From assembly GCA_946699065.1 (NCBI GenBank), contig CAMPDV010000015.1, positions 310,001 through 374,000 on the forward strand: a stretch of DNA of 64,000 bases, written 5' to 3'. Shown here in pieces: positions 1 to 64,000 of this stretch; positions within the stretch are counted from its first letter, which is position 1, and the number at the start of each line of letters is the position of its first letter. The notes below the pieces were generated by a model. It saw only the letters and a program-made list of their open reading frames with translations, ran no database searches and was not told where the DNA came from. The DNA is from Loxodes magnus. Taxonomy: Eukaryota; Ciliophora; Karyorelictea; Loxodida; Loxodidae. A program made the translations under genes and the position numbers.

Positions 1-1540
1 TGGAGTTATGTAAGGAATTTCTCATGGACCAGTTTTAGCATTATTGTATTATGACATAGTAATTAGATATCTGGAAAGTAAAAGTAACTAATTGGAATTT
101 AAATGCCAGGATTCAAGTATTAGCTTCGCTTGTAGAGGATGGGCAGATGATCTTATTCTTCTTTCCAAATCTGTAAAGTAGATGTAAATTTAATAAATGA
201 AGCAAATAAAATTTTTGCATAAACACATTTAAAGATCAATGCCACCAAATCTGAATGCATCTAATTTCTAAAGAAGAATCAGAAATAATAAATTTTAAAT
301 TTATGATTAGGAAATTAACCAATTGCTTAAAAAGAACAAGTAACATATTTAGGAGTTATTCTACATTAGAAGAAGAACTTGAATCCCCATTGCAAAGAAG
401 TTGCATTCAAATATATAGCTGCAATGAAAAAAGCTGTTTTTTAACTGATGAGATATAAGAATGTAACTCCTTGACATTTTAAAACGTTATGTAGACTTTT
501 TAAATTACCTAAAGCAGAATATGGAGTAGATTTAGTATCATGAAGTATTCAAAAAGGAGTAACTGGAGTTCTGAACAGAATAGAATCAAGCATGAGATTA
601 ATTTCAAGAAAAGCTTTTTAAGTAACAACTTCAACATTTAATGAATCATGTTATATAGACCTGAATTGATTATCCTTTAAGCACATTATGGCTATAAAAT
701 TCTTCAGATTCTACAATAAAATTAAATAAGAAAGTATTTATTTTCCAAGATCAACAATAAGCTCTCTTTTCATTAATATATGGAAAAAAGGATTTCAATA
801 CTACGATTAAGTGTAGCAATTATCAGACCTTTATAATATCGATCTGCAGAATTAATAGAATAATACCAATCTTAAAACTTTTACTAAACATACAAGAGAA
901 AAAATACAACAATATTTCTACAAAGTAGCTACTAAAAAATTTATGAGAATTAAAACAGCTAAAGTATATACTGAATAATTTGGTAATCTTTAACAATTTC
1001 CACAAATTACTTATACGAAATTAAACAAATAGTATAGACGAGAAATTATCAGTATATATAAACTTAGAACCTAAACTTATAATTTCCGTAAGGATCTTTA
1101 AGATTGTCATTACCCCATTGATAATCTCTATTGTATGTGTGGAGAGTATGAAACTTTCGAGCTCATCTTTAAATGTGTGTACTATTCTAATATAATGAAT
1201 TGATTATCGGAAAAGATCGGAAATTATGACTTAAGGCGCCTTATACTATACGATCAAGAATATCTAAACTCATTTTCAAGGTCTAAATTAGAGTATTTAG
1301 ACTTATAAATCAAAATATTTCATAAGAAGTTAATGACAAGGAGACTTGAGATACTAGAAATGGAGAATGCAAAAAAGGAAGAAGCTAAAGATGAATAGAA
1401 AGAAGAACTAATTAAAGAAAAATGATGAGATGTAAACAAGATTAAAAAACAATTTAAAAACATTTACTAACGTCTATAATTGAAAGAAGCAATTCTTGCA
1501 ATTAAAGACGTCAAAAAACTCTTTTAGTTTAAATTTATTA
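1..1540 (+). pseudogene. Non-LTR retrotransposon ORF2, 3' part (reverse transcriptase, thumb, C-terminal zinc region), cut by window edge
   Basis: With TAA/TAG as Gln and TGA as Trp, the first bases read QGISHGPVLALL, the reverse transcriptase block just before the catalytic motif. WADDLILLS follows with the two catalytic Asp at 146-151. A one-base frameshift near 180-187 changes frame; the new frame runs to about 1500 and contains the thumb motif YLGV near 347. A Cys-rich C-terminal block of the LINE type (C-x9-C-x-CG-x2-E, then a late Cys) lies at about 1105-1185, with Leu where the usual His would be. The end is Lys/Glu-rich. The finger domain and any endonuclease lie left of the window. 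The frameshift makes this an inactive copy. It sits directly upstream of a 5'-truncated LRR gene, so insertion may have removed that gene's front half. Family assignment is strong; clade is not resolved. Confidence 0.85.
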
Positions 1541-1595
1541 ATTTAAAATTTTTTTTAATATTCTTGTATAATAAAGCATATTAAAGTTCATATTT

Positions 1596-3125
1596 GATTA
1601 CAAAATTCCTTTAATAGCGAGAAATTTGCAAATTACAGCAAGAAAACAAATTCTTTTATTAGTTAAAGTATTATTTTGATTTTTTGTAGTTTTAAAAATT
1701 TTATGGAAAAGATATAGAATATATCGAAAAATATATAATTAAATTTTAAATAATTAAGATACTAAGATGTGAACTAAATTTAATTAAATTAACAATTTTT
1801 TTCCGATTAACTAAATGATAAAATTTTATAGGCAGTTTAGCAAGGAATCTTTTATAAGTTTTAGAATAAATAGATTGATAGTTTAAATAAAATTGAATAT
1901 TTCTCACTTTATGTCTGACCATTTTGCATAAATTAAATTTAAAATACATTTCACTATGTTAAAACTTAAAAGCATTAGAAATTTCTAGTACATAAATATA
2001 TGACGAAGAGTTGAATTTCTTATAAAAGTTAGAAAATCTAGAGTTTATTAATCTTGAAAATAACTAATAGATAACAGGAAGCTTTCTTAATGATTTCTGC
2101 TTGAATTTGAATTTAAACAAAATAATTATTTAGAGTAATATAATTTAATTCCAATTTTTAAAATTATTTAGAAAAAAAGGGAAATTTAATATAAGAGATG
2201 AAAATAAATGATAATAGTTAAGTAGATTATTTTATTAAATACCGTCCTAATGTAAAAGTTATTGCAATGGAAAACTCTAAAGCCTTAAAAAATTAAAGTT
2301 TGCTAGCTTTTTAGTAATTTAATTTAAGAAAGTTTTAGTTAACTCATTCTAGTTTATTTAATGAAGCCTTTACAGAAAATTTTCTCACTAGAAATCTTGA
2401 TGAGATAGGAATTAGATACTTTGACGGATTTGATGATATTCATTTACTTTTAATGTTATAAAATACTCAAAATATGAAAGATATTGATTTATAAGGGTAG
2501 GAATAAATTTAATAATATGGTCTATAGTAAATGGGAAAGTATTGATAAAATTATGTAAATATCATGTTAAGAGATATGAATTATCTTACTGATGAAGTTT
2601 TTAACTTATAATTAGAAAATGTTAAAAACTGAAAAGCTTATGAATATTGACAAATAAAAATCTAAAAAAGTTTTAATTTAAGACTATTAATTAATATTGC
2701 TCAGAAATTACGTAACTTGGGTTGCAAAATTGTTAGATATAAGGAGAAAACTGAATTGATGAGTTACTTAAAAGGAAAAATTAGAAATATTGATTAATAA
2801 AAATATTTTTCCTTTCACTGATTAAAGTGCTATTAAAATAATTAGCAGCGGTAAAAAACTTGATGCATTAATATTAAGTTAATACTAAGATATTGCTTAG
2901 GATGGCTTTCTTGTTTTTCATTAATTAGAAATATCAAATTAATTTTACTAGCATTCTTAGATTTTGGAAATTTCAGAAATGCCTAAATTATCAAGATAAT
3001 GAGCATTAGATTTTAAAAAGAAATGAAAATCAATTTATATAATAAATGAGAACTTAGATTTACTAGATTTAGATACTAAAACTAATACAATTGATTTTAA
3101 GATAAATCCAATCTACACAACTTGA
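1596..3125 (+). pseudogene. F-box/leucine-rich repeat gene copy A, 5'-truncated and frameshifted
   Basis: This copy aligns along its length with the intact paralogues at 7184, 41638 and 51774 (minus) and is closest to the last one, even at the nucleotide level. It starts at the F-box-like segment (REICKLQQENKFFYQLKY near 1620) and lacks the RING and coiled coil; retrotransposon sequence lies immediately upstream instead. The Leu-rich repeats follow (for example NLEFINLENNQQITGSFLND). An extra base in the A/G run near 2168-2182 breaks the frame relative to all three intact copies; translation resumes as GNLIQEMKINDNSQVDYF. The terminal TGA at 3123-3125 aligns with the TGA ending each intact paralogue. 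Truncation plus frameshift make it a pseudogene. Confidence 0.85.
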
Positions 3126-3654
3126 AGAGATGGAAAAATGTTTAACTTCAAATTTAATATTTTTAATTAAGTTAAAACTGTGTAACTTTATATAAAACGT
3201 TAAAGAAATTTTTACTTTTTCAAAGAAATAAAATTTTCATACATCCAAATAATTTTTTTATAGCAATATAATTAATTAAAATAAAATATTTTTTATAACT
3301 AAACTGCAAAAATTATTTTAATAGTTTAAAGATCAAAGTCTGCTTTTTTATTTTTTGTTTTCATTTAAATTTTTTTTTTCAAAGTATATGTAATATTCAA
3401 GTTGCATAAAATTTAATCCAAATTTATATTTGAATTATTAGCATAGTTTTCAATATAGTCTAATAATTTGCTACAATATGTTCATTAAAATTTATCCTAA
3501 AGAAACTTTATTTCTAGATCTAATTAATTCTGTTATTTTTGAAAAGATTTGAAAATTAAAATATTTGCAAATAATAATAATTTAAAAATATAAAAAAAGT
3601 AGTTAAGAGGGCATATTTTAATATTTAATATTCACACTGCAATAAAATTTAACT
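3126..3654. other. AT-rich spacer
   Basis: Very AT-rich sequence with homopolymer runs between the LRR relic and a more GC-rich block. No motif, repeat or paralogous segment was recognised. Confidence 0.6.
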
Positions 3655-3912
3655 ACAAGAGTTTTGGAGACCGGAAATTTTTTTCTAGTTAGAAGATCAG
3701 ATGTCTCTTTTAAGGAATAACGGGGATATCCTGTTGTGTTCCAGACATAGCTGCCTGAAGGCTCCATCACTATGAATAGGTAGGCTTCAAGTCCCTATCA
3801 AGAGTTGATAATATCAAAGACAGTGTTCCCTTCAGAAAATGATTCTGATCAGGGACTTTCTCAGTGACAGGAAAGAAACTTGTTCCTAGCTATAAAGCCA
3901 GAAAGTTTCAAG
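3655..3912. other. GC-richer island of unknown nature (ncRNA or short-repeat candidate)
   Basis: About 260 bases are clearly richer in G+C than the flanks. They contain short self-complementary pieces such as GGATATCC and a TGAAG...CTTCA pairing around 3758-3787. The block does not share the hairpin head of the short repeats elsewhere in the window, and no second copy was seen here. I looked for SRP RNA, U1, tRNA and 5S signatures and saw none. It could be a structured RNA gene or a single copy of another short interspersed element; the sequence does not decide. Confidence 0.35.
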
Positions 3913-4301
3913 AATTCTAATCTTAGTTTTCACTATCTTTTTAATTATAACAAAATTAATTATTTGAATAGATTTGCTCTAATTATATTTATTTAAAATC
4001 TTAATTTTGCTATATTTTTTGATCATTATTCATAATCATCTTTATGCATATTTCATATTATAAATATTTTTATTTCTTAAAGTTAAAAAGTAAGTAATAA
4101 AGATTAGAAAAACTTAAAAGAAAATAATTTATTTTTTAAATTATTTTTTAAGAAATATGAAAAGCACAAAATAAATTAATTTCTTACATTATATGATTAA
4201 AAAAAGGAAACATAATACATTAATAAGAGAAAAAGGAGGAGTAAGTAAATAAATTAGGACTATAAAAGCATATAATATTTTAAAATAAATTTAAAAAAAT
4301 G

Positions 4302-4590
4302 TTATTATAGAGTACATAGCTCTTCAATATAGCGCATTTCTTTGAAAAGTCAATTTTTAAGTCTCTATAAATCCCATATTCACATAGTATTTTTATTTCT
4401 ATTTGCGGTTCCAATTCTTCAAAGTATAGGAAGCTAACAAGTTATTACAGGTAGATTTCCAACCCATGATGAGGAGATTAATCTGGTCCAACACTTAGAA
4501 AGCTTGCTTCTCAGTTAGTTCATCTTTGGGAAATTCTTCTCCTAACCTTAAGAGGTAAGATCCACCCTATTTAGATTAAATTTTTATATA
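4302..4590. repeat. Short interspersed repeat, hairpin-head family (degenerate)
   Basis: The left end TTATTATAGAGTACATAGCTC resembles the conserved head ATTATAGAGCGCGTAG of the copies at 30098, 45804 and 49910. The right end, CCACCCTATTTAGATT, matches the right ends at 50240 (CCACCCTATTTAAATT) and 38815 (CTCCCTATTTAAAAT). The head is mutated, with less stem pairing than in other copies, so this looks like an old insertion. Confidence 0.55.
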
Positions 4591-4699
4591 AAATTAAATA
4601 TAAAATAAATAAAATGTCTGCTAAAAAACTTTTCTTAATATTACATAAATGAAAATCGAATATATTATTTTGCTCGTTAAAATTATTTATCAGCTCATA

Positions 4700-4800
4700 A
4701 ATAATAAATAATAAATAATAAATAAATTTTATTATAGAGCGCATAATACCTCGTTAGTGCTCAGTCATTTCCATACTTCAATATATGTCCATTTCTTCAA
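4700..4800. repeat. Short interspersed repeat head with (TAAA)n tract
   Basis: A run of AATAAATAATAAATAAATTTT is followed by ATTATAGAGCGCATAATACC and GTGCTC, giving the GAGC/GCTC stem seen in the other family members. The body beyond about 4800 is not clearly alignable with any other copy; it may extend to about 5100. Confidence 0.55.
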
Positions 4801-5099
4801 GTAAGCCTTCAGATAATAGAAATTATTTTCTTATTGGTTGAATTTCTTCATCATTTTCCTTAATATTATCTCTTGTTCTTGTTCTACTTATCTACACTTT
4901 ATTGGATCTTATTGCAAGCTTCCTTTATTTTTTCTTATATATCTTGCTAATTTTTGTTTCTATTTTTTCTTCTTAATCAAGTTTTTATAAATTCATAAAA
5001 TTTTTTTTTCTGCTCTATGTTATTTCTTATTTCTTTTTTTCATTCAATTTTATTTTCTATAAATCCCTTTTTCCTATTTTCTAGCATATTTTTGATATA

Positions 5100-7183
5100 A
5101 TCTTTTATTATAAAGTTAGCTTTAAGTAATAAAAATATAAAAAAGTTAAAATGCTTTTTTAAAAGCTTAGTAATTAGCAATCTGATCTTTTTTATCAATT
5201 TGTCTCCATTATTTTGGTAAAAAATTCGGCCAGGTACAGGAAAGAGGTGTAATACTCATTAGTGCACCATCCTTCAATATTCTGAATATTTTTATCTTGC
5301 TTGAAATGATAGTAACTGTTCTTTATTCAGGGATAAAAATTTAAAATATAAAAAAAATTTCTATGGATCTTCCCGCTTTACATTGGATATATCCTAAATA
5401 GTAAATGTATTTTCTATTTTATTACCTGATTGAACATGTTATAAAGAAAATGGTGTTACCTGATTTTATTTTTAAATTAAAAATTTTCTTTATTCCTTTT
5501 TGTATATCTTATTTGAAAAGTATTGTTTTTTAAGTAGAGTCGTTATTATTTAGTCTAATTTTACAACTTCCTCTATTTAGTATCCATTTTTAATTTTAGC
5601 AACCATAGAATATTTTTAGGTTATAGTAGACAATAAAAACAATAGATTAAAAAAATGATATATGATTTCATAATTTTGTGAATTTAATTATGAATATTAG
5701 TAAAATAGATAAATTAAATTTTAAGTATAAATTACTTGTTTTTAAAATAGTAGATAAATATTTTTATTAATTAATTAGCATAAAAAATTTACTTTGCGTA
5801 ATGAAAAAGTCTTAAGAAATTAAAATAAATTTATATGATTTAAGTTAAAATAAAAGGAAAATATGGCTGCTTAAAATAAATAATTCAAACAAGGAAAGAA
5901 AAAAAATGAAAAATAGATAATTTTTTAAAAATAAAAAAAAAATCTGAAAGATAATTCATAGATAGTATTTTTTCTAGAAAAAAATTTAAATATTTGTTAG
6001 AATTTAATAAGTAGATAAGATAAAGTCAAAATATTGAAATTTGGAAAATTAGAGAAGCAAATAATTTCATAGAAAAGATAAAGTAAAAAATGTTTAAAAT
6101 TGATTAAAAATTAACAATAAATAAATCTTTCAATTATTGTAATTCTTGAAAGAAAATAAAGACAGAAAAAGAAAAAACATTTTTTTCATCAATTTAATGT
6201 AAAATACTTTAATCTTAGATTTGTAAAATTTTGATTTAATTTTAATGGCTAATTGTCTAAAAAAGTTAAAATTTTCTAATTAAAAAAAATCTATTATTTA
6301 AGGTTAAAACTTAAAAAAATGAGAATTTTTTCTATTTAAAATCTTAGTAAAATAATTGATAAATTACTTAAAAATTTTAGATGCACATTTAATTTTTAAT
6401 TTTGAACTTCTTTGAATTTTCCATTTTGAGAATAAAATTTAAAAACTTAAATAGTTAAATAAATTATATTAACATAAACTAAAATTATGATTCTAATATT
6501 AAAAATGCTGAGTAATTTTGTATATTAAAATTATTTTATTGTTTTAATAAATTTTTTATTTTGTTTACTGCTTTTTATTAACTAACTATCTATATTATTT
6601 AAAGTAGATATTCTTGAATGTTTACTGTTGATAAAAATAATTTTGCAGAGAATGGTGTTTTTAATATTATTTTTTAAACAAATTAGCAATTCTGCATTTT
6701 CATTATAGCTTTTAAATTTTACTAATTCTAAATCAGGATTATATCATATACTATACCAAGTTGAAAATTAAGATTTATTTAAATTACGGAAAAAATAAAA
6801 AAGTTAATTTTGTATTTATTTTAAATAAAAATATTTCTAAGAGAAAGCATTGAGTAATTAATTAAAAACTAAGCAAATAGTTAGCTAAAACAATTTAATT
6901 TGTAACTAAATTATAACTATAAATTTATTGGTTCATGATATTAAATTATGTTCCACACATGTATAATACAAATATATTAGATAAGCTTTATTTTAAATAT
7001 ACTAAATGGTATTACAAATAGTTTAGAATATTATTCAGTTAGATAATTTAGTTTATGCATTTAATTGTAATTAAAATAAATAGATTTAGTAATTAAAGAT
7101 ATTTGCTGTTTATTTTTATAGTGTAAACTATTTATTTAATTTACATTTCTTAATTCTTAAAATTAACTTTTTAAATAGGCCAA
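5100..7183. other. AT-rich spacer upstream of LRR gene B
   Basis: About 2 kb of very AT-rich sequence. A somewhat more balanced patch at 5220-5460 showed no recognisable motif or second copy. Any promoter of the gene starting at 7184 must lie in the right end, but nothing distinguishes a TATA-like element in such a background. Confidence 0.55.
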
Positions 7184-9508
7184 ATGTAAGAAAGCTGTTC
7201 TTCCTGCCTAGTTTATTATAGTTATGTACGGATTCCTCTTATTCTTGAATGTGACCATACTAGTTGTATATTTTGTATCGAAAGAGAAAAAAGTGAGAAA
7301 GGATACTTTAAATGCTACTTATGCTTTTGTGTAACAAAAGAGGATTAGTAGTAGTTACTAGCTGATTTAAATATACTTAAAAGAATATAAAAAGAAGAAG
7401 ATGAGCATAAGAAACTATTGATTAGGAACATTAAAATATAAAGAGAGTAAATATAAAGAAAGATATACTTACTATAAGATTAATAAACCTAGTTTAAGTT
7501 AGAAACCTTTAAAAATATTCAATCCTACTTATTTCAAAACTGCTAATAAGTTGAGAATAAACTTTCTTAGACACTTACCACTTTAAGTTAAAATACGTTA
7601 CCACTTGAGTAGCTATAAGACACTAGTTATTAAAATATAGCTATCAATTAAGAGAAACAGTAATAAGAAACTGAATAATAAATAAAGAATGTATAAAAAG
7701 AAGCCAATCTAGAATTATTAAGAATAGAAGAAAAGTCTTAAAAAATATTTTAGCTAATTAATTTTAAATTCCTAGAATAGTATTATTGAAATGAAGACTA
7801 AATAAAACTCTTTAAAATAGAAAATTAATAAGATAAACTATAAATCGAAAACTAAATCCATAATTAATCTGACATGCAAAAAGGAATAGATCTATTTAAC
7901 TAAAATTGCAAACTTTTATAGTTATTTACACAAAATTAATAGAAAATTAGTATTATTTTCTGTAATGTATTTGAATATTTGTGATAATGAGAAATAAGTA
8001 AATTTTAATAAACTTGCAAATATTTCTATTAGTTCAAATATGAGATTCCAACATTATAATTTTATAAATTTATAGGAAGAGATAAATATCATGTGAAACG
8101 AAGATTAGAGTGAAATTTTAAATAGTTAATTAACTCTAATACTTAAAAAATTATTTTTTATGGAGATCGATTATCAATTAGAATGAGTGAATAACTTATA
8201 AAAGAGATTTAGAAAGTTATCATTTATAAAAAGGAGCAGTAATAACTAAACAGTTTAAGTAAAATAGAACAATTTGAATTATGAAATTATCCTAAGTAAG
8301 TTTAAATATCATTATCTGCTTTATCATTTTGCTCCAATTTAAAGATTTTTTAAATTCAAAATTCTATAATTGAAGATTCAAGTTTAAGTTTTATGTAGTA
8401 GCTAGGTAATTTAGAGACTATTTAACTTAATGAATGTGAAAACATATAAGGGAGCTTTCTCAACGATTTTTGCTTAAATTGTAATTTGAAGAAATTAATA
8501 ATATCAAGCTAGATAATTCAATTTGGGTTATTGAAGCAATATTTATAAAAAAAAGGAAATTCTATAGAAGAGATATAGATAAATGACAATAACTAGGTAG
8601 AATGTTTTATGCATTTATGCTCTAACCTAAAAATAATTTAACTTGTTAATGCGTGGAATATTAAAGATTCCTTCTTTAAATTTCTTTCTAAACTGAATCT
8701 AAAAAGTATTTTTATATAAAAAGCATAATTTTCTCCCTAAGCATTTTCAATATATTTCTCTTAAAAGTTTAACCTGCTTGAAGTGTTTTAAATTTCAAAC
8801 TGTGATACATTTAAAGATGAGCATTTGGTTCTTCTAATGTAAAACTCTCCTAATATTAAAAATCTTTATTTGAATGGATTAAAATAGATTTCAAATGAAG
8901 GTTTCTAACAAGTAGGCAATTATGGGTAGAAATATTAACTACTAAGCATTAATAATATGATTCCCTTTTCTATCGAAACTTTCTAATATATCTTTACAAG
9001 ATGTAGAAGGCTTTAATACTTAATTATAAATAAACATTTAGATTTATAAAGTTCAACATTACAAGTTATAAATTAAAATTGTGAATAGCTATTATCACTA
9101 AACCTAGAGAAGTGTCTTATTATAGGAGAAAATTGAATTGAAGAAATACTCAAAATTAAAAAGTTGAAAATTTTAATTTTAACTAAATGTTTATCTCTTA
9201 CTGATTAATAAGTTATTCGAATAAATACTAGTGGAAAAAGACTTTTATAACTAAGTTTGAGCAACAATCAGAATATTACATAACAGACCATATTTGATAC
9301 TAATGAAAAAAGTAAATATAATGAGTTTTACAATAATCTTGATAGTTTGGAAATTAAAAGAATGGAATAGTTATAAAGAAAGTGAGTGATTGATTTTTAA
9401 AAAAATTATAAGTAGATATGAATAAAAAACGAGCATATAGAGTAAATAGGGCTGGAACCTAAAACTAATACACTAGATTGTGAATTAAAAATAAATTATC
9501 CATAGTGA
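7184..9508 (+). CDS. RING / coiled-coil / F-box / leucine-rich repeat protein, copy B (probable E3 ubiquitin ligase component)
   Basis: The frame is continuous for 775 codons from ATG to TGA. Residues 5-47 form a C3HC4 RING: C5, C8, C23, H25, C28, C31, C44 and C47 (SCSSC..., LECDHTSCIFC, KCYLC). A Gln/Lys/Glu-rich, probably coiled-coil stretch follows to about residue 240. Residues about 256-290 look like an F-box (VFEYLWQWEISKFQQTCKYF). The remaining two thirds are irregular Leu-rich repeats. RINGs recruit E2 enzymes; F-box/LRR proteins select substrates for SCF ligases, so a role in ubiquitylation is inferred. The ATG sits four codons before the first RING Cys in B and C and six in D, which supports this start. 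The closing TGA matches the TGA position in the three paralogues. Many in-frame TAA/TAG read as Gln and several TGA as Trp. The exact repeat class was not tested. Confidence 0.85.
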
Positions 9509-11009
9509 TTGAAACTTAAATTCTTAACTTTTAGATTAGTTTAATCAATTAATAAAATAATTTTAATTATTATAAAATACTTTAATTAGTAAAATTCACT
9601 GAAGATAATTTTTTATAATTTAAAGACATATTATTATATTTATGATATTAAAATATTTATATATTAAATTAGATTATTACTTAAATTAATTTATTAAGCT
9701 TTAATTTTAAATTTTTTTCAAAAAATATAAAGAGACACTTAAGCATTTTTTACTAAAATATTCTATTTCACTGTCTTCAATTTTTCAAATTTTTTTTTTT
9801 ATTGATAGTTATAATCATAATTTATATAACTTACTATTACTAGATACTCTCAAAATTTTATTAAGAAATTTAATTAAAAAATTATTTTTATACTGTTTAC
9901 TAATATGTTCTGCTGTTTTTCATTAATATTTATATTTTTTTAATTTTTTTGTATTTTTTATATTTAATTTATAGTATAATAATAATGCTGATTCTATTAT
10001 AAAATAAAAATCCTAACTTTAATTTAATGCTAAGATAAAAATTTAGTTTGATTATGAGCTCAGCTTTTTTTAGCTTCCATAAATCATTAAGTAAAATACT
10101 CAGTTTCTCACGAGAATCTATAGATAAGGATTTATTTTATCCGTCTAAGCTATAGATAAAAAAAACAATGATTCTGCAATCTAACTCATTCAATGAGAAA
10201 GGTTAAATTTCAAGCATGATTATCGAAGCCCTATCTTTCAAGAATAATTAAATAAGCTCGTCATCTGATGAACTATTTCAAAAGAATACAATTAGCCAAA
10301 ATAATAACTTGAATTTAGAACCTTAAATCATTCTCCGTATATACCTTTTTTTTAATTATAATAACTCTGCTTCTAATTTATTTATTAATAACATTTTTTA
10401 AATATTGTACAATTTTCAAAAATCCTCTTATTTCATAAGGATTCATATTTAATCTGATTAAGATTAATATAAATTTTCTTTTTATTTAATTTAAATGTAG
10501 TGCAAACATTTTTTAATTAGTTCTTATGCATTTTTAATACCTATATATGAATTATTTTAAGCATCGATATCGCAATTATCTTTTAATGCAAGTTATGTAC
10601 CATCTTGAAACTAAAATAAATCCTTTTCACTCATTTTTTAAATATAAATTTATAATTTATAATTTATTTCAAATTTTTTCAATATTGCTATAGAACTTCT
10701 TCTATTACTTAAATATAATAAAAGTGATAATGTTAACTACACTTATATCAAAAATCAGAATGTTAATATAAAAATAAGTAATTTTTAGAATTTTAACGCT
10801 AATTTTTCTATTCACATCTAACTATTATTAATATTTTATAAAATAATTAAAAAAATAATTAAATTTTTTATTAATAATTTCGTATATATTAAAAAATATT
10901 ACTTTTTTTATTAAAAAAATTTATTATAAATTAATTGACATGGTAACATCATTATTAAGATCACTATAAATAATATAAGAAACCTAATTTTACTGCTTTT
11001 AATAGTCTT
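9509..11009. other. AT-rich spacer
   Basis: Homopolymer-rich AT sequence. A slightly more complex patch around 10040-10340 showed no motif and no second copy within the window. Confidence 0.55.
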
Positions 11010-13480
11010 AAAATGTTTCTAGATTCACCTGATCTCTTTGATGCTCTTGTACTAATTCTTTTTCCCTCTTCCAATATGTCTTCTAACTAATAATTATAAA
11101 AAATTTGGATCAATTTCTTCTAATAGATTTTCCTGAGTGGTTATAAAATGATTCAATCCGCTGAATTCTTTGCTGACTTATAAGTCTTATTTAATACATT
11201 TCATCTATATATTTTTAACCTTTATTAAGAATTTTTCAAACTTTCATCAAAATGATCAAATTTTCTTTTTGCTATTTTTACTTTTTCTTTTTAACAAGTT
11301 TCTTTAAATTCAAATATGCTTTTTTGAAACAATTCCTTGATCTTTCATATTGCTTTATGAAAAGAAAGAGCTTTATCTGGAATTCCCGAATTCTTTTTCT
11401 AATATGTTTTTGAAAAATCTTTTATTCAAGCATCTATTCAGATTTTTATTCTAATTATAGTGGATGATTTCAATTAAAAAAAATTTAGTTACCCCAAAAC
11501 TATTTTGATGCTTTTTAATTTAGTAAGCATTATATTCTTATAATTTTTATTAAGTTTTCTTGCATTTAATTTCTAAGTAAATATATCTTTTCTTGCTAAT
11601 ATTATCTGTTTTCATCATATATGTGAATTTCGTCTTCTGTCCCAGTTTTACATAGACTACATATATCCTTTTCAAACTAGTACCTTATCTTTAATGTCTA
11701 TGCTGAACCACTGCATTTAGCTCTTATACTAAAAAAGTAACAGATTTCCTGTTTTCTATGCTAATTTTGTCTCAAATAATTAAGCAGGCCCATAATAAAA
11801 TATTCCAGTCATTGGCTTTATATTTAAAGCTTGCTGTTTTATCCTGCATTCTACACTGCTGTGAGATTATAGCATTATTTATTATTGTTTTGATCTTTTA
11901 CCATTCTACTTTTCCTATTTTAAATTTCTATCATTGAGTTGTTTTGTCCATGTAGTATTATAAATAAATTTCGAATACAAAATCGCTTTTTATTTGTTAT
12001 TTTACATTCAGCTGTCCATTCTTTATTCCAAATTAGAGTAAATTATGCTTAAATATAAGCATACGTAATCATAGGTAGAACTAAATTTAGCAAATTGCAA
12101 TTCATATTCTATTATTTCATTTTAGACGTAGAATGGACCATTTATTGTCACTCTAAACTATCTTGTTAAATTATTTCCAATTACTCCAATATACCTTACT
12201 TAGAATTTCTTCTATGATTTGAGTGCACTCGCTTTCCTTTCAAAAATTTTAATTATGAAAAATTTTAGCATTATATAAACATTATAAGTCGTAATATTTT
12301 TATATTTTGATTTTATTAGGATTCATGCTTATACCTTTTAACATTCAGATATCCTTGAGTCTAGATACTTTAGAACGATCTCTCTTAATTCAGTGACTTA
12401 GATATTTAAAAATATCTACTCTTTTTATTTCTATTCATTTATATTTATTATCATTTTGCTTTTTATTTTATTTCCATTTCACAATATTCATTTTTTTTAG
12501 TTTGGTGTTTGCATTTTGTATCTTTTAGTTCATGCTTTAAGATTTTAGATAATTCTTGTAGCTTTTCTGGCTATGTTATAAATAATAAATCATCCGCATA
12601 CGCTAGTGCTTCACAATGTCTTTTCATTATAAAATACTCTACTTCAAATTCCGATGTTATTTCAATTTTCTTTTCTCTTAAACTATTAAATAATATGTTT
12701 ATTATGATATTAAGAGAATGGGTATTTCTTTATTTGACTCTTTTTTCTGATATAAATTTATCCGAAAGAAGGTTATTTACTTTCAATTTAATTTCTTCCT
12801 CTATATATTTCTGCCAGAAATTTTATTGGTTATTCTGGTAATTCTACATCGTTCAGGAATTTTCATATATCTTATCTTATTACTGAACTGCTTCTGCATA
12901 GATTTTATAAAGTCATTCTTAAAATATCCTGATATTGAAAAGATGTTGAACGGCGAATTTAATTGGTGTAAAGTCTTATTACAACTCATTATTATATCTA
13001 ATTAGATTTAGCTTAGTTATTCAAATATTCATAGGTCTATAATTTATAGGACATAATTGATTTGATAAATAAATCTATTGTTCATAAGATCTGCTGTGTT
13101 GCCTTTTTTATAAAGAAAAACAATTTATAACTTCTTTATTCTTTTTAGGAATTCTTCCTAATTCTAATATTTCTTTTATTACTTAGCCATCCCCTTTATC
13201 AATCTTTTATCCTAAAGAGTTTTTCGGGCCTATCTATATTAGATCTGATCCTGCTATTTTTAATTGATCTAATTTTTTATGAGTTATTCTATATTTATTA
13301 TCACTTATTCTGCAAAAGAATCTTAAGATTAAAGTTATTCTTTGTGTTGTTGTTTTTGTTCATTCTGAATATTTAATTTCATTTGTAAAGATATAAGAGA
13401 AGTCTGTTATTTCTTAGCATCGTTTGATTTATAGTAAAATAAATAATTTTTTTTAAAGAGTCAAATGCTCTTATCTAAAA
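11010..13480 (-). pseudogene. Non-LTR retrotransposon ORF2 relic with YADD reverse transcriptase
   Basis: On the minus strand the sequence reads, in order: IPKKNKEVINCFSLQK (finger block), CPINYRPMNIW matching the usual NYRP(I/M) block near 13030-13080, then ALAYADDLLFI with catalytic Asp codons at 12589-12594. A thumb-like YLSHWIKRD follows near 12390-12420. A C-terminal zinc block, CSLCKTGTEDEIHIY, lies near 11640-11680, matching the C-x2-C...G-x-E-x-E-x2-H pattern of LINE ORF2 proteins. The motifs fall in different frames, so frameshifts are present. The protein fades out near 11010. No endonuclease domain was recognised to the right of 13480. The zinc block and YADD make the family call firm. 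Confidence 0.85.
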
Positions 13481-15325
13481 ATGGTAAATTGAGTAGTTAA
13501 AATGTGCTAATTATTTGGTAGCTTTAGAGAAAAAATAAAAATAATATTATGTTTTACATCTGAATATATATATATAAATATAACTATTAGGCTACTTATA
13601 AACTTTTATTTACATTAATAATCCAATAATTTATAACAGATTAAAATTTTAAAACAAATTCATAGACATTTAGATCTAAAATTAACTTATTCTTAGTTAA
13701 AAGCAATCCAATATTTTTTATTAATAATTATTATATTTTCTTGATTATTTATTAATTATAAAACAAAAAAAGAAAAAAAAGAATTCAAATTAATTTTATT
13801 AAAAAGATTTTTTATAAAATTAAGCTAAAGACAATATTTTTATTATTGATACTATTTGCTTTTACTTAAAATTCTTTGTAATTATAAATTTATTATTTAA
13901 TATTAAGAGATTTAATTTAATTTTTGTTATATGCAAGAATATTTTAGAAATTTTTTATTTAGTAAAATTTTTATTTTTTTAACTCTAAAAGCATAAAAAT
14001 GGTATTTTTAATTTAAAGTGTTCAATGTATATTTTACATTATCTTAGAATTTTTAATTATGGAGATATTTCTATTTTATTTTTATTGACTTAGTTATTTT
14101 TCTTTTTCATGACTAGTTTATTTCCATCCTTTCAACGTTCTAAAGTTAAACACTAAATTCTATTATATTATATAATTTCTTTAAATATTTAGTTTTAAAA
14201 TGACTAACTAATAAAAAGTAAGCATTTATTAAAATGCGAATAAAGTTTTAATATGCTTATATTCTCTAAAATATACATAATATTTATTATTCAAATTTAT
14301 AGATTAAAATTAATCTAAATGCGTTTAAAACTTTTAGAACTCTTAGATTATGAAAAATTTACAAAAAATAAGTAATAAATTAATTTTTTTAATTTAAATT
14401 ATAGAGATTAAAAATAAAAGGCAAATAGCATAATTGCTTGTATATTTTTATAAAATTAAAAAATCTGAGAATCTAAATTTTACTTATCATAATGAAATTG
14501 ATTATTTAAGAAAATATTTATTAAATATTATGGCTTATTAAATGAAAAATTATATAATTATCATAAAAAGGTATAAAATACATTTTTTAACTAGAATAAA
14601 AAGAACGTAATAATTATAAAATTAAAAAATAACACTCAGAAAAATAATTATCCGCTGCAAAAAATTAATAAATGGCAAGATTTTAATAAAGACCTTTATA
14701 TGCTATAATGGATAAATAAATGCTATAAAAAGAAGTTTAAGACACAAAAAAATTAATTAATCTATTATGCTTATTATCAACAAATTGATCAAAAAATAGA
14801 ACCTTAAATAGGAAATTAGTTAATAACCTTTCTACTAAATGTTGGAAGTGTAATTTAATGCAATTGAAAGAAGTTTAAGATAAAATTTAAACCAGAGAAT
14901 TAATAGATTGGAGCATGTATATCAATTAACAATCTTATTCCGTTTAAGAGAAAATAACATGATTTTTAATTTCGTCAAATAAATATTGCAAAAAATGTAT
15001 AATCAAGAAAAGAATTGTAGCAAACATTAATAAAAATAAGAATTAACAAAAGGCAAAGAAATTTATAGTATATTTAAGATTTATTGTACTCCAAACAGAA
15101 ATAGCAATAAGATTTTAACCAAATTTAGAAGTGGCAAAAATTAATTATCTACAGAGGATTTCACGAAATGATAGTTCGATTTTGATTTTCAATAGATAAC
15201 AAGCAAGTTATAAGAATTTACCAACCCAGAAAAACTTAGCAAACTCTAGCTTGTTATAAACCAAATAAGATGGTGTCACTTTAATATACTATATTATTAT
15301 TATGTAATTATTATATTATATATAA
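13481..15325. other. AT-rich spacer with a doubtful zinc-knuckle remnant
   Basis: Mostly featureless AT-rich DNA. Around 14830-14880 the plus strand reads CWKCNLMQLKEV, which could be the first half of a decayed ORF1 zinc knuckle, but the His and last Cys are absent and I do not call it. Confidence 0.4.
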
Positions 15326-16525
15326 AATGGATGTCGGCCACGTCAGCCAAACTAGTAGGTAATCTGGTGCAGTTTATACTGCATCGTGAGTAATCTCGCA
15401 CTAGATGCCACCATGGAAGAGTGGATAAGCTCAGTTGAGACATGCCTAACTTATCCTGAGGGTTCTCTCTATCAGTATGAAAGTTTGACTGATGGGCCTT
15501 CTAATTACTGACTTAATTACTGTCTCTTATTTGGACCTTATTCAAGAATAATAATAATAATATACTTAAAGTTAGTAGAGTTTTGCATTCTCTGGAATTG
15601 CAACCAGTTCCTGCGAACAGTTTTTTTAACGTGGGTGTGATCCACGACCTTTTTATTAAGTGGAAGGTTACCGCTGTAACCGTTCCAGTGGTCTTGCAAA
15701 AAGCTTTTATTTGTAGATCCCTGTTGGAGTTATTCATAGTTTATTGAGTTGTCTCCATGTTCTTTTCTCTCTTATTCGTTTATTTTCTTTCATTATCAAC
15801 AGTTTTTTAAAATATGTTGATTTGATTTGCAACATCAACAAAGTTTGTATTATTGTCTTTATTTCGTTCTTTTTTATGATAATTTATTTTCTATATTTTC
15901 TAATCTTTTAATGAAATTTGTAGCAATCATTTCTTTTTCTGGATTCAATTCTGTTTTTAATTCTATTGGTATTTTTTCTATTTCCATTTTCGTGTCATAT
16001 TTAAAGTTTTATTGTGACTAAGTTCAGAGTTGTTCTTCCGTTATCAAATTGCTTTGAATGAGCTGTCTTCTGAGTATTAATAATTCGTTGTTTTAATTCT
16101 CTATTCTATTCATTAATTCCCTTATTTTTTCTCCTTAGTTATAAGCTATTTCTTCATACTTTGAAATTAATTTTTACATTTGATCTAGTTAAATTTAAAG
16201 TTTTTGATCAGATTCGTTCTTAGGTTATATTATCTCTATAGATCCTACCATCACTTTACCTTCTGATGACGAACTTGACTCCTCTCGTTGCTATTGCTTT
16301 TTCTAAATTTCTTTTGCTGCTTTTCTCTTTAGGTTTTTAAGTTAATTCTTTGAGAGTCGAAGAGATTAATCCATTTTTTTTCTTTATTCAAGAATACTGA
16401 AGCATTTTACTCAAGATTTGAGAATAATTTTTAATAAGAAGATTCCCCATTTGGAGAAGCTGATATGACTCATCGGACCTCTAGAATTTTAACAAAAAAC
16501 ATGAGAACATTTTCTTAATAGCTTT
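15326..16525 (-). mobile_element. Retrotransposon copy carrying ORF1, with GC-rich structured end
   Basis: The element is recognised because its two ends recur, in opposite orientation, at 45420-45778 with the middle missing. The left end (15326-15525) is GC-rich and highly structured: TGCAGT/ACTGCA, GTGAG/CTCGC and GGATAAG/CTTATCC hairpins. In the other copy the second stem is GCGAG/CTCGC, a pairing-preserving change. The interior holds the ORF1 described separately. The right end at 16440-16525 contains the shared segment with CCGATGAGTCAT (minus strand). This copy lacks the GAGC...GCTC hairpin that flanks the deleted copy. Confidence 0.7.
15472..16374 (-). CDS. Retrotransposon ORF1 protein, coiled coil plus CCHC zinc knuckle
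   Basis: ATG at 16372-16374 opens a frame of 300 codons to a TGA at 15472-15474. The N-terminus is basic with a run of Ser (RKAAKEIQKKQQQREESSSS). A long Gln/Glu/Leu-rich region (about residues 50-170) is likely coiled coil. Residues 179-192 read CWCCKSNQHILKNC, a correctly spaced C-x2-C-x4-H-x4-C knuckle whose Trp is TGA. ORF1 proteins of this type bind element RNA and act as chaperones in retrotransposition. The relic at 56080-56865 (minus) shares the KRKAA...EE-SSSSEGK segment. The C-terminal third overlaps the GC-rich structured end, so the exact stop is uncertain. I take it as possibly intact, but no matching ORF2 lies downstream in the expected order. Confidence 0.7.
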
Positions 16526-18474
16526 TAAATTTTATTAGCTTTAACCATTCATAAATTGATTTTCTTTTTTTTAATATATTTAATTTTAATTTCTATATTT
16601 AAATTTATATATAGTTGTATTCATTTTTATCTTTTTTCATATTTTAATAAGATATTTTTATTTATTAAGTAAGAGCTTTATTATTCTTTTTACATTGGAT
16701 TTATAATATAATTTACTTTAAAACTATTCTTAATAAATCTTAATCTTTTGAAAATCAAGAAAAGATATAAGACTAAAACTTATTTTTTATTCTAGACTTT
16801 AATTTTAGGTTATCAAAAAAGAGAAAAATATCGATTCTCATAAAAAGCTTAGGTATAGAATAAATATCTTTCAACTTAATATTATTTACTAATATTTCCC
16901 TTTAAGCAATCATTGTCCATAACAAAATCTAAATATCCATCAGTTTTATAAGTTGATTCTTCTCTTTGTTTCAATTTAAAAATATTTCATAATGCATTTT
17001 AATTTTTATAATTTAGAACATTTTTAAATTAAATTTTGTAAAGCTATTAAAAAATTAATTAAAACTTTATAATTAAATCTTTTTATAGTTTACATTTAAA
17101 CACTATAAGATAAGATTTTTATATGAAATATCTTTTAAGTTTTATCTATCTAAATTTGATTTAATTTCAAGTAATTTTTTTATCTCGAAACAGTTAAAAG
17201 AAATAAAAAATGATACAAATATTTAAAATAACAAGATATTTTTATCTTCTATGTTAGTAAGATATAATAGAAAATAAATAAAATTGATTATAAATGAAAA
17301 TTAAATGAAAACTTAAAATAATATAGAAATTTCTGAGCAAAAAGTTTAATCATTTGTGATCATATTCTTGCATCGATATTTAGAAAAAAGTTTCCAAAAA
17401 TCAAGACTTTTTTTAAATTAATTTATTTAATGTGTTTGTTTTATTTTTGACATTAACATTTTTGCTTGGATATCCTTAATTTTAAAAAATAATACAATTA
17501 AATATATAATGGGAGCAAATCTTTTAATTACTTAACTATCTTTTCAACCTTATAGATATACCTAGTTGGATCCAAGATCTTGAAGAAAACGCGTCTTGAA
17601 GACTATCCAGTATTGGCAATGGTTTTAATTTTATTATTATGGAATATGAAATAATTAATAATGGTGACTTTTGTCTGCGGAAATTGATCAGTAGTATATT
17701 CCTGTTATGTCCAATAAAAGCTGTTTAAAACATGCATAGCACAAGATTTTAATTGTCCTCAAACATTCAAAGTTAGTAATTAATCAATAATAGATAAATA
17801 TTTTTACGGTATACTCTATAAATTACAATTTATATTATATATATATTTTATTCCTATTCTCTTTTTTAATTATCATTAATGCTACTTGCTTACTTTTTAT
17901 CTCTAAAATTGTATTTATTTATTTTAAATTCAATAAGATTTAACCTCTCTGAGATATAATTATTTTATATCTTAATTCAATTTACTATATCTACTTCTCG
18001 TTCTTTATATTAGTTACTATATTTTTTTATTTTCATATTTTATATATAGAATTTTAATAATTTATAAATCTTACGCTTATAGATTTACTTTTATACTTTC
18101 CTAGGTCCTGAATTAACTAATAAAAAGATCAGTTTGAATATCATTGCTTATTGCTTTTTTGTAGCTTTCTAATTCTATTTCTTTATTTTATTTTACGATG
18201 ATTGAATTAAAATAATTATAGTACGAACAGTCAAATAACTTTAGTAACAGTTTTAACTAATTCTTATATGAGAAAATTCTGTTAGACATTGTGAAAAAGA
18301 TTTCAAAAGCCCTAGTTCCAATTGATCTATTTTTGAAGAGTTATAATGTAATTATATTCTTAATTTTATCTATTAACTCCTAATTTTTCTACTATTTAAT
18401 TAAGTTTTGCTTTATTCTTTAAACTAAAATTTGTATTAAGTGAATTCATTTATATTTTTCAGATTTATAAAAAT
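16526..18474. other. AT-rich spacer
   Basis: Nearly 2 kb of AT-rich DNA. A patch near 17560-17620 (GGATCCAAGATC, ACGCGTCTTGAAGAC) is less AT-rich, but no motif or second copy was found. Confidence 0.55.
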
Positions 18475-19600
18475 ATGGAAAAAAACCAGGGAATGTAAAT
18501 TTCAAATTCTTAGTTAGTAGACTAGTAGAAATCAGCCGTCGACTAATGGGAGCCTATAGTTCAAAAAAATAAATTTATTAATGCTAGAAATTGGGCATCC
18601 AAGATTTTCCAGTTTAAATAAAAAAGCTTAAGAACGACTATGAACAAGAAATTATATAACAATATTCTTTATTTGAGCAAATTAAAATAGAAATAAGATA
18701 TTAAAAGTGGAATACTTAAATCTTAGATTGTTTCTGGAAAGCAAAAGAAAGGAAAATCAAAATTTAGCAAATTAAACCTAGAATTCATTAGAAATCTTAA
18801 TGTCCAAGTTTATGCTAATGGAAAAATAATTTTTCAATAAATTTGAAAAAAAAACTAAAGAATAAATTTAATTTAAGCTTAAGTACCTTAAAGATAAAAT
18901 AACCAATTTAAATTAAAAAAAAGCTTGGAGAACCACGAAAACTCTTAATAATATTACAAAAAAAATAAAATTTTTTATAAATTTTGACATATATATATGA
19001 GATGCTGAAAATATAAGCAAATAAATAATAAAAATTAGAATAAATTTGTAAAATACTTTTGAAAGCTCTATGTAATAACGGATGATGAAATCTAAAGAAA
19101 GGAATTAATTTAAAATATATGAAGAGAACATGACCAAAAAGAGTATAACACGTAAATATAGCAGTGGTATAACGAAAGAAAACGAACATTTTTATTTGAA
19201 AGCATGAAAAGCATAAGCTGATCATGTTCCAAAAACTTTTTATTTGATACTATTAATGAAGAAAGACAGAGAAAGAAGAAAAAATTAAATGTTAATTTGT
19301 ATATTTTGAAGACCGATAATAAGGTGCTGATATTACAAGAAGCAAGGCTACAAGGTAAGAAATTGTTGGAATTTTTAGGAAAAAAAGGAAAAAAGAAGAT
19401 TGAAAAATTTTAAATAAATTATTTAGAATATAATGCACAAGAGAAGTAAAGCTCTATAAAGGAAATTAAAAAAATCCTACAGACAGTACCTCAAATAATA
19501 ATGGAAGCAAAAGACAATACGGATTCAACGTAGGAAAGTTTATTCAAGTAATTCTCAGACCCATAAGAAATGTTAAAGTGCTAGACGTTAGTTTTAATGG
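18475..19600 (+). pseudogene. Retrotransposon ORF1 relic with decayed zinc knuckle
   Basis: The start MEKNQGMQISNSQ matches the start MEKNPGIQTLNSN of the intact ORF1 at 20486-21337 (minus), so this ATG is likely the original one. The body is Lys/Gln-rich. At 19325-19365 the sequence reads CWYYKKQGYKVRNC, aligned with CRHCRKRGHKVRNC of the element at 46870: the second Cys and the His have both become Tyr. The knuckle frame is offset from the ATG frame by one base, so at least one frameshift lies between. The nucleotide match to the 46850-47150 copy continues to about 19560. The copy is non-functional. Confidence 0.7.
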
Positions 19601-20485
19601 AACTTCTTAATTGAGATTTATCGAAAATAATTAAACTCCATTAAAATAGGGTATAGAGAAAATAAGATCTCAAATAAACAAGAATTGAGGAAATTAGACT
19701 TAGATTATTATCTTTAAAGTACGCTTTTTACATATAAGTATTTCATAAATATTTTAAAGATGAAGCTTATAAAACGAAATAAACTCTTTGTAAATAAATT
19801 GGCTTTTATACTTTTATATTATTTAAATTTAATTTAGAGCTAGTACAATATATAATTATAAGAGATATATAAGAGTATATCTTTCATTATCAAATGGAAT
19901 TAGTGAGAAAAATTAAGTAAATTTTAGATTTATAGCTAATTTGATATAGCCTATATTTTTATCTTAGAAAAATATTAATTTTTAAGTCAGAACTATGAAG
20001 AAAAATAGATAAAGAGGATTAATTAAAATTTATTTGATAAAGCTTAAAGTTATTAATAAGGATGAACTTTAGTCACTCTTATAAATAATCTATAAAATTA
20101 AAATTTAGATAATATTCATTCGTCTAATTCTTATTATCTAAGAAATGGTATAAATTATGCTATCGAAAGAAACCACAAAATGAGATTATTAGAACAATCC
20201 TAAGCTAAATTTATCTTAGCTATCCAAAGAAAGATGAATATGAATTTAATGTATGCCTGTTTAACTACATTATTAAAGTGTTTATTTAGAATAGAATAAT
20301 TAACTAAAATACAGTTGTTTTTTCTTTAAAACTTAGGTAAACATTTTAAATCATACACCTTTAAAAATTTATCTTAATATGGAAGATTAATTTTAATTAA
20401 TTTTAACTATAAGGGTTAGGGTCATCTTTAATTAGAGGAAATGTTTCTTCAAATTAAAGAAAATAAAAGCTTTTATATTCATTAC
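19601..20485. other. AT-rich spacer
   Basis: No motif or alignable repeat was recognised between the two oppositely oriented ORF1 genes. It lies on the 3' side of the minus-strand ORF1, where an ORF2 might be expected, but no reverse transcriptase motif was seen. Confidence 0.5.
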
Positions 20486-21337
20486 TCAACTGTACATGTC
20501 TTCATCTGAATCAATTTCAAACTGAGATATTTCTTCTTTCTCTTCAATAAGCTCATAGAATTGTTCTTCCATCTTCTTGTAATTTTTCTCCATCTTCTCT
20601 AAACAAATTCTAAGGCCATTGTTGTCCTTTTAAAGCTATTTATTCTGTTACTATTAATTACCAAGATCCTGTTTGATTAGTGTCACACTTGAATCATCTA
20701 ATATCAGCTTATTTCTGTAAATACCTCCAAAGTAGTTACAATATAGCCTCCTCGATGTTCCAAATTATTTACGGTGCTGCCCAAGCACTCTTCTTCACTT
20801 CGGACATTACCTCCAAAAATGTCCAGCCTTTTGACAACAATAGCAACGTTTTATTAAGGGCTTGAATTAAAATTTTTATTCTGTTTACATTTTTTCAATT
20901 TCCATCATTTCTGATTGAAGTTAGTTTTTTTTTATTGGTAATCGAATTTCTTCTTTAATTTTCTACTGATTTGCTTCTAGGTTTTTTTCTAATAGTTCAA
21001 ATTAGGAAGTTAAGGCTTCAATTTAAAACTAAACTTTACTTACCAAGTCTTGATCTTCCTTTTTTCTATCTTACAAAAGAAGCCGAAGATTCAAGTTTTC
21101 CGCCTTCAGAATCTATATTTCGGTATTCATTTTCTCAATTAATGAATGAAGCTAAATAATGTCTTGCTCGTGGGGTTTCTCAAGCTTTTTCAGTTTGCTA
21201 GGAAATTCTGTATTTCCCAATCCTTAACAGGAGTAGATTTATCTTTTTTGAATTTTTGGTTCTTGTTAATTAACTGAGACTTAAGATTGATCTTTAAGGT
21301 TAGAATTCAAGGTTTAGATTCCCGGGTTTTTTTCCAT
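20486..21337 (-). CDS. Intact retrotransposon ORF1 protein, coiled coil plus canonical CCHC zinc knuckle
   Basis: ATG (21335-21337) to TGA (20486-20488) gives 284 codons without interruption. The N-terminus MEKNPGIQTLNSN recurs in the relic at 18475. Residues about 70-150 are a strongly heptad-like Leu/Glu/Lys/Gln stretch (KLKKLEKPHEQD, LIEKMNTEIQILKAENLNL, FELLEKNLEANQQKIKEE), predicted coiled coil. Residues 165-178 are CYCCQKAGHFWRQC, a textbook C-x2-C-x4-H-x4-C knuckle with the preferred Gly-His. The C-terminus is acidic (EEKEEISQFEIDSDEDMYS). This is the organisation of LINE ORF1/Gag-like nucleic-acid chaperones. It is the best-preserved ORF1 in the window, and G+C is higher than in the flanks. 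The ORF2 partner was not found next to it. It could instead be a domesticated cellular CCHC protein; copy number elsewhere in the window favours the element. Confidence 0.82.
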
Positions 21338-22811
21338 TTTTTTTTCTTAAGATGGAAGATATAATTCTACTCCTATGAGGAATAAATGAATGCTTTAATT
21401 ATAATAAAGCTATTTTTCTTATCAAGAGCGTAAACTTTGCAATATATATTTCTTTTTTGACCATAAGAATAAAACAGGATGGCTCTCATAATAAAACTTT
21501 AACTTTATTATTATTAGTTTTAAACTAAATCTAATCTTATAAGAGAAAATTTTTCTTTTTATTCAGTTTTACAAAGTAATTTTATCTTCTACCAAGCTTA
21601 TAAGCTAACTTGTATCTAGTTATCATATTTAAAGCAAAATACTGCAGTGATGATCTTATTACTTCTGATTATTAACCCTTCCTTTTATTCTAAAATTAGA
21701 TCTTTATCTTAAGTCACTTGTGCAACTTATTTTTATATGCTTTATAGCTTTATTTTATATTCTTTCTAAGTTATTTCGCTAAGAGGGTACTATCAAAATA
21801 AAGCAGAAAGTAAAGGAGAAGTCTGATATATGAAGCTAAATAGCTTATTCAAGACAGAAGATTAATTTTTAATTGAATGTGAGTCTGACTAAGAAGTAAT
21901 TTTAATAAATGTAATTTCTTAATTTTATTAGTGGCTATGAAGAATGGTTTCTTCTTTTAATAATACTAAAAACTATTAAAAGTTTCTTAGAAGTTTATCT
22001 AAATTATTATATATGTGATTTATTATACTTTTTTATACTTAAATTATATTTCTATATCCTTCATTAGCTCATCTTTGGTTTTTTTCTAAGTTTGTAAAAA
22101 GATTTTCTATTAAAAAAGCTGAAATTATATATATTTGTCTGAAGCTTTCAAATTAAAATCTTAATATTATTTGCTTTACTCTTTTGTCTTAAAAGCATTA
22201 GAATAGTTGTTTTGATTTCTTGAAAAAAGTCTTACTTATATCTAAGATATATCTATTATGTGATTAGCACTTATTTACTTTATATCTTTCTATTTCTTAG
22301 AATATTTTCTTTCTTTTTCTTTCACTTAATTTACTTATAAAGATTAACTCTTTGATTTAATAAATCTAAGCTGTCTTAAACTTAGCTCTACTCTATCTAT
22401 ATATTTATTTAATAGATGAATAAACTAATTAAAGGAGTAATCTATTCAAAGGTTCTAGCTTTTTTATCTCTCAAAGTTTAATTAATAAGATTTGGATAAT
22501 TGGATCTATCCTTAGTTTTAGTCTTAAGTTATTATCATTTATATTACTAAAGTAACTTCTATGATAATTTAAGTTGGTTTAATTATTAATAATAAAACTA
22601 GCATTTCATATATAACTAAAATTACCAGCTAACCTCACTTTTTAAGCAAAGAGCATAGCAACTTCTTTAGATTTAACTTTATTTTAATAGTTTAACATCT
22701 ATAATGGCATTACTAGAAACTTCTATATCTTGCCATATTCCTACTATTTATTTATTTTAGTTCAAAAGAGTAATTTAAAAAGTTTTGCTGAAAAGAGAAA
22801 TTGATAAATAA
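21338..22811. other. AT-rich spacer, possibly with unrecognised coding sequence
   Basis: On the minus strand part of this interval reads as a Lys/Gln-rich peptide, but other frames are equally open under this code and no motif was recognised, so no gene is called. Confidence 0.4.
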
Positions 22812-23322
22812 TAGATAAATAAATAAATTTGATTATAGAGTGCGTAGCACTCTCATTGGTGCGAAGCTCTTTAAAAAATGTTTCATATTGACAAGAATGT
22901 TTGTTACTGATAAAATTATCAGATACTGATAAACCTTGTTCAATACTGGTATAATTATTCAGTACTGATAAAAATGTTCAATACTGATATAATTTTAGAA
23001 TATTCGTAATCTTTAATACTTGCTGGAGGTCCAAGGACATGGCAGGATTGTGTCTCATTGCATCGCCAAAGCATAGGACGACATGTGTCAATTATGGGTA
23101 CTTAAATTCCCCAGCTCTGATGAAGCTCGCAATATTATTTATTTTTAGTTCCAGAATTAAAAATAAACGAAGCCAAGCCAGTGTCGAAGGTCTAAGAATC
23201 TTATGTCTCGAGGCCAAACCAAAGCAGAGGAAGACATAAAGTCGATTATGGGTACTTAACTTCCCCAACCTCTGATGAAGATGACCTTGTTGTTCACCTT
23301 CGAACAACTATGGCGGTTTTAA
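22812..23322. repeat. Short interspersed repeat, 510 bp, hairpin-head family (young copy 1)
   Basis: The element begins after (TAAA)n with TTTGATTATAGAG and the head GAGTGCGTAGCAC...GGTGCGAAGCTC (22838-22869). It contains an internal minisatellite, then two copies of a ~60-bp module (23068-23125 and 23221-23280) sharing ATTATGGGTACTTAA, TTCCCC and CTCTGATGAAG. It ends near ACTATGGCGGTTTTAAA after a 7-bp hairpin GTTGTTC/GAACAAC at 23290-23309. A copy at 45783-46293 differs at only a handful of positions, so both moved recently. It has no convincing coding capacity: short frames exist on both strands, but no motif. Sense orientation is unresolved. If the hairpin plus (TTTA)n is the 3' end, the element reads on the minus strand like a SINE borrowing a LINE tail. 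Confidence 0.85.
22888..22995. repeat. Internal minisatellite of about 19-21 bp units
   Basis: About five degenerate tandem units of the form (R)TACTGATAAAAATGTTCA follow one another: TTACTGATAAAATTATCA, ATACTGATAAACCTTGTTCA, ATACTGGTATAATTATTCA, GTACTGATAAAAATGTTCA, ATACTGATATAATTTTAG. The same array is in the copy at 45783, and one unit is in the element at 51345. Confidence 0.8.
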
Positions 23323-24683
23323 AGAATATGATAATAAACAAAATAAAGAATAAAGGTAAATAAGTTTAAAAAGGATAAAAGTTTAAAAGTCTTTAAGGAT
23401 AATAATATCATTATATTAGAGATGTTTTATTTAAAAGCAATAAGAAACTATTAATTCAGGATAGATCTTTTTTGCTTTATTTTATAAATTTAGATTATCT
23501 CATTACTTAGAAAAAAATCCTTGCAAGAGAGAAAATATGAATCTGAAAAGGAATGATCAAGTTAAATTTTTTATATTTCTCCAGCTAATTAAATTCCAAG
23601 TACGAATTTTTAAGCATTTCACTTGTTTTTATCAATATTTAAAGTATTTCCAAGCTTTTAAGCTACTTTCTTCTAAATTTTTTCCAGTCATTTGCATAAT
23701 TAACTTTACTCAGAAGATTAAATCTCTTGGTTTCTATAGTTTTTTAATATATAATTACTAGCAAAATGTACTGTTCTCTTGCATACCAGTATCTCTTAAG
23801 TCTCTTTATGCAAATTGGAATTAAAAATTCGGAGTTAATATGATCACTAAAGGCAATGTGAGGTTTAAGTATTTGTCTTACTGTTAGATTTTAGAAAATC
23901 AAGTGATGCGACAAGAAATATATTGTTAAGTGTATACTAAACAATATTTGAAATTATGTGCTATATTTTTGATTGATACTTTAAAGCTAAATTAAGATTA
24001 TCAAGTTTTTCCTAAAATTTTTTGAAATAAGTTCGCTGAACTTTCCATTTTAATTAACATAGTACTAGAAGATAAGTACTTGAAGATAAATATAACCAGA
24101 TAAAAATATAATAGCTAAGTAGTAAAAGTATACACTTTTAGTACTATTTATACAAGGATAAAAGAAAGGAATCTAAAATTATATTAACTACATCCAATTT
24201 ATAGAAGAAATCACTAAGGATAGAAATCTCAATTTTCTAACTAGTCAAATTATTAAAAACTAAATTCCTAAAATTTTCCCAGACTTGATATCTTATAAGC
24301 TGTATAAGTTAGTAATATTTATTAGCTACAAGGAAGTTAGTATTCAATTGCTGAAGATTAGGCTGAAATAACTTTACCTAAGGCTTGTGTGAATAGGCTT
24401 GAGTGACCTTAATTGCGTGATACTCTTTTAATACTATTAATACTAATAGTTAACTTTGCATTTAGGATTTACCTTAAATGAAATAATAATTAATTCTATA
24501 AGTCTATTTATAATTGAGAAAAGAGTGCTTGTTTAGCTAAAGAGGAAGTTAGTTTAAGTAAAACTAAAGTTAAAAAAAGAGGTTAATTGTTTATTATAGA
24601 TTAATAATCTTAGAGAAGTATCCATTTTTATTAATTTCTGGTATCTTACATAATTTAAAGAGTGTGGCTTCTATAGGTTATAA
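23323..24683. other. AT-rich spacer upstream of the kinase-WD40 gene
   Basis: No motif was recognised. The last 100-200 bases before 24684 are open in frame with the kinase and could extend the protein, but there is no paralogue to test this. Confidence 0.5.
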
Positions 24684-27017
<2,334 letters not shown>

Positions 27018-30000
27018 TGAATCAGTGATAAAACGTTAGAACTTAAAAACTAAATAAACTAAAATTTATTCAATTATAATTATAATTACTCCAAAATAAT
27101 TATTATCTAAGCATGCAAAACTTCATATCAATAAAAAGGCATAAAAAATATTATTAATTATCTTCTTTCTACATCTTAACTTTATATTTCTTCTGCTCAT
27201 ACATAAAAATTTTCAGTCTTCACATATATCTATTATTTAGTTTTGTTAGAACTTGATGCTAAGTGTTTTATGGTATATGATTTAAGCTTACTTCATTAAC
27301 TAGAAATCCATAATTCTGATGCTTAATGTTAGGATATTTTTCAGTAAATCATTCACTAAATTTGCAATTCTAAGCATCAACACTCAATCTCTTAATTTTA
27401 TTTCTTATTTCCAAAAAAGGAAGACATAAGATTACACTATCTATAACCTCCGCTTTTGTTTAGATTCCTCTGATCCCTTACATGCTCTATTGTGCAGTCA
27501 TATAATTTTTTTCTTCATTTTAACTGCTTTATCTAGACTAAGTCTTCTTAAATAGTTAAATTTTTTGATTTTAAGTTTATTCTAATCTTCACATCTGCTC
27601 ACCTTGCTTATCTATCATATTTAATTACTGAATTACTCCTTTAATTTTATAATATAAGACTTATATTTTTTCATTTAGTCTCAATATCTAATTAATAAAA
27701 ATACAAGTCTATATTTCTAAATTATGCAAGCGTAAAAAAACTTAAGTTTAAACTAGATATATCTATCTTTGTTTTTATAACCAGTTTAAATTAAGAGAAA
27801 TAGCCATTGCAAATAAATTAAATATGCTTTAAATAATCAAAGATAGTCTCATATCAAAGAATTTACTTTTCTTCTTCACTTTTCTTAGAAACCAAACTAT
27901 TCTTATCTCTTTAAGCTTCTCATATTGAATAACTTTCAATTACCTTAGTGAAACTTATTTTCAGACTCTTTTTCTCAGTTTATCTATTTCACCGTTTATT
28001 ACCCTGTTATTACATAGTAGAGGATTTTATATTTTATGTCTAATACAATTTTACCTCTATTTCTAAAAAATAGTATATAGAAGGTCATCTCTTTTACAGC
28101 TTCTGTTTTAATATTATTGTTCATACTATCCAGCTCTTTAATATATATCCAGATAGTTTCAACAATCAGTTATACTCTAATTGCTAGTTTATAAAAAGTC
28201 TGTTTTCAAGTTAATTTGCTTATATTTTACAGTAAGAAGATATTAATTAGGAGCAACTTTTCCTTTATAATTAGACTGAGAACTTCTTAATAATAAAATA
28301 ATCCAAGTTATAGGATTACCTTTGATCAGTTAGATTTAGAAGAGATTAATAATATTTATGATAATCTAGATTGGAAAGACAGCGGCTTTGCCTTTAAGCA
28401 GAGCATTTACTAGTGGAGATTATTTTCCTCCACTGATATAGTCAGTAAACAAGTTATAAATTTAAAGATTAAACTACTATACTAATATATAAATCAACCT
28501 AGAGCATCATAAAATTACTAATAAACCCTTAATTTAATCTAGATTTTGAGATACTCTAATTAAATAAATGTAAAATAGAAGGTTCTAACTATTCATATAT
28601 TTAATACCTTTTTATTTAAAGATATGAAACAAAATTATTTCAAACTTTAGCAAATTTTTAGTGTAAGGTAGACATATCAAAATAGAATAACTTTTAATAA
28701 AGCTATGAAATTAAAATAAGATAGATATAGGAAATAAAATAGATACTTTATACTGTAAGTTTTAATTCCTAACAAGTTCTAGGTATTATATTTATAATAT
28801 TCTCTTGCTTATTTTTATTCAAATTAGTTTTTAACTTTTATATAATAAATTACATTGGGATGATACATGAAATATAGCTAAATTGTAATTAAAAGTAAGT
28901 TTGATCTAAATTAGGTAAAATAAGTCGATTACTAGACATCAAAATTCTGAAAGCACGAAAGCAGATAGAAATAATAATATTTAACTATATAAATCTTTAT
29001 TCATACCATAATAGTATCTTCAAGGATATAAGTTATAATATTTACGAGTTCTCTATAAATGCTAAATAAGAAATAGATATTTCTGAGATTTTCTGCAAAT
29101 ATCCAATAAATTAAACTTTAATAACTATCATGAAAAAATCTATTTCAATCAAGTATATTGAGAGAATTTAGCTAGATGATTCAGAGGAAAATATTAACCT
29201 ATTAAACTGATTTATAGATATTTAGTTAAATATTTAGATGCTTATAAAGCCTCTTAATTTTAGTTTGTTGAATTAATTCAAATTTTTTTAATATTTCAGG
29301 TATAAATAAATCTTATAAATACATAGGGTGTTCTTCACTTTCCTACTGTTACCTCATTATATCCTCTAGATAGGTTATATTAAATTATTTATGCTAGAAT
29401 TATTTCTTTACAATAGGTATATTTTATTTAATTGGTTTGTGTATATGAATTAATATATCTGCTAGTAATAGTTAATTAATACATATTCCTAGATAGCTTT
29501 TCTTAATTCATATCATCTATTTCTTTTTCATATCTAAGTATCTTGATATTTGAATTAGCATTATTTCAAATAATAAAGCTGACTTGCTAAGTCCCAATCG
29601 CGTTATCTTTTGCCTTAGTTGAATATATTTATCTATCCTTTTAAAGCAGAAATTCCCTTATTTATTCTTCTAGATTAGTTAATAGATTCTTATTCCTTTA
29701 ATATTAGAAAAATAATATTAAGCATCTGAAAGATTAGCTCAGCATTATAATGCATATTTTCTATCTTTATCATTGATATATGCAAGATATGATATCGCTA
29801 TTAATTAGTAATGCTGGATATTCTAAATAGAATGGGGAGGAGAGGAAAAAGCAAGACATAATACTTCCAATTTGAAGAAGAAGACTATTATTCAAAATTA
29901 ACTCTATTTATAAACTGATATGTGACTTACCAAATTAAGTTGAAGCCACTCCAATAAATTATATTATGCTATGTTTTTCAGGTTTCGGTAATAAATAAAT

Positions 30001-30060
30001 TTATTAGTTGAGAACTTTGTTTGAAATGTATATTATGGCTAAGAAATACTTAATTGGAAT
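27018..30060. other. Long stretch without recognised genes; two weak coding candidates
   Basis: About 3 kb with no recognisable domain. The minus strand at about 27130-28230 and the plus strand at about 28225-29250 give peptides with reasonable composition (for example FDQLDLEEINNIYDNLDWK at 28330-28380). Because no stop codon limits frames here, composition alone is weak evidence, and no paralogue is present in the window to test them. Confidence 0.3.
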
Positions 30061-30406
30061 AATAATAATAAATAATAAATAAATAAATTTGATTATTGAG
30101 CGCGTAGCGCCCTCAATGATGTGCAGCTCTTTAAGTTAATTTTATTTAAGGTTTATAAAATTTCTCATTGCAAGCTTCCTCCAGTGCTTCACTCCTTTGG
30201 AAATTCTGTCTTCTTATAGAGCATGGTCGGAGTAATGCCCCAAGAGACCTAATCGTCTGGCATCTTTCTTCAACCATTACTCAATGTCACTAGCTCTTTC
30301 TTGCTTGGCTCCTACCAAGATTCTTGCTCAATTTGTTGCTCCTGAAATATTTCCTGATACTTAAGTTAAGTTAATAACAGTTAGAGGATGACTCCTGCCT
30401 AGTTAA
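30061..30406. repeat. Short interspersed repeat, hairpin-head family, subfamily with GTCGGAGT core
   Basis: An (AATAAAT)n tract leads into TTTGATTATTGAGCGCGTAG and the head GAGCGCGTAGCGC...ATGTGCAGCTC (30098-30129). Outer stem GAGC/GCTC is intact and inner stem GCGC/GTGC keeps pairing through a G-T wobble. The body shares GGTCGGAGTAATGCCCC and TAATCGTCTGGCATCTTTC with the copy at 38515. The right end is CTCCTGCCTAGTTAAAAT. Confidence 0.8.
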
Positions 30407-31639
30407 AATATAATATATATAATAAAATAATATAAATATAAAGTATAAAAATGATGACTGCTAATATAAGCAATAATAATAAATATAGATCCCTAACCTT
30501 AGCATTTCTATACTTTATTAACTCAATAAATTATCCAATAATTTAAAAAAGCTACAAATTAGAAACGACATCTTAGCTATTTTATTTATTATGAAGCTAG
30601 CAATAGTTAGTTTTTATGAATCTATAAAAACTAAGTAAAAATTAACTAATAATAAGAAGGTAAATAAATGACTGATATTTAAAAAGAGAGGACAGCGAAA
30701 AAAGAAAGATATGAACGAGATTGAAGATAAGTATCTTATTACAAAAGGTATTCTTGAAGAGATTGGGATGTTTTGACATTTAAGAACTGCACATCATTGA
30801 AATGCTACACTCTCTATAATCTAAGTTTTTTTATAGTTTTATTTTTAATTGGTTATAAATACTTTTCATTAGATTTTTTATTTAAAATTTTAGGAATAAA
30901 GAAAGAGTATATTTTTACAAAAGCAAAATGCTTTTTGCCACATAGGTAGTTATAAGGTAGAAAAATTTATATAATTAATAGCATATCTAAAATTATATAA
31001 AATATAGCTGGAAGCAAGATATTGATATGTTAAAAATAGAATGATTGATAAGTAAGTTATATCTCATGTTAGTTTATTATAAATCTAATTACAGAACTTT
31101 AGGTGAATGATTTAATTAAACTAGGTATATAGGTTCCCTAAATCATTATATCTATTTAAGCTTTTTTATTAGTTAGGTTTGAATTATAGGATCAATAAGA
31201 TTATGAATTCCTCTAAAGTATATCATCATAAATAGAATAAAAAGAAGCTAAAATATTGCTTTCAGAATTTTATTTTATAAAATTTTAGATCGTTCTCAAA
31301 TATACATACCCCTATTTTCTATATATCAACATGTAGAGTCGAAAATAAAATTGATATATTTTCATTATTTTTAGTAAATCAGCTATTGCATCTAACCTAA
31401 ATTATAAACAATATTCAAATATTAAATTAACTATTTAATAACTACTAAAATCAATACAAATTGCTGATTCTTAATCTTATTGCTCTATCATCGTTCTTTC
31501 AGTTTATTTTTTCTAAATTTCCTTTATTGAGATAAATTTTTTTCTGATATTATGATTCATTTTAAAAGAAAACATTCTTCAATTAGATTACTAATTATTA
31601 AGTTGGCAACACTACAGAGAAACTTGTGAATTTTCTACT
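30407..31639. other. AT-rich spacer
   Basis: No motif was recognised. A short plus-strand patch at 30660-30780 is Glu/Lys-rich in translation but is not supported by anything else. Confidence 0.5.
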
Positions 31640-33800
31640 TAGACTTATTTTCTTAGTTTTGATACAAAGTATTTAAGGCATTTATTTTTGATAATTATTC
31701 CAGGTTTGTAAATAAATTAAGAATAAATAGGTATATATCTGCATAGAATCTGATTGATATAATATAAAAGTTTATTTGTTATAAGCAGGATAATGATGAA
31801 AGATAATAATATCTGTATAAATGAAAGTATATTTAAAGGCTTTAAAATCAGTTTAGATTTAATTGAAAATAAAGAATAAGCTTCAGCAAAGCGATAATAA
31901 GATAAAACATTTTTATTAAATAAGTTGATAATTAGAAGTTTCAGTAGAAAAAAGGGAATAAATCAAAATATTTAATGCGAATAATAATGATTCTGCCTTT
32001 AAAATAAAGGCTAAAAAGGAACATAATGCTATTATTGTTTAGATATTGATAATTACAAACGAGAATAAAGTTCTATTTGTTTATGCGACAAAGAGTTTAT
32101 AAAATTGAACATATTTTTAATTACCTCTACAATAGAGATGGATTTTAGGAATTTTCAAGAGTTTATTTTTAAAGTTCTTAAATTAGTTAAAAAATTTATT
32201 CGGAATTGATAAAGAGAAGATTGAAAATGTTCAAGCTGAGTAATGAAAATCAATAATTTCCTCAAATGAAAAAAAGAACTTTAAGAAGAATTATTCAAGT
32301 ACCTATAAAGATTAAGATTGAGCGCTTGGAGAGAATTTAAACTTTATTAAAACATAACTTGTGTATTGCATTCGATTTATCTATGCTATTATGTTCGAAA
32401 ATTCAAAATATTGAAACTTTTATATCTATTATTATTATTATCACCATTGAAAACGAATAAACTAGTGAAAATTTATTAATTAAGATACTAAATGAATTAG
32501 ATAGGATATAGTTCTCATATTATGCTCTTCTAATTTTTCTTGCAATTATAGATAAATTAACTAAATATCGCTCTGCAAGGTTTTAAAATTTTATCTTTTA
32601 ATTTTTATTTAAATCATCCAAATTCTAAAGATATTTGATAAGAAAGGTTTTCATCTTACTATTTATCCCCTCAGTCAATGTCTTTAGCAAATTAGATAAA
32701 ATGCATAAGATTTTTAACTATATGACTGATAATAATCTTCTTATCTGAAATAATTTTCTATCTTTTCATTTAATTAAAATTCTTGCTTTGAAATATTCGA
32801 AAAAACTGGAGAAAAAATAATTTAGTGGTTTATTAATTTAAAATATATCTTCTAATTAAATCTTAAGTCATTGTCCTTTTCTTAACTAAAACTTTATCTC
32901 TTTATTTATTATTTTCACATTTTGTTCTTTATCTTTTATTTCCTACGTTTCCGTGTTTTTTTAATGCTTGAAATAAATAAGACTTCATATTCCTGCTTTT
33001 TTTGTGTCTTAATGATAATTAAATATCTAGGATTTTATTATCTTTTTTAAAAGAATTTCTCTCATTATTGAATCTGAAGACTTTATCTAATTCAACCTTA
33101 AATAGTATAATTTTTTAATTTTCTTCAAAAAATTAAAAACAGAATTTCTTGGATAAATTTGAAGGAATAAAAGTCCAAATTTACTTATTTAGTTTATAAG
33201 TTTTTTAAGTATAAAACATTTTATCTCTTATCTCTAAATTCCTTATTTTACGTTACAGCTTACACTCTAGATTGCGTTCATTATAGTAAAATTCCATATG
33301 TGAAAGATTACTTATCCAGAGGTAAAATCTTAAATTTATTAATTAATAAATCCTACCTAAATTTTCCTATCAGCTTATACTCCCAGTAATAATATTAATC
33401 TAATTTTAGATTTCTATCACTAAGGAAAGCAATCATCCATTCTAATATTTTATCTTTATAAGCATTATAAATCATAAAGACATCAACTTGTTTTTTTACT
33501 CTATTTAAATTATTTTTTCACTCACTTTTAAAATAAATTTTTGATTTAAAATTTAAAGGAAGAAATGACTAAATTAGTTAATAGTAACCTTCTCTTTTTT
33601 AAATTTATAAGATATTAACTAAAGATATAATAGATTAACTGTTTAATTAGCCTTAAGTTATAACTAAAAATAACATCCTTAAGTATCATTTTTATTATCT
33701 GTTTAATTAAGCTAATAAAGCGAAATTTCTACTGCTTAGCTAAAATTTATTTGGATTAAATTAAAAAATTCTAAGATAATTAGTATTAGAGTGCTTAAGC
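31640..33800 (-). CDS. Unrecognised protein, segmentally duplicated (copy 1)
   Basis: The minus-strand sequence downstream of the kinase-Kelch gene aligns with 59400-61700, downstream of the second kinase-Kelch gene. In one frame the two copies keep the peptide (LECKLQR, IRN, EIR near 33240-33280; IQFAKDI near 32690) while differing at synonymous positions such as CTG/TTA, AGG/AGA and GAC/GAT, which suggests past protein-level selection. No domain was recognised; the sequence is Lys/Gln/Ile-rich without an obvious signal peptide. Start and stop cannot be fixed. A one-base indel near the IQFAKDI block disrupts the frame in the second copy, so at least one copy is decaying. It could also be an old mobile-element gene. 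Confidence 0.35.
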
Positions 33801-33995
33801 CTTCTATATATTAATATATAGTCAAATGTAATTTATTTAAGGTATCTTTATGATAAAAGCTTAGAGTTATATGTAATTAAAAAAAATTGTAATGATATAG
33901 TAAAGAATTTATCTTTGAATGAGTATAACTAAGATACTAAAAATAAGAATTTCTTCTTTTAAGTTATTTGATAAAAGTTTTATATAATAGTTTTA

Positions 33996-35765
33996 TCAAG
34001 CATCAAGCTAATTCCATCTTTCTGTGCCTAGATCGTAGCTAAATAATATGCATTTACTGTCAAATTGATATACTTGGTCTCTGCTGAAAATTGGTTGAGT
34101 AAAGTCGTAAAAGTCAATTTACCCTCCAGGAAATCTTTCTCCTGATTATTATATGATTTTATAGTCGTAGATTTAAGTCTCTTATTCGTCACTGTTTCTA
34201 TAAACTAAAAAGTGATTCTTAGTAGGTACAAAGATTGCTGTTGATGAACTTTTTGAAGTTAAAACCTGCTAGCAATCAATCCATAGGTTTTTTTATTCCT
34301 CATATATTTAGATTTTATCTACAGAGATATTTTGCGATTGATTATCTCCACCAAAAACATGGATCTACTAATTATTTTAATCGCACCCAAAGAACGCAAC
34401 AGGTAATTTGATTTTACTAATAGTTTTGAAATTTTTTTATCTTAGATTAAAGACTTCACATTCAGCAACATCATAATATGAAGAATTTTCCAATTTGCTT
34501 CCTGAGATTATAAAAACTGTATCTTTTTTATTGAAAGTAGTTCTATGCCATTATCTTTGAAATTACATTTAGAACTCCTCTTTACTTTCCGAACGTAGAT
34601 CAAATCTGTTTGCTTGATAGATCGACCCACCTGATATTATATGAATTGAATCCTTGATTTGTTCTATTCAATTATCACATAAATAGTTTAGTTCAAACTC
34701 ATTAAGAACTTCATCTTATAATTTTCTTTCATTTATTTTGTAAGACTTCTTTTTATCTTACTAAAAATCGAATGTTGAAATATTATTAAACTACTCGAAT
34801 TTTACTTCTGGTTGTGTTTATACTGCCATTTTTTATTAGTAAGTAGCAGCCGTATTTTATTAAGCTTGCTAATTAGAAATATTTATTTCTAATGGTTTCG
34901 ATATAAATTCTTGATCTTATGAATATGAATAATGCGGTTATGGTGGAATATTAATTTTGCATAAAGAGGATAACTTCTATTATATAGCGTTCAATGTTAA
35001 CCTTTCTTGAGGATTTTAATTCCAGCATCCTTCTATAAGGTCGGAATATTCTTTTGGACAATCTTCAGGGATTTCCTCTCTTTCACCCTACTTAACACTC
35101 TACATTATTATTGTATCTTCTTTTATTTCACAATAAGGGATTTTTCTTGAAGCTATTTCCCAAAAAACTATACCTAGAGCATAAACATCTGACTCTTTAC
35201 TAATTTTAGGTTTTAAACCCATTGTTTCAGGAGCCATTCATCTTATAGATCCCTCTATCTTTACCGATGTTCTAGTTTTAGTTTCTGTCTTCACTTAAGA
35301 AAGACCAAAGTCGGTAATTTTAGCTAATTTATCTTTAGTCAAAAGTACATTTAAGCTTTTGAAATCTTTATGCAGAATATCTTGATCATGAATATATTTA
35401 AGACCAGAAGCTATTTCAAGACTTATTTTGTATCTTAAGTCCCAAGAAATATATTCTTTGGCATGTAGTAAGTCAAATAAAGATTAATCCATCAGCTCCA
35501 TAACTAGTGATAACGGTTGTGGACAATATCCGAAAAGTTAAATGACATTAGGATGACGAAGATTTGCCATTATATTAATCTCATTTTAGAATCCCTCTAA
35601 GAGTTATTGACTTATTTGCTGTAAATGTAAGTATTTTATAGCTACTGGATTTGTATAATCCATTTTTCCTTTCCATACTGTTCCAAAGCCTCCTGATTTA
35701 AGTTCTTATTCTTTCTAAAGTTAACTTTCTTAAATTAGAAGGTTTCTTTATAAATTAAGAGACAT
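33996..35765 (-). CDS. TKL-type protein kinase with C-terminal Kelch-like propeller, copy 1
   Basis: 590 codons run from ATG (35763-35765) to a TGA (33996-33998) that is conserved in the paralogue. The kinase domain begins almost at once: SGGFGTVWKG (24-33), VAIK Lys, HKDFKSLN catalytic loop, ITDFGLSQVK, and SIRWMAPE with Trp as TGA. The usual HRD is HKD, so this is a non-RD-type loop, but the catalytic Asp, Asn and DFG are present and activity is plausible. A Gln-rich linker follows, then a beta-rich C-terminal half with Kelch-like signatures (FFGCDQNNQQIHVFGGDNQ, DKIQIYEEQKNLWIDC, IYDYKI...GERFPGG). Kelch propellers bind proteins, so a scaffolded cytoplasmic kinase is inferred. Similarity upstream of the ATG does not keep frame between copies, which supports this start. 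The domain order matches the second copy throughout. Confidence 0.93.
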
Positions 35766-36299
35766 TATTATCTATTTTTCTTTAGACTTAATAAAGAGTT
35801 AAATACCAGAATCCAAAAGTATGTCAAGTAAATCTCTAGATTTTTGAACTGCTTTACGCTTTGATAAGCAGATTTCAAGTAAAGCTGATAAGTATTAGCT
35901 TTATATCCTATAAAGAAGGAAATACTAAGCTATATACTGACTTTATTATAATTTTGACTCTTTTACAGTTTCTAAAGTATATAATTCAAATTTTATTTGA
36001 ATACATTTTAGAAAAAATCTCTCATTCGAACATAATTATCAATAGAAGAATAGTCTTAGATATAACTAGCATTAAAAATTATCTTAAATAATGAGAAACT
36101 AGCGTGATGTCATCTCTGATTGGCTTGTCACTAGTTAATTTTAAAATAATTTTATGAATTTAGAAATATTTTAACTTGTATTCTTGAATCTTTCTTGGTT
36201 TATTTTTGGTTCTATCTTGATTTGATCTTGAAACATTTTATTTTCTATAAATGGGAAATCTCATGTAATCATAATTTTTGACTTTTTTCAAATTAAAAT

Positions 36300-37480
36300 A
36301 ATTTTCTTAAATTAGATTACAGTTATAGAAAATTAAAATTTTAATACTCCTCCATATCGTTGCATCATCCACTTTATCTTGTGCCTTGCTATACGATATA
36401 AGGCGGTAAAAGATTTTATCCAGACCTGGGAGGGAGTGTACCATTTGTCGAACTTTTAATATAGAGCGAACCATGGATAAATTGGGCTTATCGTCTTGGG
36501 CCCGTCCACCCTTATCCATGGAGGTTAGCTTATAAGTCTAACTGATAGTAACCATAAACAAAGATTGAAAGAATATAAAACAGTTTTACTACTCCCAAAA
36601 AATAGGAGTAAGCGGCATCTTAAAATGTTTAGGACAGGTAAAATTTGGCATGAAATTTACAGATCAAATTGAGATTAATAATTCTGAAGAAAAGCTAATG
36701 GAAATAGGCAAAAAATATTTAAGCCCAGAAGTCTCTGATTTTCTCACTGAGTAACTAAATAGCTATGAATAGCTGATTAAAGAGATGAACCTCTAGGAAG
36801 AGATTAAGAAGCTAAAGAAAGACAATAAAATACTTTAAAAATATTTGCAATAGCAGAAAGCTTAGGGTCAGAATCATCGTATAAGAAAGAGAACTCAACA
36901 CCTTTTGAATAATATCTCATGACTAGAGCGGTCAAATTTAAACATTAGTAGAAACAGAAAGAACTAGGAAGTATATTAAAAAATTTGAAAGAAAATTAGC
37001 AAAAGATGCAAATGGAACTTTAAAAAATACAACATTGGAAAAAGGAAAATGAGAATAAAATGAAACTAGAAAAAGATACTGCTCTTATTCTCTCGGAGAA
37101 GCTATATAAATAATATGTGAAGAAATATTACTATTGTTGAAATGAAAAGCACCTTTAGTGACAAAGTTAATTGTTTAAAAAAAGTAAAAGGCATATTGAC
37201 AAGAAAGATATTGAAGACAAAGAAAGAGAGAATTAAAAAAAATATACAGTATTTCTCAAAGAAATACATATAATAGGAAATCAAAACTTGAATTGAAATT
37301 TGAATAATAGCAAAGAGTTGAGTAAGTAGTAAGGTGGTTTTTACCACGGAGAAAAAGCGGCAACTTTGAAATGGATTGAAATACTCAGAAAAAAGCAAAC
37401 AATATTAAACAGTTTAGCTTTTTTATAATGCAAATGCTCTTAAGGTTAGTATGACCATGGTAAGGCTAAAGTGTGCATCA
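36300..37480 (+). pseudogene. Retrotransposon ORF1 relic with GC-rich structured leader
   Basis: A GC-rich leader (36340-36530) precedes a Lys/Glu/Gln-rich reading. MNLQEEIKKLKKDNK near 36787-36830 aligns with LNLQEEVRKLKKEN of the copy at 39554 and LNLQEGIKKLNKSDEK of the copy at 58242. The knuckle region at 37123-37165 reads YYYCWNEKH, so the first Cys has become Tyr and the last Cys is lost. Frames change at least once between the coiled coil and the knuckle. The element is dead. Confidence 0.65.
36471..36521. other. Perfect 10-bp inverted repeat, hairpin in element leader
   Basis: CCATGGATAA at 36471-36480 pairs with TTATCCATGG at 36512-36521. An inner GGGC/GCCC pairing lies inside the 31-base loop. 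It sits in the GC-rich leader just before the ORF1 relic and may be a structured 5' RNA end. Confidence 0.7.
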
Positions 37481-37883
37481 CATTTAATCTTTTTTAAACA
37501 TAGAGGTTATTTTCCATAAAATAAAACATATTGACTAAGTAAATAAAATATTTTAGAATAGATTGAAATTCTATCTCGCATTTAAATTTTGGATATATAA
37601 ACAATAGAAGATGATTGAAGCTTTATAATATTTTGATATATGTGCTATTTCTATTAAATAATCCTTTATTAAATATATTTTTATCTCTTTTGAATAAAAT
37701 ATTGAAATTTATTTTTACTTTTCTATCAGTAAGAATATTAATTAAATTATTAAATTGATAGTCTAAAGTATAAAAATTAGCTTTATTAAAGATTTATCTG
37801 TTTGCCAAACTTAGTTAACCCATAAATTTTATAAAGATCGAATCCACCAATTTCAATTGAGATTCACACTATGACCTTAGCTA
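37481..37883. other. AT-rich spacer
   Basis: Nothing recognised in about 400 bases. Confidence 0.5.
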
Positions 37884-38504
37884 ATGCACACTTCTATAAC
37901 AACTTCACTAACAAAATAAGTCTCCATCGCTGTAAAGCATGCTCCTAATTGCTAAATAGTAATAATTTCTACAAGTATTCATGAAATGTAAACGACAAAA
38001 ATCATTTACATAGCTTTATTGATAATATCTTAGGATATTGTATGACAATCTTACGATTATAATGTTACAAGCCACTAAGAACTTGCATATCTCCAACAAT
38101 TCTTCTCAGCGCCTTCTTTAAAAATTCCAACTAAAAATTTAGCAGAACAAAAGTCCTACACTACAAAAAACGACAAAGTAAGATTTTGGTTTCAACTATA
38201 AAAAGGTACCATATTTCCAAAAATGATTACTGAAGCAGTGGACGATCATGTTAAATTTCACATAAAAGCTCCGGAATTTGTTGAAATGTTATACCCAGCG
38301 CAGTAGAATCTTTTGCAGGGACTTTTACAAGTTTCTGGAATTTATTTTTCCAGAAATTGAGTCCTAAAAATACATCCGGGTTTTAAATCTTTTAAACTCA
38401 TCTACATTTATCAATTCTAGAGGCTGCTGGAAAAAATATTATCTCTCTTAGATGAAATTATGAATTCAACTCCACTTATAAAGTCCACAATAATTTTTTC
38501 CATT
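37884..38504 (+). CDS. Unrecognised reading frame of higher complexity
   Basis: The frame from an ATG at 37884 has less AT-biased codons and reads as an ordinary protein, for example FHIKAPEFVEMLYPAQQNLL near 38255-38315 and LLEKILSLLDEIMNSTPLIK near 38420-38480. No family was recognised, and no TGA closes the frame before the short repeat that starts at about 38515, so the 3' end may have been replaced by that insertion. It might belong to a mobile element. Without a paralogue here the frame choice is tentative. Confidence 0.35.
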
Positions 38505-38514
38505 AATTATTTTA

Positions 38515-38840
38515 TTAAAAAAAATTAATTATAGAGCGCATAACACCTCAATGCAACGCAGTTCTTTAACTTAAGTTTTTAAAGTACAAAATTTTTCCAT
38601 GAATGTTACCCCAGAGTTATTATTCTCTTGAAAATCCTGTCTTCAAATAGGGCCATTGTCGGAGTGATTCCCTGTGAGACTTAATCGTCTGGCATCTTTC
38701 ACCTATAATGTTACATAATCCCTTAATTTTATTCTTCTTTCTCCTGTCATGATTCGTGCTGTCCTTCGCATCCAGGGTACTTCCTTATTCAAAATTACGA
38801 CGATTTAGTTGGAGGATTGCTCTCCCTATTTAAAATCAAT
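38515..38840. repeat. Short interspersed repeat, hairpin-head family, GTCGGAGT subfamily
   Basis: The head is TTAATTATAGAGCGCATAAC...AACGCAGTTC (38527-38565), with the outer stem GAGC/GTTC held by one G-T wobble. The body shares TGTCGGAGTGATTCCC and TTAATCGTCTGGCATCTTTC with the copy at 30061. The right end is GCTCTCCCTATTTAAAAT near 38808-38826. Confidence 0.78.
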
Positions 38841-39553
38841 TATTGTAAAAATAAGAATATTGAAGTGAATTTTTATCATAGAATTAAAAGTTAAAATAAA
38901 GTAAAATGTAAAAGCAAGAAGATATTTTCATTATGATAAATTCTATAATTAAGTTAAAATTTATAAAGGCTTTTATAAATTTTGCATACTATAAAAAATA
39001 AATAGATATCATTTATAAAGTATTTATTTAATATATTTTTGTACAGGAAACGATTAGTTAAATTTCACTATTATTAAAATATTACATTTTTAATTAGCAA
39101 AATATTTAAGTAAAAAGCATCAATGCTAATATAATTATTTCGTTGAATTAAAAATAAAAAATCTTTAAATAGAACTAAATTTTAAGTTATTTTGGTGATA
39201 TTTTTTTGTTTTTGTAATAAATAAATCCAAAGATAAATAATATAGATTATAAAAGCAGAAATTATTATAATTGTCTTTTTATTCTTATTCAAAAATAATT
39301 TTAGAGCCGAATTTGCAAACCAATTTTAAAGGATTTAGTATAATTAAATTATATGCTGAATTTAATAAAAAAATCCCCTTATTATGTTTATGTTATATAT
39401 AAAAAATAGCTCCTAAGAAATAATCAATAAAAACTAATAGGACATCAACTAATAAAATTCTCTGATCGAAATATACTCCCTAGGAGCTGAAAATAAAAAG
39501 TTATAGTAATCACTTCTAAACTTGATTTAATGATTAGATTCTAAATAAAAAAA
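38841..39553. other. AT-rich spacer
   Basis: No recognised motif, although the right end (after 39490) may already belong to the ORF1 element that follows. Confidence 0.5.
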
Positions 39554-40455
39554 ATGGTGAAAATTTCAAATCAGGCTTCTATACCACCTCTTCCTAAGCC
39601 AAAAAGGAAGGGAGAAAACAGGAAGCCAAAACTTAATAATCTTCTCTATCTTAACCCAATTCATACTGAACTAAAAACCTGGAATTTAGCAAGAAGAGCG
39701 GAAAAAAGTTTTGAAGACAGCCCATATAGATACTCCAATCTCAGCTGAGAAACCGAGAAAACAGATGAAGTCTGCTCTCCACCAGGAGGTGACGGAACTA
39801 AATCCCTCTGGCCAGATGAGCATGGAATAGCTCATCAGAGTAGTGTTAAACCTCCAGGAAGAGGTTAGGAAACTCAAGAAAGAAAATAATTAATGGAAAA
39901 GCTTGACCTAAGCTGGAGGAATAGAGTCAAGGCTTATGTCTTAAGAACGAGAACTGAGTGTTTCTGGAACATATCGTAGGATTAAACTAGCTAACCCCAG
40001 AATTAGCATTAAAAATAAACTGAATTTGACAACAGACTTGAGAGACTAGAAGAAAAACTAAAGGAGCAGAAAGGCGGCCCAATGCTGATTGAAGAAATTG
40101 GAAAGAATTTGAAGAAGACCAAACCAATCAAGGTTGCAAAAGGATGCTATTATTGAAACTCAGAGTAACATATGTGAAGAAAATGCAAGGAATTCCTGAG
40201 CTTCAAGAACCGATACTGGGAAAAATAGAGAAAGCAATAAGCACAGAAAAGAAAGCTAGACAATTGCAGCAGAGGAGAATAAAAGAAAGACTATGAATGA
40301 TGGAAATTGGAACCATTTATAAGAAGAAATTTTGCGAACGAAAGATGGAACTAGCGATAACAAGATCAAGTGGGTGTGAGAGGATAAACTTTTAAATTTT
40401 TTGACTTAATCCCGGAGCAATCAGGATGTTGGCGGGAAGAGGTGAAATTCCTCCA
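39554..40455 (+). pseudogene. Retrotransposon ORF1 relic, knuckle with TGA in place of the second Cys
   Basis: The copy begins MVKISNQASIPPLPKPKRKG and aligns with the relic at 58242-59175 through the segment encoding WPDE(H/G)G(I/V)AHQ, LNLQEE and GTYR(R/K)I(K/R). A one-base difference near 39830-39845 and another near 40020 shift the frame. The knuckle at 40145-40186 reads CYYWNSEQHMWRKC: spacing is right, but the second Cys position is TGA, one change from TGY. The 3' end shares an AATTCCTCCAAGAT block with the other copy at 59142. G+C is visibly higher than in the spacers. Confidence 0.7.
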
Positions 40456-40499
40456 AGATCGCTAAACTTGATATTAATCTATAATATATAATCTATAAC

Positions 40500-41220
40500 G
40501 ATTAGATTCTCTAACTTTTACTGTGCAACAACTATAAAATGAAAATCAATGACTAAAAATGGAAATCAGCTCTAAAATATCCAATTCTTAACTTTTCTAA
40601 TAACTGGAAATAACGGAGTTAAAACTTAAAGATAATAACAAGCAAAATAATTTTTATAACTTATTTCTTCTCATAGTGATCCTATGGTAGTGGAATAGCA
40701 ATATTCCAAAACTTTTTCTAATCGGGAAATATATTAAAAATAGAAAAAATGTTAAAAATGTAAAAATTAGGACATATCTCCAAAAATGCACAACAGGATG
40801 CTTCTTTTGTTAAAGAAATTGATATATATTTAAAAACTGCTGGTACTTTTAGAGAAAATAGAAATGAACAAGTCAAAAGTTATGAAATGATATGTCTAAG
40901 TTATACTATTCCCCAAAAGGAATACTTTATAAGAAAAAGGCATACTGTGGAGATTAATTACTATTGGATATAGTTTCCGCTTAAAAAATTAGAATAAGAC
41001 AAATGGTTAGACCTAATTGAGACTGAAACAAGATTTCTATTTTCAAGAAGGGATAGATTTGCTTAAGTCGATACTTAATAAAAGAATGCAAGTCTAGTAA
41101 TTCGAGTGAAGAATGGAGTGACCCCATGAGCATTTGAGAAAACTTATAAATTGATTCCGTGACTAACCTAAAAAAGGAAAAAGTAACGTAAATAGATGAT
41201 GATTATTATTATAACTCAGA
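40500..41220 (+). pseudogene. Retrotransposon ORF1 relic, different subfamily
   Basis: A coiled-coil-like Gln/Leu/Lys stretch (TVQQLQNENQWLKMEISSK near 40519-40575) is followed at about 40757-40796 by a split knuckle. TGT TAA AAA TGT gives C-x2-C, and the Gly-His (LGHISKN) lies in another frame, so an indel separates the halves. A well-behaved C-terminal reading follows, with DASFVKEIDIYLKTAG and KKLEQDKWLDLIETETRF to about 41200. It ends near the TGA at 41220. The domain after the knuckle has no name I can give. Confidence 0.6.
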
Positions 41221-41637
41221 TGTGAAAATAATAATAAATTTATTATCTTCACTGAAAACTACTAACTAATTAAAATATAATAATAATTGACTAATTTAAA
41301 TTATTATTTTTGAGTATACATTTTTGTTTCTTTAGATAGATAGTTTTATTTATTTTAATATAAGGTAAAATTATTAAAAAAAACTATTTTTACTTATTTA
41401 AGGTTATTTTAAATTAAATATCATTTTCTCTAAATTTACTATTTTTATGATTTTTTTATTGTTTCTGAAAATATTTTTTCATTAAGAATTTATTTATATT
41501 TTATATTTTACTTAGTTGTATTTATATTTAGTAGACTATAGATTTTGTAATTAATTTTAATAATTTATAATGTAATTTTTTTATTTTGGCTCAGCTATTT
41601 TAATATAGCTTATAAATATAAAAAAGCTTTAAAATAA
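41221..41637. other. AT-rich spacer upstream of LRR gene C
   Basis: Extremely AT-rich, with nothing recognised other than the start of the next gene. Confidence 0.5.
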
Positions 41638-43947
41638 ATGGAAGAAAAATGTTATTCATGCTTAGTTTATTATAGCTCTATAAGAATACCTCTTATTCTA
41701 GAATGTGGACATTCAAGTTGTCAATTTTGTATTGAAAGAGAGTAAATAGAAAAAGGATATTTTAAATGCTATTTATGTTTCTGCCTAACTAAAGAAAAAT
41801 CCTCCTAGTTAATAATAAACTTATCAACACTGCTGCAATCTTAGAATATCCAAGACTAGATTTAACTCAAAACGTGAAGTAATTAGAACAATCGAAATTA
41901 TTAAGAGTAACTAAAAGAAACGATATTCAAGTTTCAAGAAACTCAAAATGCAACTACCCTGAAATTAGATAGGATTATTCAAGAAAAAATATTTAGCAGT
42001 AGTAATCTAATTCTGAGTTAACTTTAATAAAAGCTTTTAGATCTCGATCAAAACATACAAATCCTAGAACTTCCTTAAAATAAAGACTTAAACTAGAAAA
42101 TTTAAATAGAAAGCTAAAATGAATAAAAATAGATTGACTATATGTAAGTAAAAGATCTTCTAAATAAAACAAACGAAGAAATACTAAATTTAGAAGAATA
42201 AAAAAGAATTTTGCTAAATATATTTTAATAAAACTAATAAAATTAATATTACTGAGCCGAAGAATAAAAAGAATAATAGAAAAGAGAAGAAATAAAAAAT
42301 TAGAAAGACATAAATAGTAAAATTTAAGTAAATTTGATATAATAATAAAAAAAGCAATTTAATTTAGTAAAATTCATTCAGGCAAACTAATATCAAGCTA
42401 GGTTAACTTTCAAACTAATATTTGAATTTCTAGATGTATGAGATTTCAACAGATTTTAGTAAGCAAATAGTTACTTCTTTAAATTTTAATGATATATTAA
42501 AGAGATTTCATTTGGAAAGTATTATGGATAAGAAAAAAATTATATTAAAAATAGGATAGAATGAAGTTTAAAAGCATTAAAGACTTGTGATGCCTAAAAT
42601 ATATGTATATCAGGAGGATAATTTTAAAAATAATTAAATTCTTAAATAATAAAAGAATTTAATAAAATAATCAGCTATAAAGTATAAAGTTAGCAGATTA
42701 ATAGTGTTAACTAAATAAAAAGCTTTCACTTATGTGCATGACCTACAAAGAATATGATCGAAATTCCTTATTTCTAATATTTTTAAAATCTCTAAATATT
42801 GATAATTCATCACACACTTTTACATGACAATAATCTTAGTTTCATGCAACATTTGAAATAATTGGAATCTATTGAACTTACTGACACTGAATAAATAAAA
42901 GGAAGTTTTCTTTTAGATTTTTGTTTAGCTTTAAATTTAAAAAAGATAGAAATAGAAAGTGGAATAATATAATTTAAGGATTTAAAGTAATATCTATAAA
43001 TAAAAGGAAATATAGTAGAATAGATATAAATAAATGATAATAGTTAGATAGAGTGCTTTATTAATCTGTGTTAGAAAGTAAAAATTATAAAAGTTCAGGG
43101 GTAAAATGTTAATGATAGATTATTATAGACTATAAAGGAGTTCGATCTTAGATAATTAGAACTCAAATAAATGAATTTATCATCTAAAGCTTTTTCTAAC
43201 TATTTTAGTAAAGTAAGAAATAATTTGGAGATTGTGAAAATTAATTATTGCGAAAACTTCGATGAAGAAAACTTACTTCTGTTATTATAAAATACACCAA
43301 AATTGTAAGAACTCGATTTGTAAGGATTGGAAATGATTTTAGATTAAGGGATTTAATATATAGGTAGATATGGATAAAATTATAAAGCATTAATAATTGG
43401 ACATATGAATATTTAATCTACTAAAACTTTAAATTAAATTTTCTTTTAATGCTAAAACCTTTAAAAAATAAGCATTAAAAAGAATAATGATCTATAAGGT
43501 GAAACGATTAAATTGATAAGTTAGAATTGTAAATAGTTATTTTCATTTGAACTAGATGAATGTTATGTGTTAGGTGAAAACTGAATTGATGATATACTGA
43601 AAATGGAAAAATTAGATACTTTAATTTTAGTAAAATGCTTGTCAGTAACAGATATAGAAGTGCAAAAAATAGTTTCTAGTGGTAAAAAACTGAACTTATT
43701 AAACTTAAGTGATAATAAGAATATTTCAGAAAATTCATTTTAAGCTTTCGATTAATAAAGAGAATCTACAGAATTTTATCAAAACCTACAAATTTTTGAT
43801 ATATAGAGCATGCCTTAATTATCAAATTAATGGGTAATATAATTGAAATAAAAATGAAAACACATATAAATAAAAAATGACTTTTTATAAACTAGAGGAG
43901 AGAATAAATAAAGTAAAACAATTGATTTTCAATTAAGTAACGTTTGA
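41638..43947 (+). CDS. RING / coiled-coil / F-box / leucine-rich repeat protein, copy C
   Basis: ATG (41638) to TGA (43945-43947) gives 770 codons in one frame. The RING covers C5, C8, C23, H25, C28, C31, C44 and C47 (KCYSC, LECGHSSCQFC, KCYLC), nearly identical to copy B. Residues 60-245 are Gln/Glu/Lys-rich and probably coiled coil. An F-box-like segment, KLIFEFLDVWDFNRFQQANSYF, starts at residue 259; its Trp is TGA. Leu-rich repeats follow (LQELDLQGLEMI, KISIKKNNDLQG, LDTLILVKCLSVTD, LNLLNLSDNKNIS), resembling the AMN1/FBXL style with a Cys or Asn per repeat. The stop aligns with the TGA of copies A, B and D, although the sequence around it differs. A probable substrate-selecting E3 component; having RING and F-box in one chain is unusual. 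The stop is followed directly by TAG. Confidence 0.87.
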
Positions 43948-45344
43948 TAGAATTACGAAAGTGAAAGTAATTAACTTAAATTTTTTAATTAAGCTTAAAT
44001 TAAAAATAGCAATAGTTAGATATTGATAGAAAAATAGATATTTAATATTCTCTAAAACTATTTTTTATATTTAAATTTTTATAATTTAAAAATATTAAAC
44101 CAGGATTTTCACCTTCAGTCATACTTGAGTTTGTTTTGTGTGGGCATAAAGTTTCAATTAAGAGTGAGAAAAATATAATTCCTTAAAAGCCTGATTTATC
44201 TTTAGAAGCAAGATATGGAACATCAAACCCTTATATATTCAAGCGACTACTTTTATTTAATTTTAATTAATTTTTTAATTGCTAGAAATATATAAATGAT
44301 GCCCTTAGGAAGCATTCATAAAACATTTTTAGTCTAATGATCCTTAAAATTGAATAATTTCATCTGTGGAATAGAACTTAATTTCAAACTATAGCATAAC
44401 AGCAAGGAATTACATATATCTAAAGAGAAATTAGCTGTTAATGAATTAGAATACCAAAATAAAATAAAATAAAATAACACGAAGAGACCATTTAAGCATT
44501 AAAATTAATTAGCTGGAAAGTAAGAAGAAATAAATATTTTGTTGAATCTTAAATAAAAGTACAAACTTTAAAAATAAAATTATATAAAATAACATTAAAT
44601 ATTAAAAAAATTAGATCTCTTCTCTAAGATTTAAATAAAATAAGTAAAAAAGACTGAAGAAATAAGGATAAAGAAAATAATACAAAAATAATCGTTAATT
44701 AAAAGATTTGAATGCTCAATAAATAATAAATAAATTTCAAATAAATAAAAAAAAATTTAATTTTGCATGAATCTAGAATTTTCCTTAAAAGAAATAAATT
44801 GAAAGTAAGAATATCATATATTTATATTAGAAATAAAAAATAATTTAATGTTTAAAATTAAAATTTATAAAAAACTCTTGGATGGAATTCTAAAATAAAT
44901 TTGTATATAATAAATTTAAAATAAATAAAAGGGCTGAAACAGTAATACAAAAAGTAAATGAAAAATATAAAAAATAATGATTCTTTGGAAATATAAATAG
45001 TAAACAATTATCATAGGAAATAAGGGAAGAAGGGATATATTAATTAATATGCAGTTAAAAGCCTCTGAAGAATGCTTAAAATAAGGAAAATAATTAGAAT
45101 TTCATGGTTATTGTAAAAAATAATATACTTTCCAAGAAAAGAAGGTCAATTTAAGAACTAATAATTGTAAGGAAAATAAAAAATATTTATTTTTAATTAT
45201 AATATAAAGAATATTCTTTATTTTAATAAAAAGGTTTATAAAGAGGAATGAGATATTATCTTTTTAATAACTTAGATAAGGTCCCTAAATATGGAGTTAC
45301 GAGCAGCGCTAGTAATATAATTATTATAACTAATACAATAAAAT
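43948..45344. other. AT-rich spacer with one more complex patch
   Basis: Mostly A-rich DNA. At 44100-44250 composition is more balanced, but no motif or copy was recognised. Confidence 0.5.
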
Positions 45345-45782
45345 TAAATAAATAAAAATGATTATAGAGCGCGTAGTACCTCATTGGCGCGCAGCTCTTT
45401 CAATATTAATATTTAATATTAAGAAAAATGCTCTCATGTTTCTTGTTAAAATTCTAGAAGTCCGATGAGTCATTTCAGCTTCTCCAAATAGGGATTCTTC
45501 TTATTAAAAATTATTCTTAAATCTTGAGGTAAATGCTTCAGTCTTCTTGAATAAGTTCCAAATAAAAATTAGTTATTAAGTCGGTAATTAGAAGGCCCGT
45601 CAGTCAAACTTTCATACTGCTATAGAGAACCCTCGCGATAAGTTAGGTATGTCTCAACGGAGTTTATCCATCCTTCTCCGTGGTGGCATCTAGTGCGAGA
45701 TTACTCGCAATGCAGTATACACTGCATCAGATTACCTACTAGTTTGGCTGACGCGGCCGACATCCATTTTATAATACATTAT
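45345..45782. mobile_element. Internally deleted, non-autonomous retroelement copy with hairpin head
   Basis: After (TAAA)n comes ATTATAGAGCGCGTAG...GCGCGCAGCTC (45361-45397). The segment 45420-45778 then matches both ends of the ORF1-bearing element at 15326-16525, in reverse orientation, but lacks about 840 bp that hold most of ORF1. The junction is TTCTTGAATAAG at 45556-45570. In the long copy a 13-bp direct repeat TATTCTTGAATAA occurs at both edges of the missing part, so the short form probably arose by deletion between repeats. The right part has the same structured GC-rich stems as 15326-15525. Another hairpin-head element follows without a gap. Confidence 0.8.
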
Positions 45783-46293
45783 AAATAAATAAATTTGATT
45801 ATAGAGCGCGTAGCACTCTCATTGGTGCGCAGCTCTTTAAAAAAAAATGTTTCATACTGACAAGAATGTTTGTTACTGATAAAATTATCAGATACTGATA
45901 AACCTTGTTCAATACTGGTATAATTATACAGTACTGATAAAAATGTTCAATACTGATATAATTTTAGAATACTCGTAATCTTTAATACTTGCTGGAGGTC
46001 CAAGGACATGGCAGGATTGTGTCTCATTGCATCACCAAAGCATAGGACGACATGTGTCAATTATGGGTACTTAAATTCCCCACTTCTGATGAAGCTCGCA
46101 ATATTATTTATTTTTAGTTCCAGAATTAAAAATAAACTAAGCCAAGCCAGTGTCGAAGGTCTAAGAATCTTATGTCTCGAGGTCAAACCAAAGCAGAGGA
46201 AGACATAAAGTCGATTATGGGTACTTAACTTCCCCAACCTCTGATGAAGATGACCTTGTTGTTCACCTTCGAACAACTATGGCGGTTTTAAAA
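45783..46293. repeat. Short interspersed repeat, 510 bp, hairpin-head family (young copy 2)
   Basis: Nearly identical to 22812-23322, with scattered single-base differences (GCGCAGC for GCGAAGC, CATCACC for CATCGCC, GAGGTC for GAGGCC). The head stem here is GAGC/GCTC with inner GCAC/GTGC, both perfect (45804-45835). It contains the same minisatellite and duplicated ATTATGGGTACTTAA module. It lies head-to-tail with the deleted element on its left, sharing the (TAAA)n junction. Confidence 0.87.
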
Positions 46294-46486
46294 AATATAA
46301 TATAATAATATAAAGTAGAACACTAAGGAATCAATGAAGCTTTAAAAATTAGTTAATTAAAATAATTAAGGATAACAACATCGATTATAATATGTTTATC
46401 ACCTATTTCAGCAAATATTGCAATAGATAAAGAAATTAAGTCCTTAAATTAATAATCTAAATTGATTATTAAAATATATATATAAA

Positions 46487-47230
46487 ATGGCAAATAAAAA
46501 CTAGCAATCTCCAAACTAGAGTAATAAAATATAATAATAAATATAAATTTATCTTTTACATCTACAAAATGAAAATCTTAACCTCTAACTGATAGTCTAA
46601 TAACTTTCAAACAAAGTATGTTTTTTAATTTAGCAAATTGACTAACTGAAAATGGAAAAAATGAATTAAAATAAAATATCGTAAGTAGATCTTCTGATAG
46701 GCAAATATACTCATTAATTCAGCAGACCGAATAAAAATTGCAAAGAATAAATTATGAAAAGAATCAGGAAATGCAAAATAAGATTAACTATGATCTCATT
46801 GATGTAGAGATAAAGAGGGATGAAATAAATTAAGCATTAATTTATGTATGGAGAAAATAAAGATAATAAGATGCAGACACTGTAGGAAGCGAGGTCATAA
46901 AGTAAGAAACTGTTAGAATTTTAAGGAAAAAAGAAAAACAGAAGAACGAAAGACATGAAATAAAATATTTAGAATATACTGCACAAAAGAAGCAAAACTT
47001 TGTAGCAGAAAAGAACAATAAATCATTCAAGAAATACCTTGAATACTAATAGAAGCAAGAGAATGGAACAAAAGACAATACGAATTTGATGTGGGAAAAC
47101 TTATGAAGGCAAGTTTCAGTGGGTACAAGGGAAAGTGAGAATAATACAAGTTACTCTGAAGAAGAAGATTTCAGATAAGAAAAATTTTGTATAAAATCCG
47201 ATTTTGTGATTAACCAAATAAAGGTGAAAT
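46487..47230 (+). pseudogene. Retrotransposon ORF1 with canonical zinc knuckle, frameshifted
   Basis: ATG at 46487 opens a Gln-rich, coiled-coil-like N-terminus (NENLNLQLIVQQLSNK). The knuckle at 46872-46913 reads CRHCRKRGHKVRNC, a perfect C-x2-C-x4-H-x4-C, but it is one base out of frame with the ATG, so an indel lies between. Downstream the peptide EWNKRQYEFDVGKLMKAS aligns with the relic at 18475. A reverse transcriptase relic follows at 47300-49060 on the same strand, giving the usual LINE order ORF1 then ORF2. This is the only pairing in the window that looks like one element. Confidence 0.75.
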
Positions 47231-47299
47231 CATTTTAATAAATTATTTTATTATGTTATCTAAATAGATGATTAAAAAATTGATGCAAAAAATATATAT

Positions 47300-49060
47300 T
47301 CATAGGCATAAATAATAAATTAATATGACAGGAAAAATGATGATAAATTAAAAATAAAATAAACACTAAAAAGAGTAGATTAAATATTAAATAATTTAGA
47401 AATAAATACAAAAAAGAAGCAAACTTTAAAATAATTTTTTTAATTGAAAATAATTAGAAATAATATAAAAATGATTAAATAAACGAACCTTCAGCAATAA
47501 CTTAAATAGAATTTACTTTATTGAAAAAAGAAATTATATAAAATTGAGAAAATAAAGTTTAAAATTAATATTAAAATTAAAAAAACTAAATTAAAAAAGC
47601 AACAGTGAATGAGGTAAATTATTTTATAAAAGTAAATAATAAAAAATATAACAAAACGAATGATAAAAAAAATTATTGAAGAGTATAAGAAATAATAGGT
47701 GTTTACCAAATAATAAAACTGTAAGCTTAAAATCAATTCCAAATGAGTTACTAAAGTACATTTCATATGAATTTTGATAAAATGTTCTAAAATTGTAAGG
47801 AATAACAAAATATTCCTAATTAACTAAATAAAGAAAAAATAAATTCGCCGCACAAAAAAGGTGAAAAAATGGAAAAGCTACAGGCCTATATTTCTAATAA
47901 ATTAAATAAACTGATACAAGAAAAATTAATGGGAAATAAAATTATGAAGAAATAAATGAAACTTAATTACTAAATAAAGACTAAAAAAGATTTTTTAAAA
48001 TTTTATAAATATCAAATAACATTTGATAAATATAGCAGATTATTTAAAATAAGAGCAAAAATAAAAAAATGGTAATAAACTATTTATAGTCTTAGAAGAT
48101 TTCAAGAAATTTGTTGAATCAAATAATAATAATCTTCTTTTGAGTAAATAAAAGGTTTGAAATTCTAAATTGAGAATGAATCATTTTTAAAATATGCATA
48201 AATAAGTATAAAGGAATTTTTGTATAGATTAAGGCATTATAAGAAAAATTATTAGAAAAGAAGAGTTCTTTGAAGTTCGAATAAAGCTATATTATCAATA
48301 ATTTATAATGCTACAGTTTTAGAAACATGGGAAGGTATAATTAACTTGAATAAAACTAGAAATCAAATTCATACAAAAATAGCATGGGCTGATGATTTAG
48401 TTTTAATCAAAATACGTATAAAACCATAAAATTTATTAACAAACTAAATGAATATTTAAGCTGAAAAGTTTAAATATTAATATTGAAAAAGTGAAATTAT
48501 AAAAATCCTTAAAAATAAGAATTTAAATTTAAAAGATAAAAAGAGCATAAAAAATAATAAATAAAACACAATTAATAATCGTAATATTTAGGACATATCA
48601 TAAATGAAACTAATGGTGAAAAAGAACATATAGAAAATGCATATAACATATCAGTAGTCATTTTTTCATTTATAATAATAATATTTCATAAGTCACAGTT
48701 AAAACTGTAGCCTAAATATATAAAAACATATTTCACTTATTTTTCCTTCCGAAACTTTAATATCGCTCTGAAATGATCCATTATATAATGTAAATAGGAT
48801 TTAAAAAATTGAAAAATAGAATGCAAACTACATAGAAATAATTAAAAATAAAATATCTAGAAATTTCATACCCAACCAGGAATGGAGAAATTTATAAGAA
48901 GAAAGCAAGCTATATGAAGAGACAACCATTCCGAAAACTTGACAGCGAAGGGAGGAGAAGACCACCTAGAGATCAAGTTCCTATTGGTTGGATAGGGAAG
49001 TAGGAAGCTTTTAAGTAGACGATCCTTCTTTAACACTTTAATTTAATTAATCTAGAAATT
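47300..49060 (+). pseudogene. Non-LTR retrotransposon ORF2 relic (reverse transcriptase)
   Basis: The palm reads ILSIIYNATVLETWE then IAWADDLVLI with the Asp codons at 48391-48396. The thumb reads YLGHIINETNGEKEHIENAYN near 48589-48650, a standard LINE arrangement. A final stretch (RRKQAIWRDNHSENL near 48898-48945) is less AT-rich. N-terminal motifs and endonuclease could not be identified between 47300 and 48000, where the sequence is very A-rich, so the front is degraded or divergent. It probably belongs with the ORF1 at 46487. Confidence 0.75.
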
Positions 49061-49089
49061 TCATGAAAGAAACTATAATAATAATAATA

Positions 49090-49840
49090 CTTTATTAATA
49101 TGACGTCGCCTTTATTTGGCTTTTCACCTATTAGTTTATAAGAAGTCTCAAGAATCATTGAAAATAATTGGAATCATCAATTTCTTCTCCAGGTTCATAT
49201 TCTTGTATAACATATCAAAGACGGTTAATCTGGGTTTTCTTTACTGTTGGTATCTGTTCTAATCTCAGTCTTTTCCAAACATTAGCTTCGTTGTTTTTTA
49301 AATATCTATTATTTGTTAAAGTAACTAGTCTCCTCCAATCATTTTTTCTATTTAGATCACCATCAAATGTATAATAAATCTTGGTTATATTTTATCAGAT
49401 TTTTTTAATTTTTGCAACTTTGAAATTTTTGTATCTCTAACAATTTTTTTTGTAACATAGTCTTCTACAGAATCAGCACATTATTTTTCTTCTTTTCATC
49501 ATTTAATTAATTGTTTTTTTATGTTTAATAAATATATAAATTTTATTGCTCAATTCCCATTAGATTCAGCATGGCTTTAATCTTATCTTGTTCGTAGTTT
49601 ATTTAATTAAGATTGCGAATTTCTTATATTTTTTCTTCTGCTCTTTTAATTTGTTGATAAAATAAATATATTGAAGCTTTTAAGCTCAATTTTGTATTTA
49701 ATATTTTATTATAATTTAAAATTAGTTAATTTTCAAGTCTAGTCTATTTATATGTAGAATTAATTGTTGCGCTGCGTACTATATTTTTTTATTTTAATTA
49801 TAATGAAAAAATCACAAGCAAGGTATCTTATTGTTAATTA
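49090..49840 (-). pseudogene. Retrotransposon ORF1 relic on the minus strand
   Basis: On the minus strand a coiled-coil-like stretch (YEQDKIKAMLNLMGIEQ near 49545-49600) precedes CWFCRRLCYKKNC, a knuckle with one residue missing and Tyr for His. A good reading follows, FDGDLNRKNDWRRLVTLTNN and KTQINRLWYVIQEYEPGEE, to about 49150. The far end, GGTGAAAAGCCAAATAAAGG plus GACGTCAT (minus), resembles ends at about 36100 and 51360 and may be a shared element terminus. It is non-functional. Confidence 0.6.
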
Positions 49841-49888
49841 GAAGATTGATTTTAGGTGAATTGTTTCTTAGGTGCCATTTTATTTTAT

Positions 49889-50262
49889 ATATAAATAAAT
49901 TGGATTATAGAGCGCGTAGCATTCTCGTTGGTGCGCAGCTCTTTAAATTAATTTTATTTAATGTCGAAATTATTTTTATTGGTCTCTCTGTCCTTGTTTT
50001 CTCTTCCTGCAGTTCGTCCCTGTAATTTTTCCTTCCAAAGCATAGGATGCAATATGCGATTACGGTCACATTTCCCCGACCTATGATGAAGAAAGTTTCC
50101 TCCTGACATTCAGAGTTCTCCAGCTTATCACATCTTCTTTCTCTTGTCATTGGTTTCTCTTCCTCCGATTTATCCGCCGTCTGCGCTCATTTTTTTGATG
50201 CCTTGCTGGGCCTCCAATCAGCCTCCAAAGGAAAGGGCTTTCCACCCTATTTAAATTATAAT
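49889..50262. repeat. Short interspersed repeat, hairpin-head family
   Basis: After a short TAAATAAAT tract comes TTGGATTATAGAGCGCGTAGC...GGTGCGCAGCTC (49910-49941), with both stems intact. The body contains AAAGCATAGG and TTTCCCCGACCTATGATGAAG, which match the module in the 510-bp repeats. The right end CCACCCTATTTAAATTATAA matches those at 4560 and 38815. It links the two subfamilies, since it has the module of one and the right end of the other. Confidence 0.8.
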
Positions 50263-50704
50263 ATATTGACTTTAACTGGTTAATGGATGATGATATAACT
50301 ACATAAAGATACCTCAAGTTCTATAAAAAATTATATGATATGTAAAATTGGTTATAGAATTTATATTAGATATTTACCAATCCATTCAAATGAAGGAATT
50401 ATAGCAAAAAATAATAGCAAAGCTATTTAAAAATAAGCAAAAATTCCTATAATTATCTGTATTTTTATAATAATAGATAAATTATAAGCAATCAAAAATG
50501 CTATAACAGTTGGTACTCGGCATTGGACAAATAGTAGATTTTGAATTCACTTACTAAAGTTCTACTAGTTCATAACCTATAGTTCAAACACTCTAAGGTG
50601 ATTGGACAATAAGTTATGAACTTTAAAACTTATGCAAACGGATTCAAAGTCTAGCGAGACTTTATTGTGCGATCACGCTAGTTTACACAGAAAAGTCTCA
50701 GCAG
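50263..50704. other. Spacer with a small hairpin-rich patch
   Basis: At 50640-50700 there is AAGTCT/AGACTT around a four-base loop, and GCGATCACGCTAG nearby. No RNA family was recognised. Confidence 0.35.
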
Positions 50705-51080
50705 AAAAGGGAATCATATTTTTAATACTTATTAGTTAATATTTCTATCCATAATTGCTTACTTGTTAGAAACTTTCATTTTAAATCTATTTTAATCCAT
50801 TTAAATAAAAATTTTTAATAGTAAGATAATTTTCATTAGAAGAAGCAAATCTCATCTTTAAATGTATCAAAGTTTGAAATTTAAAGCACTTCATCAAGTT
50901 AAAATATTAAAGAAATACTATGAAAATGCTTAGGAAGAGAATGATGCGTTTTATATGAAAAGATTCTTTAGATTCAGTTAAGAAAATTTCTAAAAAAATT
51001 CTATAATATTTTACGCTTTAACAAGTTAAGCTATTTTTAGATTAGAGCATAAATTTATAAAATATTCTAATTATAAACTT
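50705..51080 (-). pseudogene. Relic fragment of an LRR-family gene
   Basis: The minus strand aligns at nucleotide level with 8640-8930 of gene B, including TTTAAATTTCAAACT and GATACATTTAAAGATGAG and the ATGGATTAAAATAGATTT segment. Only about 370 bp of the LRR region is present. It lies 0.7 kb from the 3' end of gene D on the same strand and looks like a leftover of another tandem copy. Confidence 0.75.
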
Positions 51081-51344
51081 TTTATGAGAGAGGAACTAAT
51101 TTGTTAGAATATTTAATACCATTCTATTTTTAAATTTTAGCATTTTATTAAAATTATGGCATTGAAATCTCTAATTTTTTAATATATTTAGTGGAATTAT
51201 AAGTATTTTGATGTGATTATGATAGTTTCAACTGATAAAAAAATATATGCGTTGAAAATTATTTTTAAGGACTAAATGTTAAATATAGCAATTGAATTAA
51301 TTGAAATATTTTTATTGCAAGATTGATAATAAAAAAATAAATAA

Positions 51345-51645
51345 TTGATTAAAGTGACTTCACCATTTTTAGGTTACTCACTAGTTTAAATGTTCAATAC
51401 TGATAAATAAATGCATCTTGAGAAAAAAATAGAGTCTTGACAGGTTGTATCTCTTAGGACTATCAAAATCAAAAATCATTCCGTTCCAGGTCCGAGGATA
51501 AGCCAAAACAGAAAAAGATATAATCGATTATGGGTACTTAACTTCCCCAACCTCTGATGAAGCTATCCTTTTCTTCACCCTTCGATCATGGTTTGAGTAA
51601 CTTCGGAGGTTCCGTCTACTAAACCAAGCAACCAATATACTAAAA
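51345..51645. repeat. Short interspersed repeat with single module
   Basis: It contains AATGTTCAATACTGATAAA (one minisatellite unit), TCGATTATGGGTACTTAACT, TTCCCCAACCTCTGATGAAG and a TTCGATCATGG end, all matching the right half of the 510-bp repeats at 22812 and 45783. It lacks the hairpin head and starts instead with GTGACTTCACCATTTTTAGG, similar to ends near 36100 and 49105. It is therefore a mosaic or alternative subfamily. Confidence 0.7.
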
Positions 51646-51773
51646 ATATATATGATAAAAATAAAGCTAAAGTTTTAAAATTTTTAAAGTAAAAAGTTTA
51701 TTTTTTATTTTTTATGTAAAGGTTTAAAGCTAATTAAAAATATTAAATTTGATGTTAAAAGTTTTCCATCTCA

Positions 51774-54059
51774 TCAGTTTAAATAGATTGGACTTATCTA
51801 AAGATCAACTTTATTAGTTTCAATATCTAAACCTAGTAAATCTAAGCTCTCATTTATTATATAAATTGATTTTCACTTCTTTTCCAAGTCTATTACTCAT
51901 TATGCTGATAATTTAGGCATTTCTAAAATTTCCAAAGTCTAAAGATGTTCATAAAATTAATTTGATATTTCTTATTAATCAAAAGCAAAAAAAGCATTCT
52001 AAGTAATATGCTAGTACTAATTCAATTTTAATTCTCATAATTTTTTACCACTGCTAATTATTTTAGTAACACTTTAATCAGTGAAAGGAAAAGTATTTTT
52101 TAAAGTCAACTATTTTATCTTTTTTATCTTAAGTACTTCATCAATTCAATTTTCTCCTTAGATCTAACAATCCTACAACGTAAGTTATGTCATTTCTGAG
52201 CAATATTAATTTAAAGTCTAGAATGAAGAACTTTTTAAATTTTGATTAGTCATTATTCATAAGTTTTTCAGTTTTAAACATTTTTTAATTATATAGTTTA
52301 AAGCTTTATCAGTAAGAAACTTCATTTCTCCAAACATAATAGTTTTATAATTTTAACCATAATCTCCTATTTACTAAAGACCATATTCTGAAACTTATTC
52401 TTATCCTTATAAATCAATTTCTTTCAGGTTTGGAGCATTTTACAATAAAAGAAGTAAATGCATATCATCAAAATTATCACAGTATTGAATATCTATTTCT
52501 TCCAGATTTACAAATTAATGAGAAAAATATTCTGTCAAGGCTTCATTAGGCAACCTAATATCATTATACTAAAATTTTCTTAAACCAAGTTTAGAAAAAG
52601 TTAGCAAACTTTAGCTTGTTAAGAGTTCAGATTTATCCATCATAATAATTTTTACATTAGGACAGTATTTAATAAAGTAATCTACTTAACTATTATCATT
52701 TATTTTTATCTCTTCTATTAAATTTCCCTTTTTTTCAAGATAATTCTTAAGATATTGGAATTAAAAAAATTAGCTTTTAATAATTATTTTCTTTAAATTC
52801 AAGTTTAAACAGAAATCATTAAGAAAGCTTCCTGTTATCTATTAGTCATTTTCAAACTGAATAAACTCTAGATTTGGTAATTTTTAAAGGAAGCTTAACT
52901 CCTTGTCTTATATTTCTGTATTAGAAATTTCTAAAGTTTTTAAATTCTAACATAATGTAATGCTATCTAAATTTAGTTTAATGAGAAATGGTCAGACAGA
53001 AAGTGAGAAATATTCTATTTTATTTAAACTATCAAACTACTTATTCTAAAACTTCAATACAATACCTTACTAAACTGCCTTTAAAATTTAGTTATTTAAT
53101 TTATCGGAAAAATATTCCCCGTTAATTGAAATTCGTTTCACATCAGAGTTTCTTAATTATTTTAAACCCCATTATATTCTTTTTTAGATAAACTCTTTAT
53201 CAAATCCATAAAACTTTTAAAATCATAATTAATCAAATTTATATTTTAACTAATAAAATTTCTTATTCACTTACTATAATTTGCAAATTTCTCCCTAGTA
53301 AAGGAATTTTGTGATTGAATATAAAATTTAATATGATTTGTTTTACTAGAAGATAGGAAAAAGATCTTAAAATCTAAGTTATGATGATTTCTTGTTTTCT
53401 TAAAGATTTCTTTCCATCATTCATTAGATTTATTAGTCTTCATTCCAATAATAAGGAGTTACATATTTTTCTTTAAGCATGGCTAGTAATTAGTTGGAAT
53501 TCTCATCTATTTTTTAAAGCTCATAGAAAGCTTAATTATATAGAAGTTTTATCTCCGCTTACTATTAAAGAGTTTCTCTCTTTGGCTAAATTTTTTGATT
53601 CTTGTGGCTGTTTATTGTCTATTCAAGTATCTATATTTCCTAATTAAGATTGACAAGTTTTTGATTAAGTTTATTTTGAATAGAATTGCAGTTCCTGAAT
53701 ATAAAGTCTTGCAATATTTTTTCTACTTAAAGTTTAGTTTTATTCTGCTTTTCTATAAACTGTTCAATTGTTCTTTTTATATTTTCTTGATGGCTTTTTA
53801 AATTTTATATTTTTCACTTTAGAACTTAGATTTAGTCATACTTTCCAATTTATTTATGGACTATCATTAAGTTTACTAATAAAAGTTATGAACTTTTACA
53901 AGTAAGATGTTAACATTAAACGCACTTGAAATGTCCTCACATACTTTATCCGTTTTGAAGGCAAGAAATACAACAAGTATGCTCACATTCTAAAATAAGA
54001 GGAACATTTATAGAATTAAAATTATTTTAGCAATAAAAACATTTTTCTTGTTCTTACAT
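51774..54059 (-). CDS. RING / coiled-coil / F-box / leucine-rich repeat protein, copy D
   Basis: ATG (54057-54059) to TGA (51774-51776) gives 762 codons; a second TGA follows at once. The RING uses C7, C10, C25, H27, C30, C33, C46 and C49 (KCFYC, LECEHTCCISC, KCVQC). The middle is Gln/Lys-rich. The F-box-like segment (GEICKLQQVNKKFYQLKY) lies near residue 257-275, the same position as in B and C. Leu-rich repeats follow (LKTLEISNTEIQDKELSFL, NLEFIQFENDQQITGSFLND, NLKEIDLQGQEQ, IKQLTLKNTFPFTDQS). It is most similar to pseudogene A at 1596-3125, which has lost its RING. Frame arithmetic between RING, F-box and stop is consistent, so the gene is intact. A probable E3 ligase component; transcription is away from the relic at 50705. 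Confidence 0.87.
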
Positions 54060-56079
54060 GTCAAGCTATTAAATAATTATTAATTAAATAAAGATGAAAC
54101 TGAAATATACTAAGTTATATTATAAATAAAATTAAATATTTACATTTTTATAATTATTTCTAGTTGCTCATATCAAATATTATTAAAATAGCATTGAAGA
54201 AAATAGTATAAAGAATAAATCAAAGTTATTTTTTGCTTCTTGTGCTTTTTGGATTGTTTCGCGAGATGACCTTTTTAGATATTCCGGGAAATGATAAAAT
54301 TTGAAAGAAAAGCAAATATTTAACTCATAATATAAAAAGAAAATAAATTAAAGAAGCATTGCAATGAAAGGAAAGAATGTGTAAGAACGGAGATTTTATA
54401 CATTTAAAACTTGCATTAAGCCGAAAGGAAAAATATTATTTTAATGATTTTTGATTTACAAAAAGAAATAATTTATGTAACAAATTAATTAATTGAAGTA
54501 TTAATATATTATTGAGTCATAATTTAAATTAAATAGGATGGTAAGCTCTTTCCATTGGAAGTAGTCTGATTGTTTATAAAGGCAATTATAAGTGTGTACT
54601 GTAGGATAAAATTTAAAAATATTAAAAAGCAGCAAAAGATTTTCTTATGGAAAATTCATCCAGTTCAAGAACTCTAAATATCGGCAGAAATATTCTTCAT
54701 CTTAGGTTTGAGAAAGTATGTACCTGTAATCACGGAATACGTCCTTTACTTGGCAGGTTTGAACTGCAAACCAAAATGCTTTTAGAGGATCAAGATTTAG
54801 TGAGATAGAGAATAAAAACTTTTGATAGAGTTCGCGTTAATGAGATACTATGCTCTCTTTAATCTATTTTTTTATTTGATATAATATAGAATTAAGGAAT
54901 TAAATTAAATAACAAATATTTTAATTATCTAAAGGTAAAAATTATACTTAGACATTTTAACTTTTAGCATTATCCTTTTCAAAGAAAATTTTAATTCCTA
55001 ATTTATTTATCATCTATTATTTATAACTAACTTGATATTTCTATTATTTAAATTAATTCAAACTTATCTAAACAAATTAAAATAGACATTTCATTTAATA
55101 CGCATTTTTTAAGAAATTTAATATATAAATTAAGAGCCTACAGACAATTAATTAGGAAAGATTCTATAATATTTTATTTATTTTACTACTAAATAAGAAC
55201 AAAAATAAGTTCAATCAATCTTTTAGTCAATATTGACTTTGGAAACAAAACTCTCAATATCCTTACTTTAAATTCAATATTTAGAAAAGATATTCTGAGG
55301 ATTTTAAATTAAAAAATTCTACTAAAATGATTTTGATCAGATTTTTTATTTAATTACTTTATCCAACTGTAAAATGTTCATAAAATTTCTTTTAATTATA
55401 AGAATTTAATGCTCTTATAAAGAGAGTATGTCATTGAACAATTGTCTTAGTTTTTTAAAATATATAAAAAATAAGATGCTTAAATCAAAAAATGATCCTT
55501 AAGTTCTTTAATAAACTAGCAATTTACTGAAATAAAATTTATTTTTAGATAAATATTTAACTTTAATTACTAAATCTAAAGTACCATAAACTAAAATTGC
55601 TTTAAAAATATTAAAGTTAGTTTTTATATTCATAATTATATTATTTTCTTATTATTTTTATTATTTATATACTTTAAATAATTAATATATTATTAAAGCC
55701 AAAAGACTAAAGAATAATGAAAAGTTGCATGGTTTTAAAAGTTAATTATTTTGACTATTTTGAAAATTGTAATTTTAAATTAAAATTTAAAAATTTAAAA
55801 AATATACCATAAATTAAATTTTCGTATCTCCTTTTTATAATTTAATTTAAGTATCTATTAAAATTTAGTTTATTTTAGAAAATTTATGTTTAAATTTAAT
55901 TTTTATCGTTATAAAAATTAACCACGATATTCTTACAAAGTTGCAAAATTTTAATTTTTTTGTAAATTCTATAAAGAAAAACGAAAGTATAAAAATTCTT
56001 TTCATTTTAGTTATTTAAAATAATATTAAAGCTCTTATATTAAATTAATAATAAAAATAATTAACTAAAAGTTAAAAAG
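54060..56079. other. AT-rich spacer with a GC-richer block at 54530-54880
   Basis: Most is AT-rich. The block at 54530-54880 is more balanced and includes GGTTTGA...CAAACC around GGCAGGTTTGAACTGC, a T-arm-like piece, but it does not fold as a complete tRNA. It may be a short-repeat remnant. Confidence 0.4.
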
Positions 56080-56865
56080 TCTTACCATCCCTGGGATCTC
56101 AACCTATTTCTTGCTGTCATTTTTTGAACGGGGATGGATATCACGACAGAGTTTTATACATGGGGGTAACTATTAAAAATCTTCTGAATTTCCTGAAATA
56201 TTTTTTTCTAGTAGATTCCGGTTTCGGTGATTCATAATTTATTAAGAATCCTTTACGTTCCTTTTGCTCTTTTATTTAGATTTATTCTCAGCCAACGCAA
56301 TATCTTAGAAAATGTCAGTTTGACTTGTAAAATCAACATTGTTTGATTTATCTTTTTTGAGATTTTTTCTTAAAAAATTTTTTCAAGTTAATGTTTTCCG
56401 TTAAATTTTGGTTGATTTTTTCATCGTTCTGTGTTTCTTAGTTATTTGTTTAAGTACAATTTTTTAAATAATCTTGTCTTTTTTTTTTTAAGATTTGCTT
56501 AAGACTGTTAGTATAGTTGCTTTTATGTGACTAAATTATTCTAGATTATCTTACGTCTTATTATTACAATTCATTATTTTAATCTTCTATGAAATTCATT
56601 AATTCTCTTATTTTTCCTCTCCTTGAGTATAAATTGCTTATGATACTCTTGGATTTAATTTTTAATTTAATCGAGCTATAAAAAAAGTTCGAAATTCTTT
56701 TCAATCTTACCTGGATTCTTCTCAACTATGCTGATCATATTTTACCTTCTGATGAGGAGCTTGATTTCTCTTCCTGTTTTTGTTATTTATACTATTGGCT
56801 TGCCGCTTTCCTTTTTACGTTTCTAACTATTAGAAATCTTTTTTTAGGCTATTAAATTAATAATG
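56080..56865 (-). pseudogene. Retrotransposon ORF1 relic, same subfamily as 15472-16374
   Basis: On the minus strand RKAAS...QKQEEKSSSSSEGKI near 56745-56820 matches the N-terminal block of the ORF1 at 15472-16374. The knuckle at 56297-56338 reads CWFYKSNWHFLRYC against CWCCKSNQHILKNC: the second Cys is Tyr (TAC for TGC). The GC-richer left end at 56085-56170 aligns loosely with 15600-15690. It is a degenerate copy. Confidence 0.7.
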
Positions 56866-58241
56866 TTAAATTAAATCTAATTAAAATATAAACTTTAAAT
56901 TAAAAAAATAAAATCTTTTATGTATTTTTTCAAAATGATTAGATTAAGTATTTTATTAAGTTAAATTTAAAAAGTTACGTAATCAAATTTAAACTAAATC
57001 TTAATGGTAATATTTGATATAGTGTTTTATTTCTCACTATTTCATAATTTCTTTAAAAGTACTTAAATCAAAATCTTTTTCATTCTTTCTCTTTCTAAAA
57101 TTATTTTTATAGATTTTCTTATTTATGCATATTCATTTTCCCTTTTTTTAATCAACATCTCAATTTTTTTTAATTTAAGGCGTCTCTAAAATCTCCAGAG
57201 TGACAAGAATTTTGGAAAATTAATTAGAATTGCTTTAATTGTTTTAAGTAGATAAAGAATTATTTATATAAGAATTTTGATTTAAATTAAATTCTTAAAT
57301 TTTTTTAGTTATTTATTATTAAAATATTTCATTATCTGTAAATGAAGAAACAATTTGAAAGATTTAGAGCATCTAGTTTCTTTAATTTCAGTATTTATTA
57401 GTTTTAATTTTTCTCTTGAATAAAAATGTTTCCTAAAAGTAGTATTCACAGTTATAAATAATTAATAATTATTACTTCAAGCTTTTAACTTTGCGAAACG
57501 CAAAATTATCTCTTAATTATATTTCTCCCAGATTTAAAAAATATTTGGTAGGTTAAGGATACATTAAAGTGAATTATCATATTTTCTAACATAAAGCTCT
57601 AATCTTATCCAAAGTCATTCATTTTTAATCTGATATCAGATATAATTCTTATAAATCTATTGAACTAAAAATTAGTTTGCTCTACAAAAAAGTTACAAAA
57701 GATCCCCTTAAATGTTGGTAATTAACTACTTCAGCATAAATTAGATTCTAAAGTTATCTATTAAAATAAAATAGAATGATTAAGATGTAAAGTTTTGATA
57801 TATAATCACATGATTAGATTTCAAAAACGTTTATACCTTTAGTTATCCTTATAGAATCATCAGTCGATATTTTTTCATTACCGAGTGGTGGGATTTTAAT
57901 TCACTTATAGAAAGTTTTACTAACACAAAATTATTGTTCAGTCATCAAAGATAAAAGCCCAATAAATTCTATGTTTTCGAACTCTTATAAATGTAGTCAA
58001 TATTTCACTTATTATACTTGCATAATAAAGTTTAGCTGTTTAAACATTTTGACAAAATGTACAATTATTCTATTTATCTATTATCATTTATCTAAATATC
58101 TTCTATTAAGCTTCTTTATATTAAATGTTATTAAAAATATTCTATCTAGATTTAGTTACTCTTAATTATTATTATTTTCAACTTTAACTAATAGCAGAAA
58201 CCATCATGTTACTTAACAGTTTAAATGAGCTATATATTCTA
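56866..58241. other. AT-rich spacer
   Basis: About 1.4 kb without a recognisable gene. The patch at 57830-57970 is slightly more complex but unassigned. Confidence 0.5.
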
Positions 58242-59175
58242 GTTTTATATAAAAATTTGAAGGCTTCAAATCAGGTTTTTCATCACCTCCAAGAAAGAGA
58301 GGAAACCAGAAGCCACTCTCAACAGTCTTCTTTTACTTAGTTCTAACCTTCTGTATAATCTGGAAAACAGGCCCAAGAAGAACAGAAGCAATCTAAGAAA
58401 ATTCCCCATGCAATAACCCTAACGTCTCAGGAGAAGCACAAAAGCAGATAAAGTCTGCTTCGCACCAGGAGTCCGCAGATTTCTCTTTCTGGCCAGATGA
58501 GGGTGGAGTAGCTCATCAAAAAGTACTAAACCTCCAAGAAGGCATCAAGAAGCTAAATAAGAGCGATGAGAAGCTAATGAAACAGCTTAGCCTAGCAGAA
58601 AGAATACAATCAAGACTCATATCCATTAAAGAAAGCTAAGCGCTTTTTGGAACATATCGCAAAATCAGAATAGCTAATCCTAAAATTAGCAACAGAAAAA
58701 AACTTGAACAGGAAAGCAGACTTGAAAAAATAGAAGAGAAACTGAACCGAAAAATAGAGTAAGATGCGCAAAAAAATGTTAAATGGTGATCGAAAATAAA
58801 GACACAAGAAAACCTAAAAGAATTCAGAAAAGATGCTATTATTGCAATAAGAGAGAACATTTATGAACGAGATTCAAGAAAATCCAAAGTTTAAAAAATC
58901 AATACTGAACAAAGCAAAGTAAATAGCAAGTGAAACAAGGGAAAAAGAATCAAATATATCAAAAGAAGAATCAGAAAAAGATTCTATATGAATAAATTTG
59001 GATACATCTACAAAAAATAATCAAAACAGAATGGAAGATGATACTGAAGACGATAAGACCAATCAGAGAGGAGTGGATCGAACTTTAAAGCATTTTTATT
59101 TAGACCTGGAACAATCCATCGATCGGCAGAAAGAGCTTTAATTCCTCCAAGATTTCCAAACTAAATTTAAGATTT
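58242..59175 (+). pseudogene. Retrotransposon ORF1 relic, same subfamily as 39554-40455
   Basis: A single frame runs from about 58250 to 58790 (FKSGFSSPPRKRGNQKP, then FWPDEGGVAHQKVLNLQEG and RLEKIEEKLNRKIEQDAQK). The knuckle at 58834-58875 lies in another frame and reads CYYCNKREHLWTRF: spacing is correct but the last Cys is Phe. The 3' end, with EEWIELQS and AATTCCTCCAAGAT, aligns with the copy at 39554. The partner copy keeps the last Cys but has lost the second one, so together they show the ancestral knuckle was complete. Confidence 0.72.
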
Positions 59176-61897
59176 AATTATTAATATACTCTAGTTTTTT
59201 TTAATTTATTATAGCGCTTAATTTTTCATATTGTAACACTGTTTTTTTATTTGAATTTTTTATAAGATCTTAAGAAGCTTTAATGAGATATATCTATTTT
59301 ATCAGTTGATATATCGATCAATTAAATAAATAAAAAGCTTATGATTTTTCAATCTGAGTTCTTTTCAAGTTTGTATGCTTTTATTGAAAAATCTACTAAA
59401 ATACTTCAAAAATTTGCTTTCTTAAACTCTACGGAAAAAGCATTAGATTAATAGTAACACTTTTAACATCACATCATATTAACATCTTCAAACCTCTTTA
59501 TAATCTTTTTTGACTTAATTAAGATCTCTCCCACAACTTATGCCAAATCTTATATTATCTAGAAAATAACTTTATCAGTATAAATTTTTAAGGTTTACTT
59601 TTATGTTCTTTTAAATTTTAAAAATTGGTTTAACTATACTTGCTTTAAGTTTATAGAAAGATAGATAAATGATTATTAGAACTTAAATAGAGATTCAAAA
59701 AGTGGTATTATAAAGTCTCAATCTCCGAAGTTGTAAATTAAGTTACCTCAATTATTCTTATTTTGTCATTGTAGTTTTAAAAGCTATATTCCTTTTTATT
59801 TTGATCAAATAAAGACATAATTTTCCAAATTTTAGAAGCAGAATTCGTATCAAATTTATTAAAAAAAGCTAAAGAAATTATAAGATAATTTACTAAATTC
59901 AAATCTAAAGAAAAATAAAAGAAGTTTGATCTTTGACAAAAATAAACATTATAAATTTTTATTTTCCTTAGTTATTCTTTTATTCTTGCTGCTCTCATGT
60001 TAGCTCAATAATTGATATGAGCATCTTGATTTATTTATAATATTAAATATAAATGTTTAAACCGCAAAATCTATAAAAAACTTAAAGATCTATAACTATT
60101 ACTTTAATTTTAAATTGATTTTGCTTAATATAAATTATTTATTTGATTAAGTAGATTTTAAATTTTAGACATAGTTCTAATTTCTCTTACTAACTATAGT
60201 TAAATCCAAAACTATTTTTTATCTTTATTTATAGGAACATGATTGTTAATAAATCACAATATTGGCTATATTTTTCCTTAATTTCCATCTTCCTATATTA
60301 GTTTGAGATCTTTAAAGTTAATTATAATTTATATAAATAAAAAAAGGAGAACTAATACAAAAATGCTTCACTACAGTTTTCATCTATAATCTTTTTTCTA
60401 ACTAAGTTATTAATTATAGACAAAAAGAAATAATTATCGTTCAGCAATATTTTAAAATTTTAGCTTTTAATTATTTTTAAAAGTTTAAATTAGAAAATCT
60501 CTTAAGGAATTTAGATAAGAAAGCTATTCATCTTTTAGTTATCCCATCTACTAATATCTTTAGCAAATTAAATTAATTATATGATATTTTTAACTAAAAG
60601 GCTTATAATAGTCAACCTATCTGAATTAAATTTCTATCTTTTAATTTATAAAATTGCTTATTTAGAAATATTAGAATAGCTTGGGAAAATTAAATAAATC
60701 ATTATTTAACTTTTTAATTTAAAATACGTATCCTAATTAAATTTTTTGTAGATATGCTGTTCTCTACTATTATTTTTTCCCTTCAGCTATTTTTTCATAT
60801 TTTAGTTTTTTATCTTTTTTTTCTTGCGTTTTAGTATTTTTTACAACATTTGAAAAAACTAGAATTTCACATTCTTTCTTTTATATATAGCTGCGCTATG
60901 ATATAAGAAATATCTAAATTTACACTATAATTTAAAAAGTATTTTGCTTATATCACAGACTATGAAGACTTTATCTTATTTAACTTTAAAAAATAGATTG
61001 CTTTTTACTTTTCTTAGTATAAATTAAAACTAGGATTTCGATATTAAATTGGAGGAAATAAAAATTGAAATTAACTTATTTCTTTAATATCTCCTTTTAG
61101 TATAAGTCAAATTTCTCTTATCTCTATGTTTCTTATTTAACGTTATAACTTACACTCTAGTTTTGTTCTTTTTTTTCATTTTAATGCTCGAATAATTATT
61201 TATCCTGAGGTAAAACTCTAGTTTAATTATTAGCAAATGAATCATATTTATTTTTCCAGCCAGTCTAGTTTTCCAGTGATAAATCAATATAACTTTAGAT
61301 TTCTATCTTTAAGAATAGCAATCATCCACTGTAATATTTTGTCCTTATAAACATTGAAATTTCACGAAGACATCAATTTAGCCTTTTTCCTCTAATTAAA
61401 CTATTTTTTCACTCACTTTTTAAATAAGTTTTGGATTTAAAATTTAAAGTTTTGATATAACTAAATAGTTTATAATAACTCTTCTCTTCCTTTTTTATCT
61501 TTTAAGATATTAACTATTGATAAAATAAATTAGCTGTTTAATTAGCCTTCAGTTAAAACTAAAAATAACATCCTTAATTATATTTTTTATTATCTGCTTA
61601 ATTAAGCTATTAAAGCGAAATTTCTACTCCTTTGCTAAAATTTAATTAGATTAAACTAAAAAATTCTAAGATAATTAGTATTAGAGTGTTTAAGCTTTCT
61701 CTATATTAATATATAGTTAAAGATATTTTAATTGATTTACCTTTATTATAAATGCTATGAAGTTTATGAATTAAAAGAACAATTATATTGGCATAATAAA
61801 GAGTATTGCAATTAAATGGATAAAATTGAGTAAAGATAATAAAATCAGAAATTCTTACTTCAAGTTATTTGATGAAAAATTTAGAAATTTGTTTTTA
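59176..61897 (-). pseudogene. Unrecognised duplicated reading frame (copy 2), decaying
   Basis: From about 59400 rightward the minus strand aligns with 31640-33800. Peptides SLIKQII, KDVIFS and LECKLQR.IRN are shared in one frame. A one-base indel beside the IQFAKDI block, and TGA/TAA replacements elsewhere, indicate loss of the frame in this copy. It lies just downstream of the second kinase-Kelch gene, as in copy 1. Confidence 0.4.
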
Positions 61898-63685
61898 TCA
61901 TGACTCTAGCTTGTTCCATTTTTCAATAGTTAAATCGTAGTGATATAATTCGCAGTAACTATCAAATTGATATACTCGATCTCTACTGAAAATTGGTTGA
62001 GTAAAGTCATAATATTAAATTTGCCCTCCAGGGAATCTTTCTCCTGACTATTTAACGATTTTATAGTCATAGATTTAAGTCTATTATTCGTCATTATTTC
62101 TATAAATTAAAAAGTGGTTCTTAGTAGGTATGAAGATTGCTGTAGATGAGCTTTTTAAAGTTAAAACCTATTGGCAGTCAATCCATTCATTTTTTTATTC
62201 TTCATATATTTAGATTTTATCTACAAAGGTATTTTGCTACTGATTATTTCCACCAAAAACATGGATTTACTAATTATTTTAATCGCACCCAAAGAATGCA
62301 ACAGGTAATTTGATTGAACTAATAGTTTAGAAATTTTTTTAGTTTAGATTGAAGACTTCACATTCAGCAACATCTAAATATATACCATTTTCCATTTTGC
62401 AACCTGAGATTATAAAAACCGTATCTTTTTTATTAAAATTAGTTCTATGCCATTATCTTTGAAATTACATTTAGAATTCCTCTTTACTTTCAGAACGCAG
62501 ATCGAATCGAGTTTTTTGCTAGATTGACCCACCTGATATAATATGAGTTTAGTCCTTAATTTATTCTATTTAAATATCATATAAATAGTTTTGTTAAAAT
62601 TCATTTAAGTCTTCAACCTATAATTTACTTTCATCTATTTTGTATTACTTCTTTTTATCTTATTAAAAGTCAAGTGTTGATATATAATTGAACTCATACC
62701 CTTTTTAAACTGGTAATTATTCTTCTGGCTGATCTTTTATCTCTATTTTCACTTGAAATGTTTCATTCATTTACTACTCGATTTGTTGATTAGAAGGATT
62801 TAATTGAATCGGTATTGATAAAAATTCTATATTTTATACTTATGGAGAAGATGGCAATTATATTTGAGAATTTATTTTACATAAAACCCGTAATTTCTCA
62901 ATTATATCATTCAATGTTAGCCTATCTTGGGGATTTTAATTCCAGCATCCTTCTATCAGTTCTGCAAATTCTTTTGGACAATCTTCAGGGATTTCCTCTC
63001 TTTCACCCTACTTAACACTCTACATTATTATTGTATCTTCTTTTATTTCACAATAAGGGATTTTTCTTGAAGCTATTTCCCAAAAAACTATACCTAGAGC
63101 ATAAACATCTGACTCTTTACTAATTTTAGGTTTTAAACCCATTGTTTCAGGAGCCATTCATCTTATAGATCCCTCTATCTTTACCGATGTTCTAGTTTTA
63201 GTTTCTGTCTTCACTTAAGAAAGACCAAAGTCGGTAATTTTAGCTAATTTATCTTTAGTCAAAAGTACATTTAAGCTTTTGAAATCTTTGTGTAGAATAT
63301 TTTGATTATGAATATATTTAAGACCAGAAGCTATTTCAAGACTTATTTTGTATCTTAAATCCCAAGAAATTTACTCTTTACTATGCAATAAATCAAATAA
63401 AGATTAATCCATCAGCTCCATAACTAGTGATAACGGTTGTGGACAATATCCGAAAAGTTAAATGACATTAGGATGACGAAGATTTGCCATTATATTGATC
63501 TCATTTTAGAATCCCTCTAAGAGTTCTTGACTTAATTGCTGTAAATGTAAGTATTTTATAGCTACTGGATTTGTATAATCCATTTTTCCTTTCCATACTG
63601 TTCCAAAGCCTCCTGATTTAAGTTCTTATTCTTTCTACAGTTAACTTTCTTAAATTAGAAGGTTGTTTTATAGAGTAAGAGCCAT
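61898..63685 (-). CDS. TKL-type protein kinase with C-terminal Kelch-like propeller, copy 2
   Basis: 596 codons from ATG (63683-63685) to TGA (61898-61900). The kinase features are those of copy 1 (SGGFGTVWKG, HKDFKSLN, ITDFGLSQVK, SIRWMAPE with TGA for Trp), again HKD rather than HRD. The C-terminal half keeps the Kelch-like FFGCDQNNQQIHVFGGNNQ and GERFPGGQIQYYDF segments. The linker after the kinase domain is where the two copies differ most. A 319-bp block of the kinase domain (62971-63289) is identical to copy 1 (35051-35369), including third positions, whereas flanking coding sequence is diverged. The product is probably cytoplasmic. Both genes are intact, so both are likely expressed. 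Confidence 0.93.
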
Positions 63686-64000
63686 TATTATCTATTTTTC
63701 TTTAGATTTAATAAAGAGTTAAATACCAGAATTCAACAGGAATGGCAAGTATTATCATCTACTTTTAAATTAATTTACGTTTTGATGAAAAAAAGTAAAC
63801 TTGAGAAGCATTAGTGTTATATTCTATAGAGAAGGAATATTAAGCGATATGCTGGCTTTTATTATTATTTTGACTCTTTTACAGCTTGTAAAGTATATAA
63901 TCCAAATTTTATTTGTCACCATTTTTGTGAAAAGCTAAAGTTGAATATTTTAGAAGTATTTTTCATTCAAGCGTAATCAACAATGGGAGTTTAGTCTTAG
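63686..64000. other. 5' flank of kinase-Kelch copy 2
   Basis: Similar to the flank of copy 1 (35766-36090) but with indels that do not keep a reading frame, so it is taken as non-coding upstream sequence that may contain the promoter. Confidence 0.5.

Follow-up and report, generated by a model that had tools for sequence, protein, structure and literature searches.

A RING finger joined to an F-box and leucine-rich repeats in an expanded family of predicted ubiquitin-ligase receptors in the ciliate Loxodes magnus

The window, a 64,000-nucleotide stretch of Loxodes magnus DNA (C15:310001-374000, within a 705.7-Mb assembly), contains three complete copies and one remnant of a gene predicting a RING - linker - F-box - leucine-rich repeat (LRR) protein. 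In the accessible part of the genome paper, the macronuclear assembly of this species is given as 706 Mbp and requires genetic code 27 (PMC11441545), in which TAA and TAG specify Gln and TGA specifies either Trp or stop. Copy C (41638..43944, plus strand; 769 aa) was identified from its code 27 translation, a match in its own genome (L001) and its dN/dS ratios, and it ends at an inferred TGA stop (43945-43947, plus strand). From the N-terminus, it comprises a C3HC4 RING (residues 5-47; 41650..41778), a Gln-rich linker (residues 53-248; 41794..42381) that places ~200 aa between RING and F-box, a divergent F-box (residues 256-285; 42403..42492) and an FBXL-type LRR array (residues ~301-745; 42538..43872). 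The limits of the last two are approximate, and the F-box assignment draws on a family Pfam scan, hhalign and an alignment with the RING-less homologue L072. Copy B (7184..9505, plus strand; 774 aa; RING ~7196-7324, F-box ~7952-8044) and copy D (51777..54059, minus strand; 761 aa; RING ~53913-54041, F-box ~53217-53330) have the same architecture. The three copies can be aligned end to end at ~40% identity, and each runs in a single frame from ATG to TGA. The earlier note had read a complete N-terminal RING, an F-box-like motif and Leu-rich repeats in one polypeptide; the RING has 8/8 ligands in each of B, C and D, and one predicted polypeptide indeed holds all three modules.

Copy A (~1501..3122, plus strand) is a frame-broken F-box/LRR remnant with matches in three frames; a match to the RING part was looked for there and none was found. 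This copy was also compared with L011 and L012. Upstream of it, a segment with a reverse-transcriptase-like look by eye gave no Pfam match. A minus-strand frame at 61898-63157 may encode a kinase-Kelch protein: its residues 1-89 match the C-terminal half of a protein kinase (PF07714, E 2.8e-18), and weak Kelch repeats come after them.

Three conserved Trp columns in the 29 family rows mix TGA and TGG codons (12/6, 22/6 and 17/12), in support of a sense reading of TGA. In B, C and D the final sense TGA stands 29, 30 and 33 codons, respectively, ahead of the inferred stop. This spacing agrees with the accessible part of the Loxodes genome paper, which describes coding TGA as depleted over the ~20 codons that precede a true stop (PMC11441545).

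A search of the organism's own genome, in which 58 of 2967 first-look candidates were scored, places the family at a minimum of 58 sites; these represent 29 types after clustering at 90% identity, in agreement with the multigene family, perhaps expanded, that had been proposed from the window. L072 came to light by another route, outside this search. Fourteen of the 58 scored places encode a RING and a long linker and form the clade to which B, C and D belong; 12 of them fall in the 190-436 kb interval of C15, with one more on C98 and another on C61. A RING with a short linker is found at 37 places, on contigs such as C141, C187, C305 and C1129. Six places have no recognised RING in the stretches examined, three with a Cys-rich N-terminus and three without. 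By eye, a Cys-rich, B-box-like N-terminus replaces the RING in L014, L030 and L054 (C88, C96); Pfam found no B-box in three extended members lacking a RING. The remaining place, L055 on C141, has a complete RING in a frame that differs from that of its F-box/LRR part.

Comparison of flanking DNA revealed that in four C15 pairs the similarity covers the gene and reaches just 62-392 bases beyond it on each side, and these short extensions indicate gene-sized duplications on C15. Among the short-type pairs, 11 of the 14 compared were alike across all of the fetched flank in common, so that duplicates and haplotigs are indistinguishable there. Inspection by eye of the edges of two recent pairs for signs of retroposition disclosed neither poly-A nor a target-site repeat. 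A look for viral relatives gave 54 stretches that fit a pattern, none of which was confirmed. L025 and L034 form a mosaic, with 0 non-synonymous differences in RING, linker and F-box and 9% in the LRR, as if copies exchange domains.

Because code 27 has no dedicated stop, an open frame is little proof that RING and F-box/LRR belong together; frames run on, and the two parts could be separate transcripts or genes that share a frame by chance. We regard this as exceedingly improbable, since all RING-bearing places but L055 (51/52) have RING and F-box in a common frame, the duplicated unit covers the whole gene in the four C15 pairs, and the linker itself has dN/dS values of 0.29-0.45 in C/L002, C/B, C/D and L005/L007. 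Six other pairs gave linker values of 0.18-0.99, and four more had no computable value. A coiled-coil linker was considered and is not claimed: the heptad power was attained by <=0.05 of shuffles for 3/11 linkers vs 0/11 for an LRR control stretch, and mean power was strongest at a period of 3.6, not 3.5.

Across 14 family pairs dN/dS ranged from 0.10 to 0.63, all below 1, with whole-gene values of 0.32 for C/L002, 0.35 for C/B and 0.38 for C/D. Overall, the family is under purifying selection, and the ratios fit functional genes. The differences at the three codon positions numbered 18, 19 and 18 in the B/D RING and 52, 40 and 49 in the L005/L007 linker; thus the third position is not the most variable in every region. 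In the free nucleotide alignments used for this comparison, the gaps were not all multiples of three. The view that the family consists mostly of decaying pseudogenes or of assembly duplicates would agree with the single ligand lost from some short-type RINGs (7/37), the broken frames of L055 and copy A, and the 11/14 short-type pairs alike over all flank compared. Ratios below 1 in every pair argue against it, as does the end of C15 pair similarity close outside the gene, which is unexpected for haplotigs, and we rate this reading as very unlikely.

Searched as a single protein, copy C had both its RING and its LRR under the Pfam cut-off (zf-RING_UBOX, E 5.8e-4). In the family as a whole, zf-RING_UBOX was detected at E <=1 in 23/29 non-redundant members (best 2.1e-7), and the RING of L018 lay above the cut-off; PDB matches of the RING include TRIM RINGs. 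All eight C3HC4 ligands are intact in 14/14 long-linker and 30/37 short-linker members, and each of the remaining seven short-linker RINGs has lost exactly one. In structures of RING-E2 complexes, the residue two past the first RING ligand (C1+2) is usually Ile, Leu or Val and contacts the E2. This residue is Ile or Leu in 37/37 short-linker members and in 0/14 long-linker members, which have Ser (seven), Gln (three), Pro (two), Lys (one) or Tyr (one) instead; the CPxC proline occurs in 1/14 long-linker RINGs. RING dN/dS was 0.09 for C/B, 0.14 for C/L002, 0.58 for C/D and 0.55 for B/D. With the ligands kept and the Ile/Leu lost, the zinc fold of the long type appears constrained but its E2 binding doubtful, and the RING of copy C may be weak or non-catalytic.

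These data raise the possibility, which we entertain only tentatively, that the proteins are SCF receptors whose RING is non-catalytic throughout and would serve as a zinc-binding fold for dimerisation or localisation. The full set of ligands in long-type RINGs devoid of the E2-contact residue is in keeping with such a role, as are the low RING ratios of C/B and C/L002. The higher ratios of C/D and B/D do not fit it, however, and the canonical residue kept in the short clade makes E2 binding plausible at least there.

The F-box proved the hardest module to place by sequence. The earlier note had put an F-box-like motif near residue 258, and in copy C alone Pfam reported no F-box at E up to 10; copy D as a single protein gave F-box-like at E 0.081. 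With two near-copies set aside, a scan of the other 27 family windows gave F-box-like in 18/27 at E <=1, with a best value of 3.4e-5, and F-box in 13/27, while five other Pfam families appeared in one member each. The F-box of L024 scored 22.9 bits in the full-length protein against a cut-off of 20.5, and 20.5 bits, exactly at the cut-off, in the isolated window. We also compared the family windows by hhalign with a profile of ten F-boxes, drawn from 12 F-box-like matches in the same genome, and obtained E 5.5e-7 (probability 92), or E 2.2e-4 (probability 45%) without two rows close to the family. In a search of the PDB, the F-box profile had KDM2A as its top match at E 0.15 only, which is not taken as proof.

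The closest link to a regular F-box is provided by L072, a RING-less homologue on contig C155 that emerged when one of the two rows close to the family was read further. Its 533-aa reading opens with an F-box of the LP type (PF00646, E 7.1e-8), which scores 32.5 bits against a cut-off of 20.5. No RING-like motif was found in three frames of the 1,428 bases that precede this reading. The LRR block of L072 aligns with copy C residues 261-729 at 33% over 470 columns (E 7e-74), and the alignment begins inside the F-box. Together with the family scans, this homology identifies the middle segment of copy C as an F-box by descent, so the predicted motif stands at its proposed position, detected by HMM in the family and placed in copy C through L072.

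The LP dipeptide at the start of an F-box is common, not universal; it occurs in 0/27 family windows and is likewise missing from the printed part of the KDM2A F-box chain, although the KDM2A F-box binds Skp1. F-box dN/dS is high in long-type pairs (C/L002 0.76, C/B 0.53, C/D 0.74, L011/L012 0.76), and the long-type F-box is loosely constrained; elsewhere, values were 0.06 (L018/L028), 0.13 (L005/L007), 0.14 (L017/L048) and 0.14 (L024/L015). One could suppose from the divergence of this segment, the missing LP and ratios up to 0.76, together with the E2-contact Ile/Leu of all short-type RINGs, that the proteins are cullin-independent RING ligases, in which the RING would supply E3 activity, the LRR would bind the target and the F-box segment would be a vestigial spacer that does not bind Skp1. 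This is unlikely in our judgement, given that an F-box is still recognisable in 18 of the 27 windows, that other pairs conserve it well (0.06-0.14), that KDM2A sets a precedent for the missing LP, and that the long-type RINGs look like poor E2 binders.

The Leu-rich repeats form a C-terminal array of the FBXL type, as the family profile matched FBXL2 (1e-26), FBXL17 (2e-25), RAD7 (6e-11), TIR1 (7e-8) and SKP2 (9e-8) in the PDB; in the Pfam search, LRR_At5g56370 was found in 16/29 members at E <=1.

To trace the fusion, a tree was built on the F-box/LRR columns, with a midpoint root for drawing only. The short RING clade had support of 100/100 and the long RING clade a weak 78/55. L072 grouped with the three members that lack a zinc finger altogether (92/95), and the Cys-rich trio fell with the short clade (95/95). 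Forcing the 23 RING-bearing rows together cost 11.6 log units (p-AU 0.034), which counts against a single origin of the RING-bearing members, though weakly, as the group was chosen after the trees were seen. We lean towards a RING that was gained twice, or gained once and then lost or replaced.

F-box/LRR proteins usually serve one class of ubiquitin ligase as substrate receptors, and RING and F-box normally reside in separate subunits of a cullin ligase. Cullins and other F-box genes are present in the genome, with 15 cullin matches, 9 of them nearly full length, and 12 F-box-like matches, each above the cut-off. Judged from sequence, the family probably represents an expanded set of SCF substrate receptors of the FBXL branch with an added N-terminal RING. 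In such a receptor, the F-box would dock the protein onto Skp1-cullin and the LRR arc would hold the substrate. The short-type RING, with its E2-contact residue kept, could bring a second E2; the long-type RING of B, C and D, which has lost this residue, would more likely dimerise, restrain or scaffold the ligase. The proposal that these proteins are self-contained E3 ligases is weakened by the absence of Ile/Leu from the E2 contact in every long-type RING and of LP from every F-box window. A bolder version, conceivable but in our view improbable, would make them dual-module ligases, that is, SCF receptors with their own E2-recruiting RING, usable inside SCF or alone, in which the RING was gained twice (or gained once, then lost or replaced once) and was combined with dozens of LRR specificities.

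Like the Loxodes family, FBXL2, FBXL17, SKP2 and TIR1 have an F-box followed by LRRs of the same type, whereas the Loxodes F-box is without LP; to our knowledge, none of the four has an N-terminal RING. KDM2A/KDM2B and FBXL19 also combine zinc finger(s), F-box and LRR in one chain, but with CXXC/PHD fingers and JmjC where Loxodes has a RING. TRIM proteins share an N-terminal RING and a C-terminal recognition domain, which is SPRY rather than F-box/LRR; no TRIM-type B-box appeared in the 29 members among the 25 of 45 Pfam families listed. In RAD7/Rad16 (RAD7 being the match at E 6e-11), an LRR receptor teams with a RING protein on two polypeptides, in contrast to the single chain in Loxodes. 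Trypanosome ESAG8 has RING and LRR in one chain, like the Loxodes family, but we know of no F-box in it. Emi1/FBXO5, which has no LRR, acts on APC/C.

Two further related proteins are described in the accessible part of a single paper (PMC10539598): Dictyostelium FbxwD, a RING - F-box - WD40 protein for which the authors suggest two ligase activities, and Emi1/FBXO5, with an F-box and a RING-like zinc finger. FbxwD also has an N-terminal RING and an F-box in one chain, but it carries WD40 in place of the LRRs and large family of Loxodes; Emi1/FBXO5 shares F-box and zinc finger (PMC10539598, same part). To call the family an undescribed system, as had been done, is therefore too strong, since FbxwD already fuses RING and F-box (PMC10539598). 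In the open-licence literature, we found no description of the RING-F-box-LRR combination or of the Loxodes family, and no paper for 'karyorelict' with 'F-box'; the main text of the Loxodes genome paper, in the part accessible, has 0 mentions of F-box or RING (PMC11441545). The fusion of RING and F-box thus has precedent, and its LRR version is apparently undescribed in that literature.

The role of a RING inside an SCF receptor is called unknown in the accessible part of the FbxwD paper (PMC10539598). Clades with and without the E2-contact residue, together with RING-less sisters in one genome, would offer a natural series for testing that role, and the family would add an expanded group of predicted ubiquitin ligases to a deep, little-studied ciliate lineage.
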